Virus record (IMG/VR): IMGVR_UViG_3300032287_003113
Location: 155,880-219,879 of that record
Length of the DNA: 64,000 nt
Strand: one strand, 5' to 3'
Origin: a virus
The notes beneath the pieces are model-generated. The model searched no databases. It had not been told where the DNA came from and worked only from the letters and a program-made list of their open reading frames with translations. Both the position numbers and the translations under genes were made by a program. Positions 1-64,000 of this stretch are shown piece by piece. The first letter of the stretch is position 1, and each line of letters opens with the position of its first letter.

Positions 1-34
1 TTACTGACAAAACAATTTACACGAGAAATTACCT

Positions 35-1081
35 ATGTTGAATAGCGAATACCATGTTGGTATCAACGACAACAAGTTTTGGCGTAAAGACTTGTTAGTT
101 ATGCACCTGTACGATTGCTTAAACACCAACCAACAGCCAGCCCTGCGGGTAACTCCAGAAGGTTCAAGCCTTGCAGGCTGTGGTTTATATAGGTACTTGG
201 ATGCGTTTTGCAAACATACTGGATACGATAAAAAGAACATTAGCATACGCACAGGCAACATGATCGAACAACACCCTGAGTACACAATTATAAAAGATGC
301 CACCGCTTGGTTCGAAGTTCCTATTATGCAACAATGGGCACAAAAAAATCCGATCAACACAGGCACCATGCCTAGATTACACTTTGGACACTTTGTTGGA
401 AAAAGCAATTGGAATAGATTGTGGATTGGTGCTGTGTTGCACAGTAAATACAATGATAAGTTATTTCAAACATATAACACCGGCATTGGTACACACTATC
501 TTACTAAGAATGACGGCCTTTGTGATTTTGTGGGCTTAGAAGATCTGGTCAAAATGGAATGTGATCAAATTGATGTGGCTGTCGAATTTTTAAAGTCTTG
601 TCCAAAGTTTATACCTGAGGACATAGAAGCAATTAAAAATATGTCAACTTACATCAAACAAGACGATTACTACCCTATACAATTACCAGCCAATCTTAAC
701 ATATTGAAATACTATAACAATATATTTGTGGACATTATCCATGAAACATTTGTTCGTGATGAAGTATGTTTTGCTACAGAAAAAACTTGGAGAACAATGT
801 TAGCACGTAGGCCTTTTATTACCATGGGAGGCAGAAATCATTTGGCTAATTTAAAGCGTCTAGGATTCCGTACATTCAATGACATCTGGGATGAAGGTTA
901 CGACGAGTATGGTATGCAGTGGCGTGTTAAAGAAATACTAAAACTAATAGATACTATCAGTTCTTGGTCAGTGGAAAAGATACAACAGGTCTTACAAGAT
1001 ATGCAACCTATACTAGAACACAACTATCAAACTTTTATGACACTAACACATCAAAAAATACAGCGAACATTCAATGACTAA
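35..1081 (+). CDS. Glycosyltransferase-like protein (GT10-like C-terminal motif)
   Basis: 348 residues. The C-terminal third contains FATEKTWRTMLARRPFITMGG (around residues 250-270), a TEK..(L)..P...G pattern that resembles the nucleotide-sugar binding part of GT10-type fucosyltransferases. This is followed by GFRTFNDIWDEGYDE and DMQPILEHNYQTF. The same tail occurs in the protein encoded at 15338-16516, so the two are paralogues at opposite ends of the radical SAM/SGNH island. The ATG at 35 follows a weak GAGAA. The 3' end overlaps the next gene by 8 bp. The transferase role is inferred from the motif; donor and acceptor are unknown. Confidence 0.55.
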   Translation: MLNSEYHVGINDNKFWRKDLLVMHLYDCLNTNQQPALRVTPEGSSLAGCGLYRYLDAFCKHTGYDKKNISIRTGNMIEQHPEYTIIKDATAWFEVPIMQQWAQKNPINTGTMPRLHFGHFVGKSNWNRLWIGAVLHSKYNDKLFQTYNTGIGTHYLTKNDGLCDFVGLEDLVKMECDQIDVAVEFLKSCPKFIPEDIEAIKNMSTYIKQDDYYPIQLPANLNILKYYNNIFVDIIHETFVRDEVCFATEKTWRTMLARRPFITMGGRNHLANLKRLGFRTFNDIWDEGYDEYGMQWRVKEILKLIDTISSWSVEKIQQVLQDMQPILEHNYQTFMTLTHQKIQRTFND

Positions 1082-1910
1082 ATTCCATTTACCTTTTGTA
1101 GAAATGATGGTTACACAATTTTGTAATCTAAGCTGTGTTGGCTGTAGTAACTATGCTGACCTAAAACACACAGGTTATGTTCCTTGGGCAGATGGTCGGC
1201 GTGAAATAGAATCGTGGCTACCACGCATGACAATTGAAGACTTTGGTATCATGGGTGGCGAGCCCCTGATCAATCCCGAACTTAAACAATGGATACGTGG
1301 CTTGCGTGAGTTATTACCCACAAGCCCCATACGCTTTAGCACCAATGGCGAATTGCTAGATCGACATTTAGATGTGCTAGAAACAGCACACGAAGTGGGC
1401 AACTTTGTTTTTAAGATCACTGTACACCAACACAGCGAGCGTGTAGAACGTGTCATTGCTAAAATCTTCTCAATGTACAAGTGGGAACCTGTGTACGAAT
1501 ATGGCATCTATCGTTACAAAACCACAAACGGATTAAGATTTCAGGTCAATCGTCCGCTGACATTTATCAAGTATTATAAGAATGATTACGCCAACATGAT
1601 GCCGTTCAATTCCAATCCTGTGGATAGTTTCAATATTTGTATGCAACAACGATGTCCACTCATGTTCAATGGACGTATGTACAAGTGTAGTACACTAGGC
1701 GGATTGGAACAAACACTAGATCGTTTTAGTAACACCGACCCTGCATGGGAGCCATACAAAGGCAAATACATTACACCTACGAGCCCAGATGCAGATATTG
1801 CGGCGTTCTTAAACAATTATGGTCGTCCACATCAAGTGTGTACAATGTGTCCTACCGCCCAGGATGACGAAAGTGTTATTTTACATTATAATAACGTAAT
1901 AACAAAATGA
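1074..1910 (+). CDS. Radical SAM protein with C-terminal auxiliary-cluster cysteines
   Basis: 278 residues. The radical SAM Cx3Cx2C motif is C17-NLS-C21-VG-C24, and the SAM-binding GGEPL lies near residue 61. Extra cysteines near the C-terminus (ICMQQRC, KCSTLGG and HQVCTMC) look like a SPASM/twitch auxiliary Fe-S site, as in enzymes that modify peptides or other large substrates. It differs from the next five radical SAM proteins, whose auxiliary cysteines come before the core. It starts inside the upstream gene and its stop overlaps the next start (ATGA). Substrate unknown. Confidence 0.85.
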   Translation: MTKFHLPFVEMMVTQFCNLSCVGCSNYADLKHTGYVPWADGRREIESWLPRMTIEDFGIMGGEPLINPELKQWIRGLRELLPTSPIRFSTNGELLDRHLDVLETAHEVGNFVFKITVHQHSERVERVIAKIFSMYKWEPVYEYGIYRYKTTNGLRFQVNRPLTFIKYYKNDYANMMPFNSNPVDSFNICMQQRCPLMFNGRMYKCSTLGGLEQTLDRFSNTDPAWEPYKGKYITPTSPDADIAAFLNNYGRPHQVCTMCPTAQDDESVILHYNNVITK

Positions 1911-2788
1911 CAAGATTCTTTGCCTTCGGGTGCTCCTTTACTAACTCTAAAAATCCTACTTGGGCTGACATAGTGGCGCACGAGTACAACCATTACCAAA
2001 ACTGGGGACAGGCTGGTGCAGGTAATAGTTTTATATTCTACAGTCTAATGGAATGTAACAAGCGTAATCAGATTACTCCGGACGATGTAGTAATGATCAT
2101 GTGGAGCAGCATTGGTAGAGAAGATCGTTATGTTGGAGGAGAATGGTTGACTCCTGGTAGTATATACAATCAACAAGATTATGATGAGAACTTTGTAAAG
2201 AAGTTTACAGATCCAACAGGATACTTGTTACGAGATGCAGCACACTTGGCTGGTGCTAAAGCCATATTAGATAATATTGGGTGTCGGTATTATTTTTTTA
2301 GTATTGTTCCGTTTAATGTTCCAGACGATAACGTTTTTAAAATCTTTAGCATAGATAATAAAATATTAAATGTTTATGCTGAAGAATTTCGATCTGTGCG
2401 TCCCAGTGTATACGAAGTTGTCTTTGATCACGACTGGTACAGCCGGGCCGGCATTAAACAAGAAGACAAGCTCAAAGAAGAATACGAAATTAAACGTGGT
2501 AATGATTGGCCCACATGGGATAAGTTTATAATACAAGACTTCGGCGGTGTACCCAAAGATATTAAAGATGAAATAAACAACCAACACGAGTTTACCAACA
2601 GATATTTGCGTAGGTATGACACACATCCAACTCCAGCAGAATATTTAGAATATATCACACGAGTAGCACCAGACATAGAAGTATCCTCTGCCACACAAGA
2701 TTGGGTAGCAACAGTGACTGATAGATTAATCAAACACCAAGACTTAACCAAACTTTGGAAACCTAATAAAAAGCCTGCGAGATTCTAA
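1907..2788 (+). CDS. SGNH-hydrolase-like protein
   Basis: 293 residues. It begins MTRFFAFGCSFTNS, which fits block I of the SGNH/GDSL fold with the nucleophile serine at S10. A glycine-rich GQAGAGNSF follows (block II-like), and the C-terminus has RYDTHPTPAEY, which fits the catalytic histidine block with an Asp two residues before the His. SGNH proteins are esterases or O-acetyl transfer and removal enzymes acting on sugars or lipids. Here the gene sits between two radical SAM genes with ATGA-type overlaps, so it is co-translated with them. Substrate unknown. Confidence 0.7.
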   Translation: MTRFFAFGCSFTNSKNPTWADIVAHEYNHYQNWGQAGAGNSFIFYSLMECNKRNQITPDDVVMIMWSSIGREDRYVGGEWLTPGSIYNQQDYDENFVKKFTDPTGYLLRDAAHLAGAKAILDNIGCRYYFFSIVPFNVPDDNVFKIFSIDNKILNVYAEEFRSVRPSVYEVVFDHDWYSRAGIKQEDKLKEEYEIKRGNDWPTWDKFIIQDFGGVPKDIKDEINNQHEFTNRYLRRYDTHPTPAEYLEYITRVAPDIEVSSATQDWVATVTDRLIKHQDLTKLWKPNKKPARF

Positions 2789-4170
2789 TGACCAAATCAA
2801 CATTTATGACAGCCGCAGAAAAGATGAAGGAACTATTGGGCCCGAGTCTTTGCCTGGCCAAATGGAAACAGGTTAGCCTGCATCTAGCTACTGGTATGAC
2901 CAACAGTTGTTACCATCCACCCTTACATGAAATAGATCCTATAGCATTAAAAGACAATCCCGGCGCACTACATAATACAGCACACAAAAAAGATCAACGT
3001 GTGATCATGCTCAAGAACGAACGCCCTACGGAATGTAATTATTGCTGGACACAAGAGGACATGGGCAATCTCAGTGATCGTCATTACAGATCAGGAGAAC
3101 CCTGGGCCGCCGACGACTACAATGCAATTAAAGCCAGCACAGGTACGGAAGATTGGATACCCAGTTATGTTGAAGTTAATTTTAATCACGTGTGTAATCT
3201 CAAGTGTAGCTATTGTAGTCCGCAGTTCTCTAGTACCTGGATGCAAGAAACTGACTATTATGGTGCCTATCCCACAAGCACTCCGCATAACGATCCTGCT
3301 CACTTCGCTGGTCGTCGCAGGCCTATACCGGTCAGCTACGATAATCCATATGTGGATGCATTCTGGGAATGGTGGCCTGAGCTGTATCCGCACCTGAAAC
3401 ATTTCCGTATGACCGGTGGCGAGCCGCTAATGGACAAGAATACTTATAAGGTATTTGATTATGTGTTGGCACTACCAAATCCAGAACTACACTTGGACGT
3501 GACCAGCAACTTTAGTGTTGACGATCGTTTATTTGACAAGTATCTGGGTTATGTCAAACAGTTATGTAACACACAGATAGAACACTTTATGCAGTACGTG
3601 AGTTTGGATAGTGGTAAACCCAGGCATGCAGAATACATTAGACACGGATTAAATTTTGCCAGAATGACTGATAATGTAAATCGTTTCTTAACAGGCGTTC
3701 CCTACCGTAATAGTCTAACATTTATCATTACCATGAACAATCTAAGTGTGTTGGGCCTACAGCGACAACTGGAATGGATACTTGATCTCCGAAGCACACA
3801 TAGTAAAACCTATCAACGTGTTTGGTTTGATACTCCCCTGCTACGTACACCCACTTGGCAAAGCGTACAAATACTGCCCGAAGTCTACGTTGGTGTGTTA
3901 GAACGTGTGGCCGACTGGATGGAACTACAGTTAGAAACAGCAGATAGACCATTTCAGGGATTCAAAGACTACGAAGTACAGCGTATGCGCCGTGATATAG
4001 ATTGGATGAAAGCAGGTCGCAATTTGGATCCAGAATATGTTAAACTGCAACGTGCAGATTTTTATCGTTTCTTTAACGAGCACGACAAACGACGCAAAAC
4101 TGACTTTTTAAAAACTTTTCCAGAAATGACAGAATTTTGGAACGAATGTAAGTACCATGCCCAGAATTAA
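2788..4170 (+). CDS. N-terminal twitch-type radical SAM protein 1
   Basis: 460 residues. The N-terminal cysteines C22, C41, C83 and C86 form a twitch-like auxiliary cluster domain. The radical SAM core begins with C136-NLK-C140-SY-C143, followed by SPQFSSTW. GGEPLMD is the SAM-binding motif near residue 210. It is closely similar to the next protein in the position and context of every cysteine (both have CxxKW, SCxHP, CxYCW and a C[SN]PxFSSTW after the core), so these two are a tandem duplicate pair. The start overlaps the upstream stop by one base. No substrate can be inferred. Confidence 0.85.
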   Translation: MTKSTFMTAAEKMKELLGPSLCLAKWKQVSLHLATGMTNSCYHPPLHEIDPIALKDNPGALHNTAHKKDQRVIMLKNERPTECNYCWTQEDMGNLSDRHYRSGEPWAADDYNAIKASTGTEDWIPSYVEVNFNHVCNLKCSYCSPQFSSTWMQETDYYGAYPTSTPHNDPAHFAGRRRPIPVSYDNPYVDAFWEWWPELYPHLKHFRMTGGEPLMDKNTYKVFDYVLALPNPELHLDVTSNFSVDDRLFDKYLGYVKQLCNTQIEHFMQYVSLDSGKPRHAEYIRHGLNFARMTDNVNRFLTGVPYRNSLTFIITMNNLSVLGLQRQLEWILDLRSTHSKTYQRVWFDTPLLRTPTWQSVQILPEVYVGVLERVADWMELQLETADRPFQGFKDYEVQRMRRDIDWMKAGRNLDPEYVKLQRADFYRFFNEHDKRRKTDFLKTFPEMTEFWNECKYHAQN

Positions 4171-5506
4171 CAACGAAACTGATTTAGAGTACAAACGCAG
4201 AGTGATTGACATCAAGTCGGACAGCTTCTGTGCGGCCAAGTGGTACAATGCCACCATATGGCTAGGCTCGGGGCAAACCACCAGTTGTCATCATCCCCTG
4301 CCGCATCAAGTCAGTGTAGCTGAAGTAGAAGCGAACCCCAAAGCCTTACACAACACCCCAAAGAAAAAAGCCGAACGTGCTCAAATGCAACGAGGAGAAC
4401 GTCCCAGCGGTTGCGAATACTGCTGGAAAATAGAAGACATCGGTCGCGACAACATTAGCGATCGTGTTTACAAAACAGTCATATATGATGACAAGGATTT
4501 GGATTATGCTTTTCAAACTCCAGCAAATGAAGATGTGGATTTACAAACACTTGAAATTGCCTTTGACCGCACCTGCCAGTTCGCTTGCTCTTATTGCAAC
4601 CCGGCGTTTAGTAGCACTTGGGTCAAGGACATTAGGAATAATGGTGCTTATACCAATCTTGTCAGCGATGGCCGCAATCACTTTACTCACGCTCATGACG
4701 GCAGTCAGCTATACCGGTTTGGAGAAACGAATCCGTATGTTGAAGCCTTCCACAAATGGTGGGAAACAGACTTACATAGAACGTTGAAAGAGTTACGTAT
4801 CACTGGGGGCGAGCCATTGATGAGTGCAGAAACTTGGAAGTTGATTGATTGGTTTAAAACTAACAAAGGCAAAAGTTTTACACGTCTTGCTATCAACAGT
4901 AACTTAGGCACTGAAGTAGACATTGATCGTTTACTTGCCGCCATTGATGGTGTAGAAGTTGACCTATATACCAGCAATGAATCAATAGGCTTGCAGGCCG
5001 AATACATTAGAGATGGTCTTGTGTTTGACGACTGGGCTAACAATGTAGAACGTTTGCTAGATTCGGGTAAGTTTCGTGGCCTGCATGTCATGTGTACTAT
5101 TAATGCATTGTGCTTGGATACACTAGACAGCTTTCTTGAAATGGTATATAACTGGAAACTTGAGTACGGCACGGATGCCATTAACTTCTCGCTGAATATA
5201 TTACGTTTTCCAAGTTTTCAAAGTCCTCTGGTATTGCCAGACAACATACGAACACAATACAGAACACAATTAAGTGACTTCTATAAAACACACAAAGACA
5301 CTGGGGTGCTACATGGTTTTGAGATTGATCAATTAAAACGCCTGATTGATTATCTTGATGTTGTTATAACTCCACACACGGGTGCCATGGAACAATCTAT
5401 CTTACAACACGATTTTAAAAACTTCTTCTCACAATACGATCAACGTCGTGGTAAGAATTTTGTAGAGACGTTTCCTAATTTAACAGAATGGTATAATACA
5501 CTATGA
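4157..5506 (+). CDS. N-terminal twitch-type radical SAM protein 2
   Basis: 449 residues. The auxiliary cysteines are C25, C44, C86 and C89. The core motif is C140-QFA-C144-SY-C147 followed by NPAFSSTW, with GGEPLMS downstream. It is the tandem partner of the preceding gene, overlapping it by 14 bp. Its middle region differs considerably (for example the helix-rich residues 150-200), so the two may act on different substrates or as a heteromeric pair. Confidence 0.85.
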   Translation: MPRINNETDLEYKRRVIDIKSDSFCAAKWYNATIWLGSGQTTSCHHPLPHQVSVAEVEANPKALHNTPKKKAERAQMQRGERPSGCEYCWKIEDIGRDNISDRVYKTVIYDDKDLDYAFQTPANEDVDLQTLEIAFDRTCQFACSYCNPAFSSTWVKDIRNNGAYTNLVSDGRNHFTHAHDGSQLYRFGETNPYVEAFHKWWETDLHRTLKELRITGGEPLMSAETWKLIDWFKTNKGKSFTRLAINSNLGTEVDIDRLLAAIDGVEVDLYTSNESIGLQAEYIRDGLVFDDWANNVERLLDSGKFRGLHVMCTINALCLDTLDSFLEMVYNWKLEYGTDAINFSLNILRFPSFQSPLVLPDNIRTQYRTQLSDFYKTHKDTGVLHGFEIDQLKRLIDYLDVVITPHTGAMEQSILQHDFKNFFSQYDQRRGKNFVETFPNLTEWYNTL

Positions 5507-6834
5507 CCAAAGAATTTTATAACAAGGGTTATGACTATATGGCACGTAAACCATATTTTATTGAACTCGAACAGTTGAATGACTCTCAGCAAGACTTATT
5601 AATAAAAAGCGAAACATTTTGCATGATGCCTTGGGTACACATGCATGCCTTCCCAGACGGTCGTGCATATCCTTGCTGTGTGGCAGACTATTGGCATCCT
5701 GTGGGGGACCTACGTAAAAGCACTATGGAACAAGTTTGGAATCAAGAACCTTATCGTAACTTGCGTAAGAATATGGTTAGCGAAACCAAGAGCAAAGAGT
5801 GTACCAAGTGCTACGAACAAGAACGCAATGGATTTTTTAGTATGCGTAACGATGCCAATCGTAACTACGGACATCATATAGGAGAAGTAAATGAAACCAA
5901 AGAAGATGGAACCAATCCTAAGTTCAAAATACGTTATTGGGACGTTCGTTTTAGTAACCTTTGTAACTTCCGTTGTCGCAGCTGTGGGCCTATTTTTAGC
6001 AGTAATTGGTATCAAGATCACGTAAAAATGTACGGCAAGAAACCTGATGTGTTAGGCCGTGACATGGCTGTGATTGAATATACCACAGGCAACGAAGATG
6101 ACATGATTGCACAAATGATGCCACACGTTCCACACCTGGAGCAGGTATACTTTGCCGGTGGCGAGCCCTTGATCATGAAAGAACATTATTACTTGCTTGA
6201 GAAGTTGATTGAAGCAGGTAAAACTGATGTGCGTATCCAATATAACACAAACTTTAGTGAACTGGCATTTAAGGACAAGCACGTATTTGAATATTGGCGA
6301 CATTTTAAAAATGTCAGTGTAGGTGCCAGTTTAGATGCCAGCGGAGCTAGAGCGGAGCTGATGCGTAAAGGAACAGATTGGACACAGGCAGTAGATAATC
6401 GTCGTCGCATGATAGCAGAAGTGCCACATGTGGATTTTTACATTAGTGCCACAGTTAGTTCAATGAACGTGTTGCATGTATTAGACTTTCATAGAGAATG
6501 GACCGAGCTTGGATTGATCAAAGCCAAGGACTTTAATGTAAACATTTGCCAAAGCCCGGAATGGTATCGAGTAGATATCTTTCCAGAACAGTTTAAACAG
6601 GATGTTATTGTGCCCGCCTACGAGCAACACATTGAGTGGTTAACACCGCAAGACAATCTTAAACGTGCTACCAATGGATTTCGTAGCACTCTCAAATTCA
6701 TGAACAGCACAGATCAAAGTCATTTGTGGCCACGCTTTGTTGAGGAGTGTGCCAAACTAGACGCTGTACGTCGAGAAGATTTTTGGGCAACATTCCCTGA
6801 ATTAGCCAGCTTACGAGATTATGAACCTACCTAA
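5503..6834 (+). CDS. N-terminal twitch-type radical SAM protein 3
   Basis: 443 residues. The N-terminal CMMPWVHMHAF...YPCC segment (C40, C58, C59) and C100-TK-C103 make the auxiliary domain. The core motif is C154-NFR-C158-RS-C161 followed by GPIFSSNW, and GGEPLIM binds SAM. The CMxPWxH...PCC signature differs from the two genes upstream and matches the two genes downstream, so the array contains two subtypes. It overlaps the upstream stop as ATGA. Confidence 0.85.
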   Translation: MTKEFYNKGYDYMARKPYFIELEQLNDSQQDLLIKSETFCMMPWVHMHAFPDGRAYPCCVADYWHPVGDLRKSTMEQVWNQEPYRNLRKNMVSETKSKECTKCYEQERNGFFSMRNDANRNYGHHIGEVNETKEDGTNPKFKIRYWDVRFSNLCNFRCRSCGPIFSSNWYQDHVKMYGKKPDVLGRDMAVIEYTTGNEDDMIAQMMPHVPHLEQVYFAGGEPLIMKEHYYLLEKLIEAGKTDVRIQYNTNFSELAFKDKHVFEYWRHFKNVSVGASLDASGARAELMRKGTDWTQAVDNRRRMIAEVPHVDFYISATVSSMNVLHVLDFHREWTELGLIKAKDFNVNICQSPEWYRVDIFPEQFKQDVIVPAYEQHIEWLTPQDNLKRATNGFRSTLKFMNSTDQSHLWPRFVEECAKLDAVRREDFWATFPELASLRDYEPT

Positions 6835-8038
6835 CACGATATGTATGTTGCCGTGGGTCAGCATTGAAGCTAGTCCAATGGGCACCACACGTCCTTGCTG
6901 TATGGCATATGATGAGATTACCGATGAGTCAGGCAAGAAGTACGACTTAAACGAAACTAATCTTGAAGTGGCATACCACAGTGAGTATATGCAGGACTTA
7001 CGACGTCAGTTTCGTTGTGGAGAAAAACCTGCAACCTGTAATCGTTGTTGGGAAGAAGAAGCCGCAGGTAGGGACAGTAAACGTATACACAGCCAAGTAA
7101 GATTAAAAGAATTATACAAACAAGTAGACTGGGCTAATGACGATCCTGATCAACTATGGTTTGTTGATTTAAAACTAGGTAACATCTGTAACTTAAAATG
7201 TCGTATATGTGGTTCTTGGTCCAGTAGTAAGTGGGCTGAAGAAGAACTTGCTTACATGCCCAAAGACTTTAACAAAAAAGAGCACATTGCCTACACTTGG
7301 CTACGGCAAGGTGCATGGCCACGCAAGACCACAACCTTCTGGGATAACATGCGTGACTTGTTGCCCAACATCCGGTACTTTGAATTTACCGGTGGCGAGC
7401 CCTGGATGATACAAGAACACTTTGATTTATTACAGTACGCAGTAGATCAAGGATACAGTAAAAATATTGATATACACTACAACACCAATGCTACACAACA
7501 ACCTAGTACTCCACAAATTTTAATGTGGAAAGAGTTTGGCCGAGTTGACATTGCCTTTAGTATTGACAACGTAGGCTCACGTTTTGAATATGAACGCTAC
7601 GGAGCCAATTGGCTATTGGCAAACAAGATCATTGATGATGTGCATTTTACACAGGCTGTCGACGCTCCTAATATTACCACACAGTTATGCTTTACTATCA
7701 ACATACAAAACGTGTATTACCTAGACGAACTACTAGCCTGGGCGGATACAAAAAGATTTGGCGACGTCTATTTTAATATGATGCATAGCCCAGATCACAT
7801 GAGCATACAAATGATGACTCCGGCAGCACAGGAGTTGGTACTAAACAAATTAAAAACAACATTTTGGAAAAATAACAAATATCAACAAGAAATTGATAGT
7901 GTAATTAAATTTATTGAACTTGGCACAGGCAGTGATGGCCGAGAGTTTTTGTTTAAGATGCAACGTACAGATGAACATCGCAAACAAAACTTTATGGATA
8001 CACATGAAGAAATAGCACGGGCAATGGGTTATGAATAA
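6821..8038 (+). CDS. N-terminal twitch-type radical SAM protein 4
   Basis: 405 residues. CMLPWVSIEASP and RPCC supply C8, C26 and C27, and C73-NR-C76 completes the auxiliary set. The core is C123-NLK-C127-RI-C130 followed by GSWSSSKW, with GGEPWMI as the SAM-binding motif. The gene starts 14 bp inside the previous one and ends 8 bp inside the next. Function as a radical SAM enzyme is clear from the motifs; the substrate is unknown. Confidence 0.85.
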   Translation: MNLPNTICMLPWVSIEASPMGTTRPCCMAYDEITDESGKKYDLNETNLEVAYHSEYMQDLRRQFRCGEKPATCNRCWEEEAAGRDSKRIHSQVRLKELYKQVDWANDDPDQLWFVDLKLGNICNLKCRICGSWSSSKWAEEELAYMPKDFNKKEHIAYTWLRQGAWPRKTTTFWDNMRDLLPNIRYFEFTGGEPWMIQEHFDLLQYAVDQGYSKNIDIHYNTNATQQPSTPQILMWKEFGRVDIAFSIDNVGSRFEYERYGANWLLANKIIDDVHFTQAVDAPNITTQLCFTINIQNVYYLDELLAWADTKRFGDVYFNMMHSPDHMSIQMMTPAAQELVLNKLKTTFWKNNKYQQEIDSVIKFIELGTGSDGREFLFKMQRTDEHRKQNFMDTHEEIARAMGYE

Positions 8039-9338
8039 ACCGGCAACACTATGCATGGCACCATGGACACACACTTATCTTAGTCCACAAACAGAACGAC
8101 GCTTGTGCTGTGCCAGCCGTGAACCTGCACAAAACTTTGAACAGTATATAGATACATCGGCCGGCACAGGACGATACATTCCCATCACATTAGATGAGCA
8201 TTGGAACAGTGAACACATGCGTAGTGTGCGCCGTAGAATGATGGCTGGAGAAACCTTGCCCGAGTGTGAAGTGTGTAACAACAAACTATTAAACACAGAC
8301 GTTTACCGTAGTTATTTTAATCAATTGTTTGGAGATAAGTATTTACAGGCCCGAGAGCATACTGATGCAACAGGCTACACGACAATGAAGCCAGTTTCGT
8401 GGGATTACAGGTTCAGCAATCTCTGTAATTTTAAATGCCGCATGTGCGGCGACATGTTGTCGAGTGCTTGGGAGAGCGAGCAACGCCAACACGGAATGAT
8501 CGACTTTACAAATCCAAAGAACAATTGGATGCGTCCTGAAGTCAAAGAGCAAATAGAACAGTTTCAAGACACCCAGATAGAGCAAGAGTTTGCAGATGCC
8601 GTGGAACAGCATCGAGTCGAGGAAGTCTACTGGGTTGGTGGTGAACCGTTGATGTATGAGCAACACTGGCGCTATATGCAACGGATAATTGAATTGGGAG
8701 ATGGACCAAATGTTTACGCTCGATACAACACTAATCTTAGTCGTATTAGTTATAGAGGCGTTAATTTGTTTAGCGATATTTTATGCCGGTTACGTGACTG
8801 GCAAATCTGTGCAAGCATCGACGGCACGGGCAGAATTGGAGAGTATATTAGATCAGGTCTTGATTTTGATCAGTGGCTTGCGAACATCCGCCAAGGACTT
8901 GCGTACCACCATCACCGCCGCCAGATCCGTCTGGACTTCACTCTTACTACACCAGGACTCTTTGAAGTACAAGCGATACAAACGCTCGCCCAAGAACTCG
9001 GAGTAGATGTTTTAGCAAAGGTGGTGTTCTCGTTTAGTCCGGACATCATTATGAGCCCGTTGGCACTACCTAAAGATGTACTGCATCCTTGGATAGACGA
9101 AATTGTGAATGGCACTCCTGGGGAACGTCCTCTTACCGGCCCGTTACGGGACATACTGATTCAACTCAAAACAAGACCCACTTTTGCCGAACAATGGCCT
9201 GACTCGTATCAAGCAGGCCTACGCAAGGGCAAACAACGAATTCTACAGTTGGAAAAAATCAGAAACGACACATATACGTTTAGAGATATAATGTACTCGA
9301 GACCTGCGGCACTAGAATGGTATGACTCAATCAATTAA
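8031..9338 (+). CDS. N-terminal twitch-type radical SAM protein 5
   Basis: 435 residues. CMAPWTHTYLSP and RLCC give C8, C26 and C27, and C79-EV-C82 follows. The radical SAM motif is C132-NFK-C136-RM-C139 followed by GDMLSSAW, and GGEPLMY binds SAM. It is the last of five consecutive N-twitch radical SAM genes. It overlaps the next gene by 17 bp. Confidence 0.85.
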   Translation: MNKPATLCMAPWTHTYLSPQTERRLCCASREPAQNFEQYIDTSAGTGRYIPITLDEHWNSEHMRSVRRRMMAGETLPECEVCNNKLLNTDVYRSYFNQLFGDKYLQAREHTDATGYTTMKPVSWDYRFSNLCNFKCRMCGDMLSSAWESEQRQHGMIDFTNPKNNWMRPEVKEQIEQFQDTQIEQEFADAVEQHRVEEVYWVGGEPLMYEQHWRYMQRIIELGDGPNVYARYNTNLSRISYRGVNLFSDILCRLRDWQICASIDGTGRIGEYIRSGLDFDQWLANIRQGLAYHHHRRQIRLDFTLTTPGLFEVQAIQTLAQELGVDVLAKVVFSFSPDIIMSPLALPKDVLHPWIDEIVNGTPGERPLTGPLRDILIQLKTRPTFAEQWPDSYQAGLRKGKQRILQLEKIRNDTYTFRDIMYSRPAALEWYDSIN

Positions 9339-10407
9339 AGTAATCTTACGCAACCCTTTAAACTACACAGATCAAGTTGATTATACAATTACGGCTGCAG
9401 ATAACCAATTGGCACGGGATTGGGTATCAGCATTAAAATTAGAACTATCGAGTGGTCGGCTATTAGAAAAGAATTTTTGTTTTATGGGTTTTCCCCGTAC
9501 AGCCCGCACACTGGAATATCTTTGTGACGAACTCAATCAAGCAGTAGATATCATTAATAGTTCTGGCATAGAATATCATATTCCTGAAGTGTTCTCCCCT
9601 GACACGGTACGTGGATTTGATTATGCAGATAATGGTGTCAATCATGCTGTAATGAATCAACTACACAATCACTTTGAGCGATTGCAAGGAACTGTTTGGG
9701 GTTTAAGTGATTATTACCGACGTGCCAACTACGAAACAAAGTATGCTATCCGACAGTTAAACAACATCTGTCACGAGATGGAAAACCTAATACTAAGTCA
9801 GCGTAAAGAAGCCACAGCACCTTATTGGGTACGTCCAAGCCAAATTACTACATTTCTACAAGCCGAGCGTTATGACCTCAAAGGCGAACATCGCACAGGG
9901 TTTGCCATCAATGGATATGATCGTGTACTAGGCGGAGTATATATGCATTGGACACAGATAGGCAAAACCTTGTTTGAAGTGTTCCGCGACGAAGGAGCAC
10001 CAGAACTTACAGCAACAACGTGTGAGGCCATCACAGAGTTAAAATACTACTCAGGCGAATTTGATGTAGAGTGGGGTAACGATGTGACCTTACTAGGCGA
10101 CAACAATCCTTGGCACACAAAGGAGCAGATAGAGTTTCGCAAGTGGCTAATAGCCAACAATCGAGATCCTGCAGATCCTGCATTAAGTCTAGGATACTTG
10201 CCTGTAGGACAAGTAGAATTGACAAAGAGTTTTGGTACAGCAGATTATCAACAGATATGGAACATACTTGGCAATCATTTGGACATATATCAAATAGAAG
10301 CAGGAGACGTATCCGCAACATTTGATTATTGCTGGACCGATGCCACGTACAAACAACAACAAATAGATCGGATGAGGCCGGGATATGACTATAGTAGCCG
10401 GGGGTGA
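9322..10407 (+). CDS. Conserved protein of unknown function in the radical SAM cluster
   Basis: 361 residues with no motif I recognise. It is soluble, without signal peptide or membrane segments, and has a mixed alpha/beta look with a long helical stretch around residues 110-160. It is translated from within the end of radical SAM protein 5 and overlaps the next SGNH gene by 23 bp, so it is part of the same operon. It could be a substrate, a scaffold or a partner enzyme. Confidence 0.6.
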   Translation: MTQSIKVILRNPLNYTDQVDYTITAADNQLARDWVSALKLELSSGRLLEKNFCFMGFPRTARTLEYLCDELNQAVDIINSSGIEYHIPEVFSPDTVRGFDYADNGVNHAVMNQLHNHFERLQGTVWGLSDYYRRANYETKYAIRQLNNICHEMENLILSQRKEATAPYWVRPSQITTFLQAERYDLKGEHRTGFAINGYDRVLGGVYMHWTQIGKTLFEVFRDEGAPELTATTCEAITELKYYSGEFDVEWGNDVTLLGDNNPWHTKEQIEFRKWLIANNRDPADPALSLGYLPVGQVELTKSFGTADYQQIWNILGNHLDIYQIEAGDVSATFDYCWTDATYKQQQIDRMRPGYDYSSRG

Positions 10408-11188
10408 TAGTTTTGTTTTTGGTCACGAATTAAAAGACTGCGGCAAGAACCCTAGTAAAAATACCTTTACGGCTTTATTGGGCGCCGACGTTTGTGTAGC
10501 TCGTGGCGGATACTCCAATAGTGCTATTGCTAGAACAGTGATGTCTGAATGCAGTCGACATCAAGACAATCTTGGCGTTATTGTTAGTTGGACTTTTTCT
10601 AGTAGGTTTGAATTTAGATTTGCCTACAGTACTGGACAAGTTAGCAGCCCCTGGTACAGCATCAATGCCTGGACCATAGAAGATAATTTTGAAAATATCA
10701 AAAGTGAGTTTGTTACAGAAAACGAAGCAATATTTAACAGCCAAGTAGAAACTATAAAACGGGCACAGAGCACAGGGGTACAGGACTTTGCAAAAACATT
10801 TTATAAACATGTGGGCAGTACAGAGTACTGGGAAATATATACTACACTTAAAGAAATTGTATTATTACAAAATTATTTGAAGCTACGCAATATACCTTAT
10901 ATGTTTACCTGTGCTGATAACCAAATTGTAAAAAATTATACTGTAGACAATGCAGACGTACATATTTCTGCATTATACAATCAAATTGATTTTGATCATT
11001 GGTTTTGGTTCCCGCCGGGCACCGGAGCAAATCAAACCGAAACCCCAAGAGGTTTTTATCAGTGGGCCGTGGAGAATAAATACCCAGTAGGCACCACACA
11101 TCCGCTGGAACAAGCACACATAGACGCATCCACGTTGATGCAAGGAAAATTCAATGAATTGGTTACGAAACATTTACAATCGAATTAA
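10385..11188 (+). CDS. SGNH-hydrolase-like protein
   Basis: 267 residues. Block I is MTIVAGGDSFVFGHE (S9 as nucleophile). The C-terminal block reads GTTHPLEQAHIDAS, which has the His but no Asp two or three residues before it. The same HPLExxH tail occurs in the next two SGNH proteins. It overlaps its upstream neighbour by 23 bp and contains the start of the following mini-gene. The missing Asp means activity as a classical hydrolase is uncertain. Confidence 0.65.
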   Translation: MTIVAGGDSFVFGHELKDCGKNPSKNTFTALLGADVCVARGGYSNSAIARTVMSECSRHQDNLGVIVSWTFSSRFEFRFAYSTGQVSSPWYSINAWTIEDNFENIKSEFVTENEAIFNSQVETIKRAQSTGVQDFAKTFYKHVGSTEYWEIYTTLKEIVLLQNYLKLRNIPYMFTCADNQIVKNYTVDNADVHISALYNQIDFDHWFWFPPGTGANQTETPRGFYQWAVENKYPVGTTHPLEQAHIDASTLMQGKFNELVTKHLQSN

Positions 11189-11255
11189 ACTAGAATTACG
11201 CTATCGCAAGAAGTTAAAAGAGCTTCGTAAACGAGATCCATTTATCTATAAATGA
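11154..11255 (+). CDS. 33-residue basic mini-protein
   Basis: A short gene of 34 codons that starts inside the end of the SGNH gene and ends ATGA onto the start of the next SGNH gene at 11252, so it is placed for coupled translation. The product begins MNWLRNIYNRIKLELRYRKK and continues with a Lys/Arg-rich stretch ending DPFIYK, giving one amphipathic basic helix. It fills exactly the space between two SGNH genes. I believe similar mini-proteins occur in other marine phages, but I cannot check that here. Confidence 0.6.
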   Translation: MNWLRNIYNRIKLELRYRKKLKELRKRDPFIYK

Positions 11256-11896
11256 TTTATTGTATCGGAGACAGTTTTACCTACGGGGAAGAACTTGCTG
11301 ACCGTAATACAGCATGGCCGGCAATATTGGGTAAAAAATTAAATCAACCTGTGACCAATTGGGGCAAACCAGCAACTGGAAACCATCGCATGGTCAAGCG
11401 TACAATGGATGCTGTATTTGCGGGTGCTTCGTTGATTGTCGTTGGTTGGTCAGATCCAGCTAGACAAGAGTTTGCTGATGATATCAGTATTACTGACTTA
11501 TGGGCAGGTAGGGATTATCGTAGAATGCAAACCTGTACTGATCATCGACGTGATTTAATCAAGTATATGACAGCGTATGACGTTCCGGGATATTACTACG
11601 CACAGTGGATACGACAAATCGTTTTAACACAGACTTTTTGTCGTGCAAATGCCGTTCCTTGTGTGATGTTTAGTGCGTGTAATGCTGAAAGTTGGAATAT
11701 TGATTATATAAAAAAACAAAGTCAACACGAGCATTTAACGCGACACGTAGATGTAGACACATACATTGGTTGGCCATATTCAGGATCAACGGAATGGACA
11801 TATGGTACACCGCATGGCCCGGGCGGTCATCCTCTGGAACAGGGTCATGAGATTATAGCAGAAAAAATTTATGAGCATATTAGCCGTCGGGTGTAG
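11252..11896 (+). CDS. SGNH-hydrolase-like protein
   Basis: 214 residues. It has MIYCIGDSFTYGEELADR (block I, S8), GKPATGNHRM (block II region with Gly and Asn), VVGWSDPAR and a C-terminal GPGGHPLEQGHEIIAEKI. The histidine block has Gly-Gly rather than Asp before the His. It is closely related to the next gene, with the same order of motifs, so the two are a tandem duplication. It overlaps the next gene by 26 bp. Confidence 0.7.
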   Translation: MIYCIGDSFTYGEELADRNTAWPAILGKKLNQPVTNWGKPATGNHRMVKRTMDAVFAGASLIVVGWSDPARQEFADDISITDLWAGRDYRRMQTCTDHRRDLIKYMTAYDVPGYYYAQWIRQIVLTQTFCRANAVPCVMFSACNAESWNIDYIKKQSQHEHLTRHVDVDTYIGWPYSGSTEWTYGTPHGPGGHPLEQGHEIIAEKIYEHISRRV

Positions 11897-12521
11897 TTTT
11901 ACAGCAGGTGCAGAATTACCCAATCCTGCAGAATCTGCTTGGCCCAACCTAATAGGAAAATTAAATAATCGTCCAGTAAAAAATTTGGGACTTGGCGGCG
12001 CATCCAATGATCGTACATTTAGATTGGTTATAGAGGAAACTGCTCAACAACGATTTGATTTGGTTGTTATACAGTGGACTGAACCTAGTCGTATGGAAAT
12101 ATGGAATGCCCGCCGCCGCAATACCATGGATGTAAATATAGGAAAGTTGCATTCAAACATGTTTGAGATGTCTTGGCTCGATACTTACTATTGCAATCAC
12201 TACGATGATTTCCACGCTCATCGTAAATGGGCCGCACAGATATTGTCCTTGCAAGGATATTTAAAATCAATCGATCAGCCCTATGTTATGGTCAGTTTAA
12301 ATGGACTTGATCAAAGACTTTACACGGGTGCATGGAGTAGTGTAAAATACTTGTGGGACGGTGTTGACACCATGCATTACCCAGGTTGGCCGTTTGAGGG
12401 AATTTATATGTGGCAAGGTGATTGTCCTAGAGCTCCCGGCGGGCATCCATTGGAGCTGGGACACAAAAGAATAGCAGAAAAAATAAATGAGCATATTAGG
12501 AATCTCGGCTGGCTTCCATGA
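11871..12521 (+). CDS. SGNH-hydrolase-like protein
   Basis: 216 residues. MSILAVGCSFTAGAELPNPA is block I (S9), GLGGASNDRTF is block II with the Gly, VVIQWTEPSR follows, and GGHPLELGHKRIAEKINEH closes the protein. As in its neighbour, the Asp usually found just before the catalytic His is replaced by Gly. It overlaps the carbamoyltransferase gene by 35 bp. Confidence 0.7.
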   Translation: MSILAVGCSFTAGAELPNPAESAWPNLIGKLNNRPVKNLGLGGASNDRTFRLVIEETAQQRFDLVVIQWTEPSRMEIWNARRRNTMDVNIGKLHSNMFEMSWLDTYYCNHYDDFHAHRKWAAQILSLQGYLKSIDQPYVMVSLNGLDQRLYTGAWSSVKYLWDGVDTMHYPGWPFEGIYMWQGDCPRAPGGHPLELGHKRIAEKINEHIRNLGWLP

Positions 12522-13968
12522 CGCCGCCATTTCGTTAATTAACTCCGATGGAGAAATAGTATTTGCTGGGCATTCAGAACGCTACAGCAAACGTAAGAAC
12601 GATCCAAATCTTTGTATTAGCCTATTAGAAGAGATATGCGATTACCCCATTGATACTATCGCATACTATGAACGACCCTGGAACAAACAATTACGTCAAT
12701 TGTACAGTGGGCAAGGAATAGAGTGGAACAAACTTTTTGTTAAACAAATTGTTCGGGATCAATTGCATGGCTGGTTGGCGCATCCTCCTAAAAACATAAA
12801 AACTTATAATCATCATTTGAGTCACGCCGCAGCAGGATTCCAAACAAGTGTGTTTGACAAAGCCACAGTGGTAGTAATTGATGCCATTGGGGAATGGGAC
12901 ACTATTAGTATTTGGGGTGCTCACTATGTGGATGGTCAGGCCAAATATCACAGACTGTGGGGACAGCGGTATCCACATAGTGTTGGACTGTTTTATTCAG
13001 CAATGACTCAGCGTGTGGGACTAAAACCCAACGAAGAAGAGTACATATTAATGGGCATGAGTGCATATGGCAAAGATAATGTTGCTGACGTTATAAAAAA
13101 TGCTGTAATTAACAATGAGTGGGATTTGACTTTTAAACAAAATTTACACACTGGCGTTGACACGGAGTTTTTACGTGGAATCTCAGACATGGATATTGCC
13201 ACATCTAGCCAGGCTTTTACAGAAAATCTGATATATAATGTTATGCGTCGAGCCAAAGACTTTGGCTGGAGCAGAAATTTGGTTTACATGGGCGGAGTTG
13301 CCCTAAATTGTTTAGCTAATCGTAATCTTGGTGATTATTTTGAAAAAATTTGGATCATGCCTAATCCTGGTGACGCTGGTAGCAGTCTTGGCGCCGCTGC
13401 CCTTGCCTACGGTAAAAGAATTGACTTCAACAACGCATACCTTGGTCACTGCATTAGCGGCGACTATCCCGTCAATGCCATCCTTGATTGTTTACTCCAC
13501 GATAAAATCGTTGGAGTTGCTTCCGGCCGAGCCGAATTTGGACCTCGTGCCCTTGGGAACAGAAGTCTCCTCGCCGATCCGCGTGGATCAGATATAAAAG
13601 ATCGTGTCAACCAAATCAAACGTCGTCAAAAGTTTAGGCCATTTGCGCCGGTTATCTTGGCTGAGCAAGCTGAGTTATTTTTTGATATGCCCCGTGGTTT
13701 CAGTGATAGTCCATATATGCAGTCAGTCGCCCATTGCCGGCATCCTGACACTTACCCTGCTATTGTGCATCACGACGGCACTAGCCGAGTACAAACGGTT
13801 ACAGATAATGGCTCAGGCATTAGAGAACTCCTAGAAAAATGGTATGTAATGACCGGCTGTCCCATGTTGCTCAACACCAGTCTCAACATTAGAGGTGAAC
13901 CCATGGTCAACGATCGTGCCGACGCAGATAGATTTGAACACTTATATGGAGTACGTGTATGCTCGTGA
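12487..13968 (+). CDS. Carbamoyltransferase (NodU/CmcH/TobZ family)
   Basis: 493 residues. The N-terminal Kae1/YrdC-type half has GISAGFHDAAISL (H11, D12), HHLSHAAAGF (109-118) and DAIGEWDT (132-139), matching the family's metal and carbamoyl-adenylate site. The C-terminal half has EFGPRALGNRSLLADPR and KFRPFAPVIL. The family moves a carbamoyl group from carbamoyl phosphate, via carbamoyl-AMP, to a hydroxyl on a sugar or other small molecule. It is somewhat shorter than the usual 550-600 residues. Its place between SGNH proteins and a probable 2OG oxygenase suggests decoration of a sugar or related product. Confidence 0.88.
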   Translation: MSILGISAGFHDAAISLINSDGEIVFAGHSERYSKRKNDPNLCISLLEEICDYPIDTIAYYERPWNKQLRQLYSGQGIEWNKLFVKQIVRDQLHGWLAHPPKNIKTYNHHLSHAAAGFQTSVFDKATVVVIDAIGEWDTISIWGAHYVDGQAKYHRLWGQRYPHSVGLFYSAMTQRVGLKPNEEEYILMGMSAYGKDNVADVIKNAVINNEWDLTFKQNLHTGVDTEFLRGISDMDIATSSQAFTENLIYNVMRRAKDFGWSRNLVYMGGVALNCLANRNLGDYFEKIWIMPNPGDAGSSLGAAALAYGKRIDFNNAYLGHCISGDYPVNAILDCLLHDKIVGVASGRAEFGPRALGNRSLLADPRGSDIKDRVNQIKRRQKFRPFAPVILAEQAELFFDMPRGFSDSPYMQSVAHCRHPDTYPAIVHHDGTSRVQTVTDNGSGIRELLEKWYVMTGCPMLLNTSLNIRGEPMVNDRADADRFEHLYGVRVCS

Positions 13969-14501
13969 AAATTACAGAAAACTTTTATCAACTCATTGAC
14001 GTATTTAACCCCAATTTATATCAACATTTAGCAAACGCTTTTAACCAAGATCGGTCCGCCTGGGCACAAATAAGTGACGAGAGCACAGATGTAAAACGTC
14101 AACAGCTAAGTTTATCTGTTAACGATTACCTTGGACAACAGATCAATGAAGAATTAAGAAAATATGTTAGAACAGCCGAGCCACGTGTTGGACCACTGTA
14201 TCAAAACGGTCCACAACTATGGTATGACAACAACGGTTATATCAACACCATACATGATGGTGATGTCAGTCCCAATCATTGTGTTAACGTACAAGTGTAT
14301 CTCAGTGATGGAGATGAACGTATGGGAACCTGTTGCTATGACGAAGGCGAATGGCACAGCGTACCGTATCGAGCCAACTCAGGATACATGCTGATAGGTC
14401 CTACTCGTATACCGCATGGTATGCAACATCCAGTAACCAATCACAGAATGAGTTTATATCAGGGATTTAGAAACACCGAAGTACCGTCAGATATTTGGTA
14501 A
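13959..14501 (+). CDS. Probable 2OG-Fe(II) oxygenase-like protein
   Basis: 180 residues. The second half looks like a double-stranded beta helix: QLWYDNNGYINTIHDGD followed by NVQVYLSD and, later, IPHGMQHPVTNHRMSLYQGF. The first His-Asp cluster, the later His and the Arg about ten residues after it fit the Fe and 2-oxoglutarate ligands of this superfamily. The spacing of the first HxD is not canonical (H-D-G-D), so the assignment is tentative. It overlaps the carbamoyltransferase by 10 bp. Confidence 0.5.
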   Translation: MLVKITENFYQLIDVFNPNLYQHLANAFNQDRSAWAQISDESTDVKRQQLSLSVNDYLGQQINEELRKYVRTAEPRVGPLYQNGPQLWYDNNGYINTIHDGDVSPNHCVNVQVYLSDGDERMGTCCYDEGEWHSVPYRANSGYMLIGPTRIPHGMQHPVTNHRMSLYQGFRNTEVPSDIW

Positions 14502-14512
14502 AGGAAAACAAA

Positions 14513-15352
14513 ATGACACAACGTATTTTAATTATGGGCCTGCCGGGTGCAGGTAAAACAACCTTGGCTGGTGCTCTTAAAAAGTATTTGGAACAGTACG
14601 GAACAATGAGTATGTATTCTGCTGAACAACTTCCAGTAACCGGGTTTGATGCTAAGGTAACTTGGTTTAATGCTGACGATATTCGTCGTAAGTACAACGA
14701 CTGGGATTTTAGCAATGAAGGACGCATCCGCCAAAGCCTACGTATGTTTCAGTTTAGTATAGAAGCCGGTGGAGAATATGTGATCTGTGACTTTGTTGCA
14801 CCGCTAGTAGAAATGCGTAACAACTTCAAAGCTGATTGGACCATTTGGGTAGATACTATACGTGAAGGTCGTTATGCTGACACCAATGCGGCCTTTGTTG
14901 AGCCTGACGTGTATGACTTCCGTGTCACAGAACAAAACGCAGAAAAATGGGCTGAGTTTATTGGATCGCATATTATTGATAATCGCCGCAGGCCCACGTT
15001 TGATTGGCGGAAAGAAACTGTACAAATGTTAGGACGTTGGCAACCTTGGCACGATGGACACCGTGCTTTGTTTGAGCGTCTAATACAACGCACAGGACAA
15101 GTAGTCATACAAATACGTGACGTACAAGGTTGGCAAGGATCAAATCCATTTGAAGTAGAAAAGGTTAAAGGCTTTATTCGTCGCGACCTAGATCCAATCT
15201 ATCAAGGACAATATGAAATACAAGTGGTACCTAATATTGTACACATTGGTTGGGGTCGTGGAGTAGGATATACCAGTGGTGAAGAAACATTTGATGAAGC
15301 TGTCACAGACATCAGTGCCACAAAGATTCGTCGAGAACTAGGACTCAAGTGA
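14513..15352 (+). CDS. APS-kinase-like P-loop kinase fused to HxGH nucleotidyltransferase
   Basis: 279 residues from the ATG at 14513, which has an AAAGGA box at 14500-14505. An in-frame TTG at 14495 is less likely. The N-terminal domain has Walker A GLPGAGKTT (9-17) and WFNADDIRRKYNDWDFS (51-67), typical of adenylylsulfate kinases. The C-terminal domain has GRWQPWHDGHRAL with the HxGH motif at 180-183 and ends DISATKIRREL, the signature of cytidylyl- or adenylyltransferases. The kinase could phosphorylate APS or a related small molecule, while the second domain activates a phosphate or mononucleotide. It converges on the next, minus-strand gene with a 15 bp overlap. Confidence 0.75.
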   Translation: MTQRILIMGLPGAGKTTLAGALKKYLEQYGTMSMYSAEQLPVTGFDAKVTWFNADDIRRKYNDWDFSNEGRIRQSLRMFQFSIEAGGEYVICDFVAPLVEMRNNFKADWTIWVDTIREGRYADTNAAFVEPDVYDFRVTEQNAEKWAEFIGSHIIDNRRRPTFDWRKETVQMLGRWQPWHDGHRALFERLIQRTGQVVIQIRDVQGWQGSNPFEVEKVKGFIRRDLDPIYQGQYEIQVVPNIVHIGWGRGVGYTSGEETFDEAVTDISATKIRRELGLK

Positions 15353-16516
15353 GATAGGTATAGGCAAGCCAGTTCTGACATCTAGGCGATATGGGGGTAT
15401 GCGTTGAAACGCACGATCTATCGCTGTAATAGACCGAATCAAATGATCCCATTCACGCTTGATAAACGCCGGATCATTAAATAATTGATAGTTGTGTTCT
15501 AAGACGGGTTGCATGTCTAGCAACATGGTCATTTGTTGTTCTGTGCTTAATTCGCTAACAGTTTTTATTACTTGAGCAATAGCTTCAATACGTATTACAG
15601 GATCTTCTATTGCATCGTAACTTTCATCCCAGTAGTCACCAAATGTACGAAAGCCATAACTACGCAAATACTCTAAGTTATGGGCACAACCAGCAAGTAC
15701 GAATGGCATACGAAGTACAATAGGTTTAAATATCTTTTCTGTCAAGTGTGTTTTTGTTTGAAAGAAACAGGTTTCCGTTACCAAGAATACAAAACTTTTC
15801 ATCAACTCAGTCATAGGACTTAACAACATACTTTGATTGGGAATGTTTTGTCCAGCAAAATCTATACGCAACTCTGGTATCTGTTTTATGTTAGCAATGG
15901 CCTCGTTGATGTATGCTGGATCAAATTCATATTCGGGAACACCTCGGCGTAGGTTATCATCAAACGCACCGTCGTCGGGGCAATGGTGACTGTAACTTAC
16001 ATATCCTGAATCAAGCAAATTGTTTTTGTATAATTCGTTTACCAACAGGCTACGATAGATACGACGGTTACTGGTCAGTCGATTAAAAGATATATAAGTT
16101 TTTTCTAAGGTACGTTCGTGTGGTAGTTGTAAACCAGGAAGCATTTGGTGTCCTCGGAACCAATCGTGGGCAGCAAAAATATGAAAGAAGTAATTGATAT
16201 GCAGGAATGGAAATTCTTCACAGATGCGTTTGGCTTCGTCACTGTCACGTTCAGTGGATACAAGAATAAATGGTTTTTGCTCAAGACCGGTGATGGCTTC
16301 AAACACAGGACGATTGTAATCTAAATCCAACGGCTCTTGATCATAAAAGATAAACAATGGCCCGCGAAATTTACCTGCATCTTCGTCATTGCGTCGAAAT
16401 TCAAGATTTTCTGGTAGAGTTGATCCAAAAGGATGTAGGTAAACTACCCTGGGATCTGTTATAATAGTTTGTAGGTGTTGGAATATATTTTCGTAATGAC
16501 TGGATAAGTTATACAT
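15338..16516 (-). CDS. Glycosyltransferase-like protein, paralogue of 35-1081
   Basis: 392 residues. The C-terminal part has THLTEKIFKPIVLRMPFVLAG (TEK...P...G pattern), then GFRTFGDYWDESYD and DMQPVLEHNYQLF, almost matching the tail of the protein at 35-1081. The N-terminal half is different, with YDQEPLDLDY near residue 54. It is inverted relative to the surrounding plus-strand genes. Its ATG (16516-16514) overlaps the ATG of the divergent gene at 16515. Confidence 0.55.
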   Translation of the reverse strand: MYNLSSHYENIFQHLQTIITDPRVVYLHPFGSTLPENLEFRRNDEDAGKFRGPLFIFYDQEPLDLDYNRPVFEAITGLEQKPFILVSTERDSDEAKRICEEFPFLHINYFFHIFAAHDWFRGHQMLPGLQLPHERTLEKTYISFNRLTSNRRIYRSLLVNELYKNNLLDSGYVSYSHHCPDDGAFDDNLRRGVPEYEFDPAYINEAIANIKQIPELRIDFAGQNIPNQSMLLSPMTELMKSFVFLVTETCFFQTKTHLTEKIFKPIVLRMPFVLAGCAHNLEYLRSYGFRTFGDYWDESYDAIEDPVIRIEAIAQVIKTVSELSTEQQMTMLLDMQPVLEHNYQLFNDPAFIKREWDHLIRSITAIDRAFQRIPPYRLDVRTGLPIPISLES

Positions 16517-18347
16517 GTTTGATGTTTTTTACTTTGGCGATAAACCGGGCTTGTTTGCTTTTGAACAACCTGCGACTAGTCTCAAAGATGCCGCTGATAA
16601 ATGTAAGACTACACACTACTGGTATATTTATGGGGGCAATGATTACACCGGCTTCGACTTTGAATACGTACCGGTACCTTGGGAAACCACGCACTTGCAT
16701 GTATGGCCTAGCCAGCATCAACGCAATGGCGAAGTGTATCTAGCCAATCGACGTACAGCACACAATCAAGAATGGCACTTCCATACAGAACAGAGTGTTG
16801 TCCGTAAGCCCGATCGCGGCATATGGCGTGTACCCGACAACATAGACGACACAGACTTTGATTATTCATGGCATCCTGATCGTACCGAACCTGACTACGA
16901 ATATCGATTTCCCACACAGTGGCAACGTGAAGGTGGTCCTGTGTATCCAGGCTCAGCCGGCGTCAAGTACATGACTGACCAACGCATACGTGCAGGCGCC
17001 ACACAAATATTCTACATGGACTTTATGAATGGTGGTATAGCACGTCATCAATTTGATTTGTTAAAATTAGATCACCCTGATATCAAGCGAACAAGATATG
17101 TGGACAACCACCTCAACGTGTTCAAGCGTATTATGAACATGGCCACCACAGAATACGTATGGATCATCAGTAGCATCTGCGACTATACGCAATTTGATTT
17201 TACCTGGCACCCCAGCGAAGCACAGCGTGAAATGATCCACTGCTTTCCCACAGGCAACCAACGACGTGGCGACACATTTTACATACACGTTCCCAGTTTC
17301 ACTCGGCAGATGTTTGAGTTAGAGCTGTTGGATTGGTTCAATGTTATCAACTACTCAGATGATCAACAGGTAGAACGTTTTGGTATGCCGGTACACCAAT
17401 ACTCAACCGACGATCTAGTAACCGAAATCAAAAACTACAAGTTCGAAACTCCCTATGTGATGTTCACTAATCAAAAGGACCTGGTGTTACATGATAGCCC
17501 TTGTTTATGGACCAAGAAAGACCGTACAGTGGTTCGTATTAGCACAGCAGGTGCTACTGCGATAGTGCCTCGAGATATCAAGGAGGATTTACGCACACAA
17601 ATCTACGATTATCCTTACATTGAGGACACGAAACCCAGGTTAAACGACTACTTAGGAGGCCGTGATTGTCTCGACATAGTCTATATCAGCAACGGTGAAC
17701 CGGACGAAGAACGTTGGTATGATCATCTGTGCTATATGAGCAATACCCGAGCAAAATGGGTTAGAGGAGTTGATGGTAGAACAGCCGCTTATCAAGAAGC
17801 TGCACGTCAAAGTTCTACACCCTGGTTTTTTGCTGTGTTTGCCAAATTAGAAGTGTTGGGCAATCAGTTTCCTTGGGACTCCTGGTTACCAGACTACTTC
17901 CAAGAGCCCAAACATTATATTTTTAATAGTCGTAATCCTGTAAACGGCTTAGAGTATGGGCACCAAGGTGTCATTGCTTACAACAAGCGATTGGTGTTAG
18001 AGAATAACGCACCTGGCATAGACTTTACACTAAGCCAACCACACGAAAGTGTTCCTATCCTGTCAGGTACAGCACACTACAATCAAAGTGAGTGGATGAC
18101 TTGGCGTACCGCTTTCCGTGAAGTGGTCAAACTACGACACTTTATGGACATACAACCTACTGTGGAAACAGAACATAGACTCGCGACATGGTTGACGGTT
18201 GCCGAAGGTGATTTTGCTGAGTGGAGTATACGTGGCGCAGAAGATGCTGTGGCTTACTATACAGAAGTTGGCGGAGACTACGAACAGTTAAAACTCAGCT
18301 TTGAATGGGCTTGGCTAAGAGAACGATTTAATTCAAGTAAGCCGTAA
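16515..18347 (+). CDS. Large protein with three internal repeats, possible glycosyltransferase
   Basis: 610 residues. The N-terminal 260 residues contain three divergent copies of one unit: residues about 34-78 (FDFEYVPVPWE...PSQHQRNG), 101-146 (FDYSWHPDRTE...FPTQWQREG) and 212-258 (FDFTWHPSEAQ...FPTGNQRRG). The second half has DIVYISNGEPDEERWYDHL near residue 390 and STPWFFAVFAKLEV, which resemble a GT-A type sugar transferase start. It stands between two minus-strand genes and converges on the DegT gene with a 20 bp overlap. Function not established. Confidence 0.6.
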   Translation: MFDVFYFGDKPGLFAFEQPATSLKDAADKCKTTHYWYIYGGNDYTGFDFEYVPVPWETTHLHVWPSQHQRNGEVYLANRRTAHNQEWHFHTEQSVVRKPDRGIWRVPDNIDDTDFDYSWHPDRTEPDYEYRFPTQWQREGGPVYPGSAGVKYMTDQRIRAGATQIFYMDFMNGGIARHQFDLLKLDHPDIKRTRYVDNHLNVFKRIMNMATTEYVWIISSICDYTQFDFTWHPSEAQREMIHCFPTGNQRRGDTFYIHVPSFTRQMFELELLDWFNVINYSDDQQVERFGMPVHQYSTDDLVTEIKNYKFETPYVMFTNQKDLVLHDSPCLWTKKDRTVVRISTAGATAIVPRDIKEDLRTQIYDYPYIEDTKPRLNDYLGGRDCLDIVYISNGEPDEERWYDHLCYMSNTRAKWVRGVDGRTAAYQEAARQSSTPWFFAVFAKLEVLGNQFPWDSWLPDYFQEPKHYIFNSRNPVNGLEYGHQGVIAYNKRLVLENNAPGIDFTLSQPHESVPILSGTAHYNQSEWMTWRTAFREVVKLRHFMDIQPTVETEHRLATWLTVAEGDFAEWSIRGAEDAVAYYTEVGGDYEQLKLSFEWAWLRERFNSSKP

Positions 18348-19461
18348 TACTATCAATTACAAGTTCTACTTCGGTGTCTGTCATTTCGGGATAGATAGGT
18401 AAACTCAATGCTTCTTTGCTGTGTGCTGTACTACCACGCATGATATCTCTAGCATAATCCACATAATCCCAACCCACTGGATGTTCAAATAAAGGTTGTT
18501 CGTAGTGTATTTTAGTTTCAATGCCTTTGCTGGCCAACATGCCTTGCATGGCACTACGTGATCCTGTGCGAATAACAAACTTGTGCCAAGCGTGTTCTAC
18601 ATCCGGATTGGGCAATAGTACATCCACCCAGTCAGTTAAGTTTTCTATATACAAGTCGGCTATTTCTTGTCTACGTCGTTGCCATGAGTCAAAGTACTTT
18701 AACTTGACCAACATTTGAGCACAGTCAGCATCACTCATCTTGCTGTTGGTACCGGCATGGTCGTGATTCAATACCTTGCCATTGTCTCTGAGAGCCAGAG
18801 CAAATTGATAGATGTCGTAATCGTCTGTGAGTATCATGCCGCCTGAACCATAGTTGTTTAGATTCTTTGTGGGATCAAAACTCAGTACGCTGACATCGCC
18901 TAATTTGCCTGATGGGATACCGTTATAGCTAGCACCAAAACTTTGTGCGGCGTCTTCGATAATCTTGACATCTTCGTTGAAGAATTTGGTAACATTTAAT
19001 AGTCGATCGTAGTCTAATACATTACCAAACATGTTGACATACATGACAGTATCTACATGTCCATCTAGGGCATAATCAATAGTTTCTATATCTAATAGAG
19101 CATTGTGATCTACATCGCAGTACACAGGTTCGTTACCGGCCATTAGCACAGAGTTAAGTGTGGCAACAAAACTAATGCCAGGAATCATGATCTTTTCTAT
19201 GCCTTTACTGCGAGCGGTGGCCAACTGAGCAAAGACCAAGGCCTGTGTTCCGGAGTTAACTGCCACACTATACTGACGCATACAACGTGCAGCCATTTGG
19301 CGTTCAAACATCTGTGTGTAAGGACCATCTAGCACTTGCCCCGTACGATATGCACGGTCACTGGCATCAAGAATCTCGTCTCGGAGCAGTTGGTATTGAC
19401 GAGCTACGCCATTAAACGGTACGTCGTAGCCACTCATAATATGCTTGAAAACCTTGTTCAA
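18328..19461 (-). CDS. DegT/DnrJ/EryC1-type PLP sugar aminotransferase
   Basis: 377 residues. EDAAQSFGA (D170 binding the pyridine nitrogen) and SFDPTKNLNNYGSGG (K199 as the PLP Schiff-base lysine) are both present. The family moves an amino group onto keto-sugar nucleotides for surface glycans or antibiotics. An internal ATG at 19437 (MSGYDVPF) is an alternative start that would shorten the 50 bp overlap with the upstream epimerase gene. It pairs naturally with that epimerase. Confidence 0.88.
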   Translation of the reverse strand: MNKVFKHIMSGYDVPFNGVARQYQLLRDEILDASDRAYRTGQVLDGPYTQMFERQMAARCMRQYSVAVNSGTQALVFAQLATARSKGIEKIMIPGISFVATLNSVLMAGNEPVYCDVDHNALLDIETIDYALDGHVDTVMYVNMFGNVLDYDRLLNVTKFFNEDVKIIEDAAQSFGASYNGIPSGKLGDVSVLSFDPTKNLNNYGSGGMILTDDYDIYQFALALRDNGKVLNHDHAGTNSKMSDADCAQMLVKLKYFDSWQRRRQEIADLYIENLTDWVDVLLPNPDVEHAWHKFVIRTGSRSAMQGMLASKGIETKIHYEQPLFEHPVGWDYVDYARDIMRGSTAHSKEALSLPIYPEMTDTEVELVIDSITAYLN

Positions 19462-20359
19462 TATCTACTCGTCCACGATAGCCAAAGTCTTGGCCGGCAC
19501 GTATGGTGCTTAGTGTGCCACGACTGGGAAATCTGGGATTGGCATCGGCCATCCTAATACGACCCTTGCCTGCAATCGCGACAGCCAATTCAGCGGCTTC
19601 TAATAGAGTACGTCCACGACTGCGTGTAATGTTGTATGTACGTTTGGAACTGTTAAAACTAAGTGAGGCCTTGACAATACCATCGACAGCATCATCAACA
19701 TAGGTAAAGTCTAACTGTTCTTCTGCACCACATACCACAAGTTCTTGATCTAGCATGGCATTGGTTAAAAACTTGCTGACTACACGGTCTTCGACATCTC
19801 GTGGTCCATACACCGCACTTGGACGTAACACGACATAATCAATTCCGGCCCGTTCACATAGATCACGTGTTAGGCTTTCTCCGGCATATTTTAAAATACC
19901 ATAGATACCTTTTGGATTACAACGCATATCTTCGTAGCCGCACAGCTCAAAGTCTCCGTAGACCATGCTAGAACTGATGTAAACAAATCTACGAACATCG
20001 AAGCGTTCGCTACAGCGTAATAAGTTAATCAATCCATTGGTCAATACTGTGGCACCTTCTTCGGGATTCTCATCCACAGCTTTGGCACGGGGAAATGCTG
20101 CACAATGTATCACAACATCAGGTCTGCACTCATCAAACACATTTAACAAAGCATTATAGTTTTTAATATCTACATGATGTATGCTGGTTGTAGCGATACG
20201 TTCCAAACGTTCTTGATGTAGTTTGGACATTTCGGCATCAGGCACAATACCGTAATTGGTAAAGTTATCTAGGATGCAAACATCGTGACCTTGTGCTTCA
20301 AGTTCAGCTACCACATTGTGCCCAATAAAGCCCACACCGCCAGTGACTAATATATTCAT
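19412..20359 (-). CDS. NAD-dependent nucleotide-sugar epimerase/dehydratase (extended SDR)
   Basis: 315 residues. The Rossmann motif GGVGFIG is at residues 7-13, the Asp after strand 2 is in LDNF, and the catalytic YxxxK is Y153-GIL-K157 with Ser130/131 upstream. These are the signatures of sugar epimerases and dehydratases. It is upstream of the DegT aminotransferase in the same operon and overlaps thyA as ATGA, so aminosugar synthesis is the likely setting. Confidence 0.88.
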   Translation of the reverse strand: MNILVTGGVGFIGHNVVAELEAQGHDVCILDNFTNYGIVPDAEMSKLHQERLERIATTSIHHVDIKNYNALLNVFDECRPDVVIHCAAFPRAKAVDENPEEGATVLTNGLINLLRCSERFDVRRFVYISSSMVYGDFELCGYEDMRCNPKGIYGILKYAGESLTRDLCERAGIDYVVLRPSAVYGPRDVEDRVVSKFLTNAMLDQELVVCGAEEQLDFTYVDDAVDGIVKASLSFNSSKRTYNITRSRGRTLLEAAELAVAIAGKGRIRMADANPRFPSRGTLSTIRAGQDFGYRGRVDIEQGFQAYYEWLRRTV

Positions 20360-21267
20360 ACAGCCATTTCTGCTCGAATTGATGCGTGGCTAGTGTAGCC
20401 TGTCAATGAGATATCCGACATGGTAAAATCAAATATACTTTTAACATCGGGATTGAGTAGAAGTTGTGGGGCAGGTAATGGTTCACGATCCAATTGTTCT
20501 CGAACCTGCTCTACATGATTCAAGTAGATGTGTGCATCTCCGAGCACGTGAACAAACTCTCCCACAGCCATACCACACGTTCTAGCTATTAGATGAGTTA
20601 ACAAGCTATAGCTGGCTATATTAAATGGAACTCCTAAAAACATGTCACAACTTCTTTGGTACATTTGGCAACTCAGCTTACGATCTCGACTTACGTAAAA
20701 CTGTGCAAACATGTGGCACGGAGGCAATGCCATTTGACCTAGCTCGCCAGGATTCCAAGATGTTAATATGTGCCTACGTCCGTACGGATCTTTCTTTAGT
20801 CCCGCAATTAACTCTTTGAGTTGATCAACTTCTTTGATGTGCAATAAGCCGCCACGATTAAAAATGTTACCAAATGAATCTTTGAATGTTTCTTGTTTGT
20901 GCTCAATTGGAGTACGCCAGTGGCGCCATTGTACTCCATACACACGACCCAAGTCTCCTTCAAACTTAGCTTTTGTTTTCCAGTAAGGCGCAAGAGCATT
21001 AGGAGTCCAAATAGTTGCGGTACCATCTGCGGTACCGTGTGTGATCTCGGCCAGTCTGCGTTCACTGCCTGAACCTTCAATCATCCATAGCAGTTCGCCT
21101 ACACAGGCTCGCCAGGCAAGTTTTTTAGTAGTTACTGCCGGGAATGAAACAGATAAGTCATAGCGTTGTTGCAGACCAAACAGGCCGATAGTGCCCACGC
21201 CGGTTCGATCATCTCTTTGTTCGCCCTGCTCAAGAACTTGTCTAAGTGCGTCTAGGTATTGTTTCAT
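20356..21267 (-). CDS. thyA: Thymidylate synthase
   Basis: 303 residues, a full-length ThyA. RDDRTGVGT binds the phosphate, the nucleophile is C184 in LPPCHMFAQF, and CQMYQRSCDMFLGVPFN is the dUMP-binding stretch. It converts dUMP and methylene-THF to dTMP and DHF. The DHF is recycled by the DHFR encoded two genes upstream, with an SGNH gene between them. Phages commonly carry this pair to raise thymidine supply. Confidence 0.97.
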   Translation of the reverse strand: MKQYLDALRQVLEQGEQRDDRTGVGTIGLFGLQQRYDLSVSFPAVTTKKLAWRACVGELLWMIEGSGSERRLAEITHGTADGTATIWTPNALAPYWKTKAKFEGDLGRVYGVQWRHWRTPIEHKQETFKDSFGNIFNRGGLLHIKEVDQLKELIAGLKKDPYGRRHILTSWNPGELGQMALPPCHMFAQFYVSRDRKLSCQMYQRSCDMFLGVPFNIASYSLLTHLIARTCGMAVGEFVHVLGDAHIYLNHVEQVREQLDREPLPAPQLLLNPDVKSIFDFTMSDISLTGYTSHASIRAEMAV

Positions 21268-22049
21268 AGGTGTAATAAGTCTGTTAGGTGTTTATACAGT
21301 ATTGTATGACCTTCTCGGTTAGGATGCAAGCCATCTGGATGAAAAATAAGCTCATCCATTATTCTGGTACTATCGGATATTGAGTCAAATTCTTGCCGAA
21401 CTTGACGGGCAAATTCTGGAGTGTATGTGGATAAGTTGATGTAGTTGATATCCCAAGTATACGTTATACCAAATTCAGGATTATCTGTTCCGGGGTGTTC
21501 TTGATATTGTCCTGCTAACAAGTATATCCAACTTACCACTGTGGGCAATAGGTTTGTGTATTTGTTGAGTATATTAGTGTTTACATTATAGGTGCCACCA
21601 ACACAATGTATGTTGGCATTGTGCTTTTTGGCCACTGTATCAAGTTGACGGTATATAGAGTCTTGTTGTTGACGTACTAGATTAATTAACCCGGCAGCTG
21701 TTTTAATGGCTTCGGTAAACCCGGGCAAGTTACCGGCATCACTGTCACGTTTGAGATTTAATTCAGCAAGTTCTGGCATGATAAGATCTAGCAAAGGATC
21801 AGCCATTATAAAAAATACAACGTCTCCGTCTTGGTATCGGCTCGCTAATTTACCATCTAGATATGTGATCACACGACTGTGGTAACTACGAGCTTGACTG
21901 GCATCTACTACTGTGTATCCTGCATCGGCAAAATACTGTTTTATGCCATCATGTTGAACTACAGGATTACCAGGAGCCCATTCTCCACGAGCCCAGCTGG
22001 ATCCTGATACAAATATTTTAGGTTGGTTTGCGTTTGAAGACCGACTCAT
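21264..22049 (-). CDS. SGNH-hydrolase-like protein inside the thymidylate operon
   Basis: 261 residues. Block I is FVSGSSWARGEW with the Ser after Gly, and the C-terminal block FHPDGLHPNREGH has the canonical Asp-x-x-His. Unlike the three SGNH proteins near 10-12.5 kb, this one keeps the full triad. It overlaps DHFR by 32 bp and thyA as ATGA, an odd place for a hydrolase. Confidence 0.65.
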   Translation of the reverse strand: MSRSSNANQPKIFVSGSSWARGEWAPGNPVVQHDGIKQYFADAGYTVVDASQARSYHSRVITYLDGKLASRYQDGDVVFFIMADPLLDLIMPELAELNLKRDSDAGNLPGFTEAIKTAAGLINLVRQQQDSIYRQLDTVAKKHNANIHCVGGTYNVNTNILNKYTNLLPTVVSWIYLLAGQYQEHPGTDNPEFGITYTWDINYINLSTYTPEFARQVRQEFDSISDSTRIMDELIFHPDGLHPNREGHTILYKHLTDLLHL

Positions 22050-22518
22050 AGACCGTAAATGTTGATTGAAAATCTCGACTTACTTGAGCACGTACAGGAT
22101 GGAATCCTGTCAAGAACTCTTTTACATATATTCTAGTGTCTGCACGATAAGTTCCTTTGACGTGTGTTAGGTATATCCTATCAAACAAAGGTTTAGCAGT
22201 TTCTAACAGGGCGGAACCACCAATCACAAATATTTTTTTAGTGGGATTTTCACGCTCTAGATCCAGAAGTTTTTCTTGTACGTCACCGCTGAAAGGATTT
22301 GCATGTGTCACAGGTCTATGTGTGGCTACATACACAGTACGATTAGGTAACGGCTTGGGCATCTTGGGATCGTCCCAGGTCTTGCGGCCCATGACAACCA
22401 CATGCCCAGTGGTCAAGTTTTTAAAGTGTTGTAAATCTTCAGCGTTATGCGGCCAAGGTAACGTTCCGTTATGGCCCATACCGCCGTTGAAATCAACGGC
22501 AAATATAGCATTTATCAT
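22018..22518 (-). CDS. folA: Dihydrofolate reductase
   Basis: 166 residues. It has INAIFAVDFNGGMGHNGTLPW (substrate loop), DLQHFKNLT, VVMGRKTWDD (NADPH binding) and IFVIGGSALLE (second glycine motif). It reduces the dihydrofolate made by thymidylate synthase. It starts as ATGA on the upstream gene. Confidence 0.95.
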   Translation of the reverse strand: MINAIFAVDFNGGMGHNGTLPWPHNAEDLQHFKNLTTGHVVVMGRKTWDDPKMPKPLPNRTVYVATHRPVTHANPFSGDVQEKLLDLERENPTKKIFVIGGSALLETAKPLFDRIYLTHVKGTYRADTRIYVKEFLTGFHPVRAQVSRDFQSTFTVYESVFKRKPT

Positions 22519-22862
22519 AAGTCTTTGAGTAAGTTGTCAGTGAAAGGCTGGATTACTTTGGCCACGCTGTCTACACTTATATGAAAATCGACATCTTTTA
22601 TGATGTCATCTAAGGCTTCTAGTTTGGCATTGATAATTTTTTCCACTACAGCAGGATCGGCACCTTCGTCAATCATCTCAGCGACGTTGACATCTACACT
22701 GGTGCCATCTTTTAAATTAACAGTAATATAACGTAAGACATTAATGGGTACTTGTTCTTTGGTTACTTCTTTTAAGAGCTTTTCCCATTGATCTTTACGG
22801 TTTAAGTTAAGCCGCTTGCTTCTTGGTCGGCGTGGCTTTTTTGGCTCTTGTTGGTTTGGCAT
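22515..22862 (-). CDS. Conserved phage protein of unknown function
   Basis: 115 residues. There is a basic N-terminus (KKPRRPRSKRLNLNRK), then a compact acidic domain with VNLKDGTSVDVNVAEMIDEG and DDIIKDVDFHISVDSVAKVIQ. It overlaps the upstream gene by 56 bp in another frame and DHFR as ATGA. I recognise the style of this protein from other T4-like marine phages but not its function. Confidence 0.7.
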   Translation of the reverse strand: MPNQQEPKKPRRPRSKRLNLNRKDQWEKLLKEVTKEQVPINVLRYITVNLKDGTSVDVNVAEMIDEGADPAVVEKIINAKLEALDDIIKDVDFHISVDSVAKVIQPFTDNLLKDL

Positions 22863-23511
22863 TTTTCGCGGGTGTTAGTGATTGTGCTTCTTCAGTTAAA
22901 CGCTTGGCTTCGGCTAATAGTTGCTCGGCTTGTTTTTGCATCTGAGCAGCCTGGCTTAGTCTTTGTGTGGCCAAATCATCATCGCTTAGTACACCCTTGA
23001 GATAGGCAGCGGCGCTATCGGTTGCTTCAACATCAAGATTGGTTCTGCTGATACTGGAATTGTTTGGTGGCATACCAACTTCACGACCTTCTGTGGTACG
23101 ACGTTTTTTAGTTTGCAATCCTGCATTGGCGTCAATGTCGGCCAACTTCTTGATGGCCTCTTCGCCTTTTTCCATTTCATCTAGGATACTGTTTAGTTCA
23201 TCTAAACGTACACTGGATTTCATTGTGGGAGTTATCAACACTTGGCTGGTTGGAACCTTCTTGATAAAACCTTCTTTGTGTAATACTTCAAGAGCATTAC
23301 GACCATCAGCCATGGTTGTACGGAACAACACGTCACTGAATTCTTTGGCGTTTTGACCAATTGGGCTTTCCAAGGCCTTCATGACTTCGTCATGAATCAT
23401 GCGTGGAAGTGTTTCGCTGTATGTAAGCAAGGCCATATGATCCTCGTTTGGTACACGGCGCCATAGTAATACTATTCTTTTGTTGTTGTGTTTACCCACA
23501 TGTTTAATCAT
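22807..23511 (-). CDS. Conserved phage protein with Lys/Ala-rich tail
   Basis: 234 residues. The N-terminal 100 residues are globular (KHVGKHNNKRIVLLWRRVP, LPRMIHDEVMKALESPIGQ). Residues about 170-210 are Gln/Ala/Glu-rich and probably coiled coil (QMQKQAEQLLAEAKRL). The last 20 residues are a Lys/Ala/Pro tail like histone H1-type tails (AKPTRAKKATPTKKQAA), suggesting nucleic-acid binding. Function unknown. Confidence 0.7.
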   Translation of the reverse strand: MIKHVGKHNNKRIVLLWRRVPNEDHMALLTYSETLPRMIHDEVMKALESPIGQNAKEFSDVLFRTTMADGRNALEVLHKEGFIKKVPTSQVLITPTMKSSVRLDELNSILDEMEKGEEAIKKLADIDANAGLQTKKRRTTEGREVGMPPNNSSISRTNLDVEATDSAAAYLKGVLSDDDLATQRLSQAAQMQKQAEQLLAEAKRLTEEAQSLTPAKNAKPTRAKKATPTKKQAA

Positions 23512-23525
23512 TTTGAATTTTCCTT

Positions 23526-23783
23526 TTATTCAGCAACTGGTGTGGCTACTGTTTCATCACTGGCTGGTGCAGAAGATGATGACATTGCGCCACTGGCTGT
23601 AAGGAAAGTGGTTATGCGATCAAATACTCCGCCAATCTGTGTGAATTCTTCGGCACGAAATGCGCCACGTGTACTGGCCAACTGAAGGGCCTGGGCACAC
23701 AGCATCAAGTCCGATAATTGTAACTGAACTGCTGTTTCATCGGGCTGTGCTACTTGTTCTTGTTGTATTGCTTGTTCTTGCAT
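23526..23783 (-). CDS. Small conserved phage protein
   Basis: 85 residues. Gln-rich N-terminus, then LQLSDLMLCAQALQLASTRGAF, a helical segment, and a Ser/Ala-rich end. An SD-like GGAGA precedes the ATG. There is no known domain. It is first in a group of three small genes leading into the DHFR operon. Confidence 0.65.
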   Translation of the reverse strand: MQEQAIQQEQVAQPDETAVQLQLSDLMLCAQALQLASTRGAFRAEEFTQIGGVFDRITTFLTASGAMSSSSAPASDETVATPVAE

Positions 23784-23840
23784 AGATATCTCCGTAAACT
23801 ATGCATATATTTACGATCTATACAGCCACCGGAAAAATTT

Positions 23841-24131
23841 TTAGAACTCGAAATCGAAGGTGTTGATTTGATCTAGTACTAGGGCAAACATACTAGCTTC
23901 TACGGCTATTTCAAATGCGGCACAGCGATGGCTGTGTACATTGGCATCGGCATCTTTGTAATACTGTTCACCATGGTAAAACCTACCTGAAAGATTGGTC
24001 CAGATCCAATCTGAAATGGTTTTTTCGGTGCATTTTAATTCAAAGGTAACCGGTGTAAAGTGCGGCGGGCAATGATCTAATTCTCTAAGTCCAAATACCG
24101 CCAGGGGATTGGCTTCGTTATACTTTAGCAC
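23841..24131 (-). CDS. Hypothetical protein
   Basis: 96 residues, no recognised motif. His/Cys residues are scattered (DHCPPHF, HSHRCAAFE). It overlaps its upstream neighbour by 14 bp in the same strand and operon. Confidence 0.6.
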   Translation of the reverse strand: MLKYNEANPLAVFGLRELDHCPPHFTPVTFELKCTEKTISDWIWTNLSGRFYHGEQYYKDADANVHSHRCAAFEIAVEASMFALVLDQINTFDFEF

Positions 24132-24417
24132 TGGACCGGATGGAATCGATGGTTTCTTGGCTTAGTTCGCCTTCAACCAAGGTAAATTTGGTATCGCTTT
24201 GATCAGCTTCGGGTATTACCAATCTATCTGCAAGCAAGGCTTCAGCATCACGCACAAAAGTTTCGGTTACTTGATACTGTTTGGTATACTGAGCAATTTC
24301 CATGGAGCGGCTAAGATCATCTAGACAGTTTTCTAGTTTGAGAATACGCAACTGCAACTTTAGTGCCAATTCACGTGCGGCCTTGGGTTTTAAATCTTTG
24401 GGATTTACAAATTCCAT
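24118..24417 (-). CDS. Hypothetical protein, helical
   Basis: 99 residues, mostly alpha-helical with a probable short coiled coil (residues about 15-45). It starts directly on the stop of the gene encoded at 24417-24599. Function unknown. Confidence 0.6.
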   Translation of the reverse strand: MEFVNPKDLKPKAARELALKLQLRILKLENCLDDLSRSMEIAQYTKQYQVTETFVRDAEALLADRLVIPEADQSDTKFTLVEGELSQETIDSIRSSAKV

Positions 24418-24599
24418 TATTCTACTCCAAAATGTTTTAAAATATTGTCACTGCTCTGATAAGGTTCGGCGGTGTGTGCAATATCAGCACACTCCCGCAC
24501 AATGGCCTGGGCAAACTCTTCAACCTTGAGTCGCCATATGGGGCTATGAGCAATGGTAAAGTGAGTGTCCTCGGCTATGCGTTGGATATTTTCGTTCAT
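24417..24599 (-). CDS. Hypothetical 60-residue protein
   Basis: The ATG at 24599 overlaps the TGA of the VWA gene (24598-24596) as ATGA, so I prefer it over an in-frame start further upstream at 24683. The product begins MNENIQRIAEDTHFTIAH. No domain recognised. Confidence 0.65.
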   Translation of the reverse strand: MNENIQRIAEDTHFTIAHSPIWRLKVEEFAQAIVRECADIAHTAEPYQSSDNILKHFGVE

Positions 24600-25840
24600 T
24601 TCACAGCATCTTCGTAGTGGGCATACACACCAAACTCGGGTTTGGCTTCTTTGTTGCCTTTGATAATCCACACAGTATCGCAATACTGCTCGACCTGATC
24701 AGGGCTCCAACCAAAGAAACAAAAGTCAGTAAACATGATCAATTTCTTGGGTTCGATGTTGTTTTCTTCCAACCAGGTCCAAACACAATGCGGATCTGTA
24801 CCACCGCCACCACCCGGTACAAAGCTCTCAATGTCAGCGATATTGTCCGATGTGAATATTTCGTGATTGTGTACTTCGGTATCCCAACCCAACACATGGA
24901 TACGATATTCGTCGTAACTTTCCATGATACCTTTGATTTCACTCAAGAAAATCTTGAGATCTGGGTCAGTGATACTACCTGAAGTATCAATACCAATCAC
25001 AACATCAATCTGGTTGCCGGGCAACATGCCGGGCATGACAGCATCCATATGCCACCCTCTGCGGCTGGGACGTTGCCAAGTAAAATCACTCTTGATAGAA
25101 CTTTCAACCTGCTGATTGATCAACTCACGCCAGTTAATCACAGGTTCGGTTAGGTCCTTGATCATGCGTTTGACACCACCGGGCAAATTACCTGCACCCG
25201 AAGCATTGGCGGCATTTAGTACTGCATCTTTGATTTCGTCGCGAATAGCCTTCTTTTCTTCTTCGCTCAGGCGTGGACGACCGTTGCCTGGCTTGTCGCC
25301 ATCTTCGCCTTCACCACCTTCTCCGTCCAAATGTTCGTCTAGTAGACGCTTCATCAATTCATCAATGTTGATTTTGTCGGCATTGGCATACAAGTCATCA
25401 TACACTTCTTCGGCACTCATACCTTTGTACTTCGAGTCGTACAGGGCAACGGGAATCTTGTCGCCAATACGTTGTTCTACCAGGTCCCAGTTTACGCAAT
25501 AGTCATCGGCAATGTTCCACAGTTTTGGATCTCTGTTGCCACGACGTCCCATATGGTCATAAACCGCATGAAGCACTTCATGTCCGACCAAGAATTCCAA
25601 TTGCTTTAGGGGAAGGTTATTGACAAACTCTGAATTATAGTAAAATTTACGGCCGTCTGTGGCGGCAGTAGGACACCATTCATCTGCGTTGATAAGTGTT
25701 AGGCGGGTAGCAAGGTTGCCAAAGAATGGAGCACGGAGCAAAAGACCAATACGTGCGGTAACCAGTTTTTCGCGGGCACTTGCATCCGTCTTGGGATCTG
25801 TTACTGTTACCGCTTTACTTTTTTCTGCTAGTGTAGTCAT
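24596..25840 (-). CDS. VWA-domain protein with HExxH zinc-peptidase-like motif
   Basis: 414 residues from the ATG at 25840, which follows a good AGGAG; a longer in-frame start at 25873 lacks one. HEVLHAVYDH (87-96) is a metallopeptidase-like zinc motif. A Gly/Glu-rich linker lies near 165-185. The C-terminal VWA domain has the MIDAS-like DTSGSI around residue 280 and FTDF further on. Proteins of this build work with MoxR-type AAA ATPases, and one is encoded two genes upstream. A sigma-70-like promoter lies just upstream at 25865-25893. Confidence 0.8.
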   Translation of the reverse strand: MTTLAEKSKAVTVTDPKTDASAREKLVTARIGLLLRAPFFGNLATRLTLINADEWCPTAATDGRKFYYNSEFVNNLPLKQLEFLVGHEVLHAVYDHMGRRGNRDPKLWNIADDYCVNWDLVEQRIGDKIPVALYDSKYKGMSAEEVYDDLYANADKINIDELMKRLLDEHLDGEGGEGEDGDKPGNGRPRLSEEEKKAIRDEIKDAVLNAANASGAGNLPGGVKRMIKDLTEPVINWRELINQQVESSIKSDFTWQRPSRRGWHMDAVMPGMLPGNQIDVVIGIDTSGSITDPDLKIFLSEIKGIMESYDEYRIHVLGWDTEVHNHEIFTSDNIADIESFVPGGGGGTDPHCVWTWLEENNIEPKKLIMFTDFCFFGWSPDQVEQYCDTVWIIKGNKEAKPEFGVYAHYEDAVK

Positions 25841-25864
25841 TCTGTTCGCTCCTGTATTATATAT

Positions 25865-25893
25865 ATTATACATTTAATTGATTTTTTGGTCAA
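25865..25893 (-). promoter_or_regulatory. Sigma-70-like promoter for the VWA gene
   Basis: On the minus strand, TTGACC (25893-25888), a 17 bp spacer and TATAAT (25870-25865). It lies 25 bp before the ATG at 25840. Its spacer ends ATTAAATG, as in the promoters at 27571 and 28531. It overlaps the last codons of the next gene. Confidence 0.8.
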
Positions 25894-26176
25894 CCTTTTG
25901 GTTAGCACGGTTTTTTCGTTGATTAAACACATCTTCCATGCCCTGTACACTAGAACCAGGCTTGATCACTTGTGGTGCTGTGGGCTGGCTGACTGCGACT
26001 GTGGCACGTGGTTCAGGTGCTGTGGGACGGCAAATATCATTGCCGCTGATGCTTCGGCTGATCTTGCAGTCTTGATCGCGAACAGCACTGATACCATGGT
26101 CTGCTAGACCTTTACCGGTGGTTTCTACCGAAGCCACACTAGCTAGACCGACTATGAGCAAAGGACCTATGACCAT
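25874..26176 (-). CDS. Small exported protein, probable signal peptide or anchor
   Basis: 100 residues from the ATG at 26176 (AAGGTGG five bases before it; a GTG at 26185 is the alternative). It has a hydrophobic N-terminus (MVIGPLLIVGLASVASV), then GLADHGISAVRDQDCKISRSI with two cysteines (DQDC, NDIC) that could pair in the periplasm. The ADHxxSxxxxxDCxxxR pattern recalls small exported proteins of Alphaproteobacteria, which is a weak host hint. Function unknown. Confidence 0.6.
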   Translation of the reverse strand: MVIGPLLIVGLASVASVETTGKGLADHGISAVRDQDCKISRSISGNDICRPTAPEPRATVAVSQPTAPQVIKPGSSVQGMEDVFNQRKNRANQKVDQKIN

Positions 26177-26364
26177 TGTGGCCACCTTAACATAAAATAA
26201 GTACGGTCTGCTGGGTCGGGGATATATAACATCATTTGTCCTAGTGCTATCTTATTGTGGCCTAACCAAGTACCAATGGATTCTTTGTTATCTAACCACC
26301 ATTTACGATTCATGACTACACAAATCTCTGGAGTATCTAGTTCTGGACAAAAGTCATAGTTCAT
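26167..26364 (-). CDS. Hypothetical 65-residue protein
   Basis: The product begins MNYDFCPELDTPEICVVMN and is Trp-rich. It overlaps the next gene by 10 bp. No function recognised. Confidence 0.6.
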   Translation of the reverse strand: MNYDFCPELDTPEICVVMNRKWWLDNKESIGTWLGHNKIALGQMMLYIPDPADRTYFMLRWPQWS

Positions 26365-26419
26365 AAGAATAAGGAGGACTTACAGCGTGTGCCTGCCCCC
26401 TGCCTGTGACAGCAACCTT

Positions 26420-27526
26420 TTACTTACCGCCTGCCGCGATAATGTACTTGCCGTACCGCTTATGGAACTCATCAAAGTTCTTGAGCTTGCCTGGTACCAA
26501 GGGTAAGTTGTACGTGGTCAACGCAACTCTAGCACCCATAACAACCAATTCAGTGGTAAAGTTATCCATCATAAAGCGGAAGAAGTTATCGGCCATACCG
26601 TGCCATTGGCTGATCTTTTCCTTGCCTAGTTTGGCATAAGCATCTTGCAATTCATAGCACATGGACACAGTCAAGGAGTACATGGCACTGACTTCTTTGA
26701 CATCTAAAGTCTTGACCTTGCCTGCCAAGATTTCGCTTGGGTTAGGCATCTTGCTGGCAACCTTGCGGTGTGCCATAAACTTAACTGCCAAGCCATCACC
26801 GATAGTACCAGCAATCAAGTCCGACAATTCTGCATCTGTGGCATCTTCGTCATGTAAGAATTCACTTACAAAGTGCCATGAACGTGGTGTTGCAAAGGCA
26901 CGGCTGGCTGAGCGTGGGTTAAAATCCATCAAGTCTTGCTTGGCAAAACCAATGTAACCTACCACGTCCTTGTGCTCACGATTCTGCACAGCCCACTCGT
27001 TCCATGAGTCGTAATCAGCACGTACTTCCAAATGTACGAAACGATTTGCCAGGGGCATTGGCATACGGAAACTAACACCTTTGTCGCTTTCACGATTACC
27101 CGCGGCCACAATTACCACATTCTTGGGCAGGTGATACTTGCCTAGTCTGCGATTGAGAATCAACTGATAGGCCGCGGCCTGTACTGCCGGGGCTGCCACG
27201 TTCATTTCGTCCAAGAACAAGGTCACAACAGGATATTCTGCGGCCAACTCTGGTGTTGGTAAATCCACAGGTTCAGCCCAGTCCATTTTGCCCGACTCTT
27301 TGTTATAAAACGGAATACCACGCAGATCTGTGGGCTCCATCTGGCCTAGACGTAAGTCAATGGTATAACCGCCTAATTCTTGGGTAAGACCGGCTACCAA
27401 TTCACTTTTACCTACTCCGGGAGGACCCCAAATAAAAACAGGGCGTTGGACTTTGAATGCACGAAGCAAGCGGCTACGGCATTCATTGGGTGTTACTGTA
27501 CGGCTTTCACTAATAGTTGTACTCAT
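26420..27526 (-). CDS. MoxR-type AAA+ ATPase
   Basis: 368 residues from the ATG at 27526 (AGGAG in front). Walker A GPPGVGKS is at 34-41, Walker B TLFLDEMN around 107-114, and VVIVAAGNRES is sensor 1. MoxR ATPases act as chaperones that, with VWA proteins, mature or insert metals into other proteins. The VWA partner is encoded downstream at 24596-25840. A promoter lies just upstream. Confidence 0.9.
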   Translation of the reverse strand: MSTTISESRTVTPNECRSRLLRAFKVQRPVFIWGPPGVGKSELVAGLTQELGGYTIDLRLGQMEPTDLRGIPFYNKESGKMDWAEPVDLPTPELAAEYPVVTLFLDEMNVAAPAVQAAAYQLILNRRLGKYHLPKNVVIVAAGNRESDKGVSFRMPMPLANRFVHLEVRADYDSWNEWAVQNREHKDVVGYIGFAKQDLMDFNPRSASRAFATPRSWHFVSEFLHDEDATDAELSDLIAGTIGDGLAVKFMAHRKVASKMPNPSEILAGKVKTLDVKEVSAMYSLTVSMCYELQDAYAKLGKEKISQWHGMADNFFRFMMDNFTTELVVMGARVALTTYNLPLVPGKLKNFDEFHKRYGKYIIAAGGK

Positions 27527-27570
27527 CACAGGCTCCTAAAAATTACTACAAAATTAACTACTATAGAACT

Positions 27571-27599
27571 ATTATACAATTAAATGATTTTACGGTCTA
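27571..27599 (-). promoter_or_regulatory. Sigma-70-like promoter for the MoxR gene
   Basis: Minus strand TAGACC (27599-27594), a 17 bp spacer and TATAAT (27576-27571). The -10 box is perfect and the -35 box weaker. The spacer ends ATTTAATTG, like the related promoters at 25865 and 28531. Confidence 0.75.
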
Positions 27600-27915
27600 C
27601 TAAATTTTCACGATCGCTGTAAATTTTATTACCACGATCACGAATTAAATCAGCCGAACCTTGCGGATCTGCGTCAAACATACCACGAATATCTTCGTCT
27701 GAAATACCTTCCGCCACATTCATGGTATAGATTTCATAATGTCTTTGGCTGTTGGCCCTAGCACGAAGCATCAAATGATTGACCATACTGCCCAACCGAA
27801 CCGGTGGATCTTCATTCTTGAGTGTGGCCCAAGTGGCTTCTTTTTCATAGTCTGTGATATTGATCACAGCCTCAAGCCCCGTGCAGTCCCACGACACAAG
27901 AAACAGGTTGCTCAT
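27580..27915 (-). CDS. Conserved phage protein of unknown function
   Basis: 111 residues beginning MSNLFLVSWDCTGLEAVINI. An acidic stretch (ISDEDIRGMFDADPQG) lies near residue 70. It starts as ATGA on the upstream gene. The promoter of the next gene overlaps its 3' end. Confidence 0.65.
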   Translation of the reverse strand: MSNLFLVSWDCTGLEAVINITDYEKEATWATLKNEDPPVRLGSMVNHLMLRARANSQRHYEIYTMNVAEGISDEDIRGMFDADPQGSADLIRDRGNKIYSDRENLVDRKII

Positions 27916-28100
27916 ACTTCGGCGATTTCCCAGGCCATGATACGGCGTTCCATTTCGGCATCAAGTACATCACGAATAGCCCGTTCGCCTTCAGTCAATG
28001 TAGTCGAGCTCCAAAACGTATCTAGCAAGGATGATAATTCTTGAGCCGGCATAGTCCGGGCCATTGCTTGGTATTCTTCTCGGGTACGATATTTCGACAT
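27912..28100 (-). CDS. Hypothetical 62-residue protein
   Basis: Small helical acidic protein (MSKYRTREEYQAMARTMPA). AGGAG lies a few bases before the ATG. It follows a strong hairpin at 28122-28153. Confidence 0.6.
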   Translation of the reverse strand: MSKYRTREEYQAMARTMPAQELSSLLDTFWSSTTLTEGERAIRDVLDAEMERRIMAWEIAEV

Positions 28101-28114
28101 TTCGATCTCCTGTT

Positions 28115-28153
28115 TAAAAAGTACTGGTTTTTATTTTGAGTCAAAAACCAGTA
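28115..28153 (-). terminator. Strong hairpin with U-tract, minus strand
   Basis: TACTGGTTTTT (28122-28132) and AAAAACCAGTA (28143-28153) form a perfect 11 bp stem with a 10-base loop, followed on the minus strand by C and five T. It would end transcripts from 28219-28500. The loop contains a TTGACT on the minus strand, but no matching -10 box follows at 17 bp. Confidence 0.6.
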
Positions 28154-28218
28154 AAAAGTGACTGCGTCGTTTCTGGGGTATCAAGGCTCCCCAAGGACCG
28201 CACGGCCCCATCACAGCC
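28154..28218. other. GC-rich gene-free segment with a small hairpin
   Basis: Short non-coding stretch, richer in GC than its surroundings. TGGGG and CCCCA around ctggggtatcaaggctcccca form a 5 bp stem. I see no tRNA arms and no open frame. Confidence 0.4.
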
Positions 28219-28500
28219 TTATCTGGAAAGATTCATTACACGACCTTGGAACTCGTTGAAGCTGACTCTCCAAGGCACAAATATTTCATGACCCACACGA
28301 CTGTCGGGACCGGATTGATTAGTATCGGTGTCGGCACCAAAATGATCACGGGTAACACGGATCTTGTAGGCCTGATAACCTTGCTCGGTATTGTGAGCAT
28401 CAATCACTTGACCTTCGATAAAACAATCATCACGTCCCGCCATGGGTTTGAAATCATAGCTACGGATGATATCACCATCTACTATTGTTAGTCCAACCAT
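28219..28500 (-). CDS. Conserved phage protein of unknown function
   Basis: 93 residues from the ATG at 28500, with AGGAG five bases before it; an upstream start at 28539 is less likely because it would lie in the promoter region. It contains DGDIIRSYDFKPMAGRDDCF and EGQVIDAHNTEQGYQAYKI, possibly a small beta barrel. It is driven by the promoter at 28531. Confidence 0.7.
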   Translation of the reverse strand: MVGLTIVDGDIIRSYDFKPMAGRDDCFIEGQVIDAHNTEQGYQAYKIRVTRDHFGADTDTNQSGPDSRVGHEIFVPWRVSFNEFQGRVMNLSR

Positions 28501-28530
28501 TTTTAGCTCCTTTTTATTAACTATACATAC

Positions 28531-28559
28531 ATTATACATTTAATGGATTTATGGGTCAA
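28531..28559 (-). promoter_or_regulatory. Sigma-70-like promoter
   Basis: Minus strand TTGACC (28559-28554), a 17 bp spacer and TATAAT (28536-28531). The spacer CATAAATCCATTAAATG is nearly the same as at 25865. Confidence 0.85.
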
Positions 28560-28560
28560 C

Positions 28561-28590
28561 CAAAAAAACACCCCTAAAAAGGGGTATTTT
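28561..28590 (-). terminator. Intrinsic terminator of the R-M/GNAT cassette
   Basis: ACCCCT-AAAA-AGGGGT forms a 6 bp GC-rich stem. On the minus strand it is followed by G and seven T, a textbook terminator just after the stop of the ABC-GNAT gene. On the plus strand it is followed by ATTTT, so it may work weakly in both directions. Confidence 0.85.
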
Positions 28591-28611
28591 AAGCGTTGTA
28601 AGTCATTGATT

Positions 28612-29670
28612 TTATTGAGATTTTTTACCCATATATTCGTGGCTATAACACACCCTATAAGCATCGCGAACAGTGGTTGTGCCGCCATAGCCCGCCATTT
28701 TTCTAGCAGTACCGTCTTTGTTTAAGTAACTACCTATCCTAGACTTCTTGTTCATTGATGTGGGGCGCCACAGGTCTGACTTTTCTCTGTGTTCACCAAA
28801 GCTAGGGTGTGCAGTCTTACTAAAGTACCTTAGCCCACGGCTCACATATATTTCAGCAACGGCATCGCTAAACGCTGTGCCTATACCCATGCCCTGAAAC
28901 TCGGGAAGGATTACTGTACGATGACCACGCCAGTACGAATGAATATCTCTGTTGGTTGAATGTATTGCGGCATGGAAGCCAATGGGCTTGTCGCCTAACA
29001 GTAACACATAGTAATGAGCACTCTTACTGATTGCAGTATCTAGATAGTGATACCGACTGAAATATCTCCAATAGTCGACACTTGAGCTTTTGATGGTGAG
29101 TGCAAGTTGTGGTCTTGTCCCCAGTCGAAAGGGTGACCTCCGGTTTTCTAAGACACAGAGATCTGTGTCATATACGTAGTCTGGATCTAACCATTCTACT
29201 ATGTCTCGATGGCAACTGGCAATGTATAACGGATTGGTACTGCTTTGACGATCGTAAAACTTGCGAATACTCAATGCAAGACTCTTAGCAGTATCACGGT
29301 CCACAACACTTGTAAACTCATCTACTGCGGTTAATCCTTGGTCTAGACTTATGGCCATTTCAAAGCGATGATATTCGCCGTTGCTCAATGTTGCAGGTGC
29401 TCGGAACCAAGCGGGTATGCTACGCAGGCCACAGGCCAGTAACAACTCTTCTCCACGTTCAGGTGTGGTAAAGTTCTCTATTGTGTTAAGAGTATTATCT
29501 ACTACAGGTTGTTGAAGTTTGCCTAAGCTACGTAGGATAGTACTCTTGCCACTGCCTGACGTACCTACAATTAATACAATACCATCCGTTGGAAGCTCGG
29601 GTATTGCTACCTGTGACTCTTTATAGTCTGTGATGTCGTACTTGCGTTTAATTTCTTCTAAGTAGCTCAT
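28612..29670 (-). CDS. ABC-type ATPase fused to GNAT acyltransferase
   Basis: 352 residues. ATPase half: Walker A GTSGSGKST (36-44), signature LSNGE (95-99), Walker B region LTAVDEFTS (113-121) and ASCHRD (151-156) as switch His. GNAT half: VILPEFQGMGIGTAF (253-267) with the QxxGxG acyl-CoA loop, then FSKTAHPSFGEHREKSDLWRP. It has no membrane segment, so it is not a transporter. It begins as ATGA on the methyltransferase gene and is the last gene before a terminator, so it belongs to the restriction-modification operon. The acceptor is unknown; a base, tRNA or protein are all possible. Confidence 0.8.
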   Translation of the reverse strand: MSYLEEIKRKYDITDYKESQVAIPELPTDGIVLIVGTSGSGKSTILRSLGKLQQPVVDNTLNTIENFTTPERGEELLLACGLRSIPAWFRAPATLSNGEYHRFEMAISLDQGLTAVDEFTSVVDRDTAKSLALSIRKFYDRQSSTNPLYIASCHRDIVEWLDPDYVYDTDLCVLENRRSPFRLGTRPQLALTIKSSSVDYWRYFSRYHYLDTAISKSAHYYVLLLGDKPIGFHAAIHSTNRDIHSYWRGHRTVILPEFQGMGIGTAFSDAVAEIYVSRGLRYFSKTAHPSFGEHREKSDLWRPTSMNKKSRIGSYLNKDGTARKMAGYGGTTTVRDAYRVCYSHEYMGKKSQ

Positions 29671-30875
29671 GCTATTTCAAATACAGCAGGATTTAAATCG
29701 TTGATAGTTTTTTTATTTTTCTTAGGTACAGGCAACACCGGTTTAGTAAAAGTTTTTCCAAGAGAATCAGCACAAACAACATTTGATGCAGGAACACCGG
29801 GTAATCTTTTTAAAGCAGAATCTACATTAGATTGAGTTAAATCAATTCCGTATATGGTGTCCACAGGAATATTATTTGCTAATTTTCTTTTTTGTATTGC
29901 TACCAAAAACTGACCGTCACCACACATAGAATCTATAAAAGTATTATCTGGATTTGTAAATGCAGTAGGATCGTATTGTTCAATGACGTTTAATACTTCT
30001 TCTACTAAACTTGTTGGAGTAAACACTTCGCCTAATGCTTTAACACGGTCTCGATCTTCCGTAATATCATTATCTAATACTTTAGGAGCCGTCAAATCTT
30101 GCGGTGTAATATTCCATTCTTTAGGAGTTTCTAATCCCGTAACAATTTGATTAATATCAAATTTTTTAACATTACGCATACCAAATGCATGGCCGCGTAG
30201 TTTCATACGTTTAACATATTCCTTAAAAACAGGATTCTTTTCTACAAATAATTTTAATTTTTCTGCTTCGGCAATAGTAGCAGTTGGTATGTAGCAGATA
30301 GTCCCACCATATACTGCTTCATCTGTGACCGTATAACTTTTACGACTTTCCATTGTATAAAAGGCAAATTTAGGACCTGCGTCAATTTTGACGTCGGTAT
30401 AATCATATGCAACTTGATCTCTACCTTTACCGGGCAACTGTCTAATTACTTTATTCTTTTTACCTGCACCAAAAAACTTATTCATGCCATTGTTACTGCC
30501 ACTGTAATAAACAAAGTCAAAACAATCTGCAGGGTTGGGACTGTAAATCTTTGCAGCCATGCCACCTAATATTACAGGCGGGGTCGTGCGTGGAAGTTTG
30601 CTTACACTAAAGAAACAGGTGTTATACGGCCATACATCAAGATTGTCCATTAAATGAATAAAGTTAACTTGATAGTCTTTAAAGTACCCGTTGACCAAGT
30701 CTGGGATAATGCCTTTGAGGGTAATATTAACTAATGTACCAGAGTCGGCAACACGATTATCAAAATCGTTGCGTGTGGCTGTTTTATAAAGAGTGGTGTT
30801 TCCGCCAGTGCCGGCAATGTTATTACCTTCGGCTACATTGAACGCTGGGTTACTAATTGCATAATTAAATTGCAT
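29667..30875 (-). CDS. Circularly permuted N6-adenine DNA methyltransferase
   Basis: 402 residues. The catalytic motif IV is at the very start (NYAISNPAF, NPAF at 9-12, a variant of NPPF). The SAM-binding part is at the end: GEVFTP (282-287, motif X-like), FIDSMCGDGQFLVAI (313-327, motif I), YGIDL (342-346, motif II) and VVCADSL (motif III). The normal order is X-I-II-III-IV, so the protein is permuted, with the middle (about 60-280) probably target recognition. It is AT-rich compared with its neighbours. It overlaps the nuclease-like gene by 11 bp. Methylation of adenine in a specific site is inferred. Confidence 0.8.
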   Translation of the reverse strand: MQFNYAISNPAFNVAEGNNIAGTGGNTTLYKTATRNDFDNRVADSGTLVNITLKGIIPDLVNGYFKDYQVNFIHLMDNLDVWPYNTCFFSVSKLPRTTPPVILGGMAAKIYSPNPADCFDFVYYSGSNNGMNKFFGAGKKNKVIRQLPGKGRDQVAYDYTDVKIDAGPKFAFYTMESRKSYTVTDEAVYGGTICYIPTATIAEAEKLKLFVEKNPVFKEYVKRMKLRGHAFGMRNVKKFDINQIVTGLETPKEWNITPQDLTAPKVLDNDITEDRDRVKALGEVFTPTSLVEEVLNVIEQYDPTAFTNPDNTFIDSMCGDGQFLVAIQKRKLANNIPVDTIYGIDLTQSNVDSALKRLPGVPASNVVCADSLGKTFTKPVLPVPKKNKKTINDLNPAVFEIA

Positions 30876-31587
30876 TTGACATTTTCTTAAAGATTTCTTT
30901 TAATTCTTCTGTGGACTTTAAATATTTAGTCTGCCAAGATTTATATAATTCAGGTTCTGTTTTAGAATTAAAATTCCACCCAATTTGGTCTTGTCTTTTT
31001 TTATCTAAGTTTTCTTGAAGAATTGCTAATCTAGTAGCAGTATCACCTTTAATTTTTCCGGACCCTTGACTTGATCCGATGGCCTCGTAAAATTTAGGTT
31101 TGCCAGATTTTTTATCAATTTTGTAAGGGGTAATAGCACGTTGACGAATTTCATCGATTAGTTCGTCTTTGGTGAGATAAAAATATTCTACTTTAGTATT
31201 ATCCCATGCCTTCATAAACAAGTAACCAGCCAAATCTTCGTAAAAGCGTAATTGCCCACCACCAATTGCATCACCGGATGAAAACGATACCTTAAGTTCA
31301 ATATTATTTTTTCCTGGTACCAACATTTCTCCTGCAACTAAGTCGCCTAAGTCAAGACCTTCTTCGTCATTCTTTTTATCATAACTTAACGCATCTTTTT
31401 TCTTAGTACCAGTTTGGTGTGCTACCCAGCCCTCAATAAATTTTTCAGCTGATTTTTGTTTCATAGCACCATAATACTCGTACATTTCTGAATATGGTGT
31501 AATGTAATAATTTTCAATATTTTCTAATAGTTCTTGTATTTCTTTGCGTTCTTTATTGCTGGCTTTAATTCGATCAAGTAACGACAT
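30865..31587 (-). CDS. Probable PD-(D/E)xK restriction endonuclease partner
   Basis: 240 residues. D79 in LDLGDL and E97-L98-K99 in NNIELKVSFSSG fit the acidic and ExK parts of a PD-(D/E)xK nuclease site. The rest is Lys/Glu-rich and helical. It has no named family that I recognise. It sits directly upstream of and overlapping the methyltransferase, behind its own promoter and operator-like palindrome, which is the usual layout of a type II R-M pair. It is AT-rich like the methyltransferase. Role inferred from the motif and context. Confidence 0.6.
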   Translation of the reverse strand: MSLLDRIKASNKERKEIQELLENIENYYITPYSEMYEYYGAMKQKSAEKFIEGWVAHQTGTKKKDALSYDKKNDEEGLDLGDLVAGEMLVPGKNNIELKVSFSSGDAIGGGQLRFYEDLAGYLFMKAWDNTKVEYFYLTKDELIDEIRQRAITPYKIDKKSGKPKFYEAIGSSQGSGKIKGDTATRLAILQENLDKKRQDQIGWNFNSKTEPELYKSWQTKYLKSTEELKEIFKKMSNAI

Positions 31588-31603
31588 AGATTTCCCAATA
31601 TTT

Positions 31604-31621
31604 TACTGTAGAACTACAGTA
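31604..31621. promoter_or_regulatory. 18 bp palindrome at the cassette's transcription start
   Basis: TACTGTAG-AA-CTACAGTA, perfect 8 bp arms, overlapping the -10 box and the expected start of transcription of the nuclease/methyltransferase operon. It fits an operator for a repressor or R-M control protein. A second inverted repeat, AGTCAAC..GTTGACT (31641-31661), surrounds the -35 box. Confidence 0.6.
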
Positions 31622-31646
31622 TAACACAAATGGATTTATTAGTCAA
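31618..31646 (-). promoter_or_regulatory. Sigma-70-like promoter of the R-M cassette
   Basis: Minus strand TTGACT (31646-31641), a 17 bp spacer and TATACT (31623-31618). The spacer contains AATAAATCCATTTG, related to the promoters at 25865 and 28531. Confidence 0.8.
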
Positions 31647-31675
31647 CCTTTACAGTTGACTAAAAGTTATCCACA

Positions 31676-32071
31676 TTAAGTTATTACTATTCGCATGGTT
31701 TTCCAACTATTGTAGTACTGTTCGGTATTGTGACAGAGTCTACTGGTCACAATGTAACGATGATATCGTTGCCTAAACCTGCGATGAGATGTGGTAAGTT
31801 TATTGGGGTCAATTGACAACCAATAAAATGCGAGCCAGGCCCGCATGATAGAAACCACAGCAATTGGCGGAAAATCTCTGTCCATAATGGCATTTAAATA
31901 TTGATCAACTCTTTTATTGAGTTCATCGTTATTGTTCACACGGCTGAGTTCTTCGCCAACGGCAATAGCAATTTCTTCGGGGCGGCCATATTTGACCACA
32001 TGCTCTCCTACCCGTCCTTGCAAATCTGCCCAGAATAGTTTTTGTTTTTTGGTAAGACGTTTGACTTTCAC
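31676..32071 (-). CDS. Hypothetical protein
   Basis: 131 residues, basic, helical, begins MKVKRLTKKQKLFWADLQ. Contains a WLAFYWLS segment but no clear membrane span. Starts as ATGA on the upstream gene. Confidence 0.6.
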   Translation of the reverse strand: MKVKRLTKKQKLFWADLQGRVGEHVVKYGRPEEIAIAVGEELSRVNNNDELNKRVDQYLNAIMDRDFPPIAVVSIMRAWLAFYWLSIDPNKLTTSHRRFRQRYHRYIVTSRLCHNTEQYYNSWKTMRIVIT

Positions 32072-32382
32072 CCCAAGATCCTTTCAGAAATACGGTGAGA
32101 CATTGTGTCTGGCATCTCTTGACAAATGATATCAAGATAATAAAGTGCTATTTCTCTCACTGTAGCCAGATCAGATTCGCATTTAATTTGTAGAGCTATA
32201 TCGCTGTATAGTTGATAAGCATTTTGATATTGCGGTAATTCCATTGGATTGTATTCCACATACTCGTTGGTCAACAGTGGGTTGAACGAATCGTGCCCGG
32301 GTCTTGTTGTATGTTTTTGCTCTGATTTGAGTGCTGCTAGTAACGCTTTTAATCGCGTTGATTGATTTCTGTTGTTACTCAT
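32068..32382 (-). CDS. Hypothetical protein
   Basis: 104 residues, begins MSNNRNQSTRLKALLAALKS. No known domain. First gene after the long structured leader and the consensus promoter at 32546, so probably well expressed early. Confidence 0.6.
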   Translation of the reverse strand: MSNNRNQSTRLKALLAALKSEQKHTTRPGHDSFNPLLTNEYVEYNPMELPQYQNAYQLYSDIALQIKCESDLATVREIALYYLDIICQEMPDTMSHRISERILG

Positions 32383-32540
32383 TTGGACATTTCCTTCAAT
32401 GTGCCAACCTGCCGTTGTTAATATATAGAGTTACTTCTACTACTAACTACCATTGATACTATCGCTGGACTACCTGGTATGTTCGCTTATCTAGCATTGC
32501 ACTAGAGGGCCGGGTAGTGTCACCGGTTGGCCTGGTGATG
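32383..32540 (-). ncRNA. Structured 5' leader or small RNA
   Basis: About 160 transcribed bases between a consensus promoter and the first ATG, much longer than other leaders here. On the minus strand it can form CACC(A)GG-CCAA-CCGGTG near the 5' end and TCTAG-TGCAATG-CTAGA further on. No open frame of note. It could be a regulatory leader or a processed small RNA. Confidence 0.4.
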
Positions 32541-32545
32541 AAGTA

Positions 32546-32574
32546 ATTATATATTATTGTTGTAGTGATGTCAA
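32546..32574 (-). promoter_or_regulatory. Perfect consensus sigma-70 promoter
   Basis: Minus strand TTGACA (32574-32569), a 17 bp spacer and TATAAT (32551-32546): a 12/12 match. It drives the leader at 32383-32540 and the genes below it. Confidence 0.9.
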
Positions 32575-32599
32575 AAACAATATTTGCCAAACTTGTATT

Positions 32600-32986
32600 T
32601 TATTGCGTTGATTCTAAGTTATCTAAATAGGCTTTCAAGTTGCCAGAATGTAGTGTAAGCATCATGGCTTCCTCTTCTTCGAACACTATTATTTTTTGAC
32701 GTTTGAGCAAGTAATACATGCTTTTGAATTGCCGTTCTAATTGTAGTAGTTGGTGATTTGTTAATTCTTCGGGCAAGGCAAATTCATAGCTTTGTAGTTT
32801 AAGCACAGCCTTGACAAATTGTAAGCCGGCAAGACTTAGTCTTAGGCTGGTGTCGTCTGTGGGATTCTTCCACCAACGCAGTTGCAGGTCAGTGGTTTGG
32901 CCAACAGGAATGTTGGCCTGTTCAACAAATATTTTTGTGAGTTGACGTTGAGTGTAACGCTTATGGGAAGATTTTGTCGCCGGCAC
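32600..32986 (-). CDS. Hypothetical protein, GTG start likely
   Basis: 128 residues if translated from the GTG at 32986 (product begins MPATKSSHKRYTQRQLTKIF). The open frame runs further up to 33061, but that would place it fully inside the neighbouring gene. Overlap with the upstream gene is then 26 bp. The C-terminal half is helical and acidic (IIVFEEEEAMM). No function recognised. Confidence 0.55.
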   Translation of the reverse strand: MPATKSSHKRYTQRQLTKIFVEQANIPVGQTTDLQLRWWKNPTDDTSLRLSLAGLQFVKAVLKLQSYEFALPEELTNHQLLQLERQFKSMYYLLKRQKIIVFEEEEAMMLTLHSGNLKAYLDNLESTQ

Positions 32987-33248
32987 GTAACAGTACCACA
33001 CTGAACTTGTCAGTCTTAAACAAGGTGTTGAGTTTCTTGCACAGATTGATTGCATGGCCACTGTTACTGAAACTTACTTTTTTGTACTTGGGGCCAGGGT
33101 AGCTCACTAGAATATTGTGTGTTTTGAGATTGATAGGTTGATTGTCGTAGAACACCGCCCAGATACCTTCAGAGGCCAGCACTTGCTCGCTCTTGTAAGT
33201 GGTTTTGTTAACGTGGTCCAACAACACAGTTGGCTTGGGTCTAGACAT
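32961..33248 (-). CDS. Conserved phage protein of unknown function
   Basis: 95 residues, basic, begins MSRPKPTVLLDHVNKTTYKS and contains YPGPKYKKVSFSNSGHA. AAGGATAA lies before the ATG, and a late-promoter-like octamer is 26 bp further up. Confidence 0.7.
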   Translation of the reverse strand: MSRPKPTVLLDHVNKTTYKSEQVLASEGIWAVFYDNQPINLKTHNILVSYPGPKYKKVSFSNSGHAINLCKKLNTLFKTDKFSVVLLRAGDKIFP

Positions 33249-33273
33249 TTTCAGTTATCCTTGATATACTGTT

Positions 33274-33281
33274 TATTTATC
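33274..33281 (-). promoter_or_regulatory. T4 late-promoter-like octamer
   Basis: Minus strand GATAAATA, 7 of 8 matches to the T4 late consensus TATAAATA, about 26 bp before the ATG at 33248. A single short match, so tentative. Confidence 0.35.
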
Positions 33282-33284
33282 TCT

Positions 33285-33300
33285 TAATATACGTATATTA
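33285..33300. repeat. 16 bp perfect palindrome
   Basis: TAATATACGTATATTA, symmetric about ACGT, overlapping the stop codon of the upstream gene. AT-rich, so chance is possible. Confidence 0.4.
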
Positions 33301-33516
33301 TTTAAAACCGCCACCATCCATGCTGATATCAGTTTTGATGATGGAATTTTCGGTATTTTTACTCAATCCACTGATGGTGGCCAACAACTCGTAAATTTCG
33401 GCATGCAAGTTGCGAGCTTCTTGAGCATTCAGTGTTAAGATTTTGCCATTGCTTTGATTCATGGCTCTAACACGATCGTTAAACATGCGTACATGAACAG
33501 ATACGTTATTGTCCAT
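33298..33516 (-). CDS. Small conserved phage protein
   Basis: 72 residues, begins MDNNVSVHVRMFNDRVRAMN. The middle is helical (EARNLHAEIYELLATIS). Overlaps the gene upstream by 11 bp. Confidence 0.65.
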   Translation of the reverse strand: MDNNVSVHVRMFNDRVRAMNQSNGKILTLNAQEARNLHAEIYELLATISGLSKNTENSIIKTDISMDGGGFK

Positions 33517-33982
33517 TGGCTTCTCGCATGGCTTCTATCATGCGGTCTTGAGTTTTGAATGGACCTTGATATTCGTAACGATTCAGTGTGATAAGTTTTG
33601 GACAGTAGGCACGAACCCAGGTTGAACTAAATTTAATAATGTAGTAGCCGGCACAGAAGAAACTTTTACTTTTGCTACCTTTGGTGTAGATGGGCAAGTA
33701 ACGTTGCACATCTAACACTTCGTTGTTGGGTTGTGTGTTGGTGGGAAATCCATACACATCATACACATCTAGTTTTTCTTTCTTGGGTTTTTCAGCCTTG
33801 ACAAATTCGATGTTGTATTTTTTACTGATCATCTTGATTGATGGAAACAGTTCTCTTTGCTCATCGTGTACATAAGCAAAGCCGCCTTCTTCAATGGCCT
33901 GGATGGTGGCAATCTTTTCTCCACCTTCTTCTACAATCCAAAATTTATTTTTTACAACAGGTTTAGCAATAATATCACTCAT
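33506..33982 (-). CDS. Conserved phage protein of unknown function
   Basis: 158 residues. It starts with a beta-rich region (KFWIVEEGGEKIATIQAIEEGG), has a Lys-rich linker near 63-70 and a C-terminal half with FFCAGYYIIKF and WVRAYCPKLITLNRY. GGAGTCACC precedes the ATG. No named family. Confidence 0.7.
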   Translation of the reverse strand: MSDIIAKPVVKNKFWIVEEGGEKIATIQAIEEGGFAYVHDEQRELFPSIKMISKKYNIEFVKAEKPKKEKLDVYDVYGFPTNTQPNNEVLDVQRYLPIYTKGSKSKSFFCAGYYIIKFSSTWVRAYCPKLITLNRYEYQGPFKTQDRMIEAMREANGQ

Positions 33983-33991
33983 GGTGACTCC

Positions 33992-34351
33992 TTAAATAGC
34001 TTCTTGTAAGATCCATACCAACCAGATATAGAACGTGTAGTGAGCCAGCTGATCGGCTCCCAGTTGAATCCAAAACTTTTGTGTGTTAGCATCTCGTGTA
34101 CCCCATTTGGCTTTGACGTAATCTATGTGATAATGTACAACACTATCTAAGAGACCGAACACCAAACCCACCGGTGCACTATTCACAAATACTGTCACTA
34201 TGATGCCAGTAAACACGCCATGCATGACAGCATGTTCTATGCCTCCCATAAGACCATATGTGCCTTTTTGTTCGACCATGTATTCAAATTGCAATACGAA
34301 ATCTGCAATCCAATGTTTGACAGCCATCACAAACAATAACAAAAAAATCAT
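33992..34351 (-). CDS. Membrane protein, DUF3307-like
   Basis: 119 residues with about three to four hydrophobic helices. HWIADFVLQ, IEHAVMHGV and HYHIDYVKAKWG carry the His/Asp pattern of the DUF3307 membrane family. Overlaps the upstream mini-gene as ATGA. Confidence 0.65.
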   Translation of the reverse strand: MIFLLLFVMAVKHWIADFVLQFEYMVEQKGTYGLMGGIEHAVMHGVFTGIIVTVFVNSAPVGLVFGLLDSVVHYHIDYVKAKWGTRDANTQKFWIQLGADQLAHYTFYIWLVWILQEAI

Positions 34352-34518
34352 CTTTTAATAAACCAATAATTTATCGCAGCAACCAACCAACTGATCGAAG
34401 CGTCAACATACTCTCCGCGACCAATCTGAGCACAACCGGCCATGATCAAAAAACCAATAAGAAACCAAGTGATTTCGGTGTAGTTACGCAAATACCACTG
34501 TCTAAAATTTTCTAACAT
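34348..34518 (-). CDS. 56-residue membrane mini-protein
   Basis: A short gene, ATG at 34518 with AAAAGGAA in front and TGA overlapping the ATG of the DUF3307-like gene. The product begins MLENFRQWYLRNYTEITWFL; one clear hydrophobic helix (about residues 16-31) and a second weaker one near the end (WLVAAINYWF). Position and overlap argue that it is real. Confidence 0.65.
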   Translation of the reverse strand: MLENFRQWYLRNYTEITWFLIGFLIMAGCAQIGRGEYVDASISWLVAAINYWFIKR

Positions 34519-34519
34519 A

Positions 34520-35515
34520 TTATTCCTTTTCTGGGTAACTTGCTTCTAAAAATCTAGTGTACTGTTCAGCGTATTCTGACATTTTTACTAGATCATATTT
34601 GCCGCAAAACTTTAAAAAATGGGCACCAATCATGGGGCGGTTAAGTGCCACGCTATTTCCATCTATGGTGCCACGGATTTTAACTTTGACGTCGTCGGGT
34701 TGTGCGGTTAGGTCAACTAGCACACGATTACGTTCATAGTCGTCCAGCACACGATGTTCCTGACCGTTGTGATCAGTCCAGCGTTGTAGCATTAGATTAT
34801 TCCACGCAAAGCCTTTCGCTGTTTTATCGTTAAATGCCTCAATGAGTCCCACTTTATTTTTACTTCCCACCTTACGCACCCCTGGGTATGCCGAGAAAAT
34901 GTTATCTGTGGGGTCACCTCGCATACATTTTTCGAAAAGAATCCACTTAGGATCCGGAATTGTTTTTGGTTCCTTAGTTTTTTTATCTTTGACTGGGGCA
35001 CCTTTCTTGTCGAAAATACCTTGAATAGTGTGGAGCTCATCTGAGATTCCGTTATATTGATTTACATTTTCTGCTAGTAGTTGATGAAAGTCTGTATCAC
35101 TTGACACAATGGTATGATGATCACGTGGGTGGGCTTGTATCCAACCGGCAATCAAATCATCTGCTTCAAGTTCAGGGTGTTGTAATACTGTGCAGTTTGT
35201 TTTTGTGGCCAAGAAGTCTTTGAGAGTATCGAAGCTTTCCCAAAACAATGCATCTTCTTCAGCTTCTTTTTCTGTCAAGGCCGCACGAGCCACACTACGA
35301 TTCTTTTTATAAGGCTCATAGTAGTCTTTACGCCACGAGCGACCTTCCAAGCAGAAAATAACATGGTCTGCCTTTTGGTCTCTCCAGCTCTTATTAACAC
35401 TATTTAATGTCACCTGAATGGCGAAACCCAGCCTATCCCAAGTATCAGCTTGACGGTGTGCGGCATGCCTGGCACGGAAGAAAGTATTAGCGGTGTCAAC
35501 AAGTAGATATCTCAT
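34520..35515 (-). CDS. rnh: 5'-3' exonuclease / RNase H (T4 Rnh-like, FEN family)
   Basis: 331 residues from the ATG at 35515. It has YLLVDTANTFFRARHA (metal Asp), VIFCLEGRSWRKDYYEPYKK, HPELEADDLIAGW (paired Asp), VSSDTDFHQLL and RGDPTDNIFSAYPGVRKVG (helix-hairpin-helix-like). These are the metal and DNA contacts of the FEN family, which removes RNA primers during lagging-strand synthesis. The promoter -10 box ends seven bases before the ATG and there is no SD, so the mRNA may be leaderless. Confidence 0.88.
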   Translation of the reverse strand: MRYLLVDTANTFFRARHAAHRQADTWDRLGFAIQVTLNSVNKSWRDQKADHVIFCLEGRSWRKDYYEPYKKNRSVARAALTEKEAEEDALFWESFDTLKDFLATKTNCTVLQHPELEADDLIAGWIQAHPRDHHTIVSSDTDFHQLLAENVNQYNGISDELHTIQGIFDKKGAPVKDKKTKEPKTIPDPKWILFEKCMRGDPTDNIFSAYPGVRKVGSKNKVGLIEAFNDKTAKGFAWNNLMLQRWTDHNGQEHRVLDDYERNRVLVDLTAQPDDVKVKIRGTIDGNSVALNRPMIGAHFLKFCGKYDLVKMSEYAEQYTRFLEASYPEKE

Positions 35516-35521
35516 GTAGTT

Positions 35522-35550
35522 ATAATAGCATATAATGATTAAGTTGTCAA
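35522..35550 (-). promoter_or_regulatory. Sigma-70-like promoter of the exonuclease gene
   Basis: Minus strand TTGACA (35550-35545), a 17 bp spacer and TATTAT (35527-35522). Its expected start point coincides with the ATG of the exonuclease gene. It overlaps the 3' end of the SGNH gene. Confidence 0.7.
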
Positions 35551-36240
35551 TAGCGTTTGGACATAATTTTGGTATAGGAATTCGGCCCAGGCGGTATGGG
35601 CATCTGGACCAAAATGATATGATCCAGGACGAACCGTTTCGAATCCCCGTTGCTTTAACCAATTGTAGTAAGTATATTCTGGACTGTATGGATGTATGTA
35701 ACTGTTGCCCCATTCAAATTTTAAAGTTTTGGTAAATGGTTCAAATGTGTTAAAAAATATGTGTGGTATTTTGTTCTGGTCAAGATATCTATGCAGTTGG
35801 TGTATTTTTTCGTGTGCGTTTCTAACAGCATGATCGTAGTTGATGTTTAAAATGTAACCGCGGTATTGATCTTTGATTTCTGTAGGCCAATCTTCACCAA
35901 TGCCACCGGCATTGACTTGCCAATACTGTTCAGTGCCTTCGTGCCACCACTCTTCTCGTTCCCATGTTGACCACCCAATGATGACCAACTCGGGTTTTAC
36001 AATGTCAAGGGCCTTGTAAGTGGTACGAATGATTCTGTCGTTGCTACTGGCTGACTCTGCATCACATTGTAGTATGGCACCCAGCATGTTGGCCAACTCA
36101 CAGCCGTAGCTGACACGTAGATTATCTGGATGCGGTTCACGTGCCATGTTCCAATATAGGCTATCGTCTTGGGCAAACGAATATGTGTTTACTGCTTCGG
36201 CACCAGCACTATGGCTGTCACCATTTACATACAAGATCAC
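35539..36240 (-). CDS. SGNH-hydrolase-like protein
   Basis: 233 residues. MILYVNGDSHSAGAEAVN is block I (S9), ESASSNDRI block II with Asn, VIIGWSTWERE follows, and FGPDAHTAWAEFLY carries the His with an Asp two residues before. It resembles the SGNH proteins of the 2-12 kb cluster. Overlaps the upstream gene as ATGA. Confidence 0.7.
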   Translation of the reverse strand: MILYVNGDSHSAGAEAVNTYSFAQDDSLYWNMAREPHPDNLRVSYGCELANMLGAILQCDAESASSNDRIIRTTYKALDIVKPELVIIGWSTWEREEWWHEGTEQYWQVNAGGIGEDWPTEIKDQYRGYILNINYDHAVRNAHEKIHQLHRYLDQNKIPHIFFNTFEPFTKTLKFEWGNSYIHPYSPEYTYYNWLKQRGFETVRPGSYHFGPDAHTAWAEFLYQNYVQTLLTT

Positions 36241-36623
36241 GATACTTCAGTACGCCCGTCACCAATATCTCTACGTTCAATGTTGCGTGGACGTGCATCT
36301 ATTGGCTGATTGGCTTCCCATTGTTCAAAGTTTTCTGCCACTACATTTTTACACACATCAGCAAACCAACGGTCTACCATGTCTGCATCTGTATCTGCAG
36401 GTTTGTGTTGATATCCAGCACGTACCAGATTGGCAATAAACTTGTCATTCCAATCCAGTTCAAATGCACCGTTGCCAATGTTGTCTGGATCTAAATCTAC
36501 ACTAAGAATCGCCACATAAGGTTCGCCCTTTTCTGTGGCCAAATCCTTGGCAGATTTTTTTCGAGTCTTGGGTGCTTCTGGTTTTGTTTCGGGTTTCTTT
36601 TTAAAGCGATCAAATATTCCCAT
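36237..36623 (-). CDS. Conserved phage protein of unknown function
   Basis: 128 residues. Lys/Pro-rich N-terminal 30 residues (FKKKPETKPEAPKTRKKSAK), then GEPYVAILSVDLDPDNIGNG and FELDWNDKFIANLVRAGYQ. It overlaps the permease gene by 14 bp. I recognise this type from other marine T4-like phages without a known role. Confidence 0.7.
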   Translation of the reverse strand: MGIFDRFKKKPETKPEAPKTRKKSAKDLATEKGEPYVAILSVDLDPDNIGNGAFELDWNDKFIANLVRAGYQHKPADTDADMVDRWFADVCKNVVAENFEQWEANQPIDARPRNIERRDIGDGRTEVS

Positions 36624-37572
36624 TTTTATTCCTTATGTTCTTAATGTAAAAACTTGCTACAAAAAATATTACAAATGATGCCAGTGTTATCACAGTTGGT
36701 GTCAGCATATTTAGATTTTTACTCATGAAGTAAAAATAGTTTACAGCATTCATGGCCAGTACTGTGTACAACATGGTTTCTTTACGTACCCATCCCAACA
36801 GTATGTTACCAAATGGAGCAAAAAACAACACCACCGGGGCAGCCGCCAGCCACATCAAATAAACATCCGGGTGTACAGCATCCAAAAACAAACCACGATA
36901 GGCAATGCCAAACACAGTGATCACAGCCATGAGCACAATGCTGATGTCTGTGCTGATCTTTTCCTTCATGCCGTAGTAGCAGGTCAACGCAATGTAAATC
37001 AACATGTCACTGCCTGTGCCGAACATGGCAGAGGCACAACCACCTATGAATGAAAATATTGTAAAAATAACAAATTGGGAACCTTTGAGTTCGACATCGT
37101 CCACGGTGCCACCACCACGGCTGATCAAGTAAGCCACAATAAAGGCCAGGGCCATACTCACAAACAACATCTGTATGGTTTTGAAAGCAAAGGCACCTGC
37201 TATAGTGGTCATAAGCACAAAACCAATCATGTTTACAGCCGCATAGAATGGTATGTGTCTAAATGTCCGTAGGTCATGTGCTTTGCGTGTCAAGATCCAT
37301 ATGGCGGCTGATACCATACCAATGCTTTGTATGGCTAGACTAAAGTCTCTTGCCGCAGGTGGGGTGATATTAAAGTACAGGCTCAGAATGGGAAATGCCA
37401 CAGCACCGCCACCCTCGGGAGTAAAGCCGGCTATGGCTGAACCAAATATCATCATAAACGCATACAACCAATGTGTTTCGTACAAGGCAAAACCCGGTCC
37501 GGTCAAGATCAGATATAGCCAAGTGGTCAATACTGCCACTGCCCACACGGGCCAAATCATCATTTTATTCAT
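36610..37572 (-). CDS. TauE/SafE (TSUP) family membrane permease
   Basis: 320 residues with about eight to nine hydrophobic helices. GSAIAGFTPEGGGAVAFPIL and GGCASAMFGTGSDMLIYIAL are the two inverted-repeat signature helices of the family, which exports or takes up sulfite, sulfonates and similar anions. It is a likely auxiliary metabolic gene. The only other sulfur-linked genes here are the APS-kinase-like and sulfotransferase-like ones. Confidence 0.85.
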   Translation of the reverse strand: MNKMMIWPVWAVAVLTTWLYLILTGPGFALYETHWLYAFMMIFGSAIAGFTPEGGGAVAFPILSLYFNITPPAARDFSLAIQSIGMVSAAIWILTRKAHDLRTFRHIPFYAAVNMIGFVLMTTIAGAFAFKTIQMLFVSMALAFIVAYLISRGGGTVDDVELKGSQFVIFTIFSFIGGCASAMFGTGSDMLIYIALTCYYGMKEKISTDISIVLMAVITVFGIAYRGLFLDAVHPDVYLMWLAAAPVVLFFAPFGNILLGWVRKETMLYTVLAMNAVNYFYFMSKNLNMLTPTVITLASFVIFFVASFYIKNIRNKNGNI

Positions 37573-38069
37573 TTTGCATCCTCTTCTGTTACTTCTACCC
37601 AGGTGTAATCACCCAACCATTTGACCTGGCAGATGTATTCATACTCAGATGGACCACCTGTGGTCCAATCTGCGGGTCCGTTGTGTGTGAGTCGTGTGCC
37701 GCCGCGGCGGTGATCACGAACCAACCAATATTTTTGTCCATGGTAGATTTGGAACTCGTAGCGAGCAGCATGTACCATGTCGGTTATATCTAATCGACGT
37801 TTTAGTTCTGCTGCTTGGCGTTGTAATACTTCTACCAGTTCCATGATCCTGTTGTACTCCTGTTGCCCGTGCATGCGAGCCACATTGACCATGATGTCTT
37901 TTTGTTTCTCTACCGGTATAAGATCAAAAGCCGGTCCTCCCACCTCGGTGGGGTAGGGTGTCACATTCTTGTTGAAGAACTCAACTACAACATTACCAGC
38001 CGTGATGTCAAAACTTGTTCTGCCGTCGGCTGCATTGGATTTTTTTTCAGTCACTGTCGAAGTTGCCAA
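37569..38069 (-). CDS. DUF2452-like protein
   Basis: 166 residues. The N-terminus is Ser/Thr-rich, a helical middle (YNRIMELVEVLQRQAAELKRR) follows, and then DITDMVHAARYEFQIYHGQKYW and a closing WLGDYTWVEV. The helical pair followed by a Y/F-rich beta part resembles DUF2452. Overlaps the permease gene as ATGA. Function unknown. Confidence 0.6.
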   Translation of the reverse strand: MATSTVTEKKSNAADGRTSFDITAGNVVVEFFNKNVTPYPTEVGGPAFDLIPVEKQKDIMVNVARMHGQQEYNRIMELVEVLQRQAAELKRRLDITDMVHAARYEFQIYHGQKYWLVRDHRRGGTRLTHNGPADWTTGGPSEYEYICQVKWLGDYTWVEVTEEDAK

Positions 38070-38275
38070 ATTAGGTGTTCCTGGGGAGCATGATATCTGT
38101 ATTCAAACACAGGTTCACCGGGGCCGACCCAGACTGCTGTGCCACGATATGCATGTTGCAACCAGATTTGACGGTTAGTGAGTTCACATCGTTTCGGCCA
38201 CCAGACAAATATGTAATCCCAGTCGGCTCGTGCATGAAACTGATCATAGTGGTCCATGCCCGGTATGGGAGCCAT
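38051..38275 (-). CDS. Hypothetical 74-residue protein
   Basis: The ATG at 38275 comes one base after the queE stop and is preferred over an upstream ATG at 38344 lying inside queE. The product begins MAPIPGMDHYDQFHARADWD and is rich in Trp, Tyr and His. Overlaps the next gene by 19 bp. Confidence 0.6.
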   Translation of the reverse strand: MAPIPGMDHYDQFHARADWDYIFVWWPKRCELTNRQIWLQHAYRGTAVWVGPGEPVFEYRYHAPQEHLIWQLRQ

Positions 38276-38276
38276 A

Positions 38277-39137
38277 TTATTTGCCCCAGCCGTTGCCCCA
38301 AAGATCCACATGCAAACGTGGGCTGTAGTTAAATCCACGTTCACAACAGATATTGGCGATGTTTAGTTTGTTGCTTTCGTATGGGTCAACTACGCCACCT
38401 TGTGGCATTAGATATACCACACCTTTGAAACCGTCATGTCTAAATGCATCCACAGCACGTATGGCTTCTGTAACGTGATCTTCAGTTTCAACCACAAACT
38501 TGAGATAAGTGTGTCCGTAAGTTTGATAGATATTGACAATCTTGGGTTTGATAGCATCATCCCACGACTCGCCTGACGCACTTAGTTTGGCACTGACACT
38601 GAATGTGACTTCACGTCCGGCTTTGTCACTGGCCCAGTCAATCAAGTAATCGCGGAAGTCTTCGTGTAGTTCTTGAGTACCGTTGGTTTCAAATGTGATA
38701 TTCTTCAAGTCTGCCATGCGGTGATGACTCAACAGTTCTGCATAAGCACGTTGCCAACCTAGCAAAGGTTCACCGCCTGTAATAACCAAGTGAACATCAT
38801 TGCCATTGTTTTGCATCCACATGTTATTAGGTGTCAGCGCCAACATCTTTTCCACAAGTTCTTCTGTGGTCAGTGTGGGACTCAGGTGTTTGTAGGCTGG
38901 ATGCCACGATGCATAACTGTCACATCCTGTTTCTACCAATGGAAGATCGTTGAATGTTTTGTACAGTTCTACCTTTTTGGCCACGTCATCTGCACCTGTT
39001 GATTTTTCGCCAGGCTTGCAACCAAAACCTGAACAGGTAAAGTTACATCCGTATGTTCTTAAGAATACGCTAGGTACTCCAACAAAGCGACCTTCGCCTT
39101 GTAAGCTATAAAATATTTCGCTGACTTTAATCTTCAT
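38277..39137 (-). CDS. queE: 7-carboxy-7-deazaguanine synthase
   Basis: 286 residues. It opens IFYSLQGEGRFVGVPSVFLR, the QueE hallmark, then C31-NFT-C35-SGFG-C40, a spaced variant of the radical SAM triad. ITGGEPLLGW binds SAM. QueE turns carboxytetrahydropterin into CDG, the radical ring contraction in 7-deazaguanine synthesis. queD lies two genes upstream in the same operon and folE further up, so this is a pathway group. Overlaps the MazG-like gene by 11 bp. Confidence 0.92.
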   Translation of the reverse strand: MKIKVSEIFYSLQGEGRFVGVPSVFLRTYGCNFTCSGFGCKPGEKSTGADDVAKKVELYKTFNDLPLVETGCDSYASWHPAYKHLSPTLTTEELVEKMLALTPNNMWMQNNGNDVHLVITGGEPLLGWQRAYAELLSHHRMADLKNITFETNGTQELHEDFRDYLIDWASDKAGREVTFSVSAKLSASGESWDDAIKPKIVNIYQTYGHTYLKFVVETEDHVTEAIRAVDAFRHDGFKGVVYLMPQGGVVDPYESNKLNIANICCERGFNYSPRLHVDLWGNGWGK

Positions 39138-39402
39138 ATATTGTTGACCATTGTGTTAATTTTTGACTCTTTCTCACTTGTGCCGCATGTAATTCTGCTT
39201 CTGTAAAAATATTGTGTGCCTTGAGTAATTCTACTAACAATGTAACATCGCCTAGTTCTTGTACCAAATGTTCACGCTGGGTACCACCATCCTTGTAGCT
39301 ATTGTCAATACCAAAACGGCGAATCTTGCTGATAGCAACAATAACTTCAGCACACTCCTCTTGCAGTATGTCTAAGATTTCGTTAACCTTCGTAGATTGC
39401 AC
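39127..39402 (-). CDS. MazG-like nucleotide pyrophosphohydrolase
   Basis: About 91 residues from a GTG at 39402, or 103 from an ATG at 39438 lying deeper inside queD. LQEECAEVIVAISKI and HLVQELGDVTLLVELL give the EExxE...ExxD pattern of all-alpha NTP pyrophosphohydrolases. It may hydrolyse dNTPs or an alarmone. It is between queD and queE. Confidence 0.75.
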   Translation of the reverse strand: MQSTKVNEILDILQEECAEVIVAISKIRRFGIDNSYKDGGTQREHLVQELGDVTLLVELLKAHNIFTEAELHAAQVRKSQKLTQWSTIYED

Positions 39403-39832
39403 TATTGGCTCCGTGTTCGGCACACTCAACTCTAACACAATAACAACGATTATTAGTTTTTTCTCGAATCAATTGATCTGCAAAATTAAAAGCGTGTTCA
39501 GCAAACTTTTCTGCACCTACTCCATCAAACATTCGGATCTCTACTAGGTCTAATGCTTGTAATTCTTCGAACTTGGCCAAGTGTGGATCTTGTCGATCCA
39601 GGGCCAACTTGTGATCAAAGTGATCTTCTAGCCAGGCTTTTAGTTCTTTAAGTCCTCCAAAGTCCACTGCCCAGTTCTTGTTGTCTAATTGGTCACAACC
39701 AAATGTAAATGTGAACGCTAGGCTGTAACCATGTAGCAGATGACAGTGACTGTGATCAGCATTGGGCTGTCTAAATACAGCACTCAATCCAATGTTGTGT
39801 CCGTAATGTTTTGTTGAGTAATACTTTGCCAT
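39383..39832 (-). CDS. queD: 6-carboxytetrahydropterin synthase (QueD-like)
   Basis: 149 residues. HSHCHLLHGYSLAF (27-40) matches the zinc/catalytic block C-x3-HGH of QueD, but the last His of HGH is Tyr here. WAVDFGGLKELKAWLEDHFDHK is the classical middle motif with the DHK. It makes carboxytetrahydropterin from the folE product. The AGGAG before the ATG and a promoter at 39850 mark it as the first gene of the queD-mazG-queE operon. Confidence 0.88.
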   Translation of the reverse strand: MAKYYSTKHYGHNIGLSAVFRQPNADHSHCHLLHGYSLAFTFTFGCDQLDNKNWAVDFGGLKELKAWLEDHFDHKLALDRQDPHLAKFEELQALDLVEIRMFDGVGAEKFAEHAFNFADQLIREKTNNRCYCVRVECAEHGANSAIYEG

Positions 39833-39849
39833 TGATTTCTCCTATGTTA

Positions 39850-39878
39850 ATTATAGCATAGGCGGCAGAATTTATCAA
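39850..39878 (-). promoter_or_regulatory. Sigma-70-like promoter of the queD operon
   Basis: Minus strand TTGATA (39878-39873), a 17 bp spacer and TATAAT (39855-39850), 18 bp before the queD ATG. Confidence 0.75.
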
Positions 39879-39920
39879 GCGGGAATGACGCCAAGACCGC
39901 TGTTTTGGGGATATAACTAT

Positions 39921-40466
39921 TTATCTCCACCATTCTTCCCAAGGAAAAACACACCATATGGGTTCTTCCAGTTTGTTTATTGACATGCCTGTATAGTCTA
40001 CATCTTTAAAGTCACTGGCCTCGTTGTTGATCAACACAGCAAAACGAACATTGTTGCCCCATACTGTCTTCCAACGCTCGTGGTCTGGCAAGCAACCGCT
40101 TGTCCAATCTTCGCGAATCCAATTTAGGGTAGCACCTGTGTCATTGATATCATCCACAACCAGAATGTTTTTGGCGTTGATACTGTAATCAAAGTCGGCT
40201 AACAACCGTTCTTCTTTGGGCACATATCCAAATGCTTCTTCGGCCATCCACAAGTTGCTTTCTGGTCCATGATCACTGTCACGTAAACTTACTTTCAGCG
40301 TTTCCATTGGAACTTCTAAATAATGACTCAGCATGGCAGCTGGTACTAGGCCGCCACGAGTAAGTCCCACAATGTAGTCAGGCTTCCATCCATCTGCATT
40401 CATGGCACGAATGATATCGTGTACCCAAGCTCGAACTGTTGAATCTTTGTAATATACTTTGTTCAT
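39921..40466 (-). CDS. Purine-type phosphoribosyltransferase
   Basis: 181 residues. DYIVGLTRGGLVPAAMLSHY and NILVVDDINDTGATLNW (PRPP-binding loop) define the family, and the end IWCVFPWEEWW resembles xanthine/guanine phosphoribosyltransferases. It would turn a purine base and PRPP into the nucleotide. Near queD and queE, salvage of a deazapurine base is an attractive but unproven idea. Confidence 0.82.
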   Translation of the reverse strand: MNKVYYKDSTVRAWVHDIIRAMNADGWKPDYIVGLTRGGLVPAAMLSHYLEVPMETLKVSLRDSDHGPESNLWMAEEAFGYVPKEERLLADFDYSINAKNILVVDDINDTGATLNWIREDWTSGCLPDHERWKTVWGNNVRFAVLINNEASDFKDVDYTGMSINKLEEPIWCVFPWEEWWR

Positions 40467-40467
40467 T

Positions 40468-40638
40468 TTATCTTCTCGTGTTAATTCTTATACATTCGGC
40501 TAATTCTCGATCTGAATGCGATTTTGTAATACAGTTTCTAGCAGTGGCATCAGCCAGCGGATCGTGAGTTTGATAATATACTGCCATGGCAAGTATGATA
40601 GCAAGTAGAATTGCAATAACGATGTCTCTCAATTTCAT
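40468..40638 (-). CDS. 56-residue membrane-anchored mini-protein
   Basis: A short gene with AAGGATAT before the ATG at 40638. The product begins MKLRDIVIAILLAIILAMAV, one hydrophobic helix that could be an anchor or signal peptide, followed by a polar tail with two cysteines (ARNC, AEC). It fills the gap between the phosphoribosyltransferase and the next membrane gene. Confidence 0.6.
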   Translation of the reverse strand: MKLRDIVIAILLAIILAMAVYYQTHDPLADATARNCITKSHSDRELAECIRINTRR

Positions 40639-40648
40639 TTGAATATCC

Positions 40649-40876
40649 TTATTTTTCTAAATTACGTATACGCAAGCTAAGATCACGACCATCTGTGACC
40701 TGTCGATTTTCAAGTTGTGTTACCTTGCGTTGCAATCTAGAAATTCTAATGTGTGCATATACCAGCACAGCAACCACAAGAGTAAATGTCAGTCCCCAAC
40801 CGGCAACAATGCCGATCATCCAAGACCATAGGTCGGATATTTCTGTTACAACAGCCTGTAGACTTTGTGTAATCAT
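40649..40876 (-). CDS. Small membrane protein with coiled coil
   Basis: 75 residues. One membrane helix (about 19-43, WMIGIVAGWGLTFTLVVAVL) followed by a charged coiled coil (ISRLQRKVTQLENRQ). Overlaps the upstream gene as ATGA. The layout recalls holin- or spanin-accessory-like small proteins, but nothing proves that. Confidence 0.6.
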   Translation of the reverse strand: MITQSLQAVVTEISDLWSWMIGIVAGWGLTFTLVVAVLVYAHIRISRLQRKVTQLENRQVTDGRDLSLRIRNLEK

Positions 40877-41298
40877 GCAAATGCTTCCTCTTCTAAATAG
40901 CGTTTTAATTCTTTGTCTGTGGGTTCTACTGTGTAATTGTTCTTGAAGAAGATTTCGTAGCTGTCCGAACCGTATTTTCCAATGCCATACAGTTTGTCAG
41001 CTTCATTGCCATCCCATTCCATGAAATCCAGACTCATCTGCACCAGTCGTTCATAACGACGATTCACCATGCCCAGACTCCAGATCACATCACGCACCTC
41101 GTCCGGAGTGGCCTGCAAGAATGCATAAGCACTACGCCATTTATTCCAAAATACAGGAGCCACGGTCTTTACGGGTTTACGGCCAGTTTGGTTCAACATT
41201 ATGACCGCAACCATGTGTTGCCAGGCCGCATCGACACCCTCCAAGCCATCGGGCAACTGCTGTTGCACCATGAGATCATCGCGGAGTGGCTGTATCAT
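40873..41298 (-). CDS. HhH-type DNA glycosylase-like protein
   Basis: 141 residues. IMLNQTGRKPVKTVAPVFW, IWSLGMVNRRYERLVQM and LYGIGKYGSDSYEIFFKN match the helix-hairpin-helix and the catalytic Asp loop of MBD4/EndoIII-type glycosylases, without the Fe-S cysteines. It would excise a damaged or modified base. Its place next to folE and the que genes raises the idea of a link to base modification. Overlaps folE as ATGA. Confidence 0.72.
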   Translation of the reverse strand: MIQPLRDDLMVQQQLPDGLEGVDAAWQHMVAVIMLNQTGRKPVKTVAPVFWNKWRSAYAFLQATPDEVRDVIWSLGMVNRRYERLVQMSLDFMEWDGNEADKLYGIGKYGSDSYEIFFKNNYTVEPTDKELKRYLEEEAFA

Positions 41299-42131
41299 CT
41301 TGGTGCAAACTCTTGTTGCAGTTTGATATTGTCCATGAACTCTTTCTTGGTGCCAGGATCATCTTTGAACGCACCTTTCAGCACCGTGGTCTGAGTCAAA
41401 CTTGAATGTGCCATGATACCACGATTCTCACAGCAACCATGTGTGGCCTGTATGTACACACCAATATTTTCGCTGTCGGTAGCACGACTTATTTCTCTCG
41501 CGATGTCGTTGCATAGTTCTTCTTGTAGAGTACCGCGACGAGCACACCACTGAGCAATCCTAGTGTACTTAGATAAGCCAATAAGTTTTTGGGCAGCAAT
41601 GATACCAATGTAAGCAACGCCAGATACAGGCTGATGATGGTGACTGCACATACTACGCAATTCGCTACGCACAACAAGCATGCCTTCATATCTATCCTCG
41701 CTATCGTTAGGGAAAGCAGTGGCATCAGGTCTGGGTTCATACCTACCTGCCATGATTTCATTAAAATACATCTTGGCCAAGCGTCGTGCTGTGCCACGAC
41801 TGTTGGGATCTGTCGCACGATCAATCAACAGGGTGTCTAAAACTCGTTCAAAAGCTTCTGTAGCTTCATCGATTAGTCGTTCTTTGTCGCCTTCGTGCAA
41901 GTAATCGCTGATGTTGTCACCGGCCCAGAAACGTTTCTTGTTACGCTTCATGTTGAACCGAATAGCATCGGCTAGATACTTGCCTTCTTCGTAACCTTTA
42001 TCGCTCATGTGCATTACAGCATCTTCGTATCCGGGATGATACGGTGCTTCATTTACGTATTGTGTAGCTTTGATTGCATCAAATAGTAGATCTTTATCTT
42101 TATTTTTATCTTTATTTTTATTTTTGGACAT
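41295..42131 (-). CDS. folE: GTP cyclohydrolase I
   Basis: 278 residues. MCSHHHQPVSGVAYIGI supplies the zinc Cys and His, GLSKYTRIAQWCARR the substrate site, and THGCCENRGI the second zinc Cys. It makes dihydroneopterin triphosphate, the entry step to both folate and 7-deazaguanine. The N-terminus has a Lys/Asn/Asp low-complexity stretch encoded by tandem TTTATC/TTTATT-like units. A promoter is just upstream at 42169. Confidence 0.93.
   Translation of the reverse strand: MSKNKNKDKNKDKDLLFDAIKATQYVNEAPYHPGYEDAVMHMSDKGYEEGKYLADAIRFNMKRNKKRFWAGDNISDYLHEGDKERLIDEATEAFERVLDTLLIDRATDPNSRGTARRLAKMYFNEIMAGRYEPRPDATAFPNDSEDRYEGMLVVRSELRSMCSHHHQPVSGVAYIGIIAAQKLIGLSKYTRIAQWCARRGTLQEELCNDIAREISRATDSENIGVYIQATHGCCENRGIMAHSSLTQTTVLKGAFKDDPGTKKEFMDNIKLQQEFAPR
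42095..42127. repeat. Short tandem repeat inside folE
   Basis: ctttatctttatttttatctttatttttattttt: alternating 6-mers that encode the KNKDK stretch at the start of FolE. Slippage here would change the length of the N-terminal tail. Confidence 0.6.
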
Positions 42132-42168
42132 GTATTCTCCGAGTTAGTGTCGTGGATGACTTTGTATT

Positions 42169-42197
42169 ATTGTATGATATTTAGATTGCAAAGTCAA
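42169..42197 (-). promoter_or_regulatory. Sigma-70-like promoter of folE
   Basis: Minus strand TTGACT (42197-42192), a 17 bp spacer and TACAAT (42174-42169). The -35 box lies within the 3' end of the mini-DegT gene. Confidence 0.75.
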
Positions 42198-42762
42198 TGG
42201 TTCTCAAGTCTGAATATTGGATATATTTAGGTTTTTCGTCCACTAATGGTAATTTTTGTGATCCCAGTTCGCATACTTCTAACGTGGGACAATAGTGATA
42301 TCCTTGTTCAAATACTTTTTGTTCGGTCCAGGGCAATATGGATAAATCTCTACCATCACTACGCATACGACTCAGTGTTTGGTAATCTTGTTTGTTGTCT
42401 AACAAGATAGCACCTGCTCTACCTAACTGTAAGGGTTTGCCGTTACCGAAACTTAAACATTGTTTATGGCCTGCACGGTACATTGCTCGTTCAAGTCTGC
42501 GAGCACTATCCCAGATATTGGTATGCCCAAATTGATATTCGCCTTGCCACGCCTGGTCTTTTAATTCGTAATGTATACCCAATTGACGAATCATTTGCGG
42601 AACACTAAGATAGGTATATGCTGTAAACTCTGTGTAAGTGACTCGGTCTAACCTAAAACACAATTCCATTGCGTGTGTGCAACTGTCGGTGACAACCACA
42701 TAAGGGGCACCGGTATACTCTGCCAGTGCGTGTTCAAAGTCAAACAGTCTTTTAAAACTCAT
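42181..42762 (-). CDS. Mini DegT-type PLP protein
   Basis: 193 residues, about half of a normal DegT aminotransferase. IWDSARR (D85) stands where EDAAQ does and LSFGNGKPLQLGRAGAIL gives K109 as PLP lysine followed by the Gly stretch. VVTDSCTHAMELC matches the N-terminal PLP-phosphate loop. The C-terminal small domain is replaced by a short tail. It could be active as a compact enzyme or a non-catalytic relative. Divergent from the ANL gene. Confidence 0.7.
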   Translation of the reverse strand: MSFKRLFDFEHALAEYTGAPYVVVTDSCTHAMELCFRLDRVTYTEFTAYTYLSVPQMIRQLGIHYELKDQAWQGEYQFGHTNIWDSARRLERAMYRAGHKQCLSFGNGKPLQLGRAGAILLDNKQDYQTLSRMRSDGRDLSILPWTEQKVFEQGYHYCPTLEVCELGSQKLPLVDEKPKYIQYSDLRTIDFAI

Positions 42763-42771
42763 ATATTCAAA

Positions 42772-42805
42772 TTGCCTTTAGTGGAACACTATTATAATAT
42801 AAATA
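42772..42805 (+). promoter_or_regulatory. Plus-strand promoter region with T4 late octamer
   Basis: TATAAATA at 42798-42805 is an exact T4 late-promoter octamer, 29 bp before the ATG of the ANL gene. TATAAT at 42793-42798 with TTGCCT at 42772-42777 (15 bp spacer) could be a weak early promoter. Confidence 0.45.
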
Positions 42806-42819
42806 CCATATCAAATCAA
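42791..42819 (-). promoter_or_regulatory. Sigma-70-like promoter of the mini-DegT gene
   Basis: Minus strand TTGATT (42819-42814), a 17 bp spacer and TATAAT (42796-42791). It shares the AT-rich divergent intergenic region with the plus-strand elements. Confidence 0.65.
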
Positions 42820-42834
42820 ATTTAATTTAATCAA

Positions 42835-43920
42835 ATGAAACGTGCTGTTATCTGTGTTGCCAATCCTTGGGAATATATACCGCTATACGATAAAAATTAT
42901 AGCATTATGGTATTGAATCCCTCGGCACCTGCTGATCGAAATCAATACTTGTTGAACAATTCAGACTGGAGCCTATTGGTCACGGCCGACAATGTACAAG
43001 AAAGAGACGGCGCCGACTATCCCGGAGAAAAAGTTTATTGGTATACATCGGGCACCACCGGCGACAGTAAATTTTACAGTTTTACCGAACAACAAGTCGA
43101 TTATGTGTGTCGTCAAATAATCAAATCCTACGATCTTACTGCCAATGATCGATATGTTGGTGTAATGAGTCTATGGCATGCACACGGACAAATGATGTAT
43201 TGGATGAGCCGCATGATCGGCATGGAAACAACATTTTTGCCCATTGGACGATTGCAAGAAGTTTCCAAACACAGTCCCACATTCATCACCGGTATTCCAG
43301 ACATATTAAAAGCCTTGATGAAGCAACAGTTTGATAGTTTACGATTTGTTCGTAGTGCCAGTTCTGCTTTGCCTCCACAACTGTATTCTGCTATGAAAGA
43401 ACGTTTTGCTGTACCTATCGTGGAAAGTTTTGGTATGACAGAATCGTGTAGTCACTGTCTGACCAATCCCTTGGAAGGTGAACAACGCATAGGCACAGTG
43501 GGTTTACCGGATGGAGTAGAAGCACGTATTGAGCAAAATAAACTACTGATTAGAGGGCCGGCTGTGGCCGATTCGGATTGGCTCGACACCGGCGATTTGG
43601 CCGAGCAAGATGAAGCAGGGTACTTTCGAATTCTAGGACGTAGTGTGGATCGTATCAATGTGCGTGGTTACAAATTGGATCCCTTGAGCCTGGAAAACAA
43701 ACTATATGCGGCCTTTCCTGACCTTAAAGATCTAGCAATATTTGGTACCGACTCTGTAAAATGCATATACAATGGACCGTACGATAAAACGCAAATCAAG
43801 GCAGTATTGGTATCTATGGGACAATCGTGTTATCCAACCATACTTGAAGAAGTTGATTCAGTACCTAAAAATGCCGCGGGCAAGGTGTCAAGGACCATGC
43901 TCAATGACCTATTCGCTTAG
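42835..43920 (+). CDS. Short ANL-superfamily adenylate-forming ligase
   Basis: 361 residues. YTSGTTGDSK (A3, 70-79), FGMTES (A5, about 200), TGDLAEQDEAGYFRILGR (A7-A8 hinge, about 248) and AAGKVSRTML with the catalytic Lys at about 350 are all present. About 150 residues of the usual N-terminal subdomain are missing. The family makes acyl-adenylates and often acyl-thioesters. It is the only plus-strand gene in a long minus-strand region, suggesting separate acquisition. Converges on the next gene with a 12 bp overlap. Confidence 0.88.
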   Translation: MKRAVICVANPWEYIPLYDKNYSIMVLNPSAPADRNQYLLNNSDWSLLVTADNVQERDGADYPGEKVYWYTSGTTGDSKFYSFTEQQVDYVCRQIIKSYDLTANDRYVGVMSLWHAHGQMMYWMSRMIGMETTFLPIGRLQEVSKHSPTFITGIPDILKALMKQQFDSLRFVRSASSALPPQLYSAMKERFAVPIVESFGMTESCSHCLTNPLEGEQRIGTVGLPDGVEARIEQNKLLIRGPAVADSDWLDTGDLAEQDEAGYFRILGRSVDRINVRGYKLDPLSLENKLYAAFPDLKDLAIFGTDSVKCIYNGPYDKTQIKAVLVSMGQSCYPTILEEVDSVPKNAAGKVSRTMLNDLFA

Positions 43921-44271
43921 GTGATCTTTTTTAATCTCACGTACTGCACACTCTAGTCGTTCAGCAATAGCGTTTTTAATGGCAATACGTTTGTTGTTGT
44001 GATCTCTAATGGCAATGGCACGTCGACCAATTTCTTCTAGCCCTAGTTCTTGTTCACGCCCAGTTTTAAGCAAGGACTCTAGTTCCCATATCTCGTTGTG
44101 TATGCCCACAAGATTCATATATAAATCTTCAATTTTTTCTATGTCGTGTGCTATCGCTTGATTCATGTACCAAGTGAGTTCTTCAGCATTGGCTCCTCCG
44201 GTGCGTTTAAACTTAACGTCGGCGATGGCCAGGCGATCAAATAATTCAATAACAGGAAATGTAGGAGTCAT
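43909..44271 (-). CDS. Conserved protein, DUF6165-like
   Basis: 120 residues, all helical. IELFDRLAIADVKFKRTG, IHNEIWELESLLKTGRE and IGRRAIAIRDHNNKRIAIKN recall a family found in surface-polysaccharide regions. Overlaps the radical SAM gene as ATGA. Function unknown. Confidence 0.55.
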   Translation of the reverse strand: MTPTFPVIELFDRLAIADVKFKRTGGANAEELTWYMNQAIAHDIEKIEDLYMNLVGIHNEIWELESLLKTGREQELGLEEIGRRAIAIRDHNNKRIAIKNAIAERLECAVREIKKDHLSE

Positions 44272-45296
44272 AGGTATAAGGTCTCTATTTTTTTGGGGTT
44301 ATCTAAAATGTTTTGTATCTGTATATTGCTTATGTTAGGACGACATGGAGCACAAAACTCCACACGAGTTCGATTGTATATTTCGTAATGACGAGCATTC
44401 AACCAACTATCACGGAAGTCTCCTGAGTCCCAATTGGCCAATTCAAACTGTGGATTACCCTTGCCTTCACAACAGATGTATATTTTACCATCGGCACAGA
44501 ATACAGGAAAGTGGAACATCTGGTGACACTTCTTGTAGTTACGTGGCAGAGTTTTGTTTTGATTGGCCCAGTATGGTAACCTGTACAACTGACTGTACTT
44601 TTCTAGTCTAGCAATGGTCTCTGGGGTAATTGGGTATGCTTGATTGTCAATGATAACAGGACGGAAGTAAATCATACGACCACCCAACTTGGCTACCAAG
44701 CGAAACAGATCATTCATTGCTTCTTCGGTGTCGTTCAATGGGTTTATCAATGCTTTAAAGTCAACATTGACCCCGGCTTGGATCAGGCCACGAGCATTGT
44801 CACATACCTTGGTAAACAAACTACGAGCAGTTAGGCTACGACGTATTTCTTCATACAAACTTTCTGTGCCGGCATCAATGTCAATACCAATCCAGGCCAT
44901 CTTGCGTAGTTTATCCACGTGAACAGTATCCAGCAGGGTGTCCAGGTTACTGCCGTTTGTGGTCAAACTGGTCAGGAATCCAAGGTCCAAGGTATGTTCA
45001 ATGACCTTCTCGTAACTGACCAATACAGTGGGTTCTCCACCGCCGGGATAGGTAATAGTATGAGTTGTGCCGTAACTGCGGGGAGTGTGTGCTCGCCACG
45101 TGGCCAACTTGTCTAGTAATGCAATGTATTCTGTGTATTTCTTTTGTACAGGCTTTTCTGCACGGAAGTCGGCAGAATTGCAGTAGTAACAGTCTTGATT
45201 ACACACATTGGTCAGATCTATGTCTACCTGAGCAGGCAAGATCTTCATGGTGTCTTGATTTCTCATCCAATGGACAAGTTCTGCGTATTGATACAT
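44268..45296 (-). CDS. Radical SAM protein with SPASM-like C-terminus
   Basis: 342 residues. VDIDLTNVCNQDCYYCNSADF holds the Cx3Cx2C triad, TYPGGGEPTVL the SAM-binding glycines. C-terminal cysteines occur in KCHQMF, FPVFCADGKIYICC and EFCAPC, as in SPASM proteins. It is unrelated in layout to the N-twitch proteins. Located between a DUF6165-like gene and galE, so a role in a surface-sugar or peptide product is plausible. Confidence 0.85.
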   Translation of the reverse strand: MYQYAELVHWMRNQDTMKILPAQVDIDLTNVCNQDCYYCNSADFRAEKPVQKKYTEYIALLDKLATWRAHTPRSYGTTHTITYPGGGEPTVLVSYEKVIEHTLDLGFLTSLTTNGSNLDTLLDTVHVDKLRKMAWIGIDIDAGTESLYEEIRRSLTARSLFTKVCDNARGLIQAGVNVDFKALINPLNDTEEAMNDLFRLVAKLGGRMIYFRPVIIDNQAYPITPETIARLEKYSQLYRLPYWANQNKTLPRNYKKCHQMFHFPVFCADGKIYICCEGKGNPQFELANWDSGDFRDSWLNARHYEIYNRTRVEFCAPCRPNISNIQIQNILDNPKKIETLYL

Positions 45297-45322
45297 TATG
45301 GGCCCGGGGAATTAGATCCAAG

Positions 45323-46318
45323 TTACGGATAGGTAAGCGATCGTAGATACCACTTATAAGCTGAGTCTATAATAGTACTTATGTCGCTGTATTCGGCAGT
45401 CCAATTTAACCATTCGTGTGCTCGGTCTACCTGTGCCACCAACTCTGCTGGATCTCCTAGTCTAGGAGCAGATACAACAGTACGGAAATCGGTGTCGTAG
45501 TGTTGTTTGACATAGTTGACAATTTCTTGATTGCTGATACCACCACCTGTGCCAAGATTGATCTGCTGTGCACCAACCCATCCATGAGCTTCGCCGGCGC
45601 GATCAGCGGCCATCACATGTGCCTGTGCTAGATCCCATACGTGTATGTAGTCTCTGACGCAAGTACCATCACGTGTTTTATAATCTGTGCCGTTTAATCC
45701 AAATTCTTCTTTACGCAACATAGATTCTAACACTCGTGCCACAATATGTGTGGCATTGGGCTCTTGGCCAAGGTCGTAGTTGAAAGGTTCAGCACCGGCC
45801 GCATTGAAAAATCTAAAACATACGCTTGGGATAGCATGAGCCAAGTAATAGTCTTTTAATATGCGTTCACAAGTGGCTTTGGTATTGCCATACGGACTGA
45901 TTGGATCGACACGATGACCTTCAGGAATAGGCAAACGTTCAGGCTCGCCGTACACACTGGCACTTGAACTAAACAAGATCAACGGACGTTTGGGCAAAGT
46001 TTTTACCACGTCCAAGAACTTTACAAATTTTACCACATTGTTGTCCCAGTACTCGCCGGGATTTGTCATGCTAGGGCCAACAAGACTGGTACCAGCACAA
46101 TGTACAACAACGTCAGGGTTGGCATGTATTAACACACTCAACGCACCATCGCTGACAAAGTCTCCGATAAAATACCCGTCAATGTCTCGGAGTGTGTGTT
46201 CACGTCGGACTTGATCCACTATAGTAACGTGGTAGCCGTGTTGTTTGAATGCCCGTGCCACGTGACTACCAATGTAGCCACACCCACCGGTTACAACAAC
46301 TCGTTTCGTGCTAGTCAT
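45323..46318 (-). CDS. galE: UDP-glucose 4-epimerase
   Basis: 331 residues. GGCGYIGSHVARAF (11-24) binds NAD, SSSASVYGEPERLPI (117-131) carries the catalytic Ser, and Y143-GNT-K147 is the YxxxK. INLGTGGGISNQEIV and the C-terminal end fit GalE. It interconverts UDP-glucose and UDP-galactose (or the N-acetyl forms). Begins as ATGA on the upstream mini-gene. Confidence 0.93.
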   Translation of the reverse strand: MTSTKRVVVTGGCGYIGSHVARAFKQHGYHVTIVDQVRREHTLRDIDGYFIGDFVSDGALSVLIHANPDVVVHCAGTSLVGPSMTNPGEYWDNNVVKFVKFLDVVKTLPKRPLILFSSSASVYGEPERLPIPEGHRVDPISPYGNTKATCERILKDYYLAHAIPSVCFRFFNAAGAEPFNYDLGQEPNATHIVARVLESMLRKEEFGLNGTDYKTRDGTCVRDYIHVWDLAQAHVMAADRAGEAHGWVGAQQINLGTGGGISNQEIVNYVKQHYDTDFRTVVSAPRLGDPAELVAQVDRAHEWLNWTAEYSDISTIIDSAYKWYLRSLTYP

Positions 46319-46491
46319 TCAGCCCGTCCGGTAGTACAACTATCACTCCAAAGTTCTTGTGCTTGTTGGCGGTATTGATCCAGTTCATATTCGTCTAGTT
46401 TAACACGATATGCTTCTTCTGTCAAGGCATGCCAGCCACAACATTTACCTGTTGGGCTACGTCCACACCCGCATTTGGCTTGTTCGGTCAT
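46315..46491 (-). CDS. 58-residue CDGSH-like cysteine miniprotein
   Basis: The product begins MTEQAKCGCGRSPTGKCCGW and continues HALTEEAYR. The CxCGRSxxxxCxGxH spacing is close to CDGSH-type iron-sulfur miniproteins, one residue shorter, so it may bind a 2Fe-2S cluster or zinc. ATGA overlaps at both ends (with 46691 and galE) support it as a real gene. Confidence 0.6.
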   Translation of the reverse strand: MTEQAKCGCGRSPTGKCCGWHALTEEAYRVKLDEYELDQYRQQAQELWSDSCTTGRAE

Positions 46492-46691
46492 TCTGGAATC
46501 CTAACTTTTAATCCACGCCATTGGTCGATTTGTATCTCGCCCCACCCTTTTTCTTTAGTCCAGTCTGCACGATGCGTCCAGGGCCATGCTGTACTCATCA
46601 CTTCATATTCGCCTTCGTGTACAGGATCTAAATCAAATGGAAACCATTCGGTTTTTAGACTTTCAATGTCATCAGTGGTAAAGGTTGTCAT
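46488..46691 (-). CDS. Hypothetical 67-residue protein
   Basis: Trp-rich acidic protein, begins MTTFTTDDIESLKTEWFPFD. ATGA overlaps on both sides. Function unknown. Confidence 0.6.
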   Translation of the reverse strand: MTTFTTDDIESLKTEWFPFDLDPVHEGEYEVMSTAWPWTHRADWTKEKGWGEIQIDQWRGLKVRIPE

Positions 46692-46831
46692 TCTTTTCTT
46701 GCCTTGTGTTTAGCTAAAGCATCTGCACTACGCTGTTGGAAATCTACCATTGAGTGATACCCCATTTGATAGCAAGGACAATGGTTGCCTAAAATCTTAC
46801 GGGCCAACCAGATTCTAAATTTTTTGGTCAT
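46688..46831 (-). CDS. 47-residue basic miniprotein
   Basis: Short gene with ATG at 46831 and TGA overlapping the next ATG. The product begins MTKKFRIWLARKILGNHCPC, so it has a CPC motif and a basic helix. Its overlap with the neighbour argues for translation. Confidence 0.5.
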   Translation of the reverse strand: MTKKFRIWLARKILGNHCPCYQMGYHSMVDFQQRSADALAKHKARKE

Positions 46832-46991
46832 GGATAAGATCTCCTGTTACGGCATTGACCTTCATACCGGATTCGTTAATATAATAAGGTTGGCACATTT
46901 TAGTGCCATCCCATCGTTGTCCGCACCAGCACTCACCTTCTGCATTAATGATGCAATTGCCTGAACCGCAACAGCGTGGATCAGTCATCAT
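46815..46991 (-). CDS. Cysteine-rich miniprotein
   Basis: 58 residues from the ATG at 46991 (GGAGG five bases before it); ATGs at 46988 and 47003 are alternatives. DPRCCGSGNCIINAEGECWC and GTKMC give six cysteines in 28 residues, likely a metal or Fe-S site or disulphides. Overlaps the stop of the BI-1 gene. Confidence 0.6.
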   Translation of the reverse strand: MMTDPRCCGSGNCIINAEGECWCGQRWDGTKMCQPYYINESGMKVNAVTGDLIHDQKI

Positions 46992-47658
46992 TACGCCCTC
47001 CAAACAACTGCAACAGGCTGATAAAAATATTGATAAAGTTTAGGTATAGGCTAAGTGCTCCTAACACTTCTTCGCGACCAGTATCACTATCATGTGACAC
47101 TATTTGGCGAATATTTTGTGTGTCGTATGCAGTTAGTCCCAAAAACACAACAATAGCAATAGCACTGATGACCATTTGCAACACTGAGCTGCCAACAAAG
47201 ATATTGACAATGCTGGCAATCACAATGGCAATCAAGCCCACAAACATGAATGATCCTATACTGGTCAAATCTTTTTTGGTAAAGTAACCATAAATGCTCA
47301 TGGTGCCAAACAGCACAGCGCCACCCATAAAGGCTGTAAAGATACTGCCCATGGAATAGATCACAAAGATTGTGGCAAAGCTCAGGCCCATAAGAGCACT
47401 GAACGCATACAAGAATAATTGTAGTCCAGTCTTGCTAAATCTTTCAGACGCAAATGTCATTGCTAAAATGCACACCAACGGAGCAAAAATAACAATCCAT
47501 TTTGTTAAACCTGTAAAAAAGAATCGCACCAGCTCTGGACTGGATCCTACAAAATAGCTCACAAACATACTGATAATCACAGCAAGACTCATGTGACCAT
47601 ACACACGACCCATTGCTTCATTAATTCCTGCGGCACTACGGTATACTGCTGTATTCAT
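46981..47658 (-). CDS. Bax inhibitor-1 / YccA-type membrane protein
   Basis: 225 residues with seven hydrophobic helices. YGHMSLAVIISMFVSYF opens the fold, and AYDTQNIRQI near the end is the conserved di-Asp region that senses pH and calcium in the family. Such proteins can modulate host membrane proteolysis (YccA inhibits FtsH). Found also in other large phages; its role here is unknown. Confidence 0.88.
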   Translation of the reverse strand: MNTAVYRSAAGINEAMGRVYGHMSLAVIISMFVSYFVGSSPELVRFFFTGLTKWIVIFAPLVCILAMTFASERFSKTGLQLFLYAFSALMGLSFATIFVIYSMGSIFTAFMGGAVLFGTMSIYGYFTKKDLTSIGSFMFVGLIAIVIASIVNIFVGSSVLQMVISAIAIVVFLGLTAYDTQNIRQIVSHDSDTGREEVLGALSLYLNFINIFISLLQLFGGRNDD

Positions 47659-47671
47659 ACGTTCTCCTCGA

Positions 47672-48232
47672 TTATTCTTCTACAAAATCAATCATATTAC
47701 CATCTGCATCGGCACAGATAATACGAGTATTGCCTTCATCGTCTGATACTTCCAATGGTCCCCAGACCCAAACCTCAGTTTCGTCCAAATACCACTTGTC
47801 ATCATCTTCTAATGAGTAAGCACCTTCTTCGCTGATGAATTCTTCTAAGCGTTCCGCTTCGTCCTCATCGTCGATACCTTCGATTTCAATATCGCCCCAA
47901 CAGCCGCCGTCAAACATTTCAACAAGTTCAGTTGATTCAATGTTGTCACCAAAGCAGGAGTTTAAGTCAACGCTGTCTAAATCAGCACTACCTCCTGGGC
48001 AGTTGGTAAAGCTAAATTGCGGAAACTCTCCGTCATTGGTTTCTACACGGTATTCACACGAGCGGAATCCGTCCTTGACAACAACGCGACCAGCGCCATC
48101 GTTTTGCACATAGTATTCGTGTTGTTCACAAGACTTTTTATAGTAGGTCCTAACAGTCCACCAGCGTGATTTGGATTCTGTGGCTGGTTCTGCTACTGCT
48201 ACATCTTCGTCGGGTCCATAGGGCCAAGCCAT
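47672..48232 (-). CDS. Acidic conserved phage protein
   Basis: 186 residues, strongly acidic in the second half (IEGIDDEDEAERLEEFISEE). Four to five cysteines are in the first half. Begins directly on the stop of the next larger acidic protein. Function unknown. Confidence 0.65.
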   Translation of the reverse strand: MAWPYGPDEDVAVAEPATESKSRWWTVRTYYKKSCEQHEYYVQNDGAGRVVVKDGFRSCEYRVETNDGEFPQFSFTNCPGGSADLDSVDLNSCFGDNIESTELVEMFDGGCWGDIEIEGIDDEDEAERLEEFISEEGAYSLEDDDKWYLDETEVWVWGPLEVSDDEGNTRIICADADGNMIDFVEE

Positions 48233-49443
48233 TATGCTGTCTCCTCTTCAGTTACAGGAAATGCTTTAACGATCCTGTTCATCGACACCTCCGGATCCCA
48301 TTCTCTACAATATTTTGCACGGTTGGCACGACCTTGCTTAGTGTCAGGATCATAATCGATCCACGTAAACTCTGTGCCATCACACTCAGGGCAATGACTG
48401 TTGTATTCTTCATCTTCACGGCGGTCATCACTGCTGCCTACCCAGCCACACTTTTTATTGTCGCAGATCAGGCTGGGTGGCTCTGGTGGTTGATTGACCC
48501 ATGACGTGGTGTCCCAATTATAACCTGACCAAGACTCTACGCCTGACTCGGGTTTAAACTTACCGTATTCCCACTCGCCGAACTCTGTGCCGTTCCAATA
48601 CAACGACCCACTGGTTGTGCCAAAGTTTTTCCATACTGCATTGTAGTATCCAGGAATAGTAGGTTTAACTTTCTTAAACTTAAATGTCTCAGACCGTTCC
48701 CAAGTACTCGGACTTGTGCCGTATTCTGGATGACCCCAATCTTTTTCTTCAGGTTCATACTTCTCCCAACCACCGTTGTCGTCGGTGATCCGTGCCATGG
48801 TAAAGTCTGAACTCTTACCATCGGTGCTGCCACCAAAGTTATCAATGTCTTCACCGTTATATGTTAGACCAGTAACAATATCTTCGCCATCGAACTCTTC
48901 GTAGTGCAGTTCCAGTTTGGTGATATCAAACGGTTCAGTAAGTTCGATCTCGCCTTCAAAGAAGGTGCCTTTTTCATTGCTAGTTCCAACAAATACGATC
49001 TCGCCCTTCTTGCGGCTTCCAATCCAAACTTCGTCGTCGCAACACCACTCTGGGCTGTCTTCGGATGCACCATCACAGTCATCAAATGACTTTTGAAACA
49101 CAGTTTCGCCCGTTTCATCTTCAATCTGAATTGTACCAGCATCGCGACTTACACCATTGGTGTGTCCCATATCATCGCACTCGTACCAGGATCCTGGTGG
49201 GAATGGCAACAGGTCTTCGTCTAGATCCATGTCTTCACAGGCATCATAGTTCCAGGCGATGTCACTGAGATCAACTTGCTTATTGTTACAATAATCCCAG
49301 ACTTCCTGGGTGGTTGTGCCCATAACACGTTCGCCACCGTAGCCCCACATGCTAACCTTATAGGTGCGTGGTGTAAACTTAAGAACAGCTACTAGTTCTT
49401 CTGCTGTAATATCTTTGGTTGTCATTTTAGTATTTGCTTTCAT
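48232..49443 (-). CDS. Large acidic protein with C-terminal zinc ribbon
   Basis: 403 residues, acidic and rich in Trp, Tyr, Asp and Gly. Near the C-terminus ICDNKKCGWVG and HCPECDGTEF form a four-Cys zinc-ribbon-like pair. Earlier cysteines occur around ACEDMDLDED and PEWCCDDE. Could bind nucleic acid or protein via the ribbon. Overlaps the glycosyltransferase gene by 17 bp. Confidence 0.65.
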   Translation of the reverse strand: MKANTKMTTKDITAEELVAVLKFTPRTYKVSMWGYGGERVMGTTTQEVWDYCNNKQVDLSDIAWNYDACEDMDLDEDLLPFPPGSWYECDDMGHTNGVSRDAGTIQIEDETGETVFQKSFDDCDGASEDSPEWCCDDEVWIGSRKKGEIVFVGTSNEKGTFFEGEIELTEPFDITKLELHYEEFDGEDIVTGLTYNGEDIDNFGGSTDGKSSDFTMARITDDNGGWEKYEPEEKDWGHPEYGTSPSTWERSETFKFKKVKPTIPGYYNAVWKNFGTTSGSLYWNGTEFGEWEYGKFKPESGVESWSGYNWDTTSWVNQPPEPPSLICDNKKCGWVGSSDDRREDEEYNSHCPECDGTEFTWIDYDPDTKQGRANRAKYCREWDPEVSMNRIVKAFPVTEEETA

Positions 49444-50638
49444 GAGTGTGTTTACGATAATCAGTGCTCATACGGCGCCACTGCTCTCCTTTACCTTCTA
49501 AAATATCTACAATGCGATCAATACAACCGTCGGTCCAATCACTAATACGTCCTTGGTTAGGATGGGGATCAGCCAACAAATTGACCAGTTTGGTTTCGGC
49601 ATCATCTAACGACCAAGGAATGTAAAGTCGTTCAGGATCGTTAGCAAAAGTTTCAGGGAAACTACGATAAGCAGGATAAAGCACGTTGGCTCCCAGAGTG
49701 TCTGCTTCTGAAACGGTGTTTGATACCCAGTCTTGCAGAGCACAATTAAACAACACACGAGTATCGTTAAGTAGATGATAGTAATCATTTTTTTCCAAAT
49801 CCTCATATACTGTTAGCCAACCGCGAGCCTGTAGGTCTCTAGTACGAGCCATGTAGCTGTCATTGTTTGACTTTAGTTTAGCACCACTGAAAATAGCAAA
49901 CTCCACTGGAAAGTTGTTGTGATTACGATGCCATTGTTCAATTAAATCCATAAAGAAGTCTGGTTGCTTTTCCTGATCCCAACGTGCTGCAAATCCCACG
50001 CGATATGCACGATCCTGGAATGGTTTTAGTTCGCCCTCGATGCGACCACGCACTTCCGATTTGCCAAATGCCAAGCCCGAAATGTTATAGATGTTGCCTT
50101 CCCAACCGGCCACCTTCATGTGCATGACCATTTCTTCATTTGATGCTAGAATAATGTCCGCAAAACTATCCACCATTTTTTCATAAAGCCCCATCCACTT
50201 CTGCATACCCCACACATGAACGAAATCATCAGGGTCAATACTTTGTGCAAGGCAACGAACGGCAATGCGAGGACGATGAGCAGGATCGATTTGATCCATA
50301 ATATAAGGTAAGCTCTCGATACCGGGTTGAAACATGTCTTCAAAATAGATAACATCTTCATTTGTAACTTCTCCCTGTTTCATCTTGCGTACAAGATTCA
50401 TTAGTTGGCTCATACCAAAGTAAGTACGGCCATGTGCATCTAGCACTTGTCCTGTGACAATGGCTTGATCATTGCTGAGTGTTTCACCTGTAACAAGTTC
50501 GTACGTGATGCCACGACGTTTAAACACAGATTCATTCCAGTCTTGTAACTGTAATGTGTATCTTGCTTTGTAGGGCTCTAGGCCCATGTACCATAGTTTA
50601 CGCATCTTATAAAGCCTCATTAGTCTCTGGGTTTCCAA
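49427..50638 (-). CDS. GT-B glycosyltransferase-like protein
   Basis: 403 residues. RVGFAARWDQEKQPDFFMDL and LFNCALQDWVSNTVSEADTL match the nucleotide-sugar half of GT4-type transferases, and VIYFEDMFQPGIESL lies in the acceptor half. Could glucosylate DNA (many T4-like phages do) or a glycan. An internal ATG (MRLYKMRKLWY) would avoid the 19 bp overlap with the upstream gene. Confidence 0.72.
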   Translation of the reverse strand: METQRLMRLYKMRKLWYMGLEPYKARYTLQLQDWNESVFKRRGITYELVTGETLSNDQAIVTGQVLDAHGRTYFGMSQLMNLVRKMKQGEVTNEDVIYFEDMFQPGIESLPYIMDQIDPAHRPRIAVRCLAQSIDPDDFVHVWGMQKWMGLYEKMVDSFADIILASNEEMVMHMKVAGWEGNIYNISGLAFGKSEVRGRIEGELKPFQDRAYRVGFAARWDQEKQPDFFMDLIEQWHRNHNNFPVEFAIFSGAKLKSNNDSYMARTRDLQARGWLTVYEDLEKNDYYHLLNDTRVLFNCALQDWVSNTVSEADTLGANVLYPAYRSFPETFANDPERLYIPWSLDDAETKLVNLLADPHPNQGRISDWTDGCIDRIVDILEGKGEQWRRMSTDYRKHTHESKY

Positions 50639-50880
50639 TTCGTATCACGTGGTTTAAACGTGGTACGATCACGCTTGGGAGTACGCCACTGGTCCCATGG
50701 TTCACGCCCACGTACCATTTTCATGTATTCACCGTAGGGTGTGCGTTCGTTGTAAAGATTTTTCTCATCAAACGGATAACCATAGTCTCGACAAAAACGC
50801 TCATAGCGTTCTAGGTCTTCAAAGATAGCGACCACTTCGGGTTTGAAACGAAGATACTTCTTTAGCCATTCTTGGGCCAT
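50620..50880 (-). CDS. Small basic conserved protein
   Basis: 86 residues. WLKKYLRFKPEVVAIFEDLE then a Pro/Arg/Asp-rich tail with TPKRDRTTFKPRDTNWKPRD. AAGGAG lies before the ATG. Function unknown. Confidence 0.6.
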   Translation of the reverse strand: MAQEWLKKYLRFKPEVVAIFEDLERYERFCRDYGYPFDEKNLYNERTPYGEYMKMVRGREPWDQWRTPKRDRTTFKPRDTNWKPRD

Positions 50881-50891
50881 GTTACTACTCC

Positions 50892-51341
50892 TTAGATTAC
50901 AATTGATTGGGAAGGGCGAGTGAGGTTATAATGAATCAAGCAACCGTTCTCGCCATCTTCGGCCACTTGAATTGAAATATTACGATTGGGATATCGATCT
51001 GCAATCTGTATGTAAAGATCGTCAGCGATCATTTCACACGATTTGAAATCCAGTTCTAAAACGGTATTCTGACCGTTATACAGCGACTCGAGCCATCGTT
51101 TGAACTGGATGAACTCGATGTCCCGGTCATTGTGGAACACATCGATTGACACCCGGAAATGAAATATATGGCGATGAGGATTAGCAAGGAACGCGACATC
51201 ATACTCTCCTGCTGTATTTAGCCGGGGATCAGTGGCCGCCGCTGGGTAGCAATGGATACCTTCTTTGCGGAAGGTGACCCAGATTCTGCGCCGGGCAGCT
51301 GTTTTAACTCTTTCAATTACTGCTCTTTGTTCTTGATTCAT
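50892..51341 (-). CDS. Divergent QueD/PTPS-like T-fold protein
   Basis: 149 residues. KEGIHCYPAA (H30) and ANPHRHIFHFRV (H56, H58) fit the H + HxH zinc triad of the 6-pyruvoyl-tetrahydropterin synthase fold. ELDFKSCEMIADDLYIQIAD and ISIQVAEDGENGC fit its second half with the substrate Glu. It is much more diverged than the queD at 39383-39832. Adjacent to a radical SAM gene and the DpdA gene, so it may do a related pterin or deazaguanine step. Confidence 0.6.
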   Translation of the reverse strand: MNQEQRAVIERVKTAARRRIWVTFRKEGIHCYPAAATDPRLNTAGEYDVAFLANPHRHIFHFRVSIDVFHNDRDIEFIQFKRWLESLYNGQNTVLELDFKSCEMIADDLYIQIADRYPNRNISIQVAEDGENGCLIHYNLTRPSQSIVI

Positions 51342-51342
51342 T

Positions 51343-52443
51343 TTATGCCTTGAGCATGTTAATAAGATTAGGGAAAGTTTTTGTAAAATCTAAATTTCTG
51401 CGTTTATCTATTGTGTTTAACGAGTATACAACATTGTCTATATTTTTGTCAAATGGTTTGGTAAGAAATTCTGCACAATTATGTAAACTGTTGCCAAATG
51501 TTGTGTTTGGATTATATCTATTTAGATCGCTGATTAAATCACCTAAAATTTTATCACCAAAATTTCTAGCGTCCAAATATTTTGGTTGTGTCAAGTAATG
51601 TACTGCTGTGCGATCAATATCTACGCCCAAATCAATAAGATATTCCCCAGTTTCAACAATGTTGGTAGAGAGCAAGAAATAATTCATTGTTACACCAATT
51701 TTCTCCTGGGGCCATTGTTGAATCAATTGTCGAAGGTTCGTTTCAAACTCCGACCATACTCCTGGATGCCTGATATACTCAAATTGAGCACCTGTGGCTT
51801 CAACACTGATTTCCCATTGCACATTGTTAAACTGTTTTATTTTAGAATAAATTCCAGTTTTTAAATTTGAAAGATTAGTGGTGATGCGTACCAAGCAATC
51901 AGGATTGGCCGCATATAATCGATCCAACAGTTCGCCATTTTCTTTAATCATCAACGGTTCGCCGCCGGCCAAGTATACTTCTTGAAGCCCCGCCAGTTTA
52001 TCGTGTGTGTAATCTTTCAATTGATCAAATGTGGAACGATCGGCATTGACAGTTTGTCCCATTTCAGCCGCCCACAAACTGCTAAAGTATGGACCACAAT
52101 AAACACAGGCATAGTTACAGACGTTTGACCAGCGTAGATCCAGTTGTGTCAGTTTATGCGTACCATCGTAATCAATGTCAACGTCCTTGTGTAATTTGAG
52201 CTGGTATGCTCGATTACTAAACTCAGGATCTACAGTTTCTCTTTGCTCGCATAGCTGACAGCTTTTGGGCCAGTGACCTGATTTTAAACTGTTTCTTATT
52301 TGTTGATTTTGTGTGTTGTCTAATATTACAGCAATTGGTGAAGATTTTAAGTTGCCCAGGGTTTCTTGGCTCATGGCACAATTTCTAACAGAACCATCGG
52401 GATTAACAGCGACGCCAGTCCACGGAAGCGGACAAGCGATCAT
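51343..52443 (-). CDS. N-terminal twitch-type radical SAM protein 6
   Basis: 366 residues from the ATG at 52443, which overlaps the upstream TGA as ATGA. CPLPWTGVAVNPDGSVRNC (C4, C22) and C62-QL-C65 form the auxiliary part. The core is C109-NYA-C113-VY-C116 followed by GPYFSSLW, then GGEPLMI. It is of the same type as the five at 2788-9338, but it sits 42 kb away, on the other strand, beside the DpdA gene. Confidence 0.85.
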   Translation of the reverse strand: MIACPLPWTGVAVNPDGSVRNCAMSQETLGNLKSSPIAVILDNTQNQQIRNSLKSGHWPKSCQLCEQRETVDPEFSNRAYQLKLHKDVDIDYDGTHKLTQLDLRWSNVCNYACVYCGPYFSSLWAAEMGQTVNADRSTFDQLKDYTHDKLAGLQEVYLAGGEPLMIKENGELLDRLYAANPDCLVRITTNLSNLKTGIYSKIKQFNNVQWEISVEATGAQFEYIRHPGVWSEFETNLRQLIQQWPQEKIGVTMNYFLLSTNIVETGEYLIDLGVDIDRTAVHYLTQPKYLDARNFGDKILGDLISDLNRYNPNTTFGNSLHNCAEFLTKPFDKNIDNVVYSLNTIDKRRNLDFTKTFPNLINMLKA

Positions 52444-52955
52444 TTTATAACTTCGTCTTGTGTGTATTTGGACCAATCCGTAAACTTAGTACGATCCTTT
52501 AAGTCATGTAACTGGTGACACCATACTCCGGGATTGGTTGCTGCAAAGTCTTTGTCATCCAGCTTTATTGTGGCGTTGTATCCCAAAAGTTGCAGATATG
52601 GTAGTTTAACACTGATCATTGGGATGAAATTGTTGTACTCGATCAAACAGCCCTGGGCTAGACCTTCTGCACTAGACACATCCAAATCCAAAGTACACAA
52701 TAGACCTCGTTGTAAACATGAGGTGATCATGCCTTCCCATTCACGCCAAGTATCGCCATCGTCGACGTCAGGATTGGGAAAACTTTGGTTGGCACCAAAA
52801 TAAACATGGTTGCAATTATTGTCCATGACCATATTGATAATAACGCCGGCGTCTTGTACACCAACCACAAATAAAGTTTTATGTCCAAATGCCGGGCTAT
52901 GCTCTACTTCCCGGCCAACAAAGAAATTTACTTGTTCGTGTCCTGCTCTGTTCAT
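52440..52955 (-). CDS. Conserved protein between radical SAM and DpdA genes
   Basis: 171 residues. It contains QVNFFVGREVEHSPAFG and NHVYFGANQSFPNPDVDDGD; LCTLDLDVSSAEGLAQG is a beta-alpha region. No named family. Both ends overlap neighbours as ATGA, so it is translated together with the radical SAM and DpdA-type genes and may act with them. Confidence 0.65.
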   Translation of the reverse strand: MNRAGHEQVNFFVGREVEHSPAFGHKTLFVVGVQDAGVIINMVMDNNCNHVYFGANQSFPNPDVDDGDTWREWEGMITSCLQRGLLCTLDLDVSSAEGLAQGCLIEYNNFIPMISVKLPYLQLLGYNATIKLDDKDFAATNPGVWCHQLHDLKDRTKFTDWSKYTQDEVIK

Positions 52956-54514
52956 TCTGCCTCCAGTGCGTCTAGTTTAGTTTGATCAAATTCTTGTTCT
53001 GTTGTTTCTTCTACAATTTCTACATCATCTTCAAAATAAAACAATTTACTAAAATTGGCACTACCGTTAACAGCTTTCTTGCCTTTGAATCCTCTAGTAC
53101 CAACAATTTCACACCAATACCCGGTATCTCCTTTATACATATCAATGATCTCCATCGATGTTGCTTTATCTGGGGCAGCAAAGATTGCTTCTACGATGTC
53201 TTCAAAATATTCACCACCCGGGCCTGAGCTACGCATCATGGCAGGATGAGCACCGGCATCAAATCTACGATTGGCTTCTTGTACCGCTGTCAAATGCATC
53301 CATACATTATGACCCATTAACAATGCGTAACTAAAACTATCCCATGACGTTTTGCCTTCTTTGCCATTCTTGTTTACATCGCCTGGTTTGTAGTAGCAAA
53401 TGTCTTTCATTTTAAACAAGTTACTAAGTGGACTGTCTTCCCAACGTGGATACTTGCCATCCGCTACCACTCCGTCACTCCACTTGCGTGTGTCTGTTGC
53501 GTACTTTTTGTCATCTGCACTAGGAGCCATCCTGTATGACCACTTGCCGTTGTCGGGAAACACATTTTCAAAGTATACCTGTCCGTTGGCAGTTGCCAAG
53601 AATGGACTAGCACAATCAAAGCTGATAGTGAAACTAGGATTTACATATTTTCTAACGTTTCGTTGTATTACAGTTAACAGTACTGCCCACTCTAGTTTGC
53701 TTGTGCCCAAGAAGTGCATCCAATCGTGAACACCTTCTTGTAACAAGTTATCATGACGTAGAGTAACTAAACGTCTGAGAATCAACTCTACGTCACACAT
53801 GTTTTGTCCACCCATGGCCCATCCGTTAAAGTGTGTGTCTGGATGTTGCACAGGATCACAATAGTGTTTCATGGTTTCGTACCAATCGTCGGCCTCAATG
53901 TGGTTGGCACCTTGTAATACATTTAAGATCTTAACACCACCGTTCTTGATACCTTTACGATTGGTCATAAAGTAATCATTGTTGTATTTGGTAGCATCAA
54001 CAGCTTCCTGGTGCGTACTGATACCACATTTCTTACCTGCTTCTTTATCTAGTGCAACCCAGGTTGGAATATCAAGGGTCATACCGTAGTCAGCAATGCC
54101 ATCAAGCCAAGCCAAAACCTGTTCTCGTTTTTTCTGTGCTTTGGGACATCCTGAATTGGCCTTCCAATCGCCTTCCCATAATCCTTTGGCAATCTGGAAT
54201 CCACCAGAGTCGCCTAAGATCAGTGTGTTGGGATCACGATTGCGTACCATATCCTCTGACCAGTCCTGTTTGGCAAGGTCGAGGTTTGCGTGGCCACCGG
54301 AGTAAAGAGACCACTTGTAAGGAAACAACGCTTTTTGATCATTCAACCAGTTGAGTTGTTCCATGTCTGTTATGCCTTGCGGAAAACGTGTAGGATCCAC
54401 ATAAGGTCCGGCAGGATCACGTTGCTTGCCTATGAACGTGGCATAGAAACCACTGATGGCTGGAAGGAACACAGCATAGTCTGATTGTTTGGCAGTTAAG
54501 TTATCTTGGCTCAT
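52952..54514 (-). CDS. dpdA: DpdA-type DNA/tRNA transglycosylase
   Basis: 520 residues from the ATG at 54514; an upstream ATG (54565) would overlap the sulfotransferase gene more. LGDSGGFQIAKG matches the DSGGFQ substrate loop of tRNA-guanine transglycosylases, ILNVLQGANHIEADDWY and FNGWAMGG follow in the same order, and TISFDCASPF fits the region of the catalytic Asp (FDC). The family exchanges guanine for a 7-deazaguanine; DpdA members act on DNA. Together with folE, queD and queE this suggests deazaguanine in phage DNA. Confidence 0.78.
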   Translation of the reverse strand: MSQDNLTAKQSDYAVFLPAISGFYATFIGKQRDPAGPYVDPTRFPQGITDMEQLNWLNDQKALFPYKWSLYSGGHANLDLAKQDWSEDMVRNRDPNTLILGDSGGFQIAKGLWEGDWKANSGCPKAQKKREQVLAWLDGIADYGMTLDIPTWVALDKEAGKKCGISTHQEAVDATKYNNDYFMTNRKGIKNGGVKILNVLQGANHIEADDWYETMKHYCDPVQHPDTHFNGWAMGGQNMCDVELILRRLVTLRHDNLLQEGVHDWMHFLGTSKLEWAVLLTVIQRNVRKYVNPSFTISFDCASPFLATANGQVYFENVFPDNGKWSYRMAPSADDKKYATDTRKWSDGVVADGKYPRWEDSPLSNLFKMKDICYYKPGDVNKNGKEGKTSWDSFSYALLMGHNVWMHLTAVQEANRRFDAGAHPAMMRSSGPGGEYFEDIVEAIFAAPDKATSMEIIDMYKGDTGYWCEIVGTRGFKGKKAVNGSANFSKLFYFEDDVEIVEETTEQEFDQTKLDALEAE

Positions 54515-55139
54515 AGTAAAATTGTGTTTGATTGATAAAATTGTAGTCCTCTTGGAATCTAGCAACTACTTTGGCTTTTAATGTAAAATCGTCCAGTATC
54601 CTATTTTTTATAAATTTAGTTACGACTTGTTGATCGTAATGATCTTCGGAAACATTTGACTCAACCGGGGCTACGGTGAAAGGTTGTGAGATGCAAGCAC
54701 CCATATTGTCAATCACACACCGATCTAGTTTAAAATATGTAACAGGTACGCCTGGCAATAGTTGGTCGAGTTGTTTGATAAATCTAATCTGCGGTGTGGT
54801 ATGATCATCAACGATCAAGGTTTCAAACAACAGCCGTTCAGATAAATTATTATAGTGTTCAATAAAGTGATCACTTCCATACCCCGGTCCCAATATCCAA
54901 CTGCTAATATATGTACCAACTCCACTGACCCAACGATCAACAGGGTCTTTTAGCACAACCATTGCGTGTTCAATTCGATCACTGTCGTCACCTAATGTAT
55001 GATAGTGCCATCCATTGGCCAGTAGTGTGTTAGACAGATACGTACTGGCGTTTTTAGGAATATTTAGATAAAAGTTTTTTTTATCTGGACTACGCAATCC
55101 GCCATTTTCATGATAACCATGTCTAACTGCTTCACGCAT
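54501..55139 (-). CDS. Sulfotransferase-like protein
   Basis: 212 residues. YLNIPKNASTYLSNTLL (24-40) matches the 5'-phosphosulfate loop (usually IPKxAGTS) and VVLKDPVDRWVSG (61-73) the 3'-phosphate motif (RDPxxRxxS). These bind PAPS in carbohydrate and protein sulfotransferases. The acceptor is unknown. Located between the clamp and the DpdA gene. Confidence 0.72.
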   Translation of the reverse strand: MREAVRHGYHENGGLRSPDKKNFYLNIPKNASTYLSNTLLANGWHYHTLGDDSDRIEHAMVVLKDPVDRWVSGVGTYISSWILGPGYGSDHFIEHYNNLSERLLFETLIVDDHTTPQIRFIKQLDQLLPGVPVTYFKLDRCVIDNMGACISQPFTVAPVESNVSEDHYDQQVVTKFIKNRILDDFTLKAKVVARFQEDYNFINQTQFYYEPR

Positions 55140-55873
55140 TACTTGGTTTGTGCTGGCAACATGTATTTGTAAACAGCCAAACCTGAATCCACAGTGATTT
55201 CAGCAACACCTTCATCACTGATCTTGAATGTTTTATCTCCGGGCAAGCTCAAAATACTATTGACAACTGCCACAGGCCAATTCAATTGTTTACTTAAACT
55301 GCCCGGTGTTGCGGCAAATGTAAATGATCCTGCATGGCTGCTGGCTTCGCCAAAGAAAAACTTCAGTTCGCCATTTTCTGTTTTGCTTGAAAATGTGGTA
55401 GCATCTGAGTGTGCCATTGATTGAAACTTCAACTTCTGAATGCTCAGTGCTGTGGGAACAACTTCAACACCCCACTTGACTGGTTTCATCTTAACGTTCT
55501 TGAGTTGATCATTAATGACAGCAGTGGTCATAAATCGATATGAATTTTTAAAGTCTCCGCCTTTGTTTTCAAAGTTGATGCTGGCAGGAACATCTGTGCC
55601 GTCCGAATCTTTCTGTGTTGCTACAGCAAGTTTGGCACCTTCTTTGTATTCTGGAATGTTAAGAATAGTGTTGAGTCTATCCAAGTTGGGCATACCAAAC
55701 ACGCCAACAAACTCGGCAATGGGTGCTTTGAATTCTGCATTTAGCACTACTGTTTTGGTAGCTTGGTCAAAGGCATTGATAGCGGTGCCTTCTGCGGTGC
55801 CGGTAACTTTGAGCATACTAATAACGCCTAAGCCATAAGTGTGTTGTACAATATCTTTTAAATGATCAAACAT
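55139..55873 (-). CDS. gp45: Sliding clamp DNA polymerase accessory protein
   Basis: 244 residues, near the size of T4 gp45. Two similar beta-rich halves. It ends LAVYKYMLPAQTK, where the polymerase and late-transcription partners would bind. It tethers gp43 and in T4 also activates late promoters. GGAG lies before the ATG and the promoter at 55898 is immediately upstream. Confidence 0.88.
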   Translation of the reverse strand: MFDHLKDIVQHTYGLGVISMLKVTGTAEGTAINAFDQATKTVVLNAEFKAPIAEFVGVFGMPNLDRLNTILNIPEYKEGAKLAVATQKDSDGTDVPASINFENKGGDFKNSYRFMTTAVINDQLKNVKMKPVKWGVEVVPTALSIQKLKFQSMAHSDATTFSSKTENGELKFFFGEASSHAGSFTFAATPGSLSKQLNWPVAVVNSILSLPGDKTFKISDEGVAEITVDSGLAVYKYMLPAQTK

Positions 55874-55897
55874 TTTTTATTCTCCGTAAGTGTAGTA

Positions 55898-55926
55898 ATT
55901 GTATAGTAGTATTTAGAAAAAGTCAA
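55898..55926 (-). promoter_or_regulatory. Sigma-70-like promoter of the clamp gene
   Basis: Minus strand TTGACT (55926-55921), a 17 bp spacer and TACAAT (55903-55898), 24 bp before the clamp ATG. The -35 box includes the end of the methyltransferase-like gene. Confidence 0.75.
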
Positions 55927-56873
55927 TGGTCTCGTCTTTTTATTTCGCCTAATACCTGATGTGCTTTGACCGTTTCCAGTGTGCCAGGCCGTTTGAGTTC
56001 GATCCAACTGACTGTGGTTCCTTGACCATGTACGTCTTTGATGTAATATACCTCAAAACCCAAACTCTCACACATGGGTATCAACATGCTTTTTGGCATA
56101 TAACTCATCCAAAAACTTTCTGCATAGTTGGCACCGTCGACTAAGTCGCCGTTGTTATAACTAAACATAAAAATGCCACCCGGACGTAACAGTCCCTTGA
56201 CCGATTTTAAATATTCTTTTATAGTATCGAGACTGCGATAGTTTAGGAAATTCCAACAAAATACAAATCCAAATTGTCCCTGAGGCAATGCATCAAAATT
56301 GGTATCTTTGACAAGATATGGTCTTAGTCTGCGTTGATACTCATCTGGAAACTGACTGACTGTAGATTGTAAAAAATCTCTGTAGTGATCAGTGACATAT
56401 AACGGATCAGCAGCCACAATGTGTTTGGTCCACTCACCATCCCGGCATCCAATTTCTAGTGCTGGATATTTCCAATTGGTATTTAATTGTATGCGATTAT
56501 GAATTTCTGTTTGTAAAGATTCAGATAACTCCATCACCCGTAATTTTCGTATGTTGCTCACTGCCTCTTCTTCGACACGCAATTCTAATTCGTAGTTATT
56601 GGTAAACAAGTGAGCCGCTTCCACGTGTATCTGTTGATTTATTTTGTCGATGATGAGATCGAATCGAGACTGACTAAATTGTAAATCCTGGTGTAGTCTA
56701 GTAAAATCTCCAGTCAATTGATGGATTTCTGTTTGTACATCTGCCAATGGCGTTTCGTTGGCAATAGCACCAATGCGATTTTCTAAACTGTTAATACCCA
56801 AGGTAATGTCGTGAGTCGTGTACTCTGATTTTAACAGCTCTCGGATTCGAACAAGTTCGGTTAATTTTTTCAT
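55923..56873 (-). CDS. SAM-dependent methyltransferase with N-terminal coiled coil
   Basis: 316 residues. Residues 1-120 are helical and coiled-coil-like (SLENRIGAIA, LQFSQSRFDLIIDKINQQ). PALEIGCRDGEWTKHIVAAD is class I motif I, FGFVFCWNFLNY motif IV, and LLRPGGIFMFSYNNGD motif V/VI. The target is not visible; such proteins often methylate sugars or small molecules. It begins at the polymerase stop. Confidence 0.75.
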   Translation of the reverse strand: MKKLTELVRIRELLKSEYTTHDITLGINSLENRIGAIANETPLADVQTEIHQLTGDFTRLHQDLQFSQSRFDLIIDKINQQIHVEAAHLFTNNYELELRVEEEAVSNIRKLRVMELSESLQTEIHNRIQLNTNWKYPALEIGCRDGEWTKHIVAADPLYVTDHYRDFLQSTVSQFPDEYQRRLRPYLVKDTNFDALPQGQFGFVFCWNFLNYRSLDTIKEYLKSVKGLLRPGGIFMFSYNNGDLVDGANYAESFWMSYMPKSMLIPMCESLGFEVYYIKDVHGQGTTVSWIELKRPGTLETVKAHQVLGEIKRRDH

Positions 56874-59533
56874 TATTCAAAACTAAACAAATCATCAAAG
56901 GTTGTTTTAATATCTGTTGATTCAGCAATACGCCACTCTAGCACACCCAACAAGTTCTCTACCTTTTGATCCACAATGGTTGATTCCATTGTGCTATCAT
57001 CGAATGGCAAGTCTTTGAACCACTGCGGTATATGAGTTTCGTCTGTGGGATAGCCCACAGACGTATATCCCACTGGATTGTCTTTGAGTTTACACACGAT
57101 GGTTTTCATACCGTCTACGATGGTTGTTGAATAGTTGTCGCCATGCATACGCTTTAGGTTGTTCCAGTTCATTGCGGCTCTAACGTGTCCGGGCATGTTG
57201 GCTTTGCCCAGACGTGCTTCTTCGGCCGCATATTTGGTCAGGTTGTTCACACGTTTGGGTGTGCCTTTTTCCCAGGCTGGTCTGGTAGCAAACAATAACT
57301 TGAATTCTTTGACTTTTTCAATAACAGCTTCTCGGCCGGCACCTGTTAACACATCCATGAGTAGCTCACTCAAGAAGTCTTGTACTACCTTGGGTGTATC
57401 TGATCGCTTGAGATCCAAGCCCATGGCCTTCATCTTGCCTGGCTTGCCGTGTGTGTCTAGTCGCACACCTTCCATGTCAAAGATCAATACACCATAACGT
57501 TTCTTTTTGATAAACAAGCCCTTACTTGCAATAAGTTCACGACCGGCTGCAATAATGGCACCCATCTCTCTAGGACAATGACAAGCACGTTCCATGAATG
57601 CTGGGAAACTGGCATTTACTGAGTCGGCAATGGTATCATATAACTGCACACAGATTTCTCTGCTCCATTCCATGCGACCTGCGGCTACTTCCTCTTTGAT
57701 TTGCGGCCAGGCTGAGAAATAGACCGAGTCCGTGTCGCCGTAGATGATACTTGCGCCAACGTGGTCATACTGGCCGGTAATAGCTTCATTGACGTGTGCG
57801 TCCATGTGCTTTGCAATGATCCGGCCCGTAAGCGTCGTAGATTGGCCAATCCTTTGATCAAAGAAGCGGCAACCCGGGTTAAGGATCGCCCCGTAAAGTG
57901 AGTTAAGGTTAATTTTTTTAACGAGTTGCCGCTTGTCCCAGAACGCTTGATCTTCCTTAGATGTTGCGGTTTTCTTCTTAGCTTGCATTTCCTTACGTTC
58001 AGCATACCATCTCTCCAATAGGCCAGGGATAATACCCTTGACATCATATTTAAATATTGTGCCATTGGCACTCAAAGTCCATGGCTGACGACTGTCAAAT
58101 ATCAAGCGCCATACATCTGCGGCACTCATTACATCCGAACCACCCTGTTCCCAGTCTACAGTAATCTCAGTGCCTGGTTCCATGTTCATCACTGCTTGAT
58201 ACTCTAGGGTACCAAACATGTTTTCCCAGGCATCAGCAAAGCTCGATCCACTCGCCAGCTTTTCTTGGATGTAGTGGTCGGTCATTACAGTTCTTAACTG
58301 ACCAACGACCGTTTCTGGTCCCATGTTAAGAGCACGGATCGCTGACGGGTAGAGACTGTTAAGGTCGATCGCTCCGATGTATTCGTGCATGCCTTTTTTG
58401 GGGTAAGCAACGTAGGCACCTGCCGCTTGTGTGTCACCTTGATCATCTCTGCTTCTCCTGTTAGGTACTACTAGCCCACGGCTGTGAGCCTCATTGATAA
58501 TGGCTTGTTCGGTAACTGCCACAGCACCCATGGTGGTTTGCAGTAGCACAGTATTGTCATGTGCTAGTTCATTAGCCAAGTCTAAGAAGCGTAGTTTCTT
58601 ATCTAACTTGGCAAGAATCATTGTGTCTTGGCGATTGTAGTCAATGAACTTGGGAAAGTCTTTGTTGTACAGTTGATCCAAGGTGCCTTCGTACTGTGTC
58701 TTGCGGTCACCCAGTTCGTATTCGGCAATGGCATCCAGGCTATAACTGTGACGTTCTTCATAAGTGTATTTGCGATACAGTTGCATGTAGTCTAAGTGAA
58801 CACGACCCAGCAAGTCAAAGGTCAAGTTCTCTGCACCAAAGCGTTCAAACACACGTTGCTTGGGCAGTTGCCCCCACAAGCATAATCTACGTGTGTCGTC
58901 CTTGCTGAGAACTCTAGTGATACGCATTGTGGTATAAGGAATATCGAAGCCCTCACTGTTCCATCCCGACAAGATATCTGCATCTTCAATCAGGTCAAGG
59001 AATGTGTTGAGCATGTCCTCTTCTCGTTCAAACAAAAAACAGTTGTCATATTGAGCACAAATTTCTTCAGCAGTTTGCCAACTGTAACTCTTGGGCGGAA
59101 CCACCAGCGTGACCATTTTGTCCATCCAGTCCATGTAGACTGAGACAGCAGTGATAGCGTTAAAGGGATCTTCAGGTTTTGAATAGCCTCTAAGTGGATC
59201 AAAGTCCACCTCAATGTCAAAAAAGGCTGTTTGTAGTTTTGGCGAGTCTACGCCTAGATAATTTTCTTCAAGACAACGGAAGATGGGATTGATATCTGAC
59301 TCCCATAGTCGCTTGTTACCGTTGATGCGTTGCTCTTTGTGGAACTCTTTGCCGTTTTTTGTGGCAAAGCGTGTGACAGGCGTGTCAAAGATTGTGCGGA
59401 ATTTTCCTCTGGGGTCATCGTAGTAGAACACATAGTTGGCCGGATACTCAGTATAAATTCGTTCTCCGTTCACACGTTCTACCACGTGTATGCGATCTTT
59501 GTCGCGATCAAACAATGCATCTATATAACTCAT
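56873..59533 (-). CDS. gp43: Family B DNA polymerase
   Basis: 886 residues from the ATG at 59533 (GGAGAG in front). Exonuclease motifs: FFDIEVDF (104-111), LSGWNSEGFDIPYT (188-201), YNRQDT (299-304). Polymerase motifs: DLNSLYPSAI (390-399), KKINLNSLYGA (539-549), YGDTDSVYF (598-606). All catalytic Asp are present, so both activities are expected. It replicates the phage genome with the clamp encoded nearby. Confidence 0.97.
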   Translation of the reverse strand: MSYIDALFDRDKDRIHVVERVNGERIYTEYPANYVFYYDDPRGKFRTIFDTPVTRFATKNGKEFHKEQRINGNKRLWESDINPIFRCLEENYLGVDSPKLQTAFFDIEVDFDPLRGYSKPEDPFNAITAVSVYMDWMDKMVTLVVPPKSYSWQTAEEICAQYDNCFLFEREEDMLNTFLDLIEDADILSGWNSEGFDIPYTTMRITRVLSKDDTRRLCLWGQLPKQRVFERFGAENLTFDLLGRVHLDYMQLYRKYTYEERHSYSLDAIAEYELGDRKTQYEGTLDQLYNKDFPKFIDYNRQDTMILAKLDKKLRFLDLANELAHDNTVLLQTTMGAVAVTEQAIINEAHSRGLVVPNRRSRDDQGDTQAAGAYVAYPKKGMHEYIGAIDLNSLYPSAIRALNMGPETVVGQLRTVMTDHYIQEKLASGSSFADAWENMFGTLEYQAVMNMEPGTEITVDWEQGGSDVMSAADVWRLIFDSRQPWTLSANGTIFKYDVKGIIPGLLERWYAERKEMQAKKKTATSKEDQAFWDKRQLVKKINLNSLYGAILNPGCRFFDQRIGQSTTLTGRIIAKHMDAHVNEAITGQYDHVGASIIYGDTDSVYFSAWPQIKEEVAAGRMEWSREICVQLYDTIADSVNASFPAFMERACHCPREMGAIIAAGRELIASKGLFIKKKRYGVLIFDMEGVRLDTHGKPGKMKAMGLDLKRSDTPKVVQDFLSELLMDVLTGAGREAVIEKVKEFKLLFATRPAWEKGTPKRVNNLTKYAAEEARLGKANMPGHVRAAMNWNNLKRMHGDNYSTTIVDGMKTIVCKLKDNPVGYTSVGYPTDETHIPQWFKDLPFDDSTMESTIVDQKVENLLGVLEWRIAESTDIKTTFDDLFSFE

Positions 59534-59602
59534 AACTCTCCAATGTGTGCCGCTTTGAGCCGACACTTGCTCTACATGCTGATTAAGTCAGCGACTCTGT
59601 AT

Positions 59603-59631
59603 ATTATACTATCTTACTTATCGTTTAGCAA
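59603..59631 (-). promoter_or_regulatory. Sigma-70-like promoter of the polymerase gene
   Basis: Minus strand TTGCTA (59631-59626), a 17 bp spacer and TATAAT (59608-59603), about 70 bp before the polymerase ATG. Confidence 0.7.
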
Positions 59632-60139
59632 GAGCAATATCAAAAGAAATTGCCCGTCGTGTGCCAACAAATTCACATTTTGGAACCGAATGTCTAATAT
59701 GACTGGGCCATATTAAAAGCATGCCTGCTGTGGGATTTATGATATGTATTTTGGTATCATTGTGAAACTGTATCGGTCCAGATCCTGTGGGAATTTCTAC
59801 ATAGTAAGTACCGCTGAAATGGCATTCATCGTGCTGATGTGGAGCATGACACAACTCAGCAGTCATAGCAAACGGCCAGATGCCAATCAGCACTGACCGT
59901 TGGGAAAAATTATTATATTGTTGTTGTAAAAATATATTAACGTGGGTGTTGATAAAATTTACAAATGGATTATTTTGATACAGTTGATCAATTTGATCAA
60001 TGTTGTTGGCATTTCTTAGACCACGTAGTTCGTTAGTCCAATTTAAATCTGCTGTGCCATTGAACCAAGACTGTGCATAGTTTACAAAATCTTGATCCTG
60101 ACATTCGTACAACCAGTCATCAAACACCTGATGCAACAT
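59618..60139 (-). CDS. 2OG-Fe(II) oxygenase-like protein (Tpa1/YbiX-type)
   Basis: 173 residues. APHQHDECHFSGTYYVEIP gives the His..Asp pair, LLIWPSHIRHSVPKCEF the second His, and TRRAISFDI the Arg that holds 2-oxoglutarate. This matches the putative 2OG-Fe(II) oxygenase family common in marine phages. It would hydroxylate a protein or base; no target known. Overlaps the next gene by one base. Confidence 0.78.
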   Translation of the reverse strand: MLHQVFDDWLYECQDQDFVNYAQSWFNGTADLNWTNELRGLRNANNIDQIDQLYQNNPFVNFINTHVNIFLQQQYNNFSQRSVLIGIWPFAMTAELCHAPHQHDECHFSGTYYVEIPTGSGPIQFHNDTKIHIINPTAGMLLIWPSHIRHSVPKCEFVGTRRAISFDIALAKR

Positions 60140-60444
60140 TAGGTGGTTTTAATAATAAATCTAATCAGTCCAATGGCATCTATAAAAATAAGAAATGCAT
60201 AATTGGCCAATAGACCAAAACTGCCTCGTGTCCAGCAGGTCCAAGCTGCCGCTGCACAACCAGCAATAAAAATACTGTATAAGGGAATGACAGGAATTTC
60301 TGGAACACTTACAGCAAAGATAATGGCACTGACTACACTACAGGTCCAACTAAAAACTTCAGCACAAAAACGCAAAGGCCACTCGTGGTAGTCTTTTTTT
60401 ATGTAGTCCCAGGTAGCGTAGATCCAGTCGCCGAACGGAAACAT
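60139..60444 (-). CDS. Small multi-span membrane protein
   Basis: 101 residues, three hydrophobic segments (about 28-48, 51-70 and 78-97). GSFGLLANYAFLIFIDAIGL resembles parts of nicotinamide-riboside-type carriers. Function unknown. Confidence 0.6.
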   Translation of the reverse strand: MFPFGDWIYATWDYIKKDYHEWPLRFCAEVFSWTCSVVSAIIFAVSVPEIPVIPLYSIFIAGCAAAAWTCWTRGSFGLLANYAFLIFIDAIGLIRFIIKTT

Positions 60445-60704
60445 TAAAGTGTTTTACCTACAGTTTCAAGAATTGTGTTTAATTCTTCGTGATCGTTGTT
60501 GGTTTCACCTAGTTTGGATTTTTGGGCAATCTTGATAGCCTTCTTCAAGATAGCTGGTTTGATTTCCATTTCTTCAGCAATAGCTTTTACTGTGTCTGAT
60601 AGACCGGCATTGAGGTCCTCAATTTCTTGTAGCACAGCCATACCTTCGTTGATGATTTGGGTTAATTTGGCTTTTTGCTCATTGCTAAACATACGTGTTG
60701 ACAT
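60444..60704 (-). CDS. dsbA: DsbA-like double-stranded DNA-binding protein
   Basis: 86 residues, all helical. FSNEQKAKLTQIINEGMAVL, AEEMEIKPAILKKAIKIAQK and an acidic tail (NNDHEELNTI) match T4 DsbA, a protein that binds near late promoters. GGAG lies before the ATG and a promoter is immediately upstream. Confidence 0.72.
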   Translation of the reverse strand: MSTRMFSNEQKAKLTQIINEGMAVLQEIEDLNAGLSDTVKAIAEEMEIKPAILKKAIKIAQKSKLGETNNDHEELNTILETVGKTL

Positions 60705-60728
60705 TTGAATCTCCTAGTTGAAAAACAT

Positions 60729-60757
60729 ATTATATACTACTTATTTTGATAAAGCAA
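60729..60757 (-). promoter_or_regulatory. Sigma-70-like promoter of the dsbA-like gene
   Basis: Minus strand TTGCTT (60757-60752), a 17 bp spacer and TATAAT (60734-60729), 25 bp before the ATG. Confidence 0.72.
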
Positions 60758-60821
60758 GAGTGTTTTGGAAAAGTTGCTCACTTTAAACATACATTCCGGG
60801 GCACGACTCCCAAATATGTTA

Positions 60822-60873
60822 GCCCAGCAGCCGGGCATACACTAGTAACGCATAACGTCCTAAGGTAGTGTAT
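60822..60873. other. Hairpin segment resembling the 23S rRNA I-CeuI region
   Basis: TAACGCATAACGTCCTAAGG from 60846, followed by TAGTG, resembles the universally conserved TAACTATAACGGTCCTAAGG of 23S rRNA, including the 11-mer TCCTAAGGTAG. It is enclosed by a perfect 8 bp inverted repeat, ATACACTA (60837-60844) and TAGTGTAT (60866-60873), giving a 21-base loop. A second small stem, GCCC..GGGC, is at 60822-60836. Part overlaps the stop of the gene at 60860-61516. Confidence 0.5.
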
Positions 60874-61516
60874 TCGGTTTAATTTCTGATTTTTCGTACA
60901 TGACTGTGTCAGTGTCACCCAGGGCCCATTTGGCGTCTGTTTCCACACTCCATCTACGAGTGGCCACACGAAAGTCTGGCTGTTTGAGTTCTCGAGGATT
61001 GCTACTGGGTTCTAATATGATTAGTCTGTTGTTGGGTTGTGCGGCAAACTGTCCGTTATTACAGCGTATGAAATTGTAGCTCTTGTGATCTTCCACATCC
61101 TCTGAGAAGCCAGTATCAAGTGTGTTAAAGTCTGGATGTGCTGAGTCCACAGTAAACATGTATTCGCCTGACATCCAGGCTCCATTCTTGAGTTTGAACT
61201 TGCAACGCATACTTTGTAGTTGTGCTTTTTTGATCACAGTGATATCGTAACTGAGACAGTCCCATAACTGTAGGTAATCCAACGGTAGTGGTTCACCCTC
61301 TATGGGTTTCCAGCAGTAGGCATGTAAGGGTAGCTTGTCATAGAGTGCACCATACTGGTTGAGATAGCTTTCAATACGAAATGCTTGACCACGCAGGCTT
61401 TTGATTGACACCCACCACACAGGTTCTAATTCACCGTGACCTTGCTCAAAATCATACAAAAACTCTCTACGAACAAAACATTTTACAGCGGGTAAGTTAG
61501 CTACTATGTGACTCAT
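60860..61516 (-). CDS. Conserved phage protein of unknown function
   Basis: 218 residues, begins MSHIVANLPAVKCFVRREFL. Rich in aromatic residues (EPVWWVSIKSLRG, LHAYCWKPIEG) and ends in a tail with KSEIKPNTLP. No domain known to me. It starts as ATGA on the upstream gene. Confidence 0.7.
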   Translation of the reverse strand: MSHIVANLPAVKCFVRREFLYDFEQGHGELEPVWWVSIKSLRGQAFRIESYLNQYGALYDKLPLHAYCWKPIEGEPLPLDYLQLWDCLSYDITVIKKAQLQSMRCKFKLKNGAWMSGEYMFTVDSAHPDFNTLDTGFSEDVEDHKSYNFIRCNNGQFAAQPNNRLIILEPSSNPRELKQPDFRVATRRWSVETDAKWALGDTDTVMYEKSEIKPNTLP

Positions 61517-62289
61517 TCACAGTTCCAACGACGTCGTGCCTTGCAAATAGCTTTGTCTGGAGTTTTAGCACACGAAATGTTGTGCATGTTCATTTGACCC
61601 TTGCTACGTGAGCAATAGCTCTTACGACGTTTTGAGGCTTTGCCGCCCTTCTTTAACTTGCTGGGTTTAGTAGTCACAGCAGTCTTTAATTTTGAACCTG
61701 GATTTTCTCTACGATAGGCTTTGACAGCTTTGCGACTCATGCCATCTGTTCGATCTTTCTTATTGGCCTTTTGCCAATCTTCCATAACTGGAACAGTAGT
61801 TGCAAACACATACAATTCATCATCAGTTAAACTCTCTAGGTCTTCCCAGATCACTTCTGAGTCTACGCCATTGCGTTCAGCGAGATTGTCGATGATTGAT
61901 TCAATAAGATCAAACTCTTCATTTACTGTATCAACTATACCGTTTTCATGTTGACTAATCATATAGTCCATAACATTAACAATCATTCCTTTGGCTTGTG
62001 CTATCTTAGCTTGGCACCACTCTGGCAAATTTTCATCATCATGTATAGCTTTTTCTAAATGGGTACTAACTCTTTGAATAGTTTGTAGATCATTTTTAAA
62101 CATGCCGGCTTCGTCGTTATATTCTCTATCGAAGTTTTCGTCTACGCTTTCAGCTGGCACACAGTTGTTGACTCTAACTCCGCCCTTGACCTTGGTCTTG
62201 GGGTTGCCAATCTTCTTGCCCTTCCAACACTTGGGATCCAAGCGTGTTTTGGTAGCTTTAGCTTCTGTTATAAATTCATTAGATTTCAT
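61513..62289 (-). CDS. Phage protein with basic cysteine-containing tail
   Basis: 258 residues from the ATG at 62289 (MKSNEFITEAKATK). The helical middle has WCQAKIAQAKGMIVNVMDYM, and the C-terminal 60 residues are Lys/Arg-rich with RKSYCSRSKGQMNMH and AICKARRRWNCE. The SYCxRSxGQ...ARRRWxC tail is a module I believe recurs in T4-like marine phages. DNA binding or a virion role is possible. Start fixed by ATGA with the deaminase fusion. Confidence 0.65.
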   Translation of the reverse strand: MKSNEFITEAKATKTRLDPKCWKGKKIGNPKTKVKGGVRVNNCVPAESVDENFDREYNDEAGMFKNDLQTIQRVSTHLEKAIHDDENLPEWCQAKIAQAKGMIVNVMDYMISQHENGIVDTVNEEFDLIESIIDNLAERNGVDSEVIWEDLESLTDDELYVFATTVPVMEDWQKANKKDRTDGMSRKAVKAYRRENPGSKLKTAVTTKPSKLKKGGKASKRRKSYCSRSKGQMNMHNISCAKTPDKAICKARRRWNCE

Positions 62290-63356
62290 TTTTTCTTTCC
62301 TGATTTCATGTTGGCACACCAGTGGTACATCTTGGCACGTTCACCCGATGCATTCTTTGCTTTCTTACGTAAACTAGTCACACTTCCCGAACAACTGGCA
62401 CCTGCACGTTTTACACGACCCGGGCGACTTTTACCTTTTACTTTACCGTCGTGAAAGTTTTCGGCCATACCACCGCCATCTCCACCTTCACCGCCAGTGC
62501 TGTCCGATGTACCCCACCAAGGATATCCAACATAGTAACCGCCACGAGACTTGCGTTTCTTTTTGCGTGCCTCGGCTACATTGTAAGTTGGGTCTGTTTT
62601 TTGACGCGGCATTCCCTTGGGTTGTTTAGGGTCAACAGGATCAATATCGGTTGTGGTAAGACCAGTTTTCTTTAGGGCATCAATGTACTTGTGTTCCTCT
62701 TCCTCACTGCCAAACGAAAAAATAGTACTGGGAGGACCCTTGCCAAAGTCATGTTTGCCTAGCCCTTTAAGATTTGCAATGTGCGTTCCAAGTTTGTACC
62801 AATCATACACATCTGATACGTCTACTCTCACAGTACCTGCTGGCATAGTAGGTTTAAACTCAGGGCCGGGTGGCGGGCCATTAGGATCGTAATCTTCGTC
62901 TAGGAATGTGTCGGCCAGTCGTTTACACAACTCACGCAGTTTTTCATTGCCGGTTTCAATGCTGTCATCACCTTCCTGTGTGGGATCTTTGTATCCCGAG
63001 TACACATGTTCAATGCCGTATTCAGCAATTAGGGCTTCGCAACTTTCTCCTGACCGTTCATCCATGGGACGATTGCAAGGACTTAGCGTAGTAACAATGA
63101 TACATTCTGACGTAACGTTGTCACAACGTTCTAAGGCAGCACGTTCTGCGTGTACTCTACGTCCATTCGGGGCTTGGTAGTTGACGCCGTAGACAAGTTG
63201 ACCGTCGGGACATACCACACAGGCTCCAACCATGCCGTAAAACTCTGAGTCGGCGGCCTGGCCGTTGAGCACTATCTCGCAACAACGTGCCAGTATGCTA
63301 TCTAATTCTTCTCTAGGATCGTTAGACGGGGCTGTAAGGATTTCTTGGATTATCAC
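62286..63356 (-). CDS. Cytidine-deaminase-like domain fused to two other regions
   Basis: 356 residues from a GTG at 63356. Residues about 25-125 form a zinc deaminase domain: VHAERAALE (HAE) and LSPCNRPMDERSGESC (PCxx..C) provide the zinc ligands. A Pro/Gly-rich linker follows, then a small domain (VRVDVSDVYDWYKLGTHIAN), and a basic C-terminal tail (ASCSGSVTSLRKKAKNASGE ending MKSGKKK). Possible role in dCMP or base deamination; the tail probably binds nucleic acid. Confidence 0.7.
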   Translation of the reverse strand: MIIQEILTAPSNDPREELDSILARCCEIVLNGQAADSEFYGMVGACVVCPDGQLVYGVNYQAPNGRRVHAERAALERCDNVTSECIIVTTLSPCNRPMDERSGESCEALIAEYGIEHVYSGYKDPTQEGDDSIETGNEKLRELCKRLADTFLDEDYDPNGPPPGPEFKPTMPAGTVRVDVSDVYDWYKLGTHIANLKGLGKHDFGKGPPSTIFSFGSEEEEHKYIDALKKTGLTTTDIDPVDPKQPKGMPRQKTDPTYNVAEARKKKRKSRGGYYVGYPWWGTSDSTGGEGGDGGGMAENFHDGKVKGKSRPGRVKRAGASCSGSVTSLRKKAKNASGERAKMYHWCANMKSGKKK

Positions 63357-63408
63357 TGTTGTCGCCTTCGGCTTGTTCGGGGTATACTGGATATTCGTTT
63401 GGGTTCAT
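63322..63408 (-). CDS. 28-codon micro-ORF overlapping the deaminase start
   Basis: ATG at 63408 overlaps the stop of the metallopeptidase-like gene as ATGA; product MNPNEYPVYPEQAEGDNSDN then PRNPYSPV. It ends 35 bp inside the deaminase gene, in another frame. It may be a coupling peptide that carries ribosomes to the GTG start, or the deaminase may begin by frameshift. Confidence 0.35.
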   Translation of the reverse strand: MNPNEYPVYPEQAEGDNSDNPRNPYSPV

Positions 63409-63893
63409 TTGTCTTGCCCAAAGTATTCTGGATTGGCACTGGCAAAGTCACGCATCACAATACCAGCATTGGCATTGGCTTCGTTTTCTTCGTCGGTGCC
63501 AGTGTCACCAGAGTTTGCATCCAACTGCCCAGCCAAATTTTGTTTGTGATGAGTGAGTTCGTGTGCCAGAGTACGCAACACATCAATGGGATGGCGTCCG
63601 GCAGTGACCAGATACAAACAGTTGTTGTCGGCATCGTATGTGCCAAAGCTGGTGTTCATTGGCTGGTCTAGCAATTCTATTTCAGGTAGTTGTTCAATGC
63701 CAAGTTGTTCAGCCACCCATGGAGCAAATTTATGAACAAAGTTGTTGACTGTATGCTCTTCAGATTCATTCTTTTTACGACCCGCACAGTGAGCCCGTTG
63801 ACTAAACCCTTTGGGGTTGGCACAGTTGATAGAGCTTTTGTATTTCTGGCTCCACTTTTCATTTAGGGGTGAAAAAACTTCGCTGATTTTCAT
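63405..63893 (-). CDS. HExxH metallopeptidase-like protein
   Basis: 162 residues from the ATG at 63893 (MKISEVFSPLNEKW). HELTHHKQN (111-119) is a zinc-peptidase motif. The N-terminal SINCANPKGFSQRAHCAGRK is a cysteine-containing basic module I believe is seen in several marine phage proteins. Starts as ATGA on the Dps-like gene. Substrate unknown; processing of virion proteins is one option. Confidence 0.7.
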   Translation of the reverse strand: MKISEVFSPLNEKWSQKYKSSINCANPKGFSQRAHCAGRKKNESEEHTVNNFVHKFAPWVAEQLGIEQLPEIELLDQPMNTSFGTYDADNNCLYLVTAGRHPIDVLRTLAHELTHHKQNLAGQLDANSGDTGTDEENEANANAGIVMRDFASANPEYFGQDK

Positions 63894-64000
63894 TTTGCTG
63901 TGGCACGAAGCATCCAACTATGTTTTCTATGAGCATCCATGCGTTCCGCAAGGAAATTGCTGAAACCATGCTCGCCTGCCGCTTCAGCAACATCATAAAC
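63890..64000 (-). CDS. Dps-like protein, C-terminal fragment at the window edge
   Basis: Only the last 36 residues are visible (frame open to base 64000). AEAAGEHGFSNFLAERMDAH followed by RKHSWMLRATAK matches the C-terminal helix of Dps-family DNA-protection ferritins, with Glu/His pattern and the final WMLRA. The gene continues beyond the window. Confidence 0.65.
   Translation of the reverse strand, partial: VYDVAEAAGEHGFSNFLAERMDAHRKHSWMLRATAK

Follow-up and report, generated by a model that had tools for sequence, protein, structure and literature searches.

A variable nuclease/methyltransferase slot beside an ABC-ATPase/GNAT gene in a large phage

Genes and signals at the locus

The window analyzed here, a 64,000-base stretch of a viral record of 219,879 bases from a large freshwater phage, contains three overlapping minus-strand open reading frames that together form one unit (28,612-31,587). 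These are P1 (31587..30865; 240 amino acids), P2 (30875..29667; 402 amino acids), and P3 (29670..28612; 352 amino acids). P1 and P2 overlap by 11 bp, and P2 and P3 overlap via ATGA. On the same strand, a good sigma-70-like promoter (TTGACT-17-TATACT; 31618..31646) precedes P1, and a strong intrinsic terminator consisting of an 11-pair stem and a T run (28565..28590) ends the unit after P3. The first-pass annotation had described a discrete operon in an interval that starts about 50 bases past the end of P3 and includes all three genes, and we recovered the reading frames, the promoter, and the terminator. It had also placed palindromes at the promoter. The promoter is kept before P1 in two related loci (L016 and L011), unlike the palindromes, which are present in the window but not conserved in either relative. 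The palindromes therefore probably arose by chance, and we rejected them as operators. Just downstream of P3, the window encodes a MoxR-type AAA ATPase and a VWA/DUF2201 protein (24596-27529), which are kept in many relatives.

Base composition sets two of the three genes apart, in line with the earlier remark that they look AT-rich against their neighbors. GC content among the 69 genes of the window is lowest in P1 (32.9%) and next lowest in P2 (36.1%); the mean across genes is 42.5%, and P3 stands at 44.5%. Codon use is likewise outlying for P1 and P2, but not for P3.

P1 is probably a restriction-type nuclease of the PD-(D/E)XK class. The residues D79 and E97-L-K99, previously pointed out as D79 and E97-x-K99, are present, together with D82. 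In an alignment of ten relatives, K99 is invariant, E97 is found in nine and replaced by Asp in the tenth, and D79 and D82 are each found in eight; Q112 of a GGGQ motif is kept in all ten. The AlphaFold2 model of P1 was confident, with a pLDDT of 84.5. Of its best 11 fold matches in the PDB (Foldseek), nine were to R.PvuII and the others to Eco15I and HincII, all of them weak (E of at least 0.34). P1 matched no Pfam, NCBIfam, or PADLOC family, a profile search of the PDB returned no match, and no sequence similarity was found to known restriction enzyme families. Relatives of P1 were found in five viral loci.

By its motifs, P2 is most likely a circularly permuted DNA methyltransferase of the N6-adenine type. 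Because motif IV (NPAF, residue 9) precedes motifs X (GEVFTP, residue 282) and I (DSMCGDGQF, residue 315), the protein is permuted, as had been proposed. Family matches were to N6_Mtase (E = 5.5e-4) and to phrog_21201, a DNA methyltransferase family, and a profile match to M.BseCI (1.3e-5) covered motifs X and I. Motif IV is usually [DNS]PP[YFW], from which the NPAF of P2 departs, and NPAFN is invariant in nine P2 homologs. P2 relatives occur in 12 viral loci. Two relatives encode proteins of 160-190 amino acids that apparently have only the P2-type motifs X and I, located beside helicase-methyltransferase sets (L005:5427-5999 and L026:3964-4446). Another relative, which bears P1-P2, encodes an S-adenosylmethionine synthetase (L086:2103-3200), for which we found no match within the record of the window.

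P3 is a fusion of an ABC ATPase and a GNAT acyltransferase domain, as the first-pass annotation had read it. It matches phrog_11143 over its full length (E = 2.6e-77) and, in Pfam, Acetyltransf_1 (8.1e-6) and ABC_tran (4.3e-5). Its motifs lie at residues 36 (Walker A), 95 (signature), 114 (Walker B), 152 (H-loop), and 259 (GNAT motif A), and the Walker A and B, D-loop, H-loop, and RxVxxP...QGxGxG motifs are invariant or nearly so in the family. We found P3 relatives in 77 viral loci. Proteins from pT24, PX29, P12024S, and LE3 align with P3 over most of its length, with identities of 34.7% for Tenacibaculum pT24 and 39% for Aeromonas PX29. In phages and prophages, the P3 family often adjoins a ParB-like gene and terminase. 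In bacterial genomes, a ParB-like gene (called from phage annotations and partly from Pfam) lies beside the P3-family gene in 43 of 69 analyzable loci, directly upstream in 38, and terminase genes, read by eye, often come next. In Porphyromonas and Pseudomonas phages, the next gene after the ABC-GNAT gene is annotated as a formyltransferase (L098:5023-5496 and L100:5032-5649). A literature search for COG2401 by name found nothing.

ABC-GNAT proteins, with pT24 named among them, have been predicted to acyl-modify DNA bases (PMC7824862), and we infer that P3 likewise acylates DNA rather than protein. It is very unlikely, in our judgment, that P3 instead acylates a protein, such as the nuclease, the host RNA polymerase, or the ribosome, in a regulatory role. 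Some phage GNATs do acetylate proteins of the host, Rac being one (discussed in PMC7824862), and the Pfam match of P3 is to a generic GNAT. This view fits poorly with the genomic surroundings, since the family recurs beside ParB-like and terminase genes and lies here beside DNA methyltransferases and nucleases. We also rejected P3 as a Mom protein: when compared with Mu Mom using hhalign, the similarity was not significant (probability, 0.1%; E = 0.68), with a local alignment only on the HY motif.

Exchange of the cassette in front of P3

P1 and P2 occupy a slot between P3 and c0, a conserved gene on the far (left-hand) side (32600..33061, minus strand) that recurs in P3 loci. In the window, the slot spans 29671..32608 on the minus strand, as delimited by blastn against four relatives (L003, L008, L007, and L059), and contains two small genes (31676-32071 and 32068-32382) besides P1 and P2. 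The comparison with L003, a relative from a 356,865-base contig, was the most direct. In bins of 150 bases, the flanks of the two phages are mostly 97-100% identical on both sides, while 29,671-32,608 of the window is wholly different in L003, which has another cassette there. Identity drops from 99-100% to 77-93% within P3 and to 85-87% at the other end of the tract. Divergence per gene follows the same outline, with a dS of 1.14 and a dN of 0.065 for P3 and a dS of 0.60 for c0, compared with a dS of 0.00-0.09 for the other flank genes. From sliding identity and per-gene dS, the exchanged tract runs approximately from 28500 to 32950 on the minus strand and includes P3, so cassette and P3 allele changed together between near-identical phages. 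The high dS and low dN of P3 indicate that a diverged allele was substituted, rather than that selection was relaxed, and the strong purifying selection implies that P3 has an importance of its own for the phage. Recent transfer of the nuclease and methyltransferase genes, earlier suggested from composition, is supported by the composition of P1 and P2 and by their clean replacement relative to L003.

Among relatives, a variable cassette precedes a constant P3. Its commonest content is an HNH-like gene accompanied by a DGQHR/ParB-like gene. P1 and P2 together are found in the window and in L016, and with a diverged P1 in L011 and L078, so that the three-gene order does recur elsewhere, a search that had been suggested for this locus. 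Other relatives have P1 alone (L037 and L038), a REase-like gene with a TSPPY methyltransferase (L028 and L050), a D12 methyltransferase with an unknown gene (L046), a helicase with methyltransferases (L005, L026, and L047), or UvdE (L053). An HNH gene (c6) and an apparent GIY-YIG gene (c41) occupy the slot in some relatives, the assignments of c41 and of c19, c27, c34, and c2 coming from motifs judged by eye. For c2, only motif conservation and a weak match to Cas9 (positions 768-868 of that model) favored HNH, Foldseek being uninformative. Further contents exist, and many lack any methyltransferase.

Profile matches describe the same pattern. Across 41 loci, the commonest PHROGs matches in the slot were HNH nuclease, DNA methyltransferase, helicase, and ParB-like families. 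Control genes from the same loci (n = 110) belonged mainly to resident exonuclease, phosphoesterase, and ATPase families, with no DNA methyltransferase family among their 25 commonest PHROGs. On a tree of 46 distinct P3 sequences, we mapped 17 cassette states, which require the cassette to have changed at least 26 times, a count that is approximate because the states were assigned by hand. The closest relatives of the P3 of the window hold other cassettes.

The module of a DGQHR/ParB-like gene (about 350 amino acids) and an HNH-like gene (about 185 amino acids) is itself mobile and widespread in viral contigs (L003:3613-5216 and L187-L262), sometimes with a PD-(D/E)XK-like gene after it. Only 10 of 80 loci with this pair have P3 nearby. 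We rejected c5 and c7 as clear homologs of the LE3 ParB protein, which hhalign did not support; the only match was to phrog_1033 at about 1e-5.

Mobility of the P1-P2 pair and its possible role

Related phages also carry P1-P2 at other sites (INDEPENDENCE), as in L081, where it is flanked by an exonuclease-type gene and a QueD-like gene. The overlapping genes recur as a pair in L016, L081, L082, and L089, and in the last three P3 is not adjacent. P2 is also paired with other PD-(D/E)XK-like nucleases (L085, L090, and L093). Judged from gene order, travel as a pair and the union of P2 with alternative nucleases are the behavior expected of a restriction-modification pair. Because P1-P2 occurs without neighboring P3, and P3 with other cassettes, we rejected an obligate partnership of P3 with P1-P2. 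The first-pass annotation had proposed a restriction-modification or anti-competitor module with an acyltransferase as a new third member. The first part of that proposal is supported, in that P1-P2 resembles a restriction-modification pair. The second is not supported, as P3 is a resident that meets many unrelated cassettes and belongs to a known family for which DNA acyl-modification was already predicted (PMC7824862). Elsewhere in the window (38277-39832) are QueE-like radical SAM and QueD-like PTPS genes. We rejected deazaguanine insertion into DNA by a TGT-like enzyme, since no TGT-family enzyme was found in this virus record.

The reading that we favor, with a probability of about 0.55, is that P1-P2 is a mobile restriction-modification pair of a type II-like kind, lying in a hot spot of recombination next to the resident ABC-GNAT gene. 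A compact pair of this kind would have recombined directly upstream of P3, giving one transcription unit. P2 would methylate the phage DNA at the site recognized by P1, and P1 would cut DNA that lacks this mark, whether it belongs to the host or to a competing phage; that the two enzymes act on the same site is inferred. P3 would separately acylate DNA bases in an ATP-dependent manner, protecting more broadly against nucleases of the host and of rivals. The content of the slot would be swapped by homologous recombination in the conserved flanks, with the P3 allele carried along.

An alternative is that the slot serves as an insertion site for selfish, free-standing nucleases resembling homing endonucleases, with P3 a mere neighbor whose divergence reflects co-conversion around the insertion. 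The HNH and apparent GIY-YIG genes in the slot would suit this explanation, as would the mobility of the cassettes elsewhere and an exchange tract that takes in both P3 and c0. Yet the slot also holds genes that are not of the homing kind (methyltransferases, helicase-methyltransferase sets, and UvdE), and P3 is under strong purifying selection. We consider this explanation unlikely. P1 itself is not of the LAGLIDADG, HNH, or GIY-YIG type.

Somewhat less improbable, though still doubtful, is the idea that the acyl mark made by P3 is itself the protector against whatever nuclease occupies the slot, P2-like methyltransferases being optional extras. L037 and L038 have an intact P1 (80% identical, with ELK kept) directly before P3, and no P2 was found in the slot or in the rest of these 30-kb and 13.5-kb records, which are fragments. 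Methyltransferases are missing from many other slot contents, and P3 is exchanged along with the cassette. The logic of a constant protector also matches what Aravind and co-workers predicted for Mom fused to nuclease domains, namely, a marker combined with a nuclease (PMC7824862). Against it, the HNH-like/DGQHR cassette occurs in eight large contigs (103-347 kb) from which P3 is absent, some fragments carry P1-P2 but no P3, and P2 would be superfluous.

Some of the slot enzymes share a further feature at their C termini. P2 ends in NPAVFEIA, and a hydrophobic-acidic tail ([LIV]F[ED]) is common to P2 and several unrelated slot enzymes of relatives. The pattern [ILVMW]F[ED] was present in the last 10 residues of 12 of 93 slot proteins versus none of 110 controls, having been picked after the tails had been seen. 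Among the slot proteins of the window, only P2 has it. Fresh loci yielded 10 of 184 slot-like proteins versus 7 of 565 others, mostly from a few families. The DNA polymerase of the phage itself (56873-59566) ends in FDDLFSFE, which resembles the clamp-binding tails of T4, where hydrophobic-acidic C termini attach the polymerase, gp55, and gp33 to the sliding clamp (PMC2988020). Given these counts, the polymerase tail, and the T4 precedent, a tether between slot enzymes and the replisome is a testable idea only. A bolder and rather improbable extension would be a modular weapon, in which a constant P3 mark protects the phage while rivals swap the cutting partner, the slot enzymes perhaps being tethered to the clamp by their tails.

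Should P3 prove to be a general shield for DNA and the slot nucleases be interchangeable, the locus would show how large phages compete inside one cell. It would then be a source of new nuclease/methyltransferase pairs and perhaps of a new acylated base. Under the more modest interpretation, too, the window and L003 provide natural, near-identical phages that differ in their weapon slot.

Relation to known systems

The component families of this locus are already known or predicted, whereas a fixed ABC-GNAT gene with a swappable, co-exchanged nuclease/methyltransferase slot appears to be undescribed in the literature searched. Like type II restriction-modification systems, P1-P2 joins the gene of a small, probable PD-(D/E)XK-type nuclease to the overlapping gene of a likely methyltransferase, and the pair is mobile as a unit. 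It differs in being located on a large phage, ahead of an ABC-GNAT gene, and in the NPAF of motif IV in P2. Members of the ABC-GNAT family described by Iyer et al., including that of pT24, are elsewhere often near ParB-like and terminase genes, whereas P3 lies here behind interchangeable nuclease/methyltransferase cassettes. Mu Mom and the Mom-nuclease fusions of jumbo phages resemble P3 in the GNAT fold and in the proposed combination of a marker with a nuclease, but P3 also contains an ABC ATPase, and the nuclease is encoded by a gene of its own, which can be exchanged. Finally, work on P2-like phages and P4-like satellites describes hot spots of variation as reservoirs of antiphage genes (PMC9122126). 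Relative to that account, our locus is also a site of variable cargo, but one on a large phage, where a DNA-modification-type gene flanks the slot and is exchanged together with the cargo.
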